Below, piece after piece: positions 1 to 33,113 of a stretch of 33,113 nucleotides of DNA. Under the pieces are notes generated by a model that did no database searches, had not been told where the DNA came from, and saw nothing but the letters and a program-made list of their open reading frames with translations. How positions within the stretch are numbered: the stretch's first letter is position 1; the number at the start of each line of letters is the position of its first letter. The position numbers and the translations under genes were made by a program. Source of the stretch: a virus; the IMG/VR virus record IMGVR_UViG_3300046467_001390, positions 1 through 33,113 of that record. The stretch is one strand, 5' to 3'.

Positions 1-192
1 CCACTCAAGGTGCATTATTTCTAAAGCTCTAAGGTATCGTTTTAAAGCAACATCTTCTTTTTCTTCCAAATCTTCTTTTTTTTCTCTATGCATTGGTATA
101 AAATGCTCTCTTTCTATTTCAAGAATTCTCTTTACCATCTTCTCTCTCATCTTTTGTAGTAATTGAGCCTTCCTCAAATAAGTTTCATTCAT
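1..192 (-). CDS. Hypothetical charged protein, 3' end outside window
   Basis: Open for 64 codons from an ATG at 192 to the left edge without a stop, so the C-terminus is missing. The start overlaps the stop of the upstream VWA gene as ATGA (189-192), the same coupling used along this operon. The visible part is highly charged, rich in Lys, Glu and Arg, with long helical and probably coiled-coil stretches (for example REKKEDLEEKEDVALKRY). I recognise no family. Confidence 0.7.
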   Translation of the reverse strand, partial: MNETYLRKAQLLQKMREKMVKRILEIEREHFIPMHREKKEDLEEKEDVALKRYLRALEIMHLEW

Positions 193-1934
193 ATACTATC
201 TACAACGACTCCTTTAAATTGTTTTATAACCTTTTCGGACACCTGATCTATGTTATCCACAACTATTACACGCTTTTTTCCAAACGTTTTATACACGTCC
301 TGCCTTTCCCAAGGAGCAGGATATCCTACTAAAATACAACACACATTTGGACATACTTTTAATAATCTTCTGAGTCTCTTTTTACAAATATTACTATAGT
401 GTTTTCTTTGAAGTCTAGATCCATTCACATAATAGTTTGGTACACCATCGGTTATAATAAATGTTATTTTCTTTGAACCATTCATTTCTTTCATTTGTTT
501 CTCGGAATACTCAAATGCCATATGTGTAGGTGTTATGTGATATTTAGTGTCTATTGCTATTTTGGATATGTCGTTCATACCATTTATTTCAGTCATAGCT
601 ATTGTGCCTTGAGTGTTGGCTGACCAAACATTTCCTCGTATTTTAACGTTTTTTAATGAATCTACGGATTTAAACATGGTTGCAACAAGATTTCGTGATG
701 TACGTATTTTGTAACCATTCATAGATGTTGAAGCATCTATTGAAACTATTATTGATGCACCTGTTTGTTTCTTCCCATTTATTTTACATTTGTTTATTTG
801 TGTTCCAATTATCTTTCTTTTAACATATTCCTCAACATCTAGTTCTTCTCCTTCAAAATCAATTATTGGTTTTTGGTTCATTTTTATTTTCTCAAATACT
901 CTTTTAAGTCCATTAACTGTTTTTAAATCAGCTTCTATCTTCACATCATTCCCACAAAATCTATCTATCATAGTGACAGATGATGGTGTTCGGTCTATTA
1001 CACCGTCACCATCACCTAACATCTTTTGTCGAATCTCGCTGGAGAGTTGTTTGCCTTTCTTCTTACCTTCACTAATAAGCTCGTCAATTGTAATATTTGA
1101 TACAGATATATCTTTTTCAGTACTTTGAAGAATGTTTTCTAAATCTTTAGGTATCTCATTCATATCATAGATATCATGGCGTGACACCCTCTTTTTTTCT
1201 TTACAATACTCTTTAAATGTTTTTCCCATACTATGCAAAGAAGATTCATCTGATACACGAATTTGGTTTTTAGTAAGATAAACCTTTATTAATGGTGCTA
1301 GTGATATAAGAACCCTTAATGCACCATAAGGATCAGTCCCTTGTACATCTTCCAATGCTTTCTTACATTGTTTGAATATTTTTTGGTCTTTTACTAAATC
1401 TTCCCTAAAGAATCTTATAGCCAACAACACAAACAGTGGATTATCTTCTCCATGACCTTCTCCATCACCTATACCTTTGCCTAAAGATACGAGTGTTTTT
1501 TCAAAACGTTTTCTGTAGTCAATATAATATTTTGTTAAATGGGACTCTATTCTTTGGTCTTCCAAAACATTCCATATACTATGAACCACCATTCTGTTAT
1601 AACCATTCCCAAAGAACTTACTTAGATTGAATTTTTTTCCACTCAGCATATCTGAAATTTCACTGAATGGGCTTTTGTATAGAATATGTGATAGTTCATG
1701 TAACAATGCAGTATATTGTCCTATGTTAGGAACTGCTGGTGTTGCTAGATTCACCGTGAAACTTGGGTATATCTTCAAATCCAATTTATTTTGTTTCAAT
1801 CCTTCATATAAACAAAAGTTAGGAGCTTTTCCATATATTATTTTTACTTCTCCATCTATAACGTGTTCTACAATTCTTGACGTTTTAACAAATAATTCTT
1901 TTTCACTTAATATATTGGTGTCTCTTTTAGTCAT
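189..1934 (-). CDS. VWA-domain protein with N-terminal HExxH metallopeptidase-like domain (CobT/NorD type)
   Basis: The 581-residue protein has two parts. The N-terminal half carries HELSH at residues 79-83, an HExxH zinc-peptidase signature, followed by NVLEDQRIE near 122-130, the kind of Asn/Glu-Asp-x-Arg block seen in CobT/NorD-like proteins. The C-terminal third is a von Willebrand A domain with a complete MIDAS set: D400-x-S402-x-S404, a threonine near 470 (TPTHMA) and D496 in ITDGVPN. Such proteins act with a MoxR/CobS-type AAA+ ATPase, and one lies one gene upstream (2182-3069). The likely role is ATP-driven remodelling or metal insertion on an unknown target. Calling it a cobaltochelatase subunit for B12 is not supported, because no cobalamin gene is nearby. 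The HExxH could be structural, so proteolysis is unproved. Confidence 0.8.
   Translation of the reverse strand: MTKRDTNILSEKELFVKTSRIVEHVIDGEVKIIYGKAPNFCLYEGLKQNKLDLKIYPSFTVNLATPAVPNIGQYTALLHELSHILYKSPFSEISDMLSGKKFNLSKFFGNGYNRMVVHSIWNVLEDQRIESHLTKYYIDYRKRFEKTLVSLGKGIGDGEGHGEDNPLFVLLAIRFFREDLVKDQKIFKQCKKALEDVQGTDPYGALRVLISLAPLIKVYLTKNQIRVSDESSLHSMGKTFKEYCKEKKRVSRHDIYDMNEIPKDLENILQSTEKDISVSNITIDELISEGKKKGKQLSSEIRQKMLGDGDGVIDRTPSSVTMIDRFCGNDVKIEADLKTVNGLKRVFEKIKMNQKPIIDFEGEELDVEEYVKRKIIGTQINKCKINGKKQTGASIIVSIDASTSMNGYKIRTSRNLVATMFKSVDSLKNVKIRGNVWSANTQGTIAMTEINGMNDISKIAIDTKYHITPTHMAFEYSEKQMKEMNGSKKITFIITDGVPNYYVNGSRLQRKHYSNICKKRLRRLLKVCPNVCCILVGYPAPWERQDVYKTFGKKRVIVVDNIDQVSEKVIKQFKGVVVDSI
1020..1039. 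repeat. 20-bp repeat, copy 1
   Basis: CATCTTTTGTCGAATCTCGC, identical to 7670-7689 but read in a different frame there, so protein similarity does not explain it. Confidence 0.75.
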
Positions 1935-2182
1935 TCTAGTTTAGCCAACCTCCTTCTTATTGTTCTATTCCTTGCACTTGACGATGGGTGTTGTCTTGCA
2001 CATCCATGACAACAAGGGCATAATACTTTACCACCTAACTTATTTTTTTCAAGTATTGATTTTAGAAAGTATTTATTACAGTTCCTACAAAATGCGTGTC
2101 TGTCATAAACCAATTCCCCTCTACAATGTTTCAATTCATTAGGAAATTCCCTGCAAACTCCACCACATGGGTTTTTACTCAT
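1931..2182 (-). CDS. Small zinc-ribbon protein with HPSSSAR motif
   Basis: This 83-residue protein has CxxC at 32-35 and a dense CPCC..C cluster at 55-61, which would fit one zinc site made from both knuckles. It ends in a basic tail, HPSSSARNRTIRRRL, likely to bind nucleic acid. It sits between the two halves of the MoxR/VWA pair, with a one-base TAATG overlap to the ATPase and an ATGA overlap to the VWA gene. Translation of the three genes is therefore probably coupled, and a functional link is plausible. HPSSSAR recurs in the 261-residue protein at 5684-6469 with identical codons (see findings). Function unknown. Confidence 0.7.
   Translation of the reverse strand: MSKNPCGGVCREFPNELKHCRGELVYDRHAFCRNCNKYFLKSILEKNKLGGKVLCPCCHGCARQHPSSSARNRTIRRRLAKLE
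1971..1991. repeat. 21-bp repeat, copy 1 (HPSSSAR coding)
   Basis: Identical to 5997-6017. It encodes HPSSSAR in the same reading frame of two otherwise unlike proteins. Confidence 0.8.
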
Positions 2183-3069
2183 TATAATACAACCCCAAAC
2201 GTGTCTTTAATTCTTATTCTGATAAGTTCTCTGTCCATTGGTTCTCCATATTTAATGAGAATAACTTCTTCCAATGCAGTTTTAATAGAATGTGTGTTAC
2301 CTTCCTCAACATTGTCTTTAAAATATGTACAGAATTGTACTATATCCCTAATTGACAACGCATATTCAACATCACCCTTCATTCTTAGAGCATAGATATC
2401 TTGAACAAGAACCAAAAGTGGCATCTTTACTGTGTCAGATGGGATTCCTTCCCAATCTATTACTTTTTCCAAATCAGCATTACTTGGATAGTTCCATACC
2501 CTTCCTACAAATCTAGAACGTAAGTCCTCTGTCATTGTGTTTATACCAGCATATGTAACAGGGTTTATAGTCCAGATTATAGTTAGTTTACAATCTTCTT
2601 TCAACCTATATGTTTTGCCATTTGCAACTATTGATCTTCTTCCATCACAAATTCTATTCCAATACCGTTGCATATCATGTTCTTGTGCATTGGCTTCATC
2701 ACCGTATAAAACAGCGTGTCCGAAATGGTTTGCAACACAAATTGCTTTTGGTAATAATCCTAGGCTAAAGAATGTTCCATCAGAGTTTATTTCCTTTGTT
2801 CCAATTAAATCACTCTTTTTAATTCCAGCCCCTATTGGTTCTTCTATTAATGCAACTTTCAACTTTTTACATAATGTATGAACCAAAAGTGTTTTTCCTT
2901 GACCTTTTTCAGATTCTATCAGGTATGGATATTTAGATGAAATAATAGCTTTTTCTAATCTTTCAGCTTCATCTGATATCTGTATATATGTGTCCCACAC
3001 CTCTATGTTCTTTGGGTCGTATTGATCAAAGTCTATAGATGTTGTAGGAATGGTTATTTCTTTGTTCAT
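2182..3069 (-). CDS. MoxR/CobS-type AAA+ ATPase
   Basis: The 295-residue protein has a P-loop ESEKGQGKT at 52-60, Walker B LYGDE at 121-125, a sensor-1 asparagine in TINP near 169, and an arginine-finger-like LRSRF at 183-187. Spacing and length match the MoxR/CobS/NorQ branch of AAA+ proteins. These form hexameric rings that work with VWA-domain partners, and the partner is encoded at 189-1934. CobS-like ATPases have been described in tailed viruses of marine Thaumarchaeota, which supports the host guess (recalled, not checked). A protein-remodelling role in infection or virion maturation is as likely as a cobalamin role. It starts in an ATGA overlap with the methyltransferase gene. Confidence 0.88.
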   Translation of the reverse strand: MNKEITIPTTSIDFDQYDPKNIEVWDTYIQISDEAERLEKAIISSKYPYLIESEKGQGKTLLVHTLCKKLKVALIEEPIGAGIKKSDLIGTKEINSDGTFFSLGLLPKAICVANHFGHAVLYGDEANAQEHDMQRYWNRICDGRRSIVANGKTYRLKEDCKLTIIWTINPVTYAGINTMTEDLRSRFVGRVWNYPSNADLEKVIDWEGIPSDTVKMPLLVLVQDIYALRMKGDVEYALSIRDIVQFCTYFKDNVEEGNTHSIKTALEEVILIKYGEPMDRELIRIRIKDTFGVVL

Positions 3070-3701
3070 TTTGATTTCTCTCCGAATAAATTACTACATA
3101 ATAATGTCTTGGCTTGTTTTCCAAATATATGTTTACCACCACTACAAATTAGAATTGTGTTGTACTTTGATTTAGATAACAAACCTCTACATTCAACTTC
3201 ATTAGCGTTAGAAGTAATCATCCAATCACCCTTTAAGTTTTCAACTATAGTTAATAGCTGTTGATAATACTCAACAACTTTTCTATCAATTCTAAAGAAG
3301 TCATTATATGTGTATATATTCTTACGCCAAGGTGGATCTATAAAGAAAAATGTTTTTCCACCATCATACTTCTTCATGGTTTTTTCAAAAGACATATTTT
3401 CTACTATTGCAGATGGAAATGTTTTTCTACAATATTCATTAGAACGTGGAGATATATCATTTAATACCATCTTCACATTTATAATTCCTCTATCTAATAG
3501 AACTTGAGCAGTTCTAGCTTTACCTGCGAATGGTTCTACATATGTATCAAAATACTCATGTGGAAAAGTATCAACTATTTTCTTAGCTGTAAATTTTAGT
3601 CCAGCTTGACCACCTAGTAATTTTTTACCCCAATGACTTTTTGGTTTATCACCCATGTTTCCACTACCAAATTGGTTAGACCATTTTTTTGGTTCGGTCA
3701 T
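3066..3701 (-). CDS. D12-class (Dam-like) DNA N6-adenine methyltransferase
   Basis: The 211-residue protein has an AdoMet-binding motif I variant EPFAGKAR at 56-63, an acidic NDI at 81-83 and the catalytic DPPW at 122-125. These occur in the order FxGxx then DPPY/W, which is typical of alpha-class D12 adenine methyltransferases. It is shorter than cellular Dam (about 270 residues) and lacks an obvious large target-recognition insert. Specificity cannot be read from sequence. No restriction enzyme is next to it, so it is an orphan enzyme. It may protect viral DNA from host restriction or mark it for regulation. Confidence 0.82.
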   Translation of the reverse strand: MTEPKKWSNQFGSGNMGDKPKSHWGKKLLGGQAGLKFTAKKIVDTFPHEYFDTYVEPFAGKARTAQVLLDRGIINVKMVLNDISPRSNEYCRKTFPSAIVENMSFEKTMKKYDGGKTFFFIDPPWRKNIYTYNDFFRIDRKVVEYYQQLLTIVENLKGDWMITSNANEVECRGLLSKSKYNTILICSGGKHIFGKQAKTLLCSNLFGEKSK

Positions 3702-3901
3702 AATCCCAATTTCTCCAATTTTTCATCTAATTCTACTCTTGATTCTTCTGATATCTCATCAAAATATTCCATAACTGTATTGAATCCATCAACATATTGC
3801 TTGAATAGTTTGAGCTGTGCTGGGTTATCCCATAATGTAGTATCTTTATCAGAATTTTTCTTGATAAAGGCTTTATCTTCTTCTTTAGTCCATGTTGTCA
3901 T
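3698..3901 (-). CDS. Hypothetical 67-aa acidic protein
   Basis: Both ends are fixed by ATGA overlaps, upstream at 3898-3901 and downstream at 3698-3701. The protein is acidic and helical, with the run ISEESRVELDEKLEKLGL at the C-terminus. No Cys and no membrane segment. Not recognised. Confidence 0.65.
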   Translation of the reverse strand: MTTWTKEEDKAFIKKNSDKDTTLWDNPAQLKLFKQYVDGFNTVMEYFDEISEESRVELDEKLEKLGL

Positions 3902-4095
3902 TTTGATTCCTCTACATAACCAAGTGCTGATCTAACAGCAGATAGATTTCTACTTGCTTCCATCATTTCAAGTATTAAGTATTGTTCTTCCTTCAATAAA
4001 TCTTTTTCTGTCCAACGATCAAAGCCTAACTCCTTTATTTTTTCTTCATCATACAGTCTTATTGGTAAAATTGGATTTTGTTTTACTTCTATCAT
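3898..4095 (-). CDS. Hypothetical 65-aa protein
   Basis: The gene is linked to both neighbours by ATGA overlaps. The protein starts MIEVKQNPILPIRLYDEEKIKELGF and is otherwise charged and helical. No motif recognised. The tight coupling is the main evidence that it is real. Confidence 0.62.
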   Translation of the reverse strand: MIEVKQNPILPIRLYDEEKIKELGFDRWTEKDLLKEEQYLILEMMEASRNLSAVRSALGYVEESK

Positions 4096-4325
4096 TTCGA
4101 TTTCTCCTTTGGGTCATAGTGTGGATTTCTCATACCAGCGTGTTTATTTTTTGCCTTCTTTATTCTTCCAAACATATCTATTTTTTTTGACCAAAGCTGT
4201 TGTTGGTTGTTTTTATATTCTAATGGGTGTACAATTACTGCACATGGTGGACATAAGAACCATGTTGTCCAACATTTTGCTTTAGTTGAGTGTCTTTTTA
4301 CTCTTTCACATCTCTTACATCTCAA
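4092..4325 (-). CDS. Small Cys-rich putative zinc-finger protein
   Basis: The 77-residue protein has CKRC at 3-6, a further Cys at 18 and CPPC at 25-28, enough for one four-cysteine zinc knuckle. The C-terminal half is strongly basic (KKIDMFGRIKKAKNKH), consistent with nucleic-acid binding. Coupled by ATGA overlaps on both sides. Family not recognised. Confidence 0.65.
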   Translation of the reverse strand: MRCKRCERVKRHSTKAKCWTTWFLCPPCAVIVHPLEYKNNQQQLWSKKIDMFGRIKKAKNKHAGMRNPHYDPKEKSK

Positions 4326-4606
4326 TCTTCAAACCCCCATGATTGTTCTAAGAGTTCTTTAGACATTTTCATGAATTTTATTTGGTTGAGGATAATCTCT
4401 TCCTCATCAAAGAATCTAGGAATCTTCTCGTTCATCATTTCTTCATGCTCCTTGTAATAGCTCTCTTCATGTATAGCATAATTCTCTCTGGAACACAGTT
4501 TGCATATAGCATGAGTAAACTTTCCACTACCAATTTCCAATCCCTTCCTTTTTTCTAATGTTTGTTTTTCGCATAAGTAACACATGAATGTTTTCTTTTT
4601 TCTCAT
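4322..4606 (-). CDS. Small zinc-binding protein, two CxxC knuckles
   Basis: The 94-residue protein has CYLC at 9-12 and CKLC at 35-38, about 22 residues apart, as in a treble-clef or zinc-ribbon fold. The rest is acidic and helical. ATGA overlaps on both sides. It is one of many such proteins here; function unknown. Confidence 0.66.
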   Translation of the reverse strand: MRKKKTFMCYLCEKQTLEKRKGLEIGSGKFTHAICKLCSRENYAIHEESYYKEHEEMMNEKIPRFFDEEEIILNQIKFMKMSKELLEQSWGFED

Positions 4607-4824
4607 TCTAAATTTTCTCCTCTTGACATTTTAACTGCAATAACATGATAACAATTTAATGTATGCTGAAATCCTAAACAATCACAGTCATACTCTTCAT
4701 TTATTATCTGAACTGTGTGAGTCTTTGATTCATCACTCTTAGATGGTAACAGCCATGTTTTATCATCAACTTTTGTTATTTTTGATAAGATTTCTTCTGC
4801 TTTCTTTTGTTGTTGTCGGCTCAT
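4603..4824 (-). CDS. SWIM zinc-finger protein
   Basis: The 73-residue protein carries CDC at 47-49 followed by CYH at 58-60, the CxCx(n)CxH arrangement that defines SWIM zinc fingers. SWIM domains mediate DNA or protein contacts in bacterial, archaeal and eukaryotic proteins. In archaea they occur in SWI2/SNF2-linked and Rad51-paralogue-associated proteins. Here the domain is almost the whole protein, with about 40 residues in front that may form a small beta-sheet. Coupled to both neighbours by ATGA overlaps. Inferred role: DNA-binding or recombination accessory. Confidence 0.75.
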   Translation of the reverse strand: MSRQQQKKAEEILSKITKVDDKTWLLPSKSDESKTHTVQIINEEYDCDCLGFQHTLNCYHVIAVKMSRGENLE

Positions 4825-5006
4825 ATGAATCTACCTTCAATATATTTTTGTTTTGTTTTGCTAGCTCTTGGTCTATGCCTAACTAACCTATTACAAACAT
4901 CACATCTGATTTTATATACAGCATAAAATATTTGGCACGTTGTACAACAGCTTCGATGTTTATACACATCTTTATTCACTCTTTTATATTCAATTATTTT
5001 GTTCAT
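4821..5006 (-). CDS. Small zinc-ribbon protein
   Basis: I place the start at the ATG at 5006 (MNKIIEYKR), giving 61 residues. Longer starts would overlap the upstream gene by up to 38 nt. Cys pairs at 20/21-24 and 35-38 suit a zinc ribbon, and the tail after them is basic (RLVRHRPRASKTKQKY). The gene overlaps the upstream gene by 17 nt and the SWIM gene by ATGA. Confidence 0.62.
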   Translation of the reverse strand: MNKIIEYKRVNKDVYKHRSCCTTCQIFYAVYKIRCDVCNRLVRHRPRASKTKQKYIEGRFI

Positions 5007-5316
5007 AATTACCATAATCCCCTTCAATATATTTAACCATTAACCATTTTAAAACTCTTGACATAGGCATAGCACCACATCTGTCTCTAAATGCTTCTTT
5101 AAGCTCACTATTCGCTAAATGTACTGTAACAATAGCATAATTATGTTCTCTAACTTTCTTTGCAAGAGCTCCTCTTATTTTATCATGTAGTTTCCTTCTA
5201 AGTAGGTCAGAAGTGGATGCTTTGCGTGTATGGTTGTATTTTCCAACATTTCTCATAAACATTTTTTCTGATTCTGTTAACCAATCTGTAAGATTGTTTT
5301 CTTCTAATTCGTTCAT
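4990..5316 (-). CDS. Hypothetical 108-aa basic protein, possible DNA-binding
   Basis: The start at 5316 (MNELEENN) is chosen because it makes an ATGA overlap with the upstream stop; an in-frame ATG four codons earlier is possible. The protein is helical and basic in the middle (RKASTSDLLRRKLHDKIRG). It has a later segment, NSELKEAFRDRCGAMPMSR, that could form a helix pair. I cannot assign an HTH with confidence. Confidence 0.62.
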   Translation of the reverse strand: MNELEENNLTDWLTESEKMFMRNVGKYNHTRKASTSDLLRRKLHDKIRGALAKKVREHNYAIVTVHLANSELKEAFRDRCGAMPMSRVLKWLMVKYIEGDYGNYEQNN

Positions 5317-5687
5317 TCTATCTCCCACTCCTCACATCTACTAAGATTCAAGTTGTCCCCTTCTTTCAAATTTAACAAATCTCTATCTTGCCCATCTATT
5401 CTTACTCTCTTTTGGTAACCATCGTTCACATTTTGTTGCATAATGACAAAGATTAGTCTATCGTTTTTCTGTCTTACTACATCTGGAAAATCATCTATTT
5501 TGCCACTAGTTTCTAGTTTTGGAACCACATCATACCCATCATCCAAGTTTGGTATCAATTCAACTACTGTTTTAGGATGAATTCCCAAAGTTATTAGAGT
5601 TCTTGAATCTAACCTCATAATACATTTGTCTGCATCATTATTGTATGATTTATCTACTTTTAATTTCATAATGTACATACTGTTCAA
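5313..5687 (-). CDS. Free-standing CDC48 N-terminal (double-psi beta-barrel) domain protein
   Basis: The pattern matches the N-terminal substrate/cofactor domain of CDC48/VAT AAA+ proteins. There is LKVDKS near the start, then MRLDSRTLITLGIHPKTVVEL, then KRVRIDGQDRDLLNLKEGDN near the end. This follows the RLD..L..LGI..GD.VEI and VRID...R......GD.V spacing of that family. Only the N-domain is present, with no ATPase, and there is an insertion of about 25 residues (IDDFPDVVRQKNDRLIFVI) between the halves. The TTG at 5687 forms a TTGA overlap; ATGs at 5678 and 5669 are alternatives. A likely role is adaptor or decoy for host Cdc48, an inference. Other double-psi barrel proteins are the main alternative. 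Confidence 0.68.
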   Translation of the reverse strand: MNSMYIMKLKVDKSYNNDADKCIMRLDSRTLITLGIHPKTVVELIPNLDDGYDVVPKLETSGKIDDFPDVVRQKNDRLIFVIMQQNVNDGYQKRVRIDGQDRDLLNLKEGDNLNLSRCEEWEIE

Positions 5688-6469
5688 TCTCTTACTACCT
5701 TACAATACCAGCCACATTTACTATGTTCACATTCTTGTTCTTTTATATCCCAATTACACACAAACTGTAAAGGAAATAGTTCTCCACGTTCTCGTGATAA
5801 CAATGTCCTAATCTTGTTATGGACTCCAAGGTTTAGGTAATCGTCAGGTTGATGTGCTTCTTCGACTATAAATGAAATAACCTCTTCAGCACTCAGTGAA
5901 TAAATTTCAATACCCTTTGCCAACAACACGTTTAACATTCTTTGTATTTCCTCAAATGGCATAGGTAATTTCTTAGAGATAGCCTCAATTTTCAATCTTG
6001 CACTTGACGATGGGTGTCCACCAAGGCATTGACATACTGAGAAAACTCTAGAATAATTATTATCTTCTTCTTCAATAGCAGATCGGAAACTGGCATCGAG
6101 AGATGATGTAAAATTGGAATTCAAATGTCGTTCATTTAGGATTTCACAGGCAATATTTGTAATAAATGCTTTTGTTAAATTACGAAGCACATTAACTCTT
6201 CGTATTCTTTCACCTGAAGACATATTGGAAACATATGTTCCAACTCTAGAATCTGGGTGTTCTCTATCATACGTTCTGATTTGTGCTTCACCATGCGTTT
6301 CTATAACAAACATTTTATCATTAAGTGCTGAATACCAATTCTTTCTTGATTCTAACACTCCTTCAGTTATATTAGTAGCATTTCTATCTCTTGGAAAATG
6401 TTTAGCAAATGAAAAAACGAAAGATGCTATTTGTGTTTGTATAGCATATAGTAGCTCATCGTTACCCAT
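5684..6469 (-). CDS. Hypothetical 261-aa protein with HPSSSAR motif and C-terminal Cys cluster
   Basis: Not assigned to a family. The first half is helical. The middle has CQCLGGHPSSSARLKIEAI, sharing HPSSSAR with the zinc-ribbon protein at 1931-2182. The segment after it (MPFEEIQRMLNVLLAKGIEIYSL) could be a winged-helix-like pair. The last 25 residues hold C..C/H..C..C (QECEHSKCGWYCK), a possible zinc site. Together this suggests a nucleic-acid-binding protein, but that is inference. The ATG at 6469 follows the upstream TAA by one base. Confidence 0.7.
   Translation of the reverse strand: MGNDELLYAIQTQIASFVFSFAKHFPRDRNATNITEGVLESRKNWYSALNDKMFVIETHGEAQIRTYDREHPDSRVGTYVSNMSSGERIRRVNVLRNLTKAFITNIACEILNERHLNSNFTSSLDASFRSAIEEEDNNYSRVFSVCQCLGGHPSSSARLKIEAISKKLPMPFEEIQRMLNVLLAKGIEIYSLSAEEVISFIVEEAHQPDDYLNLGVHNKIRTLLSRERGELFPLQFVCNWDIKEQECEHSKCGWYCKVVRD
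5997..6017. repeat. 21-bp repeat, copy 2 (HPSSSAR coding)
   Basis: Second copy of 1971-1991, with flanks that differ on both sides. Confidence 0.8.
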
Positions 6470-6470
6470 T

Positions 6471-6638
6471 TTAATCTAGATCCTCGTACTGAATAGGTTC
6501 ACATTCGACTTTTTCATAATTATTGTCAAGATATTCTCTTGCATATTCCTCTAACCAAGAAGAATATAGCTTTTCAATGACGTTTTTCCATATGAATAGT
6601 TTTAGTCCAAACCAATTATCATATTTTATTTTATTCAT
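6471..6638 (-). CDS. Hypothetical 55-aa protein
   Basis: I start at the ATG at 6638 (MNKIKYDNW) because it overlaps the upstream small gene as ATGAATAA. The longer frame begins within that gene's coding region. The protein is aromatic and acidic, with a possible amphipathic helix FGLKLFIWKNVIEKLYSSW. No family recognised. Confidence 0.55.
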   Translation of the reverse strand: MNKIKYDNWFGLKLFIWKNVIEKLYSSWLEEYAREYLDNNYEKVECEPIQYEDLD

Positions 6639-6696
6639 CTTCATCATCCTCATTAAAATCTTTCCTTCTACAAGGAATCCATATTATTTTACTCAT
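6631..6696 (-). CDS. Very small 21-aa ORF
   Basis: It fills the gap between 6638 and 6689 exactly. Its start overlaps the previous stop as ATGAGTAA and its stop overlaps the next start as ATGAATAA. The protein is a short hydrophobic/basic head (MSKIIWIPCRRKDF) and an acidic tail. Two matching 8-nt overlaps argue for translation, but 21 codons is at the limit of what can be supported. Confidence 0.42.
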   Translation of the reverse strand: MSKIIWIPCRRKDFNEDDEDE

Positions 6697-7015
6697 CTTC
6701 ATTTTCTCTCCATCTCCAATAATTCCATTTCTTAGCTGTTCCATCCATTATTCTGTTTCCTATTTTGTCCATAGTGTGACCTTTCTCTATCATTTCATAG
6801 ATAAATTGAGAATATTCTGTGTTAAAACCAGATGTTTTTAAACAATCTGTTACACCTATTCTGCCTAAGTTAGACAATCCTAAATGTGGGTCATGTGTTG
6901 CAGCCCAAGCTGAAACATACCCCATCTCTTCTGATAATGCTAGATAAGGACAACCACAAGACCAGATTTTATTTTCTGCTCTTTCCAATGTTTCACATAA
7001 TTCTCTTTCGTTCAT
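6689..7015 (-). CDS. Hypothetical 108-aa protein
   Basis: Helical protein with CGC near residues 20-22 and a well-mixed, natural composition (WSCGCPYLALSEEMGYVSAW; later FIYEMIEKGHTMDKIGNRIM). ATGA overlap with the 249-residue gene upstream. No family recognised. Confidence 0.65.
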   Translation of the reverse strand: MNERELCETLERAENKIWSCGCPYLALSEEMGYVSAWAATHDPHLGLSNLGRIGVTDCLKTSGFNTEYSQFIYEMIEKGHTMDKIGNRIMDGTAKKWNYWRWRENEDE

Positions 7016-7761
7016 TCTAATTCATCTCCTAATAGTGTTGACAGTGAATATTTCATTTTGTTACTATTTGGAACTTTATTACTTAGATGGTAAGTTGTTA
7101 TATCATACGCACCATCATTAACAACACCATATTCTTCAACGTATCTTTTTGATACAACATCTGCATCATCTATGAAATTATTAATCTTTTTAAGATGTAA
7201 TGCCAATTTTCCAAAATCTAACAAAACACCATCTCTTAATTCCACTGTGTCAGTGAAGTAGGCGTATAATGCTTGTGATATATGCGTGACAGGTGGTAGT
7301 GGGTCTCTTATTGTAGTTGATTCGTTAACGACTAATTGTACTACATTAAAGTCCATTCCCATGTTTCTACATAGACTATACATACTCCACTTTGGAAGAG
7401 AGTTATTCTCTATATTCCATTTTGTAATATAGCCACTTTCTAAACCAAACGCTGTATATGGCTCTGCACTGAATCCTATTGTCTCGAACATTTTTATTAA
7501 AGTTTCTGGATAGTGGTGTATTTTATGATCCCATCTTTTTTGAATACATTTCTCAGCCACATTTCTTTTGTTTTTATAAGTTCCCTTGTAGTTGAGGGAC
7601 AATAATTTTTCATCTATTCTTCTGTTTAGAAGACTAATGAATTTTTGATTATAGTTCATACCTTGCTCCCATCTTTTGTCGAATCTCGCAAATAACGGTG
7701 TGTTTCCATTTCGTCTGGCTGTTTGAAAGCTTCTTCGTGCTACTCTTCGTCTTGCAGGCAT
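7012..7761 (-). CDS. Hypothetical 249-aa basic protein
   Basis: It lies just downstream of the amidotransferase/amidoligase pair, two bases after the amidotransferase stop. The N-terminus is extremely basic (MPARRRVARRSFQTARR), like a nucleic-acid-binding or disordered tail. The rest is mixed alpha/beta with no catalytic motif I can name. It could be a partner or substrate of the neighbouring enzymes, but nothing in the sequence proves this. Confidence 0.68.
   Translation of the reverse strand: MPARRRVARRSFQTARRNGNTPLFARFDKRWEQGMNYNQKFISLLNRRIDEKLLSLNYKGTYKNKRNVAEKCIQKRWDHKIHHYPETLIKMFETIGFSAEPYTAFGLESGYITKWNIENNSLPKWSMYSLCRNMGMDFNVVQLVVNESTTIRDPLPPVTHISQALYAYFTDTVELRDGVLLDFGKLALHLKKINNFIDDADVVSKRYVEEYGVVNDGAYDITTYHLSNKVPNSNKMKYSLSTLLGDELE
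7670..7689. repeat. 20-bp repeat, copy 2
   Basis: Second copy of 1020-1039, inside the 249-residue gene. Confidence 0.75.
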
Positions 7762-7763
7762 TT

Positions 7764-8747
7764 TTAATCAAATCCATCTCCAAGAAAATCTTCAGCCCAC
7801 TCATGCCACTGACCATCATCCCCTATGAAACCTGTTCCACCTTCGTTTCCAAAGCCTTTATTTTTTGCAAGAAAATCCTCATAACTGTACTTTGCATTAT
7901 AAATTGCTTCGTAATCTTCAGGTGAACCAGCAAATGTATTAGTGTCGTCCAAGGTATCTTTTGTTAATGTAATCTCTTCTCCCTCTTTTTCGGTTTGCTT
8001 CCTTTTTGTTTCGCTTGATTTGTCGTTTTGAGAGGTGTCCGTTATCTGGGTTTGGACACAGCCCCGAAAATCCTGTCGTCCTCCACCACCACGTAGGTAA
8101 GTTGTTACATTATTACCACTACTAACTACTGTAGTGCCATGAGTATTGTTGCTCCCCCAACTCCTAGGACTGTGTTTCCAATGTGTGTTTGAACACTGTG
8201 CCTTCTCTTCTGTTGACCAACCTTTACCAAATCTCTTTATTCCTTGTGGTGTTAATACAGATACTTTCTCATCAATCAATGCAAGATAATTAGTACCCAA
8301 ATGTCTAATTAACCATGCCATGATTCTACTATCTGAAAATCCACCATCAGGTAATTTGGTTTCTTTATCGTTTAATAATACTTTCATTGCAACTGAATTC
8401 CAATCTGACCAGATTCCGTTATGGAATAATACACCTTCTGTATCATATCCTGCTGAATCCAAATCTTCACTGTTTTCAGCACTTATAGCAAATGGATGGC
8501 ATAATTCATTATTAACCCCACCATGAGTAGCAATTCTAAAGTGAACTACAATTGGTAATTGAATATTCTCTCTTTCGATTGTTTCCATTATGAATTTTGA
8601 TGTTACGTGCATACCTTTCTCCCATCTTACTATGCTTTTTGCTTGGTCTATCCATGCAAAACCACCACCATCTTTATTCATTGATTCTGCTGAATCCAAC
8701 ATATCCTTCTTAGGATAATCGTCTTCAAACATCATTATTACACACAT
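7764..8747 (-). CDS. Class II glutamine amidotransferase (Ntn-hydrolase fold)
   Basis: Cysteine is residue 2, exposed as the N-terminal nucleophile after Met removal, as in all class II glutaminases. RIATHGG at 71-77, CHPF at 83-86 and LFHNGIW at 107-113 are the expected glutamine-binding and oxyanion-region motifs. The catalytic domain ends near residue 175. A polar linker of about 100 residues follows, rich in Gly, Ser, Thr and Asn, and then an acidic C-terminal segment (EDYEAIYNAKYSYEDFL). The enzyme releases ammonia from glutamine for a partner enzyme. The gene directly upstream encodes an amidoligase, so the pair probably makes an amide or peptide-like bond with channelled ammonia. Such pairs are known from comparative genomics of amidoligases, but the target here is unknown. 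Confidence 0.85.
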   Translation of the reverse strand: MCVIMMFEDDYPKKDMLDSAESMNKDGGGFAWIDQAKSIVRWEKGMHVTSKFIMETIERENIQLPIVVHFRIATHGGVNNELCHPFAISAENSEDLDSAGYDTEGVLFHNGIWSDWNSVAMKVLLNDKETKLPDGGFSDSRIMAWLIRHLGTNYLALIDEKVSVLTPQGIKRFGKGWSTEEKAQCSNTHWKHSPRSWGSNNTHGTTVVSSGNNVTTYLRGGGGRQDFRGCVQTQITDTSQNDKSSETKRKQTEKEGEEITLTKDTLDDTNTFAGSPEDYEAIYNAKYSYEDFLAKNKGFGNEGGTGFIGDDGQWHEWAEDFLGDGFD

Positions 8748-8750
8748 ATC

Positions 8751-9728
8751 TTAAATCTCCCCTAATTTTGGAAATATCGGTTTTATTCTTCCACTCATAT
8801 CTCTAAATGCTTCTATTTCTTCTGGTTTACCATTATCAAATATTTTTATTATTTGCTGTTGTATTTCATTACAAAGAAATCTAACACATTTCATATATAG
8901 TTTTGAATCTTTAAACATTGGTAACAATCTAACTTCCATTGTTTGGTGTCTTTGCCATGAAAAGTTAAACTGTGTATATCTATCTGCTCTAGCATATACT
9001 TGATTATCTGCATTATGAGAATTTGCACAATATTGTATGCCATTCAACCTTCTTTCGGCTTCCTGCATTTCAGAAAGTTTCATATTAGTTTTAATCCATT
9101 TTTTGAATTCCCTTTTCACTCCTAACCAAACACGTCTATCCATTGCTATTCCATAAAAGGTATTACTCTTAAAGCTTAAATGGAAATGACCACCACAACT
9201 TGCATTAACATTTGTTGGATAGTTATCCATAATCAATTCTTTCATCACTCTTAAATCTTCATAGTACACAATTGGTTTTGTTACATATTCTCCAGTTATT
9301 TGTGAACTATCTGTACAGTCACCCTCACAACAGTCATATCCATCTTCGTCACAACTACAGTCTCCTCTACAACAACTACACGAACGTGATCTGGAAAAGT
9401 GTACAGAACCATCGTCATGATATGCTAATTGCTGTTCTTCATGAATACGAGTTCTATTATCAAGTGGTGCTCTTGCCCATTGTCCTTCCATCTCTATTCC
9501 TATTTTTTTGATGATTGGACTATCTCCTGCATTATCATATCCTATATGTGTGGTAAAACCTACATTAAGGTTCATAAGATTTGGAGAATTTTCTGTCAGA
9601 ACTCTTACTCCACATTCTAGACAGTGTTTCACTTTCAAAGTGTCAGGTTCAAATACACTCAAACATTTTTTACAGTAAAGCTGTTTGCTTCGTTTAAACA
9701 ATGGTGCGTTTTTCATTTTTACGGTCAA
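8751..9728 (-). CDS. Amidoligase-family protein (COOH-NH2 ligase, glutamine-synthetase-like fold) with zinc ribbon and Cys-cluster insert
   Basis: The 325-residue protein has the amidoligase motif series: GIEMEG at 77-82, DDGSVH at 105-110, GEYVTKPI at 146-153, CGGHFHLSF at 178-186 and TMEVRLLPMF at 263-272. These supply the ATP/Mg and substrate residues in that family. Two additions are unusual: an N-terminal four-Cys zinc ribbon (C19, C22, C36, C39) and a cluster of eight Cys at 117-138 inserted between DDGSVH and GEYVTKPI. The family joins carboxyl groups to amines using ATP, and the ammonia-supplying class II amidotransferase is the next gene. The TTG at 9728 gives a TTGA overlap; the ATG at 9716 is the alternative start. 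Confidence 0.82.
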   Translation of the reverse strand: MTVKMKNAPLFKRSKQLYCKKCLSVFEPDTLKVKHCLECGVRVLTENSPNLMNLNVGFTTHIGYDNAGDSPIIKKIGIEMEGQWARAPLDNRTRIHEEQQLAYHDDGSVHFSRSRSCSCCRGDCSCDEDGYDCCEGDCTDSSQITGEYVTKPIVYYEDLRVMKELIMDNYPTNVNASCGGHFHLSFKSNTFYGIAMDRRVWLGVKREFKKWIKTNMKLSEMQEAERRLNGIQYCANSHNADNQVYARADRYTQFNFSWQRHQTMEVRLLPMFKDSKLYMKCVRFLCNEIQQQIIKIFDNGKPEEIEAFRDMSGRIKPIFPKLGEI

Positions 9729-10423
9729 ATCTCTAAATCTCCTTGGTCATCGTGGTCTGGTTCCATGTATTTTCCGTATGTTGTCCATGTGTTTTTTTCG
9801 TCGTCCATCTTACCAAACATATCCTTTGATTTAACAATATCCTTTGATTTTTGTTTTAGTTTGAAACCTTGTGTTCTCTGAGATAAGAAATTATCATTCA
9901 ACCATACAAGGTATCTTTGTGTTGCGTAAAATACAGCGTCAAACATTCTATTAGATACAGGCGATGAGAAGCTAATCATAACTCCTTCATCTAATATATT
10001 ACTTAATATGTATGAAATATTTGGTGTTCCATTCCAAGCTGTTGTGTCAGAAGTAGTTTCTAATTGTAGATTAGGTGAATCTAATAATATATTTGCGTTC
10101 CAATTTCTAAATGCAACTTCAAGTGTTTTTGGTACGTAATCATCAGGTTTTTTATAATTAACTGCTGATCTTAAATCATCAAACATTCTATCTGTCCACA
10201 ATCTTCCTATGTTATAAGAATCCATAGTAACTCCCCATCCTTTATTAAACTCTGAAACTGTGTCTTTACTCAAAGCCTTGAAGAAATCATGAAATTCTTT
10301 AGATTTACAATATAGTTGAAATCCAATAGGTGTTCTTGCCATTCTTAATGTTAAGACAACGCTTTCATCATCTTCATTCTTAATGTAGAATGTTCTTAAT
10401 TTTGGTGCTTTTAATTCGGTCAT
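9725..10423 (-). CDS. Hypothetical 232-aa protein upstream of the amidoligase
   Basis: Globular-looking protein with alternating hydrophobic strands (SVVLTLRMARTPIGFQLYC) and an acidic, His/Asp-rich C-terminal tail (PDHDDQGDLE). No family recognised. It is coupled to the amidoligase by a TTGA overlap and begins with an ATG at 10423 after a 36-bp gap, so it may be the first gene of a sub-operon with the amidoligase and amidotransferase. A functional link is possible. Confidence 0.68.
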   Translation of the reverse strand: MTELKAPKLRTFYIKNEDDESVVLTLRMARTPIGFQLYCKSKEFHDFFKALSKDTVSEFNKGWGVTMDSYNIGRLWTDRMFDDLRSAVNYKKPDDYVPKTLEVAFRNWNANILLDSPNLQLETTSDTTAWNGTPNISYILSNILDEGVMISFSSPVSNRMFDAVFYATQRYLVWLNDNFLSQRTQGFKLKQKSKDIVKSKDMFGKMDDEKNTWTTYGKYMEPDHDDQGDLEI

Positions 10424-10459
10424 TTTAATATTCTCTATTTGATATTAGTCTTTTTATCT

Positions 10460-10930
10460 CTAGTATTCCTTAACTGATTGTAGAGGTGGGAATGTACTTG
10501 AACTGAAGGCACACTTATCATGTGAGTCAAATTCGTGTATCGTTATAGGCACGTTTACGCTAGTGTGAACTAAGTTGTTTAAATAGTGTAGAAGTTTCGA
10601 ACATTGAACACCCAATACGTCACACAAGGTATCATCATTGGAAAAGCGATGATAGTTAACGACACTCTTTGATTCTGGAATGATACTTGCAACGGTATCA
10701 TCAAACAATGTTTTAGTATTATTTTTGTTCATTAACGGATGGCTATTCATGGATTTGATAGCAGACCATCCTGAACCTAGACCATGATTGATTTTACTCG
10801 ATAGATGAGTCATGATAAGAATAGTAGTGTTTAGAGATAAAAATTGTCTAATATCTAGAGACCCACCTCTTTTACATTGTTTTTCGAATTGTTTACACAG
10901 TTCATCATAATTCCCTCTAATTCCATACAA
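10460..10930 (-). CDS. Hypothetical 156-aa protein, TTG start
   Basis: The only upstream start in frame is the TTG at 10930; an in-frame stop lies shortly before it. A TATA-like AAATATAA sits about 22 nt upstream. The protein is Ser/Asn/His rich (MNSHPLMNKNNTKTLFDD; SSSTFPPLQSVKEY) with no recognised domain. The DNA is richer in CpG-containing codons than its neighbours, so it may be a recent arrival. A shorter protein from an internal Met is possible. Confidence 0.5.
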   Translation of the reverse strand: MYGIRGNYDELCKQFEKQCKRGGSLDIRQFLSLNTTILIMTHLSSKINHGLGSGWSAIKSMNSHPLMNKNNTKTLFDDTVASIIPESKSVVNYHRFSNDDTLCDVLGVQCSKLLHYLNNLVHTSVNVPITIHEFDSHDKCAFSSSTFPPLQSVKEY

Positions 10931-10948
10931 ATTGTTTTGATATTATAT

Positions 10949-11119
10949 TTATTCATTATTATTCCTCTCTTTATAGCATTTAATACAGTGTTGACCAGCA
11001 TTACCATCTTGTGAACCATTTCTTACAGGTATATTGTCTTCCCATTCATGTTCACATTTTATATACTGATTATTAGTATCATTTTTTCTCTCATAATCAG
11101 ATAAATTAGCATTAACCAT
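10949..11119 (-). CDS. Small putative zinc-finger protein
   Basis: The 56-residue protein starts at the ATG at 11119, which overlaps the upstream stop by one base (TAATG). CxH at 22-24 and CIKC at 45-48 could form a C-H-C-C zinc site. The ends are polar and Asn-rich. Function unknown. Confidence 0.58.
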   Translation of the reverse strand: MVNANLSDYERKNDTNNQYIKCEHEWEDNIPVRNGSQDGNAGQHCIKCYKERNNNE

Positions 11120-11241
11120 TATGCAAGACACCTCAACAAGTGTTTAGTTACTGCAATTCTATTGTTCCTGTTCTTAGAGGAGAAGGTAATAAAGGTCTCC
11201 ATTTGTTCTCTTATACAGTGGTTACAAGTACAGTTTACCAT
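11119..11241 (-). CDS. Small 40-aa Cys-rich protein
   Basis: It lies exactly between two neighbours: ATGGTAA overlap with the upstream stop and TAATG with the next start. It begins MVNCTCNHC, three Cys within six residues and a His, then a basic helix and a late Cys. A small zinc-binding peptide is likely. Confidence 0.5.
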   Translation of the reverse strand: MVNCTCNHCIREQMETFITFSSKNRNNRIAVTKHLLRCLA

Positions 11242-11444
11242 TCTTTTTCCCACCATTTACCATCTTTTCTACCATTTTTTCCTCTTTCATATGATTGTGC
11301 AAGCTGATTTATGGCGTGTGTTAATTTAGCTACAACATCATATACTTCAGGTATTGTGGTTCTTTCTATGAATTTTATTCTTGTTTCTAGGTGTTGAACA
11401 TACTCTCTAAACTCTTTCCAATCCTCTTCTTTTATCTCTATCAT
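11235..11444 (-). CDS. Hypothetical 69-aa coiled-coil protein
   Basis: The start at 11444 (MIEIKEEDW) makes an ATGA overlap with the upstream zinc-finger gene; an in-frame Met seven codons earlier is less likely. The body shows heptad-like hydrophobic spacing (FREYVQHLETRIKFIERT; VYDVVAKLTHAINQLAQSY) and the C-terminus is basic with three Trp. Probably a small oligomeric protein. Confidence 0.58.
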   Translation of the reverse strand: MIEIKEEDWKEFREYVQHLETRIKFIERTTIPEVYDVVAKLTHAINQLAQSYERGKNGRKDGKWWEKEW

Positions 11445-11575
11445 ACCCATTCTACTTTCCCCCATATTTTATTACGTGCTACAAATGGTTGTTTTGCATT
11501 ATGCCATTCTTCATGTCTTTTTTGACCTTCAATTGGCAAAATAGCACCACATAAGCTACAAGTTTTATTATTCAT
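11441..11575 (-). CDS. 44-aa C2H2-type zinc-finger protein
   Basis: The sequence begins MNNKTCSLCGAILPIEGQ and continues to HEEWH. That is C-x2-C-x11-H-x3-H, a classical C2H2 spacing, with a basic end. It overlaps its upstream neighbour as ATGAATAA and its downstream neighbour as ATGA. C2H2 fingers are common in archaeal virus regulators, so a DNA-binding role is likely. Confidence 0.6.
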   Translation of the reverse strand: MNNKTCSLCGAILPIEGQKRHEEWHNAKQPFVARNKIWGKVEWV

Positions 11576-11684
11576 TATCCCACATCCACTTATCTTCTAC
11601 ACTCATTTCTTCTTTTATACCCTTAGGTTTTCTTATATGACCCAAAGACCACTTTAATGCTTCAATTATCTCTATTGTACTCAT
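11568..11684 (-). CDS. Hypothetical 38-aa protein
   Basis: It fills the space between 11575 and 11681 with ATGA and ATGAATAA overlaps at its ends. It is mostly helical (MSTIEIIEALKWSLGHI) with a basic middle and acidic end. No motif recognised. Confidence 0.48.
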   Translation of the reverse strand: MSTIEIIEALKWSLGHIRKPKGIKEEMSVEDKWMWDNE

Positions 11685-12094
11685 CTCATTACAACCTCTT
11701 TTGGTAATATAAGCTGGGGTAGCCTATTATATTGTAGGTTAAATAACTGATTATGTGTTAAATATACATTGAAAGCATCAATACACTTGCATATATGAAT
11801 ATAAGCTTTCTTATCAATAACTAAAATATCGCCTGAGAAGGAATGGGATAGATTTTCTAAGGCTATATTTAATATCTTATGTAATCTCGCCACCTTCCTT
11901 AGTTCCCTATCCCAATCCCTCTGTTCTTCTAGGGCTATCTTCCTAAATTCACGAATACTATCATTTACTTTTTCTTTAAACTCATTATTACCACCATAAT
12001 GTTGATTTACCATACCATATCTACTAGTAAGACCACTAATAACACGATTAACCTCGTGCCTTGATATTCTCGTGTTTGATTTTGAATTACTCAT
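11681..12094 (-). CDS. First gene of the leftward operon, hypothetical 137-aa protein
   Basis: The gene starts directly after the 27-nt conserved leader block of the divergent control region, so it is the promoter-proximal gene of the leftward transcript. The protein is basic and helical (SRHEVNRVISGLTSRYG; WDRELRKVARLHKILNIAL). No known domain is visible. Its position facing another small gene across the control region suggests a regulator, like paired early repressors, but this is inference from position only. Confidence 0.68.
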   Translation of the reverse strand: MSNSKSNTRISRHEVNRVISGLTSRYGMVNQHYGGNNEFKEKVNDSIREFRKIALEEQRDWDRELRKVARLHKILNIALENLSHSFSGDILVIDKKAYIHICKCIDAFNVYLTHNQLFNLQYNRLPQLILPKEVVMR

Positions 12095-12130
12095 CGATTA
12101 AACCTGCTGTCTTTTCATTTTTCTGGTTTT

Positions 12131-12139
12131 GTTTAAATA
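12131..12139 (-). promoter_or_regulatory. TATA box of the leftward early operon
   Basis: CTATTTAAAC on the minus strand, about 40 nt before the ATG at 12094. Start of transcription is expected about 26 nt downstream, leaving a leader of about 14 nt that contains AGGTTTA. This differs from the leaderless late promoters. Confidence 0.65.
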
Positions 12140-12142
12140 GTC

Positions 12143-12404
12143 AGGCACGAATTTGAGGTCAAATTAAAATCGACTAGTTAAACATTACTCACAAACTTGA
12201 TTCCTCTATAGGCACTACAATAACAAACATAGCATAACCAATAGTATTACTAACCTAAACTGTTCTATAATAGATTAGTTTGTTCGGAGATAAATACCAT
12301 ATGCACCAGCGCCATACCTATATAACCTATTTTATTTATTTTTTTATACGTTATAATAGATTAGGCACGAATAGGGTCGAAATACCGACTACTTAAGCAT
12401 TACC
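12143..12404 (+). repeat. Composite direct repeats (iteron-like)
   Basis: AGGCACGAAT occurs at 12143-12152 and 12363-12372. Each copy is followed by a version of CGACTAGTTAAGCATTAC, at 12171-12189 and 12386-12404. A third copy of the second element is at 12415-12433, 29 bp after the second. TATAATAGATTAG also occurs twice (about 12266 and 12352). Confidence 0.6.
12150..12165. promoter_or_regulatory. Inverted repeat AATTTGA-gg-TCAAATT upstream of the leftward TATA box
   Basis: Perfect 7-bp arms with a 2-bp spacer, 10 bp behind the leftward TATA box. It differs in sequence from the palindrome on the other side, so the two promoters may answer to different regulators. Confidence 0.5.
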
Positions 12405-12445
12405 AGCAAAAGACCAACTAGTTAAGCATTACTACCATAATCAAT

Positions 12446-12463
12446 AGTTAGGCTGACCTAACT
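12446..12463. promoter_or_regulatory. Palindromic operator candidate AGTTAGG-ctga-CCTAACT
   Basis: Perfect 7-bp arms around a 4-bp spacer, ending 5 bp before the TATA box of the rightward promoter. This is a good place for a repressor or activator to act on TBP/TFB binding. A related but imperfect copy lies in the hairpin at 12956-12970. Confidence 0.55.
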
Positions 12464-12468
12464 TTCAC

Positions 12469-12477
12469 TATATAAAC
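12469..12477 (+). promoter_or_regulatory. TATA box of the rightward gene at 12514
   Basis: CTATATAAAC, the same sequence and spacing as the leftward box: 12 nt to the conserved block, about 41 nt to the ATG. A short leader with AGGT 7 nt before the start is predicted, a weak Shine-Dalgarno match. Confidence 0.7.
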
Positions 12478-12513
12478 AAAGTTGATAAAATGAAAACACA
12501 GCAGGTTTAGTTG

Positions 12514-12837
12514 ATGGCAACATCTATTTCAGCCTTTGAGAAAGGTTTGAGGGAAGAGACTATTGATGGTTCAATGGTTGATTCAATCAAAGCCTTGTTC
12601 AAAGCACAGGACACAGTCGTCTTTAACATAAGCGACAGCGTAAATGCTAGAGCTTATGCTTACATACCTTGTTCAATTGTTCAAGGTGGCGTCATTCGTG
12701 CATTAGCTCCTAAAAAGTTAGTGAACGATTTGAAAGCGCAAATTTCATATCTAATGGAATTTGTTAAAGATGGCAAAGAGCCTAAAGTCGAAAATAGGCT
12801 TCGAGAGTTGTATAATACCACTTACAAAACAAGTTAA
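12514..12837 (+). CDS. Lone rightward early gene, hypothetical 107-aa protein
   Basis: The ATG at 12514 follows the conserved leader block of the control region; a TTG codon just before it is a less likely start. The protein has a helical N-terminus, a central beta-rich part (TVVFNISDSVNARAYAYIPC) and a basic helical C-terminus. No family recognised. It is monocistronic, with a strong hairpin and T-tract starting 108 bp after its stop. The shared promoter elements suggest it is expressed together with the leftward operon and may regulate it (inference). Confidence 0.7.
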   Translation: MATSISAFEKGLREETIDGSMVDSIKALFKAQDTVVFNISDSVNARAYAYIPCSIVQGGVIRALAPKKLVNDLKAQISYLMEFVKDGKEPKVENRLRELYNTTYKTS

Positions 12838-12879
12838 CCCTTGTTACTCTTTGATAAGAAACATCAATCATCTTGATTA

Positions 12880-12893
12880 AACCTCTTGAGGTT
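12880..12893. repeat. Inverted repeat AACCTC-tt-GAGGTT
   Basis: Perfect 6-bp arms with a 2-nt centre in the 3' region after the gene ending at 12837. Either a hairpin in the transcript or a protein-binding site. Confidence 0.4.
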
Positions 12894-12945
12894 ATAGATG
12901 AAAAGATACAACAAACAAAGATAAGATTATACAATAACCCCTTAA

Positions 12946-12992
12946 GCGTGGATAATTAGCTTGACCTAACTATTCCCACGCAGTTTTTTTAT
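12946..12992 (+). terminator. Hairpin followed by T-tract
   Basis: GCGTGG (12946-12951) pairs with CCACGC (12976-12981). An inner TTAG/CTAA stem and seven T follow shortly after, at 12984-12990. The form is that of a rho-independent terminator, more elaborate than the plain T-tracts archaea need. The 108 nt before it also hold small inverted repeats, so a structured 3' UTR or small RNA is possible. Confidence 0.6.
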
Positions 12993-13071
12993 TCTTTATT
13001 ATCACGCCTAGTGCGTATGGCGAAAAAATGAAAATTGGAAACCTATAAGATTTATATATGTTACAGGCAAG

Positions 13072-13236
13072 TCACTTATCTTCTAATTCTGGGGGAGGAT
13101 TGTTATCTATTCCTTCACCTACAATAGTACCCTGTACCCTAAAGAGGCAACGGATTAATTGTCGTTTAGAGTGGTCATGGAAGATTTCGTTACAGGCAAT
13201 ACACATAATCTTCTCTAACTGTTTATTACCTAACAT
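13072..13236 (-). CDS. Hypothetical 54-aa zinc-binding protein
   Basis: It begins MLGNKQLEKIMCIACNEIFH with CIAC at 12-15, then a His pair, and Cys 30 in a basic segment (HSKRQLIRCLFRVQG). The C-terminus is Pro-rich and acidic. The start lies inside the end of the upstream gene (11-nt overlap). The plus-strand ORF in this region is a shadow: the minus strand has four chained small genes with Cys motifs. Confidence 0.55.
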   Translation of the reverse strand: MLGNKQLEKIMCIACNEIFHDHSKRQLIRCLFRVQGTIVGEGIDNNPPPELEDK

Positions 13237-13357
13237 TATTCCTCTTCCTTATAATAAAGTCCATGGAATAATCCAAGAACGATTCTTCCTTACCACAGGT
13301 TCTACAATAGAACTTGTACTCCTTAAAGAAGAAATTTGGGTGCTTACACTCAGTCAT
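13226..13357 (-). CDS. Hypothetical 43-aa zinc-binding protein
   Basis: CxH at 4-6 and CRTC at 18-21 form a likely C-H-C-C zinc site, followed by a basic C-terminus (IIRKRNNVR). The ATG at 13357 overlaps the upstream stop by eight bases (ATGACTGA). Confidence 0.52.
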   Translation of the reverse strand: MTECKHPNFFFKEYKFYCRTCGKEESFLDYSMDFIIRKRNNVR

Positions 13358-13529
13358 TTCCCCTATCAACTTCATGTGCATTAGCATAGTCTCCTACAAG
13401 ACGGTGGATTATATCCATACGGTACTTATGTTGTTCTAGGGAAACATCCTTAGGATAATGTTTGATATCCTTTACGAGTTTTTCCCAATCATCCTGATGA
13501 GATTTCCAAGTTTTTTCATCATCATACAT
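13350..13529 (-). CDS. Hypothetical 59-aa protein
   Basis: Acidic, His- and Trp-containing helical protein starting MYDDEKTWKSHQDDWEKL. The start overlaps the upstream stop as ATGTATGA and the stop overlaps the next gene. No motif recognised. Confidence 0.52.
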   Translation of the reverse strand: MYDDEKTWKSHQDDWEKLVKDIKHYPKDVSLEQHKYRMDIIHRLVGDYANAHEVDRGND

Positions 13530-13683
13530 ATTGTAGCCACCCCTTATTACGATCTTCCAATAGACGTTTTATGTCCAAGGTGTTTTTTCTCGCATTATCT
13601 CTTATGAGTTCACTCATGTTGTTTTCTGTTTGTGTAAAGTCTGCTCGTTCTTTAACAAACGATTCCAGTTGTTTTTTATTCAT
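13522..13683 (-). CDS. Hypothetical 53-aa protein, first of a small-gene operon
   Basis: Charged helical protein (MNKKQLESFVKERADFTQ). A TATA-like run at 13699-13711 lies about 25 nt upstream of the ATG, so the transcript probably starts at or near the start codon. Three more genes follow with overlaps. Confidence 0.55.
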   Translation of the reverse strand: MNKKQLESFVKERADFTQTENNMSELIRDNARKNTLDIKRLLEDRNKGWLQYV

Positions 13684-13698
13684 ACATATATTAGTCTA

Positions 13699-13711
13699 AT
13701 TATATATATAA
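13699..13711 (-). promoter_or_regulatory. TATA box for the 13072-13683 operon
   Basis: TTATATATATAA on the minus strand, centred about 22-25 nt before the ATG at 13683. Leaderless transcription expected. Confidence 0.55.
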
Positions 13712-13713
13712 CT

Positions 13714-13833
13714 CTATTGTTTTGTGTCGTATTTTATTTTCTTATACTCACACTTTACACACATTGGAACACCATCATATTCAACCAAATCGTATTTTTC
13801 ACAAAGTCTGAAACAAGTCATACATTGATTCAT
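13714..13833 (-). CDS. Hypothetical 39-aa zinc-ribbon protein
   Basis: It begins MNQCMTCFRLCEKYDLVEYD and later has CVKC. Two CxxC pairs about 22 residues apart fit a zinc ribbon. ATGA overlap with the upstream gene. Confidence 0.55.
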   Translation of the reverse strand: MNQCMTCFRLCEKYDLVEYDGVPMCVKCEYKKIKYDTKQ

Positions 13834-13976
13834 TTGAAATCCCTGATTTTTATGTTTCTAATATTGTTTATCCAACCTTCAGGTGTCTTCAAGTCCCAAC
13901 ATTCTAAATTTCTAAATTTCACCATACCAAGTAATTCATTATATATTTTCTTATCTTTTTTATTTAGTACCTTCAT
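13830..13976 (-). CDS. Hypothetical 48-aa basic protein
   Basis: Very basic (MKVLNKKDKKIYNELLG at the start, NNIRNIKIRDFK at the end). ATGA overlaps join it to the membrane-protein gene before it and the zinc-ribbon gene after it. Confidence 0.52.
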   Translation of the reverse strand: MKVLNKKDKKIYNELLGMVKFRNLECWDLKTPEGWINNIRNIKIRDFK

Positions 13977-14176
13977 TTCATTTCCTCCAATACCTCACTC
14001 CTATATGTTTTCCAAGTTTCAAATGAGTCACTTACCTGTACTGTTTTTTTCTTTTCAACAAATGCATTAAGTCCAGCAAATACTGCAAGTACACATAATC
14101 CAATATAACCTTCACCTAATACTGCAAACGGTGCGAACATTAACAGTCCCCAAAATACATAGTATTTCCATCTCAT
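13973..14176 (-). CDS. Small membrane protein, two transmembrane helices
   Basis: The 67-residue protein has two hydrophobic segments, about residues 5-20 (YYVFWGLLMFAPFAVL) and 24-40 (YIGLCVLAVFAGLNAFV), then a charged cytoplasmic-type tail. Length and topology are holin-like, but superinfection exclusion or another envelope role is equally possible. A TATA-like TTTATATT lies 24 nt upstream, so it should head a three-gene transcript down to 13714. Confidence 0.65.
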   Translation of the reverse strand: MRWKYYVFWGLLMFAPFAVLGEGYIGLCVLAVFAGLNAFVEKKKTVQVSDSFETWKTYRSEVLEEMK

Positions 14177-14195
14177 ACATTAATTATACATTACT

Positions 14196-14204
14196 AATAT
14201 AAAA
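14196..14204 (-). promoter_or_regulatory. TATA box for the membrane-protein operon
   Basis: TTTTATATT on the minus strand, centred about 24 nt before the ATG at 14176. Leaderless start predicted. Confidence 0.5.
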
Positions 14205-14210
14205 GAGTAA

Positions 14211-14390
14211 TTATTCATCATCTGTTCTACCGATTTGTTCTCTCATTTCCTTTATCTTCTCTTCAACAAGGAATGTTAACTTCCAAAATGTTTTTGTTGA
14301 ATCTTCACTTATTCTAACATTGTCACGTTTACCATAAGTGTGTGTAAACCAATTCAATATCTCATTATAGTCTTCTGGTTCAAGTTCCAT
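14211..14390 (-). CDS. Hypothetical 59-aa protein
   Basis: Acidic helical protein starting MELEPEDYNEILNWF. A second in-frame ATG two codons upstream (14396) is possible. I prefer 14390 because CTTATTAG lies about 27 nt before it. No family recognised. Confidence 0.55.
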   Translation of the reverse strand: MELEPEDYNEILNWFTHTYGKRDNVRISEDSTKTFWKLTFLVEEKIKEMREQIGRTDDE

Positions 14391-14488
14391 ACACATGATT
14401 TAAATACTACATCTAATAAGGTTTACCTAGCTACTTCGTCACGGTAGTCCTCCCTAAGGTATGCAGACTCACACCACTAGATAACAAT

Positions 14489-14497
14489 CTTTATAAC
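14489..14497 (+). promoter_or_regulatory. TATA box of the gene at 14520
   Basis: CTTTATAAC centred 27 nt before the ATG. It marks the start of the rightward late block. Confidence 0.65.
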
Positions 14498-14519
14498 AAA
14501 TTGCCTAGTAATAAGATTT

Positions 14520-14675
14520 ATGTCAAATGAACCAGAATACGAAGAAGACGAACAACTAGTCAGCGTTGCAGAGGGAGAGGTAAAGATATATAAAACAACC
14601 CAAAAAAAATCGGAAAGTGGTTGTATTTGCCAACCACCAGTGCGTAATAGACTGTGTGAACTACACGGTGGGTAA
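14520..14675 (+). CDS. Hypothetical 51-aa protein with Cys/His cluster
   Basis: Acidic N-terminus (MSNEPEYEEDEQLVSVAEGE) and C-terminal CICQPPVRNRLCELH, a possible C-C-C-H zinc site. The start is supported by a TATA box at the usual leaderless distance. It immediately precedes the portal gene, where small terminase genes often lie, but it is too short and has no HTH to support that call. Confidence 0.58.
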   Translation: MSNEPEYEEDEQLVSVAEGEVKIYKTTQKKSESGCICQPPVRNRLCELHGG

Positions 14676-14705
14676 TGACAAAAACGTTACATATGTTGAC
14701 AAAAG

Positions 14706-14713
14706 TTTATAAA
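14706..14713 (+). promoter_or_regulatory. TATA box of the portal gene
   Basis: TTTATAAA centred 25.5 nt before the ATG at 14735. Leaderless start predicted. Confidence 0.7.
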
Positions 14714-14734
14714 GTACCAATATAAGAAAAATAC

Positions 14735-16687
14735 ATGGGACTAAGAGACACATTTAAGAGTGCATTTAGGTTTACTAATAAATCGTACACAGAGACAACT
14801 ACAAGACCTTCGATAGCACAGCCATATATGAGTACCGATACAGGTGCTAAATTACCAATTTTCCCATTCCCACTCATAATGATTTATGAGTTAGCAGATA
14901 ATATTGATGCACTTAGAATACCTATTGAGACAATTAACAGAGAGATGTTTAAGAATGGTTTTGAAGTAACTGAAAAATACAAATACAAATGTAATAACTG
15001 TGCAAAGGAATTCCAGTATGAACCTCTTGCAAGTGATAGACCAGATGATCAACCATTTGAAACTAATAACGACTCACACGTTGGACACCCACGAAAGAAG
15101 AAAGCACTTGTTTTAAAAGAAGACAAAGCTGTACCTGATGGTGTAATGTGTGATACTTGTGGTTCTACTGATTTGAAAAGACCAAGACCTGAAAACCGTA
15201 AGATATTGGAAGATATGTTAGCAGACCCAATTAACGGAAACGGACAAACATTGGAAGATGTTGCAAGACAATTAGAACGTGATTTAGAAATTAGTGATAA
15301 CGCATACCTCTTAGCACTTAAGAACTATTACATTGATGATACAACAGGTAAGATAGATCATGAGAAAACAATTATAAAAGAGTACCTAAGAATTGATCCA
15401 CCACAGGTGGCAATGATAGCTGATAGTGACGGTAGAATAGGTTTTGATGATAAACGTAATAAATTATATGTTTGCCCAAGATTTGAACATAGGGATAAAC
15501 GACTTACAACAAACAAGTGTGACCGTTGTGGTGCTGAAGCATTAAAAGCTGTTATGGAAGTTAACTCTGTATATTCTATAGGTATTCCACAACCAAAACG
15601 TGTAGTTTATGGTGAAGGAGAAGTAATTTGGAAGGCTGGAAAATATAGACCACACCTACTTTATGGATTCTCACCAATTTATTCAGTATGGTCAAAGGCA
15701 ATGTCCTTATCACATATGGATGAATTTATTAGAAAATACTTTGATAAGATGAGACCACCAAGAGGATTATTGGTAGTTGCTTCTCGTAACTATGAAACGT
15801 TTAGAAAGTCTTGGGACACATTAACACAGAGAGCAGCAGAAGATCCATACATGATTCACCCATTAATGGTAGAATCAGAGAAAGGTGGTTCTAACATGGC
15901 ACAGTGGTTAGACTTTACAGGTTCTTTGAAAGAGCTAGAGTTCATAGAGATAAGAAAAGAACTTAGAATGATTATAGGAGCTGTATATGGTGTGTTACCA
16001 TTCTATTATGGAGAAACCCCTGCTGGTTGGTCACAAGAAGGATTACAGGTTACAATCACAAATAGAGCAGTAAAATGGGGTCAAGATATATTAGAAAAGT
16101 CTTTCTTTAGAAAAATTGCTGGACATTTACAAGTTGATGATTGGAAATTACAATTAAAGGCTGGTGAAGAAACAGATAAGTTAAGAGACTTGCAAACTGA
16201 TGGTGTTGAAATACAAAACATGGCAATGCTACAACAAATGGGATTTGAAATAACAAGAACACACACAGGTGAGTTTAAAGTAAGTAAAGACAGTCAAATA
16301 ACAGGTGAAGCCTTAGCAATGATGGGTACTGGTATGGGTGGTGTTAATGGTAGAGGAGATATGATGGGTCAACAGAGTGAAAATGCAACTAATTTCCAAG
16401 GTGAACCAAAGAATAATAGACCAAGTGATATTGGTGGAACAGGTCAAGGATCACCATCTAGTGGAAGTGGTACAAGTATGAGTAAGAAAAGTGATTACCC
16501 AGATGGAATAACACCTAGAAACTATGAAGTTATCAAAAAAACATTACAAACAGCAGTTGATTTTCAGTGGAAGAAAACAAAAACTGTAGATGAGTTAAGA
16601 AAGTATGGTATGACAGTAAGACAGGCAAGAGATTTAGTTAAAACTGAATTTTCAGGAATGAGGGGATGGGAAGAAGATGAAGGATAA
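14735..16687 (+). CDS. Portal protein
   Basis: At 650 residues, in the usual place before protease and capsid genes, it shows the portal pattern. There is an N-terminal clip/wing region, a long central part with FIRKYFDKMRPPRGLLVV, the motif VYGVLPFYYGETPAGWSQEG near residue 430, and a helical C-terminus with a Gly/Met/Ser-rich tail. It forms the dodecameric DNA gate of the head. Two insertions are unusual: a four-Cys zinc ribbon (C86, C89, C139, C142) separated by a charged loop, and a second site (C247, C262, C265 with H252). Zinc ribbons may stabilise the wing. The terminase that docks to it is not in the window. Confidence 0.9.
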   Translation: MGLRDTFKSAFRFTNKSYTETTTRPSIAQPYMSTDTGAKLPIFPFPLIMIYELADNIDALRIPIETINREMFKNGFEVTEKYKYKCNNCAKEFQYEPLASDRPDDQPFETNNDSHVGHPRKKKALVLKEDKAVPDGVMCDTCGSTDLKRPRPENRKILEDMLADPINGNGQTLEDVARQLERDLEISDNAYLLALKNYYIDDTTGKIDHEKTIIKEYLRIDPPQVAMIADSDGRIGFDDKRNKLYVCPRFEHRDKRLTTNKCDRCGAEALKAVMEVNSVYSIGIPQPKRVVYGEGEVIWKAGKYRPHLLYGFSPIYSVWSKAMSLSHMDEFIRKYFDKMRPPRGLLVVASRNYETFRKSWDTLTQRAAEDPYMIHPLMVESEKGGSNMAQWLDFTGSLKELEFIEIRKELRMIIGAVYGVLPFYYGETPAGWSQEGLQVTITNRAVKWGQDILEKSFFRKIAGHLQVDDWKLQLKAGEETDKLRDLQTDGVEIQNMAMLQQMGFEITRTHTGEFKVSKDSQITGEALAMMGTGMGGVNGRGDMMGQQSENATNFQGEPKNNRPSDIGGTGQGSPSSGSGTSMSKKSDYPDGITPRNYEVIKKTLQTAVDFQWKKTKTVDELRKYGMTVRQARDLVKTEFSGMRGWEEDEG

Positions 16688-16940
16688 TGGACAAAAATCG
16701 AGAAGAAATCGAGACAAGGATGTTAGTGATAAAAAAACTCATAAGGAATTATCTGGAAAAGAAACCAAGCAAAAAGAAAAAATAGTTAATGTCTATAATG
16801 CAGAATTTGGTGAAATAGACATATGTTTGGATGAAATAAGAAAAGAATGTAGAAGAAATGGGTTGGATAACTATGCTTGTAACAATATAAAGATAATTTT
16901 AAACGATACACTTAAAAGAGTGAAGTTGTCTAATAAATAA
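16677..16940 (+). CDS. Hypothetical 87-aa basic protein
   Basis: The only ATG in frame is at 16677, 11 nt inside the portal gene. The first 40 residues are Lys/Arg/Asp rich and look disordered. The second half (ICLDEIRKECRRNGLDNYAC, then IKIILNDTLKRVKL) looks folded and helical. A 32-codon ORF in another frame (ATG at 16687) overlaps the first half. Function unknown, possibly a head-assembly accessory because of its position. Confidence 0.55.
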   Translation: MKDNGQKSRRNRDKDVSDKKTHKELSGKETKQKEKIVNVYNAEFGEIDICLDEIRKECRRNGLDNYACNNIKIILNDTLKRVKLSNK

Positions 16941-16942
16941 TA

Positions 16943-17386
16943 ATGGCTACTAAACTAAATACTAATGCAAATTCAAATGATTTAACTAAAAAACTATGGA
17001 AAAAACATCAGGCAGATGAATATACCCATGTTGATAATTACAAGGAAGCCATTTGTATAAATTGTTTTAAACGTGATGCAACATCAGCCACAATAGCAGA
17101 TATTTGTGGTGAATGTGCTGGAAAGCGTGGTAGAGAGCCACTTCTTGCAACTATAACACATAAAATGTATGGACTATGTTTCTTTTGTGGTGACTATAAG
17201 TTTGAAATTGAACAAATAAACGCAAGATTCTGTCGTTCATGTCATAGCAGAATAGCGAAAGTCACCAAAGAGTATAACAAAAAGGGTGGTATGTTTGGTG
17301 CAGACCCATTTTGGCAAAGTATGAGAAAGAAACACGGTAAAGATTGGAAAATAATAATGGCAAAAGGTTTAGGCAATAAACGTTAG
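16943..17386 (+). CDS. Double zinc-ribbon protein
   Basis: The 147-residue protein has two complete four-Cys sites: C38/C41 with C55/C58, and C79/C82 with C97/C100, joined by a short linker. The tail is basic. Two ribbons in tandem usually bind nucleic acid. It sits two bases after the previous gene and ends in a TTAG convergent overlap with the minus-strand gene at 17383. Its place among head genes could mean an HNH-like or packaging role, but no HNH catalytic residues are clear. Confidence 0.68.
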   Translation: MATKLNTNANSNDLTKKLWKKHQADEYTHVDNYKEAICINCFKRDATSATIADICGECAGKRGREPLLATITHKMYGLCFFCGDYKFEIEQINARFCRSCHSRIAKVTKEYNKKGGMFGADPFWQSMRKKHGKDWKIIMAKGLGNKR

Positions 17387-17538
17387 ATTCCCTTTCTCTT
17401 AGACAATTTCCATTCTTCATATTCTTTCAGATCAGGTGGTGTTAACAATAATTCTAATAATTTTTGTATTGATTCTAATTTCTCATCTATATTTCCTAGC
17501 TTTTCTTCTACATCACCAAGAAATAAATCAAATTTCAA
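17383..17538 (-). CDS. Hypothetical 51-aa coiled-coil protein, TTG start
   Basis: The frame starts at a TTG that overlaps the upstream stop as TTGA, the same coupling seen at 5687 and 9728. A leucine-rich helix (NIDEKLESIQKLLELLL) suggests a small coiled coil. It overlaps the plus-strand gene end by four bases. Confidence 0.45.
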   Translation of the reverse strand: MKFDLFLGDVEEKLGNIDEKLESIQKLLELLLTPPDLKEYEEWKLSKRKGI

Positions 17539-17678
17539 AACTTTGCTCCACAATTCTTACACGTTGAGTAGCCTTTAGAGTGACCATCATTTTTACCCCA
17601 AGTCCACTTAAACCCAGATTTTTTTTTACATTTTGGGCAAGACTCTACTGGATAATTTCCACTACCCCAATCACTCAT
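17535..17678 (-). CDS. Hypothetical 47-aa zinc-ribbon protein
   Basis: It begins MSDWGSGNYPVESCPKC and ends with CKNCGAKF. Two CxxC pairs about 22 residues apart with an aromatic, Lys-rich middle are typical of a short zinc ribbon. The start overlaps the upstream stop as ATGAGTGA. Confidence 0.6.
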   Translation of the reverse strand: MSDWGSGNYPVESCPKCKKKSGFKWTWGKNDGHSKGYSTCKNCGAKF

Positions 17679-18111
17679 TCTTTTCCACCAAAATTAGATT
17701 TATACGATCAAATATTAAATCATAATATCTTTTTGTATAGTCTATATTTATTTTTCTTTTTGTTGTGTCACCATAAAATCTATCAACACGTAGCTCTAGT
17801 TCTGGTTTTCTTAAAAATCTTGGAATTATTTCCAATTTTGTTTTTCTATTATTGAATTTTAAACTACAATAATGAACAAGTTTTTCTGTACCATCTTCAT
17901 ATTTTCCCAATGACCCATTTCTAAAGTGTACTAGTGACTTTGTTAACTCTGGTCTTTCTTTTAGTTTACTTGTTTCTGTAACAATAAGTAATTTTTTGTC
18001 TTTTACAAATAAATCAATTAGAAATGATTCTCTTGTTGGGTCGTTTCTAACACCCTTGTAAATTTTGTTATAGTCTTTTATAGTTTCGTAAATGTATATA
18101 GAACTTGCCAT
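17671..18111 (-). CDS. Hypothetical 146-aa protein heading a minus-strand island
   Basis: Basic alpha/beta protein (ESFLIDLFVKDKKLLIVTET; KINIDYTKRYYDLIFDRINLIL). The pattern of short hydrophobic strands and Lys/Arg loops is nuclease-like in feel, but I see no definite catalytic set. The ATG at 18111 lies about 24 nt from the TATA-like element at 18130-18139, read leftward. It heads a three-gene unit running against the late genes, like a moron insertion. Confidence 0.65.
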   Translation of the reverse strand: MASSIYIYETIKDYNKIYKGVRNDPTRESFLIDLFVKDKKLLIVTETSKLKERPELTKSLVHFRNGSLGKYEDGTEKLVHYCSLKFNNRKTKLEIIPRFLRKPELELRVDRFYGDTTKRKINIDYTKRYYDLIFDRINLILVEKNE

Positions 18112-18129
18112 AATATGTTAAAACAATAC

Positions 18130-18139
18130 TTATTTATAA
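18130..18139. promoter_or_regulatory. Shared bidirectional TATA element
   Basis: TTATTTATAA has inverted TTAT/ATAA arms. Its centre is 25.5 nt before the plus-strand ATG at 18160 and 23.5 nt before the minus-strand ATG at 18111. No other TATA-like box fits either gene as well, so one element probably serves both. Confidence 0.6.
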
Positions 18140-18159
18140 CAGTTATTAACAATCTTTAT

Positions 18160-18357
18160 ATGAATAATAAATGTGAATGTGGATCAAATATGTATGAATA
18201 CACAGATGGCACACACATGATTTGGCTTTGCTATAAATGTGGAAGGTTTGAAGGTGCAAGTGGTGGAGATGAAGATTTTATTGACTGTATCACAAAAGAT
18301 CCATTAAGAATACTAGAGATGATCGAAGATGATATCTTGATACCTGTTAAACTTTAA
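18160..18357 (+). CDS. Small 65-aa zinc-ribbon protein
   Basis: I start at the ATG at 18160 (MNNKCECGSNMYEY), not at an upstream in-frame codon, because the TATA element sits at the leaderless distance. CEC at 5-7 and CYKC at 24-27 form a zinc ribbon. The C-terminal half is acidic (DEDFIDCITKDPLRILEMIE). Function unknown; TFIIS/RNA-polymerase-type ribbons look similar but the key acidic hairpin is absent. Confidence 0.65.
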   Translation: MNNKCECGSNMYEYTDGTHMIWLCYKCGRFEGASGGDEDFIDCITKDPLRILEMIEDDILIPVKL

Positions 18358-18360
18358 ATA
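18353..18360 (+). promoter_or_regulatory. TATA box of the gene at 18382
   Basis: TTTAAATA centred 25.5 nt before the ATG and overlapping the stop codon of the previous gene. Confidence 0.6.
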
Positions 18361-18381
18361 TTAAACAACCCAAAGGTATTT

Positions 18382-18627
18382 ATGTTCGAAATAATTGACG
18401 GACTATTTTCAGAAATAGTCATAGCAATAGCTCTTGGTAGTGGTGGGACTTTAATTGCATATTTTAGAAAAATATCCATGACCCAGAAGGATTTATGTTT
18501 AAGAGTAACACAGCTCCAAAAAGCCCTCATTATTTTAGCAACAGCTATAGATAGACAGTCTAATAGACTACATGAGGATGCCGATTCTGAATTAGAAGAC
18601 TTAATTGATAAGGTATTAGACAAATAA
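18382..18627 (+). CDS. Small membrane protein with coiled-coil tail
   Basis: The 81-residue protein has one hydrophobic segment (about residues 12-28, IVIAIALGSGGTLIAYF) and a long polar helix ending in acidic heptads (DADSELEDLIDKVLDK). Single-span proteins with charged tails next to another membrane protein (18659) are common in lysis modules, so this may be an antiholin- or spanin-like partner. That is inference from position. Confidence 0.65.
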   Translation: MFEIIDGLFSEIVIAIALGSGGTLIAYFRKISMTQKDLCLRVTQLQKALIILATAIDRQSNRLHEDADSELEDLIDKVLDK

Positions 18628-18628
18628 C

Positions 18629-18636
18629 TTTATATA
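18629..18636 (+). promoter_or_regulatory. TATA box of the gene at 18659
   Basis: TTTATATA centred 26.5 nt before the ATG. Leaderless start predicted. Confidence 0.65.
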
Positions 18637-18658
18637 TTGCTCTTCTGGTGTTTCAACT

Positions 18659-18919
18659 ATGGTAGATCCAGTATTAATAACTGTTGGAGCAGCAGTAATT
18701 GGTGCAGGATTAAACACATTACGAGGTTACCTACATAGAACAGATGAATCTTTCTCTGCAAGGAAATTCGCAGGTGCTTTAATCATATCCACCTTCGCAG
18801 CAATCGCAATAGGTCAAACTATTGCAACTGAGGGCGTTGGGGATATTGGCTTAGCTTTAATAGGCTTGTCCACTGGTTTCATGGCTGATTTCGCAGTTAC
18901 AAAAGCAAAGAAAGACTAA
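18659..18919 (+). CDS. Putative holin-like membrane protein
   Basis: The 86-residue protein has three hydrophobic segments at about 5-23 (VLITVGAAVIGAGLNTL), 37-56 (FAGALIISTFAAIAIGQ) and 65-80 (GLALIGLSTGFMADFAV), with a basic C-terminus. Size, glycine/alanine-rich helices and topology resemble holins. It has its own strong promoter and a terminator-like hairpin directly after the stop, so it may be expressed strongly on its own. No lysin is visible nearby, so a virion or envelope role is also possible. Confidence 0.6.
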   Translation: MVDPVLITVGAAVIGAGLNTLRGYLHRTDESFSARKFAGALIISTFAAIAIGQTIATEGVGDIGLALIGLSTGFMADFAVTKAKKD

Positions 18920-18967
18920 AATGGCTATGTTTTGGGTGCATAACCCAACCATTTTACCTTTTTTACT
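18918..18967 (+). terminator. Two-tier hairpin with T-tract
   Basis: TTGGGT/ACCCAA forms the inner stem (18932-18937 with 18943-18948). AAAATGG/CCATTTT forms the outer stem, with a one-sided bulge. Six T follow at 18959-18964. The hairpin overlaps the stop codon of the gene before it. Confidence 0.6.
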
Positions 18968-18973
18968 AAAAAC

Positions 18974-18981
18974 TTTATATA
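18974..18981 (+). promoter_or_regulatory. TATA box of the protease gene
   Basis: TTTATATA centred 25.5 nt before the GTG start at 19003. It is part of a 23-nt sequence repeated exactly at 22325-22347. Confidence 0.7.
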
Positions 18982-19002
18982 CAAACAACACTGTGATTAA
19001 AC

Positions 19003-20535
19003 GTGGACGAAGACTTATATTTCAATAAACTGGTGACCAAATCACTACATCCTATTCAAGGTGATAGTAGATTCTTTGAAGGTTATCTTACAGTTCAAGT
19101 AAAAGATAAACAAGGTGAAATAACAGTAGTTGATGAATTAATCAAGGTTTTACCTATTTGGATGGATAGAGGAGCACCTATTAGTGATACTCATTCTAAC
19201 CGTATTATTGGAAAAGGTATAAGTTACGCACAAACAGTTTACAAAAGTAAGGATGGAGAAGAATATCCAGCAATTAAGATTACAGGTAAAATACACAAAA
19301 ATTATGAATTAGACAATGAAATATGGGGTAAAATAAAATCTGGTGAATACAAAGGATTATCATTTGGTGGAGCAACTAAATCTAATAGAACACCTAAAGT
19401 AATGAAAGATGGTTCAGTAGCATATGAATTAAGTAATTTAGAGCATTACGAGGTAGCAGTTTGTAAAGACCCAGCAGTTCCATTGGCATTAATCACTGAT
19501 TGGAACCCAATTGCAAAGGCTATGACAGACAATATTGAGGAAAGAGATGGAAAAATGGTCATAAAATGTGACAAATTTGGATGTTATATTGACAAAGACA
19601 GTAATATAGGTGGAGAACAGATACACGCACAAGGACAAAGAGGATTGGGTCATGATGCAACATATAATCAAAATACAGGTGTAGGAACAGGCATACAAAC
19701 AACAGAGGTAAAAGACACCAATGAAGATGAAGAGAGTGAAAAAGACAGTGAAGGTAAACAAGATGCTGAATCTGATGGTAATAATCATAGTGCATATAAC
19801 CAAAATGTAGATGAAGATGCAAGTTCAGGTAGAAAAATTAAATCAGGTTATCAAACTGAAGACGGAAATAATCAATTAGGGGGTCAGGGAAAGGCAGATA
19901 AGGACACTAATAAAGATAACGAAATATATATAAACCCCAAAAAAGAAGAATCTAATAACAACATGGCAGACGAAACCGAAAAGAAAATCGAGAACGAAGA
20001 AGAAGAAGAGGAAACTGAAGAATCTAAAGAAGTTGAAAAGTCATTTGACGATATCAACAAAAACATGGAAACATTAACCGATGTTATTCAATCTTTAGCA
20101 GAAACTCAAAAATCTGTTGATAATACCCTACAAGGTATTAACGGTAGATTAAAAGCACTCGAAACACCAACTGATTTGCCTTTAAAACCAAAAACTTCTG
20201 ATTCAGAAGATGTAGGTGCAAAGGTAACAGTACCAGACGAATATCAATCAAATTCACGTCAAACTGGATTAGATTCAGATAGATCAAACAATGATGGTGA
20301 GAAATCACCTGAAGACGACGATGGTGAATTAAAGATGCAAGAGAAATCACAGCACACCTTTACAACTGAGACACCAAGACCAAACGCAAATGTAGAGAAA
20401 TCATTCAGTGAGGACTTTAGTCCAATCTTGAAAGATGCAAGAGCAGAAGGTTTTGATGGATTAGCAAACGTAGCTCGCAACATTCTGAAAGGTACGTATT
20501 ATCAACCAACAAACGACGAGGTAGGTCAGTTCTAA
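19003..20535 (+). CDS. Prohead protease with C-terminal scaffold region (XkdF-like)
   Basis: The first 170 residues resemble XkdF-type prohead serine proteases: VLPIWMDRGAPISDTHSNRI with H64, then GEYKGLSFGGATK with S120, and LEHYEVAVCKDPAVP at 146-160. H64 and S120 are the best catalytic candidates. After that comes a long acidic, low-complexity stretch, a coiled coil at about 335-390 (NMETLTDVIQSLAETQKSVD), and a last basic/hydrophobic helix, as in scaffolds fused to proteases. GTG is the start because it sits 25.5 nt after the TATA box. It precedes the capsid gene by one base. Confidence 0.85.
   Translation: MDEDLYFNKLVTKSLHPIQGDSRFFEGYLTVQVKDKQGEITVVDELIKVLPIWMDRGAPISDTHSNRIIGKGISYAQTVYKSKDGEEYPAIKITGKIHKNYELDNEIWGKIKSGEYKGLSFGGATKSNRTPKVMKDGSVAYELSNLEHYEVAVCKDPAVPLALITDWNPIAKAMTDNIEERDGKMVIKCDKFGCYIDKDSNIGGEQIHAQGQRGLGHDATYNQNTGVGTGIQTTEVKDTNEDEESEKDSEGKQDAESDGNNHSAYNQNVDEDASSGRKIKSGYQTEDGNNQLGGQGKADKDTNKDNEIYINPKKEESNNNMADETEKKIENEEEEEETEESKEVEKSFDDINKNMETLTDVIQSLAETQKSVDNTLQGINGRLKALETPTDLPLKPKTSDSEDVGAKVTVPDEYQSNSRQTGLDSDRSNNDGEKSPEDDDGELKMQEKSQHTFTTETPRPNANVEKSFSEDFSPILKDARAEGFDGLANVARNILKGTYYQPTNDEVGQF
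19927..19934 (+). promoter_or_regulatory. Possible internal promoter in the protease gene
   Basis: TATATAAA lies inside the protease/scaffold gene, 32 nt before an in-frame ATG at 19963. Spacing is a few bases longer than for other promoters here, so a short leader would result. Could be chance. Confidence 0.35.
19963..20535 (+). CDS. Possible nested scaffold protein
   Basis: In-frame internal ATG at residue 321 of the protease gene. It begins MADETEKKIENEEEEEETEE and ends with the full gene, giving 190 residues. The internal TATA box before it and the general use of nested scaffolds in tailed viruses (for example lambda Nu3 within C) make independent expression plausible. The product would contain the coiled coil and the capsid-binding C-terminus. 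Confidence 0.4.
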   Translation: MADETEKKIENEEEEEETEESKEVEKSFDDINKNMETLTDVIQSLAETQKSVDNTLQGINGRLKALETPTDLPLKPKTSDSEDVGAKVTVPDEYQSNSRQTGLDSDRSNNDGEKSPEDDDGELKMQEKSQHTFTTETPRPNANVEKSFSEDFSPILKDARAEGFDGLANVARNILKGTYYQPTNDEVGQF

Positions 20536-20536
20536 A

Positions 20537-21754
20537 ATGGTTCAAATTCGAACAATTGATGAACTCGAAGCACAATATTACGGCTACAACCGTAACCTTC
20601 TTAGAAAAGCAGATGCACCAGTAACAACAAGTACAGCAGGCACTTTTAATGCTATATTTGGAGCTTACGCATGGGCGCAATTAAATCTTGAGGCAAACGC
20701 CTTTGGTATCTTACCAAAGTACCCTTGGGATAAATCTGGATGGAGGGTTATTACAGCCAAACCAACTCTAAATACTAACCAAGGCAATACTGCTTTAGGT
20801 GGTACAGCAGAGGGTGGAAATATTGCTGAAACAGTAAAGCCAACTCTACAAGAGATTGATGTTAGACCAAAAACAGCTCAGTTACCATTTAGTGCAACTG
20901 AAGTAATGGAATGGTTAGCAACACACTCTAAAGACGACATTTGGGGAGGACTTGGTTCACTCCGATTGTATATGGCAGTTCAGCACAAAGAGTTCTTAAA
21001 CAGACAACTACTCGCAGATGTTGAAGGTACAATTAGTGGTTCAGGTACATGGGCAGGTACTCAAGACTTTGAGTCCCTAGACAGAATAATTTCATCCAAC
21101 GCAGAAGAAACTGCATTAGGTGGAAGTACAACTGGTTCTTATGACCCTTGGGCTGCAAACGCAACTATCGACAGAGATAGTTCAAGTGACTTTGATAGTA
21201 CAGTAGAATCTGCTTCTGGAACAATTGGTACAAATGGTGTACTAACTGACGACACTCTAAGAACTTTCTTACGAAAGATTAGAATCGCAGCTGGTAAAGA
21301 TCCAAATGTATTCTTAGGTTCGCACGAAGTTTACTCCGAAATACAAGGCTTGTATATGCCTTCAGTCCGTATTCCAAATCCATACGGTGAAAGCTTAGTA
21401 CAAATCGACGTAAACGGAATCCAAACATTCAAAGGAACAGGTGTTGGAGTTCATGTAGATTCAATCTACGGAATACCATTCATTCCATCAAAGGATGCAC
21501 CAAGCGACTCTGGAGATTCAACAGAAATCGGCAGACTATTCGCATTAGATACTTCTGATGCAGAAGGCTACGGTTATCCAAGAATCGGAATCCAAATTGC
21601 AATTCCTACCGAATACTACGAAGCAACCAGAAGATCAGCAGGTTACCCATTCATCAACAATGCATTTGTTGAGAAAGGTGTATTCAGAACTATGGGCGAA
21701 ACAGTTTGTAGGCACTTCAAATCTCAAGGTAAGATTAGAGATATTAAACTTTAG
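20537..21754 (+). CDS. Major capsid protein (HK97 fold)
   Basis: The 405-residue protein directly follows protease/scaffold, the standard position. The early segment (MVQIRTIDELEAQYYGYNR) and a helical/beta alternating body fit an N-arm and HK97 core. PFSATEVMEWLATHSKDDIW resembles the spine-helix region. A Gly/Ser-rich part (residues 160-230) may be the E-loop or an extra surface domain. Near the end, GYPFINNAFVEKGVFRTMGE fits the last A-domain strands. No cleavage site can be fixed from sequence. A T-rich terminator follows. Confidence 0.85.
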   Translation: MVQIRTIDELEAQYYGYNRNLLRKADAPVTTSTAGTFNAIFGAYAWAQLNLEANAFGILPKYPWDKSGWRVITAKPTLNTNQGNTALGGTAEGGNIAETVKPTLQEIDVRPKTAQLPFSATEVMEWLATHSKDDIWGGLGSLRLYMAVQHKEFLNRQLLADVEGTISGSGTWAGTQDFESLDRIISSNAEETALGGSTTGSYDPWAANATIDRDSSSDFDSTVESASGTIGTNGVLTDDTLRTFLRKIRIAAGKDPNVFLGSHEVYSEIQGLYMPSVRIPNPYGESLVQIDVNGIQTFKGTGVGVHVDSIYGIPFIPSKDAPSDSGDSTEIGRLFALDTSDAEGYGYPRIGIQIAIPTEYYEATRRSAGYPFINNAFVEKGVFRTMGETVCRHFKSQGKIRDIKL

Positions 21755-21767
21755 TCAAACTAACAAC

Positions 21768-21787
21768 TTCCCTTTTTATTTTTTTTA
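21768..21787 (+). terminator. T-rich terminator after the capsid gene
   Basis: CCCTTTTTATTTTTTTTAAT without a strong stem, the simple T-tract type used by archaeal RNA polymerase. The spacing to the next promoter leaves about 125 bp. Confidence 0.55.
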
Positions 21788-21862
21788 ATACTTATATCTA
21801 GGCTCGACCTTGAACAAATAGTGAGAGAGTCAGAGACTAACACATTCTTGTGCGTTGGAGAA

Positions 21863-21910
21863 TTAAACAACGTTTAACACATTTACACCCTCTAGTGAAA
21901 GCTGGAGGGT
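21863..21910. repeat. Two inverted repeats between capsid gene and next promoter
   Basis: TTAAAC-aac-GTTTAA (21863-21877) and ACCCTC (21887-21892) with GAGGGT (21905-21910). They lie just upstream of the TATA box at 21914. Possible operator or a second transcription stop. Confidence 0.45.
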
Positions 21911-21913
21911 ATC

Positions 21914-21922
21914 TTTATATAA
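21914..21922 (+). promoter_or_regulatory. TATA box of the gene at 21943
   Basis: TTTATATAA centred 25 nt before the ATG. It supports the start at 21943 over the longer frame beginning at 21850. Confidence 0.68.
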
Positions 21923-21942
21923 TAGAGTTATCAATTATTTAT

Positions 21943-22299
21943 ATGGCAGTAACAATCAGTTCATCCGATTGGACAGCAGCTAATGTCCGAAAAACACTAT
22001 CTTTTCAGGCAGCATTAGTTTCAAAACTGCGAATATATAAGATCAAAGTCACAGCAGGTGGTTCTGATGCTTATGCAACAAATGGAGTGTCAGCCGACCT
22101 CAAAGAGGGAAGAATTTCTACACTCGTTTCAGTGATCCCTGAATTTACAGATTCACTATACAAAGTAGAATATGACAAGGCAAATGAGAAAATCAAACTC
22201 TATTCCGTTGGTGGTTCAGCAGGTGATGTGTTTGCAGAAGTAGCAAATACAACCTCAATCGCAAATAAAGTATTCGAGTTTCTAGTCATAGGCTACTAG
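21943..22299 (+). CDS. Hypothetical 118-aa protein, possible capsid decoration protein
   Basis: The start is chosen from the TATA box: it begins MAVTISSSDWTAANVRKTL, dropping 31 codons that would lie in the leader. The protein is beta-rich with small residues and a Gly/Ser loop (VGGSAGDVFAEV). Position right after the major capsid gene, own promoter and own terminator suggest a highly expressed head decoration protein, but no family is recognised. Confidence 0.65.
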   Translation: MAVTISSSDWTAANVRKTLSFQAALVSKLRIYKIKVTAGGSDAYATNGVSADLKEGRISTLVSVIPEFTDSLYKVEYDKANEKIKLYSVGGSAGDVFAEVANTTSIANKVFEFLVIGY

Positions 22300-22325
22300 A
22301 GTCCAAATAGCCGACTTTTTTTTCT
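22291..22325 (+). terminator. Hairpin plus T-tract
   Basis: GGCTA (22291-22295) pairs with TAGCC (22308-22312), followed by a T-rich run at 22316-22330. The hairpin includes the stop codon region of the gene at 21943. Confidence 0.55.
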
Positions 22326-22339
22326 TTTTTACTAAAAAC

Positions 22340-22347
22340 TTTATATA
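22340..22347 (+). promoter_or_regulatory. TATA box of the gene at 22369
   Basis: TTTATATA centred 25.5 nt before the ATG. Part of the 23-nt exact repeat with 18959-18981. Confidence 0.7.
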
Positions 22348-22368
22348 TTCGTCTTTCCTCATATATTC

Positions 22369-22635
22369 ATGGTAGAATATAACCACAATGTCATATCTTT
22401 TAATGCTGACACAGCAATAAAAGGAGCTCATGGAGTAGTTGTAGCTATATTCTGTACCAAAAAAGGTTCTAGTGGAGCTAAATGTGTCTTAAAGAATGGT
22501 GATGCTAGTGGTTCAGTAGAATTCACTATATTTGGTGAAATAGAAGGAAATTATCAAGATATCAATAGAAGGTTTGAAGAGGGAATCTATGCAGATATCA
22601 CAGGTTCAGCAGAATACACAGTTGTTTTTAAGTAA
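22369..22635 (+). CDS. Hypothetical 88-aa beta-rich protein, likely virion component
   Basis: It alternates hydrophobic strands (GVVVAIFCTKKGSSGAKCV; SVEFTIFGEIEG) with glycine turns, like a small beta-sandwich. It sits between the capsid and connector genes with its own strong promoter. Possibly a second decoration or spike protein. No family recognised. Confidence 0.62.
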   Translation: MVEYNHNVISFNADTAIKGAHGVVVAIFCTKKGSSGAKCVLKNGDASGSVEFTIFGEIEGNYQDINRRFEEGIYADITGSAEYTVVFK

Positions 22636-22636
22636 A

Positions 22637-22644
22637 TTTAAATA
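22637..22644 (+). promoter_or_regulatory. TATA box of the gene at 22666
   Basis: TTTAAATA centred 25.5 nt before the ATG. Confidence 0.62.
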
Positions 22645-22665
22645 CATACTAAGTTTATATATTAC

Positions 22666-23304
22666 ATGGTTACAACTTACTGCTCAGTCGAAGATGTATC
22701 TGATTTTCTCAGAGTCCCCATTACTGCTACTACTACTCCTAATAAAACACAAGTTGAGAAGTTAATAAACAGACAAGAGGAAGTATTTGAGAGAAGAACT
22801 GGTCACGCTTGGAGATCAAAGAAAGTAACAAGAGAAGTTCACAGTTTACCTTTATTATACACGTTTGGATGGGGTACACCTGTCTTTCTAAGACATAGAA
22901 GAATCTATGAATTTGATGTAGATCAAGGAGATAAGATTGAGATTTGGCAAGGTGCTAGTGCAGTTTGGGAAAACATTGTAACAAATGGTCAGTGGTATGA
23001 TGCAGAGTATGAAAGAGGTTCAGTTCATTTAAGAGGTTTTCTATTTAGTATTTTAAGAAAAAATAGAGTAAGAGTTACGTATAGATATGGTGGGGAAGAG
23101 TTTGCTGGTGATACAGTTATCCCATTAGACATAGAAGATGCAGTTATCAAAATGACTTCAATAGAAATTCTAAACTCTAGTTTTCGTATGGATGAATTGC
23201 CAACAGGTGGTATGAACTCTCCAACTGAAGCAAAAAGAATATGGCAAGAAGATATAGATAATTGTATTAGAAACAGACGAGAAGTATTTGTGATATCACC
23301 TTAA
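22666..23304 (+). CDS. Head-tail connector (HK97 gp6 / SPP1 gp15-like)
   Basis: The 212-residue protein opens with TTYCSVEDVSDFLRVPI, the usual start of gp6-like adaptor proteins (xYCt.edv...l). It then has the helix KLINRQEEVFERRTGHAW and later IPLDIEDAVIKMTSIEILNS, matching their helical hairpin. An inserted beta-rich region (residues 65-140, including VRVTYRYGGEE) makes it longer than the 100-residue bacterial family members. It would dock below the portal ring. Confidence 0.72.
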   Translation: MVTTYCSVEDVSDFLRVPITATTTPNKTQVEKLINRQEEVFERRTGHAWRSKKVTREVHSLPLLYTFGWGTPVFLRHRRIYEFDVDQGDKIEIWQGASAVWENIVTNGQWYDAEYERGSVHLRGFLFSILRKNRVRVTYRYGGEEFAGDTVIPLDIEDAVIKMTSIEILNSSFRMDELPTGGMNSPTEAKRIWQEDIDNCIRNRREVFVISP

Positions 23305-23306
23305 TC

Positions 23307-24155
23307 ATGGGTCTTCGTGATTCAATTTCTCGTAAAGGGAAAAAAATTTTATTAAAAATGAAATTGGTACGATTATTCAAATCAAATAAAAGAGTTAGAA
23401 ATATGAATGGTACACAGAACACTGTTGTAAAAGGTGAGGAAGTGAAAGAGACAAAAGAAGGTGTTAGTGAAGTTGTTAACAGAGTAGGTGTTAAATATAG
23501 TGATATTAAGAATAGAGCTCCTTTACCAAAAAATATAAGTGGGTTCAAGAAGTCAGATTCAAACACAGACAGAGAGAATGACATTGCTCTTGCACTTGTT
23601 CAACAGCAAGGAAGAATGGCAGAACCAGAAGATGATTGGATGGAATATTTTCAAGGTTTAAGAAAAACCAAACCAAAAATACCACTTATTCTAAAAGATG
23701 ATTCTACAAGCGATATGTTACCAGAATATTCAAACTTAAGAATTTACCCAAATAAGATTAAACCTAATATTTCTATTATGAAACAGTGGGTAAATGAAAG
23801 AATTGTATCACAGATGAGTGATGATGAAGTAATGGAAAAATATTATGAGAGAAGGGAAACATCAGGTTTTGTTCAAATGATGAATGTTGATAAAAATTTT
23901 ATGAGTCTTGCTTTAAAAAGTAGAAATAAGAGGAGAAATCCATCCACAACAAGAAAACTTCTAGTGGATTCATTGGCTTACATGGTATCTAGAAAAATAT
24001 GGTATGTTGGCAGAAAACCGTCAGATATGAATGATCACGACTGGAGTGAGCAAACAAAATTTAGCAGACCATCAGAAGGTTCATATGGTGGTGGAGATAC
24101 GTGGACTGACTTCAAATATGACGTTAATTATAAATACCAATCAGGTGTCTATTAG
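23307..24155 (+). CDS. Hypothetical 282-aa neck-region protein
   Basis: The N-terminus is very basic (MGLRDSISRKGKKILLKMK), followed by a disordered Lys/Glu segment, a helical middle (YPNKIKPNISIMKQWVNERI) and a Gly/aromatic end. The position between connector and tail-terminator genes suggests a head-closure or neck function. I recognise no family. The gene follows the connector stop by two bases. Confidence 0.65.
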   Translation: MGLRDSISRKGKKILLKMKLVRLFKSNKRVRNMNGTQNTVVKGEEVKETKEGVSEVVNRVGVKYSDIKNRAPLPKNISGFKKSDSNTDRENDIALALVQQQGRMAEPEDDWMEYFQGLRKTKPKIPLILKDDSTSDMLPEYSNLRIYPNKIKPNISIMKQWVNERIVSQMSDDEVMEKYYERRETSGFVQMMNVDKNFMSLALKSRNKRRNPSTTRKLLVDSLAYMVSRKIWYVGRKPSDMNDHDWSEQTKFSRPSEGSYGGGDTWTDFKYDVNYKYQSGVY

Positions 24156-24157
24156 AT

Positions 24158-24571
24158 ATGGCAGTTCTAACATATGATGCAGTAGATATAATAAAAAATC
24201 TAATAAGAGATGAATGGTCTTCTATTAGACCTCCAATGATTAGTGCTATTTGGGAGAAAAGAAGTGTCGGTTTTGTCGATGATAGAAAAGACCAATTAAT
24301 AATATACCCAAAAACTGAAACTATAAATTATTTCGGATTGGGTGGTTCAGCATTTTGGCATGAACAAATCATGGAACTAGAAGTTAGAACATATAAGGAT
24401 ATAAAAAGACACAATGAGGTTGTGAAGAAGATAGCCCAAATAATAAAGGATAATATAGCAGGCACAAATTATACAGACTTGAGAGTTCTGAGTTCATACA
24501 GTAAAAACTATCTTTTTAGGAATATGTACAGTTATGTGTTCACATTGTCTTTAAGAAAGGCTGATCCTTGA
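24158..24571 (+). CDS. Probable tail terminator / tail completion protein
   Basis: The 137-residue protein begins with a helix (AVDIIKNLIRDEW), then strands (DQLIIYPKTETINYFGLGG; IMELEVRTYKD) and a helix (NEVVKKIAQIIKDNI). It ends in a strand with YSYVFTLSLRK. This alpha/beta order and size fit tail terminator proteins, and the gene is immediately before the tail tube. The call rests on fold pattern and synteny, not on a distinctive motif. Confidence 0.6.
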   Translation: MAVLTYDAVDIIKNLIRDEWSSIRPPMISAIWEKRSVGFVDDRKDQLIIYPKTETINYFGLGGSAFWHEQIMELEVRTYKDIKRHNEVVKKIAQIIKDNIAGTNYTDLRVLSSYSKNYLFRNMYSYVFTLSLRKADP

Positions 24572-24576
24572 TAATC

Positions 24577-24584
24577 TTTAAATA
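24577..24584 (+). promoter_or_regulatory. TATA box of the tail tube gene
   Basis: TTTAAATA centred 26.5 nt before the ATG at 24607. Confidence 0.65.
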
Positions 24585-24606
24585 GTAAACATAACCTTTT
24601 ATATTC

Positions 24607-25650
24607 ATGGCAGAAGTTTACACATCAGCTGGGGCATCTATTATGTATGGTTTAGAGGCAGCAAACGCTTATGGAACACCAGTTACAGCAAATAAGACAT
24701 TTGGTCTTAATAGTAGAGTAACGTCATTAAGTGTAACAACCAATAGAATTGACTTTAATAAACTAGGTCAAAGAGAGCCAACAGCCTTCGCATATGGACA
24801 ACAACAGGGCAGATTAGGTGTTGGTTTTGTTATGGACACAAGAACAAGTCATGAAGTATTTGGATCACTTTATGGAGAAGATGCAAATGGAAGTACACCT
24901 TTTGAATATCCAGCAACTTTAGGAGAAGGTCAAGCAGTAGTTGAAGGTAGATCGTTAACAACACAGATTCAATTACAAACATCACAAAACACATTATCAG
25001 GTTCAAACAAAAAAGTTCTAATTACAAGAAAATTAATTGGTTGTATTGTTAACTCATTGGGGTTATCAACAAGTATAGGAGAACCACTGAATGTATCAGT
25101 TGACATGACATTTGGACAAGAAGACACCACAAATACAACACACGCAACAAGTGGAACATCATCACAGGTAGATATAAATGCATCAGGAAGACCTTTCACA
25201 TTTGCTCATGGAACATTAAGTGTATGGAATGGTTCAGCAATGCAAGCTGTAGGAGAAGTTCAAAGTGTAGATGTAAACTTTAACCAAAATGCAGAATTAT
25301 TGTATAAATTAGGTTCACATTACGCAACACAATCATATAGAAAAGTATTAGATATTACTGGAAGATTCCAAACAACATTCAAAGATATTACATTGTTGCA
25401 ACACCTATTAGAACAAGCATCAGATTCTACAAACTTAACAGCAAAAGGTGGTATAGCAGAAGATTCATCAAGTCCAACAGTGGCAGCAAAATTGGTGTTT
25501 GATAACCCACAAGATACTAGTAAGAAACTAACAATAGAATTAACAGGTCTATCATTTGATGAGCATAGTGTTACAGGCTTAGAACCAGTTGAAGTTGTTT
25601 ACCAAGAATTACCATTCAAAGCACTCGCAGCAAAAATAACACAAATATAA
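24607..25650 (+). CDS. Major tail tube protein
   Basis: The 347-residue protein is beta-rich and Thr/Ser/Gly-heavy, with its own promoter. It lies between the tail terminator and the tail chaperone, the canonical tail tube position. QSVDVNFNQNAELLYKLGSH followed by YRKVLDITGRFQTTFKD resembles the late strands of tube proteins. At 347 residues it is longer than simple tube proteins, leaving room for an added surface domain in residues 90-200. No Cys cluster or membrane segment. Confidence 0.75.
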   Translation: MAEVYTSAGASIMYGLEAANAYGTPVTANKTFGLNSRVTSLSVTTNRIDFNKLGQREPTAFAYGQQQGRLGVGFVMDTRTSHEVFGSLYGEDANGSTPFEYPATLGEGQAVVEGRSLTTQIQLQTSQNTLSGSNKKVLITRKLIGCIVNSLGLSTSIGEPLNVSVDMTFGQEDTTNTTHATSGTSSQVDINASGRPFTFAHGTLSVWNGSAMQAVGEVQSVDVNFNQNAELLYKLGSHYATQSYRKVLDITGRFQTTFKDITLLQHLLEQASDSTNLTAKGGIAEDSSSPTVAAKLVFDNPQDTSKKLTIELTGLSFDEHSVTGLEPVEVVYQELPFKALAAKITQI

Positions 25651-25654
25651 ACAC

Positions 25655-25664
25655 TTATTAAATA
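25655..25664 (+). promoter_or_regulatory. TATA-like box of the chaperone gene
   Basis: TTATTAAATA about 24 nt before the ATG at 25683; weaker than the others. Confidence 0.5.
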
Positions 25665-25682
25665 CATTTTATAACAGTCTTT

Positions 25683-26015
25683 ATGACACTAAAGCCTATA
25701 AAAATTACATATAACGGTAAAGAAGACACTGTAGAATATGAAGATTCATTAACATTTGGCGATGTTGAGGAACTAGTAGGTCAGAGTGTTGATTTATCTG
25801 ATGTTACAAAACCTAAAATAGATTTACAATCGTATAGAATGAATTTGTTAGTTAAAGTATTAAAAAAAGCTCCCTTCAAAACAGGTGACGTGACAACGTT
25901 AAAGTTGTTAGACTCTAAAGTCGTACAAAAAATACTCAGAGAGGTGCTGAGAACCCACCCTTTAGCAGACTATATCGAGGACTGGATGCGAACATTCCAG
26001 AATTTCGAGGACTAG
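25683..26015 (+). CDS. Tail assembly chaperone, short (gpG-like) product
   Basis: The 110-residue helical protein lies between tail tube and tape measure, the position of tail assembly chaperones. It starts MTLKPIKITYNGKEDTVEYE and ends FQNFED. Near its end is CCCTTTA (25958-25964), in phase C|CCT|TTA, a canonical -1 slippery heptamer. The -1 frame is open from about 25920 to 26194. The short form is made without frameshifting. Confidence 0.75.
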   Translation: MTLKPIKITYNGKEDTVEYEDSLTFGDVEELVGQSVDLSDVTKPKIDLQSYRMNLLVKVLKKAPFKTGDVTTLKLLDSKVVQKILREVLRTHPLADYIEDWMRTFQNFED

Positions 26016-26194
26016 AAGAAGCACGATATTATATCTATTATTTTTGTGCTAAAGAATTCACATGGGATAAGGCAACCGTAGATTCACAACCTTTAGATTA
26101 TCTTCAAAAACTAATGTATATACATAAGAAATCTATGGGTGATGCAAAGAGTCAATCATTAATGGATTCAAGGAGTTTTAGGAAAAACTTTTAA
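25683..26194 (+). CDS. Tail assembly chaperone, -1 frameshift (gpGT-like) product
   Basis: If the ribosome slips back one base on CCCTTTA, codon 94 is followed by AGC at 25964. The product then gains 76 residues, beginning SRLYRGLDANIPEFRG and ending SLMDSRSFRKNF, for about 170 in total. The added part (EARYYIYYFCAKEFTWDKA) looks like folded protein, and the reading frame fills the otherwise empty 25 codons and more before the tape measure gene. The size ratio and position match lambda G/GT. Frameshifting itself is inferred. Confidence 0.65.
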
Positions 26195-26196
26195 TA
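26189..26196 (+). promoter_or_regulatory. TATA-like box of the tape measure gene
   Basis: TTTTAATA centred 26.5 nt before the ATG at 26219. Confidence 0.5.
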
Positions 26197-26218
26197 GTTA
26201 CATATAAACATATATAAT

Positions 26219-27994
26219 ATGGCAGACACAGACGATTTTGCAGATGGTGAGACTAGAAAGCTTTTAGAGATCATAAAGGTTATGGTTGATAGGGCAGAGT
26301 CATTCAATGTCGCTATGGCTACCGTAATACAAAGAATGACGGAAACATCAACACAGTGGAAGAATTGGGAATACCATCTTAAAGACAGAGAAATGTATGG
26401 AAAAGAACGAGAAAGACATGACAAAGAAATGAAAACAAAACAAAGGGAACTTTTAACCCATCAAGAGAAAATGAAAAGGTTTCATGAAGAACAAAAAGGT
26501 AGAATACAAAAAGAACACGATCAAGCAGTAGATAGACATATTAGATTAAGACACTCTTTAGACTCGATGAATATATCAGTAGGGTTGTTCAAAAATCTCA
26601 TAGGTGGTATTGGAGTTAAAGCTGGTGGTGGAATGGTTTTTGGTAATATGGCTGGTCTTGTACAAGCACAGATGAGGGCAACAAAATTAGAAGGAGAGAG
26701 AGATGATAGTGAGAAACAATTTAAAAGTGCACGGAGAAAATATAATACAAATAAAAAAAACTTTGGAGAAGATGATGATAAAACTAAAACATCATATATT
26801 AGAATGAATGAAAAACAGGCAGATTTTCTACACATGAAAAAACTCATAAAACAAGAGTCGGAAACTGGTGCAGGTAAAACGTTAAAAGATAGTCCAGCTT
26901 CGAAGAAGTTTGCACAATCACTTGAGGGTCTCGGAAATTTTGTTGAAAAAAATAAAAATGGGATTATTATAAGTGCTTTCAGTTTAGGAATATTTGTTGG
27001 TATGTTAAAGAAATTATTATCAGTTTCACCAATGTTACAAAAAATGTTGGAGGTTATGAATTTAGCATTTACTTTAGTTTTGAGACCATTTGGTGACTTT
27101 ATTGGTTTCTTCTTAAGACCAATAGCAATGTTGATGTTAGCAACTGTTATGCCATTCTTCAAAGAAGCATACCCAATGTTAGCAAAACTCGGAAATTTGT
27201 TAGGTGAGGGGGTAGCAGAATTTATTAAAACAGGTAATCCAATAGCATTATTACAGGCTTTAGGATTAACATTTGAAACCATAAAACCAGAGAGGGTATT
27301 GGCATGGATATTTGGAGACAGAGAAAATAATACAGCAGGTGGTGTTGGTGCTACTGGTGCAGTTCTTTCAGCTGGGGCTGTCGGAGCAGTTGGTGGTGCT
27401 GGATATTTGGGCAAAAAAGGTTTTGAATTCCTTAGGGGTGGAGGAGCAAATAGTGGTGATACGAAAGACACGAAGGATAAAGGTAAAGTTAAAGGTAAGG
27501 CTAAAGGTCAACAAACTTTGGACAATAATAAAAAAATGGAAAACTTGAAAAAGTCATTACCAAAATTAAATAAAGTTGCACCACATCTTGCAAAAATAGT
27601 CAAACCATTATTACACCGTGTACCATTACTTGGAACTGCATTAATGGCAGGTTCTATTGGATTTGAAGCTTTGAGATCAATTATAGGTGAAGAAGAATAT
27701 GCAAAAATGTACAAATCTTATGAATGGATGGGTGGAGCACAAGACTTATTCATGAGTGAACACAAATTAATGGCTGGTGGTCAAGAAACATTTAATTCAC
27801 CTGATCCTATGTTTGGTGGTAGTTCAATGTCAAACAGATTCACACCATCAGAATTGGGTTCACAAACCAACAGTGGGGGGGATCAGATTACAACATCAAT
27901 ACATATTGATAGTGTTTCAACAGCTGTAAACTTAAATGAAATTCAAGATTCAGTTACAAGAGCTCTAAACAAAAATGGTAAATCGAGGTATTAG
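26219..27994 (+). CDS. Tape measure protein
   Basis: The 591-residue protein has a charged coiled-coil N-terminal third (MKTKQRELLTHQEKMKRFHE) and three hydrophobic stretches in the middle (GIIISAFSLGIFVGML; GFFLRPIAMLMLATVMPFF; AGAVGAVGGAGYLGKKG). A Lys/Gly-rich segment and a polar C-terminus follow. This layout and its place after the chaperones identify a tape measure. Using the usual rule of about 0.15 nm per residue, the tail would be near 90 nm, an inference. The hydrophobic parts may enter the host membrane during DNA delivery. Confidence 0.85.
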   Translation: MADTDDFADGETRKLLEIIKVMVDRAESFNVAMATVIQRMTETSTQWKNWEYHLKDREMYGKERERHDKEMKTKQRELLTHQEKMKRFHEEQKGRIQKEHDQAVDRHIRLRHSLDSMNISVGLFKNLIGGIGVKAGGGMVFGNMAGLVQAQMRATKLEGERDDSEKQFKSARRKYNTNKKNFGEDDDKTKTSYIRMNEKQADFLHMKKLIKQESETGAGKTLKDSPASKKFAQSLEGLGNFVEKNKNGIIISAFSLGIFVGMLKKLLSVSPMLQKMLEVMNLAFTLVLRPFGDFIGFFLRPIAMLMLATVMPFFKEAYPMLAKLGNLLGEGVAEFIKTGNPIALLQALGLTFETIKPERVLAWIFGDRENNTAGGVGATGAVLSAGAVGAVGGAGYLGKKGFEFLRGGGANSGDTKDTKDKGKVKGKAKGQQTLDNNKKMENLKKSLPKLNKVAPHLAKIVKPLLHRVPLLGTALMAGSIGFEALRSIIGEEEYAKMYKSYEWMGGAQDLFMSEHKLMAGGQETFNSPDPMFGGSSMSNRFTPSELGSQTNSGGDQITTSIHIDSVSTAVNLNEIQDSVTRALNKNGKSRY

Positions 27995-27996
27995 AA

Positions 27997-28821
27997 ATGG
28001 TAGTACCTTTTACTTTGGCATTTACAAGTGAAACCACAAACACAACCGTTACTTATACAAGTGATAATATCACAAATATTCAGCTAGATTTCAACACACC
28101 TGTTACTCCAATGCCTTTACCTCAAATGGAAGATAGGGAAAATGTTTTGATAAAAGTTGAAGGAAATACAACGACAGCCAATGTATCATGGAAAATAAGA
28201 GATAGAGGTACAACGCCATTTACTGGTGGTGGTTCGATTTATAGTAATGCTGATACACCATTGGAACAGATTCAAGTATTTAAAGAAAATTTTGTTCCTA
28301 TAACAGTTGGGGATAGTTATGTTTTAACAATAGGTGAAACCATAGTAATGACAGGTACTCTGATGAAGATGGGTTTTTCGGTTAGTAGTGCTTCACCTGT
28401 GGTTTGGGATGGTCACTTTCAATTCATTCATGGTAATGTTGCTTCATCAACAGATAATCTTTTAGCAGATGCACCTGTGGATTATTCTAGTTCTGCAACT
28501 GCATTAAATGTATCAGATGATGGTGTTACAAGTAACCCTTCAAATGGAGCAAAGATTAACCAAATCAAGACATTGAATTTTGGTTCTGCAACTGGAATAA
28601 CAGGATATAATGTTCAAATGAGACAAACATCCTCAAGTTCGTGGAGTACAGTTCCAGCAAGTGATATTGATTATAATGTATCTGCTACTAATGCTGACAA
28701 TCAAACTTTAACAGTAGAAGTTAATGATGCTGGAAGTTATCAATTTAGAGTCTCAGCTATAACATCAACAAATACGTTTAATAAATGGTCTCCTCCTACT
28801 TCTACTGTAACGGTGCAATAA
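27997..28821 (+). CDS. Tail protein with C-terminal fibronectin-III-like domain
   Basis: The 274-residue protein starts two bases after the tape measure stop, where distal tail proteins lie. Residues 1-150 are beta-rich (NVSWKIRDRGTTPFTGGGS; DSYVLTIGETIVMTGTLMK). The last 90 residues (IKTLNFGSATGITGYNVQMR and SYQFRVSAITSTNTFNKWSP) have the strand pattern and W/Y placement of an FN3 domain. FN3 domains are common in tail tip proteins and may aid surface contact. I suggest a distal tail or baseplate role. Confidence 0.62.
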   Translation: MVVPFTLAFTSETTNTTVTYTSDNITNIQLDFNTPVTPMPLPQMEDRENVLIKVEGNTTTANVSWKIRDRGTTPFTGGGSIYSNADTPLEQIQVFKENFVPITVGDSYVLTIGETIVMTGTLMKMGFSVSSASPVVWDGHFQFIHGNVASSTDNLLADAPVDYSSSATALNVSDDGVTSNPSNGAKINQIKTLNFGSATGITGYNVQMRQTSSSSWSTVPASDIDYNVSATNADNQTLTVEVNDAGSYQFRVSAITSTNTFNKWSPPTSTVTVQ

Positions 28822-31221
28822 TTGGATTATAAATTAATACATGAAGTGCGTACAAAAAGTGGGTCTAGTTCATACACAGTTACAAGAAACGTTGTTCCAG
28901 TTACAGCAGGTAACATAAATGTTGCAGGTAGTAGAGCTGTCGATAATGCAAAATTCCAAATAACAGGTGGGCATAAAATTAATCCAGATGATGTAGTTAC
29001 ATTCATTGTTGATGATGTACCAGCTGATAATTTAGCATTTGCTTATAATTTTTATTATAATTTAAGAGATGAGGCTGGATGGAATATTGATGGTTATAGG
29101 ATAGATGGTGATAATATACCATTCTATGGTACAGAGGGCTACGGTGGTTCTAGATATCAAGGTCATAGATATTTAAATTGTACGTCTTCCACACAGGTTA
29201 TTAGGTGCAAACAAAGTGATCGTGAAAACAACAAAGATAAAATAAACTTTGATAATGGTAGAGAAATACACTTACATATTCAAATTCCTACATTAACCCA
29301 ATGGGGAAGTAGTGATTCAAAACAAATAATATTTAGCAGAATAGATAGTAATTCAGGTATAGAGATTGGTCTGTCCCATGTTGCTAGTGAAGATAAAACA
29401 TACGCTTTTTTAAGACAACGTGTTTATAATGGTAGCTCTGCATCAGAAACAGAAACCACCAATTCTTCTGCATTATTGGTCAGTGATAGTAGTAACAGTT
29501 CAGGTCACGCAATAGATTGTTACATACGAGTAAGAAAACTTGAAGACCTAGCATCAATGGGTGGTAGATATTCTAGAACTGAGATTCTGGTTAATGAAAA
29601 AACATATGGAAGTTATCTTTATAATTCTTCAGGTAACATACTAACTGGTGGTGATTATAAATTCGAACAAGCAAATACAACAAAAGATATATATTTATGT
29701 TCTGATTCATCATCAGGTAATAAATTTAAAGGTAAACTATATGCTTGTTATGGATGGAACGCAGAATTAAACGTTAATGAATCTTTGAGTATGTGGAAAA
29801 GATTATTACCACAATCAACCATGAAATTCGGTGGGAGGGTTTCTGATGTTGTAGAAAATGATGGAAAAGTATATGTTAACGTTGTTGGATTCAGTGGTAT
29901 TCTCCTCAAGACAGAACTAAATGAAACTTTCATGGATAATAGTGGGTCATTAAATAATAAGGGTATGTATGTATTTAACAACGAGTCAGGCACAACCAAT
30001 AACACCAAAACTCTCATGGAAAATATAGTTAACGATGCTATTAATGGTTACAATAACAAACTAGAGACACAGGGTGTAGATTTATCAAATGGTCATTTGG
30101 GAAAAGATATAAAATATGAATTTCAATTTATTAACACTATAGCAAAAGGGGGTCTTTATGATGATGAAGATGATGGATCAGCAAATAGCACAACAGGTCT
30201 TGGTCAACCAACAACTAATTCTACACACGCTAGAAATATAGATAAATATGATATCGGTGGAAGATTTATTGACACTATTAGAATTTTATCCACTCTTGGT
30301 GCAAAACAATATAGAATGGATGGTGCAAATGTTGATGATTCTTTAACATTGGATCACTTATACGGAGCAGATCAATTTCATATGTTACCAAGAAAGGTTT
30401 TAGTTTTTGAATCAAGTGAAATTCCTAACAAAAGTTATTTTTCAAGCAATAACGGATATAGAATAGAAAACGAAGGATATGATGATAGTAACATAGTAAC
30501 AGAGGTTGGTATATTTGCTAAGCCAAGATACACAACAGTGAGATTATTGAGACAAAACACTGATGCTGGAAAAACATATCCAGCAGCAGTTGATGGTGGT
30601 ACAAGTGGTATTTTTAATTTAGAATATTATATGGCTTACACAAATAATGATAGACGTATGGTTGATTTGGAAAAAATAACAATTAAAGAAGTTGGAACAG
30701 ATGAAAGAGAATTATCTTCTATTGATGATTACACATATAGTGCTGGTAAAATAGATTGGGATTCTGGTCTCGGAACAAACAGTCAAACAGCACTTTATAT
30801 ATATGTAAAAGTTATAGATACAACTGATGATTCACAATATTACACTATAAAAAACCAACCAGTTATAAAAAGTAATGGGTTAAAATCAAGAAAATATTTA
30901 GTCCCACAGATGAATGATTTGACAACAACTGTTTATTTAGCTCAAAGAATTCTCGGTTCAAAATCAGAACCAGAACAACAATTTACTCTGACAATACCAC
31001 GCATGGTTAATGCATTGGGAGTTGGCATGAAAACCACAATTGATCATGGTGGTAAGGGAATATATAATAAAGAGGTAGTAGTAAAGAGTATTTCATATTA
31101 CTTCCCAAATGGTAAAACTATAGTCCAATGTGGTGATTTCGCATATGATGTTATGGATGATATTAGTATGATTAATGAGAATTTGGCTAGTTTCCAGAAC
31201 GAAAGAGTGTCCACTAGTTAG
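28822..31221 (+). CDS. Tail hub/tip protein with inserted lectin-like (LamG/ConA) domain
   Basis: The 799-residue protein starts with TTG directly after the previous stop. Its N-terminal 75 residues and C-terminal 450 residues look like a tail hub: RVSDVVENDGKVYVNVVGFS near 335-360, then the end TLTIPRMVNALGVGMKTTID with VVVKSISYYFPNGKTIVQCG. Between them, residues about 80-330 are beta-rich with REIHLHIQIPTLTQW, IIFSRIDSNSGIEIGL and a closing GKLYACYGWNAELN. This is the pattern of a concanavalin-like/LamG sandwich. It may bind host glycans. Structure prediction would confirm the domain split. Confidence 0.65.
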   Translation: MDYKLIHEVRTKSGSSSYTVTRNVVPVTAGNINVAGSRAVDNAKFQITGGHKINPDDVVTFIVDDVPADNLAFAYNFYYNLRDEAGWNIDGYRIDGDNIPFYGTEGYGGSRYQGHRYLNCTSSTQVIRCKQSDRENNKDKINFDNGREIHLHIQIPTLTQWGSSDSKQIIFSRIDSNSGIEIGLSHVASEDKTYAFLRQRVYNGSSASETETTNSSALLVSDSSNSSGHAIDCYIRVRKLEDLASMGGRYSRTEILVNEKTYGSYLYNSSGNILTGGDYKFEQANTTKDIYLCSDSSSGNKFKGKLYACYGWNAELNVNESLSMWKRLLPQSTMKFGGRVSDVVENDGKVYVNVVGFSGILLKTELNETFMDNSGSLNNKGMYVFNNESGTTNNTKTLMENIVNDAINGYNNKLETQGVDLSNGHLGKDIKYEFQFINTIAKGGLYDDEDDGSANSTTGLGQPTTNSTHARNIDKYDIGGRFIDTIRILSTLGAKQYRMDGANVDDSLTLDHLYGADQFHMLPRKVLVFESSEIPNKSYFSSNNGYRIENEGYDDSNIVTEVGIFAKPRYTTVRLLRQNTDAGKTYPAAVDGGTSGIFNLEYYMAYTNNDRRMVDLEKITIKEVGTDERELSSIDDYTYSAGKIDWDSGLGTNSQTALYIYVKVIDTTDDSQYYTIKNQPVIKSNGLKSRKYLVPQMNDLTTTVYLAQRILGSKSEPEQQFTLTIPRMVNALGVGMKTTIDHGGKGIYNKEVVVKSISYYFPNGKTIVQCGDFAYDVMDDISMINENLASFQNERVSTS

Positions 31222-31233
31222 ATATCAAAAATC

Positions 31234-31241
31234 TTTAAATA
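31234..31241 (+). promoter_or_regulatory. TATA box of the gene at 31267
   Basis: TTTAAATA centred about 29.5 nt before the ATG, so a leader of a few bases. Confidence 0.5.
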
Positions 31242-31266
31242 CTCCTAACCACACAGTATTATTATA

Positions 31267-31878
31267 ATGATTACACTAACACAAGGAAATGGAAATACAA
31301 TGCCTGAAACCTTAGACCCAAAAAACAACATTTGTGTTGTTTTACAGAAAACTGACGGTACAAAACATTGGTTTTATGGTTCAAATGTAGTCACAAATGA
31401 CGGTGATGTATTTTATGCAAAAAGAGCTTGTTCAGAAGCACCTTCTGCAAATGAAGATTTTAGAGCAGTTGCAAGTGGAGCAGGAGCAACCTGTATATTA
31501 CAAAACCCTTCAAGTGCTGATGATGCTTCTAGTAATGCTTTTAAAGATGATACTTATAACAATGTATCAAATCCAATAGTTACAACTGGAGCACAGAAAG
31601 ACTGTACCTCTGCATATCCAAAAACAAACGATGGTGATACTGATAACACAGGTGCAGGCGTTGACATTGTAACATTTAAATTCTCATGGACTACATCACA
31701 AATTGATACTAGTTCAGGTAATGCAATCACTGGTGGATGTATTGTCGATAAGGCAGCAACATTAAGTGGCAACCCAAAAATCTTGACCCACTGGAACTTT
31801 GCAAGTCCAGCAAGTTTTCACAAAACAAGTACAGATACTCTGACCTTGTTCGTAAACCACACAATGAATGGAGTCTAG
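31267..31878 (+). CDS. Hypothetical 203-aa tail-tip or baseplate protein
   Basis: Small-residue-rich beta protein with five Cys (for example KRACSEAPSANEDF, GATCILQNPSSADD, GGCIVDKAAT). It lies between the tail hub and fibre genes with its own promoter. Cys pairs could be disulfides in an extracellular virion protein. No family recognised. Confidence 0.6.
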   Translation: MITLTQGNGNTMPETLDPKNNICVVLQKTDGTKHWFYGSNVVTNDGDVFYAKRACSEAPSANEDFRAVASGAGATCILQNPSSADDASSNAFKDDTYNNVSNPIVTTGAQKDCTSAYPKTNDGDTDNTGAGVDIVTFKFSWTTSQIDTSSGNAITGGCIVDKAATLSGNPKILTHWNFASPASFHKTSTDTLTLFVNHTMNGV

Positions 31879-32035
31879 TCCTTTGACTATGACCATGAAA
31901 GGGGTTTTTAATCTTTTAGAAAGAATAAACTTAAGAAACACTGGTCGTTCAGGCTTGGAGGATAAAGTTAGATTCGAAGAGAAAATAAGTTTTAAATTAA
32001 CTAAAGCTGACGGTAAAGAGGTTAAAGGTAATTAA
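31868..32035 (+). CDS. Hypothetical 55-aa protein between tail genes
   Basis: The ATG at 31868 overlaps the previous stop by 11 nt. Alternative starts at ATGs 31889 and 31895 avoid the overlap. The protein is basic (NLLERINLRNTGRSGLEDKV; FKLTKADGKEVKGN). A gene of this size often precedes tail fibre genes. Not recognised. Confidence 0.5.
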   Translation: MESSPLTMTMKGVFNLLERINLRNTGRSGLEDKVRFEEKISFKLTKADGKEVKGN

Positions 32036-32037
32036 TT

Positions 32038-33113
32038 ATGGCTCGTAAAGCAATTTATAAACACGCAACAGTAGTAGATGCAACTACTTACCCTGATGAT
32101 GGTACATCACCAGTAGGTACAACTGAATGGAACGCTGATCCAGATTCAGCAGGAATGTTAGGTGTAACACCAGCAACTTCAACAATAACAATAGCAAGTG
32201 GTGTAGCAACTGTCACAGATTCAGTTACAGTAGTTGCAGCAGAATCAGGCACATCAGATGTTTTAGACAAGTTAGCTATTACAAACACAAATCAATATGA
32301 TTTAATATATTTATTCGCAGATACAGGTGATACTATCACATTAACAAATACATCAAGTCCATCAGCAGATGGTCACATACAAACAATAGGTGGAGCAAAT
32401 GAAACACTATCAACAACCAAACCAACAATCCTAATTAGAAAAGGAAATTACTGGTATGGATATGGTGGAGGAACTGCAAGTGATTTAGATACTACTAATT
32501 TCGCAGCCTCAGCAATTATCACAGCAAGTGAAACAATAGGTTCAAATGATAATGATACAACATTACCAACATCAGCAGCAGTAAAAGCTTATGTAGATGC
32601 AAGTCCAGTAGGAGATATAACTTCAGTAGTAGCTGGTAGTGGTCTTACAGGTGGAGGTACGGCAGCAGATGTAACATTAAATGTTATAGGTGGAACTGGT
32701 ATCACAGCAAATGCAGATGATATAGCAATAGATTCAACAGTAACAACCCTAACAGGTTCACAAACATTAACCAATAAAACATTAACATCACCAACTCTTA
32801 CAACCCCAGCATTAGGTACACCAGCGAGTGGAGCATTAACTAATTGTACAGCATTACCAGCAGCTCAAGTAGCTCAAGGAACAATGGCTTCTGGTATGGT
32901 TTTGGTAGCACCAGCTTTGGGAACTCCAGCAAGTGGAGTGGCAACAAATTTGACAGGTACAGCAGCAAGTCTAACAGCAGGAACTGTAACTACAAACGCA
33001 AACCTAACAGGTGAAGTAACCTCAAGTGGTAACGCAACCACAATAGCAGATAACTTTGTAGATGAAGCAAATCTTAAAGTAAGTAACGCACCTACAAACG
33101 GACTTTTCCTACA
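32038..33113 (+). CDS. Tail fibre protein with repeats, 3' end outside window
   Basis: Open from the ATG at 32038 to the right edge (358 full codons). The N-terminal 120 residues are Thr/Ala/Gly rich and beta-like. Then come TLPTSAAVKAYVDA and LTNKTLTSPTLTTPALGTPA, a repeat class widespread in tail fibres of marine phages. A second, diverged copy of the ALGTPASG unit follows near residue 295. The final part (NATTIADNFVDEANLKVSNA) resembles the link to a chaperone or trimer tip domain. It is the likely receptor-binding fibre or its stem. Confidence 0.78.
   Translation, partial: MARKAIYKHATVVDATTYPDDGTSPVGTTEWNADPDSAGMLGVTPATSTITIASGVATVTDSVTVVAAESGTSDVLDKLAITNTNQYDLIYLFADTGDTITLTNTSSPSADGHIQTIGGANETLSTTKPTILIRKGNYWYGYGGGTASDLDTTNFAASAIITASETIGSNDNDTTLPTSAAVKAYVDASPVGDITSVVAGSGLTGGGTAADVTLNVIGGTGITANADDIAIDSTVTTLTGSQTLTNKTLTSPTLTTPALGTPASGALTNCTALPAAQVAQGTMASGMVLVAPALGTPASGVATNLTGTAASLTAGTVTTNANLTGEVTSSGNATTIADNFVDEANLKVSNAPTNGLFL

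What the first reader, a model, noticed from the sequence alone, without database searches (positions are those of the whole stretch)
7764..10423. Amidoligase plus class II amidotransferase module in an archaeal tailed virus
The sequence shows an amidoligase motif series directly upstream of an N-terminal-Cys glutamine amidotransferase. From established knowledge, such pairs form amide bonds using glutamine-derived ammonia, and comparative genomics predicted them to modify peptides, cell surfaces or small molecules. In a virus of archaea, which lack peptidoglycan, the target is open: host S-layer, a host protein tail, or the virus's own protein. The gene before (232 aa) and the gene after (249 aa, Arg-rich N-terminus) are unknown and could be partner or substrate.
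Basis: partly seen in the sequence, partly recalled or inferred. Interest (0 to 1): 0.75.

Follow-up and report, generated by a model that had tools for sequence, protein, structure and literature searches.

The report
Amide-bond enzyme module in archaeal virus
A marine virus of ammonia-oxidising archaea carries a tightly linked pair of enzymes (an amide-bond-forming ligase and a glutamine-splitting partner), a set known from bacterial phages where it was guessed to alter the bacterial cell wall, but these hosts have no such wall, so its real target must be something else and is still unknown.

Summary
On the minus strand, 9728-8751 encodes a divergent Amidoligase_2 (GS-like carboxylate-amine ligase) and 8747-7764 a class II glutamine amidotransferase with an intact catalytic set. 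The window ligase misses Pfam by itself. Relatives match PF12224 (28/47, best 4e-28), profiles without the window and its closest homologues find it, and its AlphaFold model matches phage 'amidoligase' folds (E 1e-7). The two genes sit together, same strand, in 120 of 134 GATase loci from viruses and bacteria, usually adjacent or overlapping.

The virus is archaeal by kinship: relatives encode AmoC, MCM and RadA, so the host is an ammonia-oxidising Nitrososphaeria. In this lineage the module also has a 232-aa upstream protein (probably fused to the ligase in some viruses), a 108-aa protein downstream of the GATase, and in most near-complete relatives a gamma-glutamyl cyclotransferase. Related viruses without the pair lack all of these. 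The 249-aa gene is not conserved.

Amidoligase + GATase + cyclotransferase is a known bacterial-phage cassette, proposed (untested, as far as found) to modify peptidoglycan. These hosts lack peptidoglycan, so that reading cannot be general. Best reading: a cytoplasmic gamma-glutamyl/amide-forming system of unknown substrate. New variant of a known kind.

The parts
8751..9728 (-). Amidoligase_2-type (GS-fold) carboxylate-amine ligase, 325 aa, TTG start overlapping the upstream stop; N-terminal CxxC...CxxC zinc-ribbon-like segment and a Cys-rich acidic insert (about residues 116-139)
7764..8747 (-). Class II (N-terminal Cys) glutamine amidotransferase, 327 aa; C2, R71, H84-P85, H109-N110-G111 and D139 conserved; poorly conserved C-terminal third
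9725..10423 (-). 232-aa module partner of unknown fold; homologues lie next to the pair, and a similar domain is probably fused to the ligase in other viruses
6689..7015 (-). 108-aa protein conserved downstream of the GATase in 12 related loci; no known family
7012..7761 (-). 249-aa protein, Arg-rich N-terminus, in the operon but lineage-specific (one weak homologue, in L146); no known family

Best explanation
The five-gene minus-strand operon 10423-6689 encodes a virus-made amide-bond system working in the host cytoplasm. The ligase (GS fold) uses ATP/Mg2+ to activate a carboxylate, most plausibly a glutamate gamma-carboxyl or a carboxyl on a small molecule or peptide. The class II GATase, with its N-terminal Cys as nucleophile, splits glutamine and hands over ammonia (or a gamma-glutamyl group) so that an amide forms. 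p232 is an accessory or substrate-recruiting subunit of the ligase. In related viruses a GGACT-type gamma-glutamyl cyclotransferase trims or reverses gamma-glutamyl amides. The substrate is not peptidoglycan and is probably intracellular. SHOWN by sequence and structure comparison: enzyme families, intact catalytic residues, tight pairing, host group by kinship, co-inheritance with GGACT, p232 and p108. INFERRED: chemistry, ammonia transfer, role of p232, cytoplasmic location. UNKNOWN: the substrate.
For: Ligase. GATase. Pair linkage over very divergent viruses and bacteria; Marvin gp105/gp106 and OM43-phage MEP402 gp06/gp07 have the same pair. Order is shuffled but linkage kept (232-AMI-GAT here; AMI-232-GAT in G007; 232-GAT-AMI in G012/G014). 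GGACT is far above its Pfam cut-off in 12 pair-bearing records and in none of four pair-less relatives. Full set 232-AMI-GAT-108-GGACT on one strand in L146 and L170. Ammonia-oxidising archaeal host. That archaea of this group have no peptidoglycan is established knowledge.
Against: No activity is shown for any member here. The GATase could feed another acceptor or act as a gamma-glutamyl hydrolase. GGACT is absent from the window itself (a fragment of a roughly 60-kb genome) and from Marvin and MEP402. Archaeal-virus members that hit PF12224 do so only weakly. A profile made only of clear PF12224 bacterial-type members does not reach the window directly (no archaeal-virus member better than E 0.28; hhalign 66%), so the family link runs through intermediates.
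Confidence: 0.62

Rival explanations
1. Host-surface modification: the module amidates or cross-links an S-layer or surface glycoprotein or lipid precursor of the archaeal host and blocks superinfection, the archaeal counterpart of the proposal for phiEco32-like phages.
For: Published proposal for bacterial phages with the same genes (PMC5498523; PMC10580990); superinfection exclusion is a plausible benefit.
Against: The same pair occurs in viruses of hosts with unrelated envelopes (AOA host), so a shared surface substrate is unlikely. Neither enzyme shows an N-terminal hydrophobic segment by reading, and the GATase needs a processed N-terminal Cys, pointing to the cytoplasm. I found no experimental test of the bacterial proposal.
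Confidence: 0.15
2. Nucleic-acid or nucleotide modification: the pair adds an amide or amino-acid group to a viral base or nucleotide precursor to escape restriction.
For: The module lies in the minus-strand block with the AAA/VWA pair and a D12 methyltransferase; DNA is a target shared by viruses of all hosts; class II GATases serve nucleotide pathways (general knowledge).
Against: No glycosylase, thymidylate-synthase-like, hydroxymethylase or deazaguanine gene was seen in the window or in the scanned proteins of relatives; known phage hypermodification pathways, as recalled, do not use Amidoligase_2.
Confidence: 0.12
3. Modification of a viral protein or peptide (for example p232, p108 or the lineage-specific 249-aa protein as substrate), giving a tagged or cross-linked virion or effector protein.
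For: p232 and p108 are inherited only with the pair; Amidoligase_2 enzymes were predicted to modify peptides (Iyer et al. 2009, cited in PMC10580990).
Against: p232 is absent or unrecognisable next to the pair in many relatives and probably fused to the ligase in some, which fits a subunit better than a substrate; it was not recognised next to the bacterial-type pairs.
Confidence: 0.11

Closest known systems
Amidoligase + GATase + gamma-glutamyl cyclotransferase (+ ATP-grasp, + second amidoligase) cassette of phiEco32-, PaP3/LUZ24-, PA11-, PSA-HP1-type podophages (PMC5498523, PMC6209634)
   Same: Amidoligase, glutamine amidotransferase and gamma-glutamyl cyclotransferase carried together in a tailed virus
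   Different: Host is an archaeon without peptidoglycan; no ATP-grasp_4 gene and no second amidoligase found; two additional genes (p232, p108)
Amidoligase (PF12224) + GATase (PF13522) pair of OM43 phages MEP401/402 (PMC10580990) and mycobacteriophage Marvin gp105-gp106
   Same: Ligase directly upstream of GATase; same motif sets; Pfam matches similarly weak
   Different: Bacterial hosts; no GGACT in the same records
Verrucomicrobiota genomic pairs (Prosthecobacter, Chthoniobacter, Akkermansiaceae)
   Same: Adjacent same-strand amidoligase and GATase; ligase clearly over the PF12224 cut-off
   Different: On bacterial contigs, prophage status not tested; distant sequences
Marine Thaumarchaeota tailed viruses with amoC (Ahlgren et al. 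2019, cited in PMC8115048)
   Same: Relatives of the window encode AmoC, MCM, RadA and tailed-virus structural genes
   Different: No mention of an amidoligase/GATase module found in the papers searched; the original paper is not in the library
Haloarchaeal viruses phiCh1 and ChaoS9 (class II GATase, PMC8651126, PMC6471424)
   Same: Class II GATase (GATase_6 E 4e-5 to 6e-5) next to a 357-aa same-strand protein with GMEVEQ, SHVHL and TIELR motifs
   Different: No profile evidence that the neighbour is an amidoligase; motif resemblance only

Membership tests
Amidoligase_2 (PF12224), GS-like COOH-NH2 ligases | Direct Pfam match over the curated cut-off | tested here: not met
   No hit for the window protein; 5/11 archaeal-virus relatives hit, best E 9e-4
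Amidoligase_2 (PF12224), GS-like COOH-NH2 ligases | Homology to proteins that do pass the Pfam cut-off | tested here: met
   28/47 members of the alignment hit PF12224 at E<=0.01, best 4.2e-28; a profile of members outside the archaeal-virus set finds the window at 2e-17. A bacterial-type-only profile alone does not
Amidoligase_2 (PF12224), GS-like COOH-NH2 ligases | Conserved metal/ATP-site residue series (GxExE, DxS, E of ExxS, HxH, R..N..TxExR) | tested here: met
   E79 E81 D106 S108 E147 H181 R227 N255 E265 R267 invariant in 47 sequences
Amidoligase_2 (PF12224), GS-like COOH-NH2 ligases | GS-superfamily fold | tested here: met
   BFVD hits to phage amidoligases at 1e-7; top PDB hits are GS, YbdK, GCL and PafA-type enzymes but weak (best 4e-3)
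Amidoligase_2 (PF12224), GS-like COOH-NH2 ligases | ATP-dependent amide formation | not testable with these tools
   needs biochemistry
Class II glutamine amidotransferase (GATase_4/GATase_6) | Profile match | tested here: inconclusive
   E 0.0016 and 0.026, below the curated cut-off; 7/11 relatives match; tblastn to phage GATases from residue 1, best about 5e-6
Class II glutamine amidotransferase (GATase_4/GATase_6) | N-terminal Cys nucleophile and Arg, HNG, Asp active-site motifs | tested here: met
   C2, HFRIATHG 69-76, LCHPF 82-86, FHNG 108-111, SDS 138-140; C2 H69 R71 H84 P85 H109 N110 G111 D139 invariant in A2
phiEco32/PSA-HP1-type amidoligase cassette | Gamma-glutamyl cyclotransferase with the pair | tested here: inconclusive
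   Absent from the 33-kb window; present over the Pfam cut-off in 12 pair-bearing related records and 0 of 4 pair-less relatives
phiEco32/PSA-HP1-type amidoligase cassette | ATP-grasp enzyme and second amidoligase | tested here: not met
   No PF13535 hit in 8 module records, no ATP-grasp family among 48 scanned proteins, one amidoligase per record; other ATP-grasp families were not searched one by one, and the window is a fragment
Tailed viruses of ammonia-oxidising archaea | Tailed-virus hallmark genes plus AOA host genes | tested here: met
   Portal, MCP and tail-tube matches; relatives with portal 67-90% identical; AmoC, MCM, Rad51/RadA and terminase in relatives. AmoC itself is not in the window

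The most novel reading that the evidence does not exclude
Tailed viruses of both bacteria and archaea share a mobile gamma-glutamyl amide module (ligase + GATase + cyclotransferase, here with two archaeal-virus subunits p232 and p108) that acts on a common intracellular molecule, for example a counter-defence signal, a nucleotide or a peptide tag, and not on the cell envelope as has been assumed since 2009.
Probability: 0.3. Interest if true: 0.75.

Novelty: new variant of a known kind. Interest (0 to 1): 0.5.

Why it matters
The cassette was explained for bacterial phages as peptidoglycan modification against superinfection, and later papers repeat that. Finding the same pair, with the same cyclotransferase, in viruses of archaea without peptidoglycan shows the explanation cannot be general and narrows the search to targets shared by bacteria and archaea. 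It also names two new partner genes, one probably fused to the ligase in some viruses, which makes the substrate question experimentally approachable.

Tried and rejected
Searches of the ligase against annotated phages, IMG/VR by single-protein patterns and profile searches of the PDB sequences found nothing. Artefact: rejected (ribosome-binding sites, conservation down to 25-30% protein identity, adjacency in 116 pairs). Single weak profile hits (AntA, Mad3_BUB1, phrog_2668) rejected as noise. The p232 structure model (pLDDT 63.5) gave no significant fold match. p108 and p249 match no Pfam family. Placing the phiCh1/ChaoS9 neighbour gene as an amidoligase by profile failed. No Nitrososphaeria genome was reached as a handle, so whether hosts carry their own amidoligase was not tested. 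The AAA + VWA pair (2182-3069, 189-1934) was considered as part of the module and rejected: it is present in pair-less relatives too. An ATP-grasp partner was looked for and not found. Co-occurrence counts are not independent: on the portal tree the pair-bearing records fall on one side of a branch (one change, support 88/87; the weakly resolved MCP tree does not recover this), so presence/absence in this family may be one event.

Full report
WHAT IS THERE. The window is a 33,113-base virus record, a fragment: no terminase was found, while near-complete relatives are about 55-65 kb. Structural genes run on the plus strand from the portal at 14735. The finding lies in the minus-strand block. 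Reading on the minus strand: 232 aa (10423-9725), ligase 325 aa (9728-8751), GATase 327 aa (8747-7764), 249 aa (7761-7012), 108 aa (7015-6689). Genes abut or overlap by a few bases and most have Shine-Dalgarno-like sequences, including AAGGAG before the TTG start of the ligase, which overlaps the stop of the 232-aa gene.

THE LIGASE. The window protein by itself gets no Amidoligase_2 match in Pfam and no tblastn match in 50,697 annotated phage records. Relatives settle it. In 50 records related by portal, 11 carry a homologue; aligned, they share the series GxExEG, DxS, E of GExVS, HxH and R..N..TxExR. Five of 11 match PF12224 with best E 9e-4, and of 47 wider relatives 28 match, best 4.2e-28; ten bacterial/verrucomicrobial-type members are all over the curated cut-off. 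Ten residues are invariant over the 47. Profiles without the window find it: 5e-44 leaving out it and its two closest relatives, 2e-17 with only members outside the archaeal-virus set, against 6.1 bits for the best of 2000 shuffles. A profile of those bacterial-type members alone does not reach it directly, and hhalign gives 66%, so this is a divergent branch joined by intermediates. The AlphaFold2 model (pLDDT 79) has 35 viral fold matches below 1e-3, most of the named ones 'Amidoligase enzyme', and the first 27 PDB matches are glutamine synthetase, YbdK, glutathione synthesis enzymes, glutamate-cysteine ligase or PafA, though weak.

THE GATASE. GATase_4 and GATase_6 match weakly, each also in 7 of 11 relatives. 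tblastn from residue 1 finds phage GATases. The active-site series MC, HFRIATHG, LCHPF, FHNG and SDS is intact and largely invariant. By established knowledge of the GlmS/PurF class these are the nucleophile, the glutamine-binding Arg, the oxyanion-hole Asn-Gly and the Asp.

THE PAIR IS TIGHT. The same 11 of 50 related records carry both genes and none carries one. With profiles, 9 of 13 mapped records have both and 4 have neither; in G027, G028 and G041 the corresponding stretch is present, so the module is accessory in this virus family. Scanning viral and genome collections with the GATase alignment gave 257 viral and 51 genome loci; of 134 loci read, 120 have a ligase ORF, always on the same strand, 116 of 125 under 200 bp away, median overlap 7 bases between open frames. 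Many of the 14 exceptions are at contig ends. Mycobacteriophage Marvin (gp105/gp106) and OM43 phage MEP402 (gp06/gp07) have the same adjacent pair.

THE HOST. Relatives encode AmoC (E 9e-14), MCM (2e-76), Rad51/RadA (3e-52) and a T4-type terminase. With a portal related to haloarchaeal and Methanomassiliicoccales viruses, this places the lineage among tailed viruses of ammonia-oxidising Nitrososphaeria, such as the amoC-bearing Thaumarchaeota viruses cited in PMC8115048. AmoC is not in the window itself; the host call is by kinship.

PARTNERS. Three gene families near or tied to the pair occur only with it. (i) p232: recognisable homologues next to the pair in L145-L149, L153 and L181, with weaker ones in L151, L180, L187. 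In L150, L152, L155, L158 and L160 the ligase has an extra N-terminal stretch of about 200 aa that resembles p232 (hhalign 69%, E 4.5e-5 for one comparison): a probable fusion, not proven. (ii) p108: downstream of the GATase in 12 loci, no family. (iii) A roughly 100-aa GGACT/AIG2 gamma-glutamyl cyclotransferase, 30-58 bits against a cut-off of 22.8, in 12 pair-bearing records and in none of four pair-less relatives. L146 and L170 show 232-ligase-GATase-108-GGACT on one strand within about 6 kb. The 249-aa gene has one weak homologue. Order is shuffled between viruses, which argues for selection on linkage. Presence/absence itself is clustered on the portal tree (one change), so it should not be counted as many events.

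HOW IT MOST LIKELY WORKS. The ligase activates a carboxylate with ATP; the GATase supplies ammonia or a gamma-glutamyl group from glutamine; p232 assists the ligase; GGACT releases or trims gamma-glutamyl amides with 5-oxoproline as product. The families and their residues are shown; the chemistry is inferred from them. Both enzymes look cytoplasmic (no hydrophobic N-terminus by reading; the GATase needs a free N-terminal Cys), and the block is away from the structural genes, which favours an intracellular substrate.

COMPARISON WITH WHAT IS KNOWN. The set amidoligase + GATase + cyclotransferase (with ATP-grasp and a second amidoligase) is described in phiEco32-, PaP3-, PA11-, PSA-HP1-type phages and proposed to change peptidoglycan against superinfection (PMC5498523; PMC10580990; PMC6209634; PMC11318856). 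The source proposal (Iyer et al. 2009) is not in the library and I found no experimental test. Here the host has no peptidoglycan (established knowledge), ATP-grasp_4 and a second amidoligase were not found, and two further genes are present. So it works like the core of that cassette but is a variant, not a full member. No paper found describes the module in AOA viruses, though the library is partial.

VERDICT. Observation confirmed, interpretation supported, target unknown. New variant of a known kind, interest 0.5.

Noticed in passing
8751-9728 (residues about 116-139) and homologues L101, L103, L099, L100: A Cys-rich acidic insert between the DxS and GExVS motifs of the ligase grows from nothing (G007) to over 100 residues with about 20 or more Cys in other archaeal-virus members; metal-binding-like, unexplained. 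Marvin gp105 and MEP402 gp06 also have CxxC segments before the ligase domain.
   Followed up: partly
2182-3069 and 189-1934 (-): MoxR/CobS-like AAA ATPase and VWA (CobT-like) pair, in 11 of the 13 mapped records, independent of the amidoligase module; such pairs were proposed to be cobaltochelatase subunits (PMC8651126).
   Followed up: partly
L119:6993-7556 and equivalents in G035, G042, G046: AmoC (ammonia monooxygenase subunit C) in four relatives of the window; among the 13 mapped records only in a subgroup that has the module.
   Followed up: yes
L277:2819-3892 (ChaoS9_220) and phiCh1 ORF41/42: The gene next to the class II GATase of haloviruses ChaoS9 and phiCh1 has amidoligase-like motifs (GMEVEQ, SHVHL, TIELR) but no profile support; in the older phiCh1 record it is split in two frames. 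A cultured archaeal virus test case if real.
   Followed up: partly
L225-L275: Ligase-GATase pairs on many Verrucomicrobiota contigs (Prosthecobacter, Chthoniobacter, Akkermansiaceae), sometimes two per genome; L265 (labelled Brachyspira) has three ligase-like ORFs around one GATase.
   Followed up: no
17671-18111 (-): A 146-aa minus-strand gene inside the plus-strand structural block, conserved in all 13 mapped records, function unknown.
   Followed up: no
L117:15968-16798 (-): A matrixin-type metalloprotease (HELGHGLGLGH, hydrophobic N-terminus) in relatives, possibly secreted.
   Followed up: no
G001, G014, G035, G046: A Pyr_excise (pyrimidine dimer glycosylase) family protein found only in module-bearing relatives; the association may be by kinship.
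   Followed up: no
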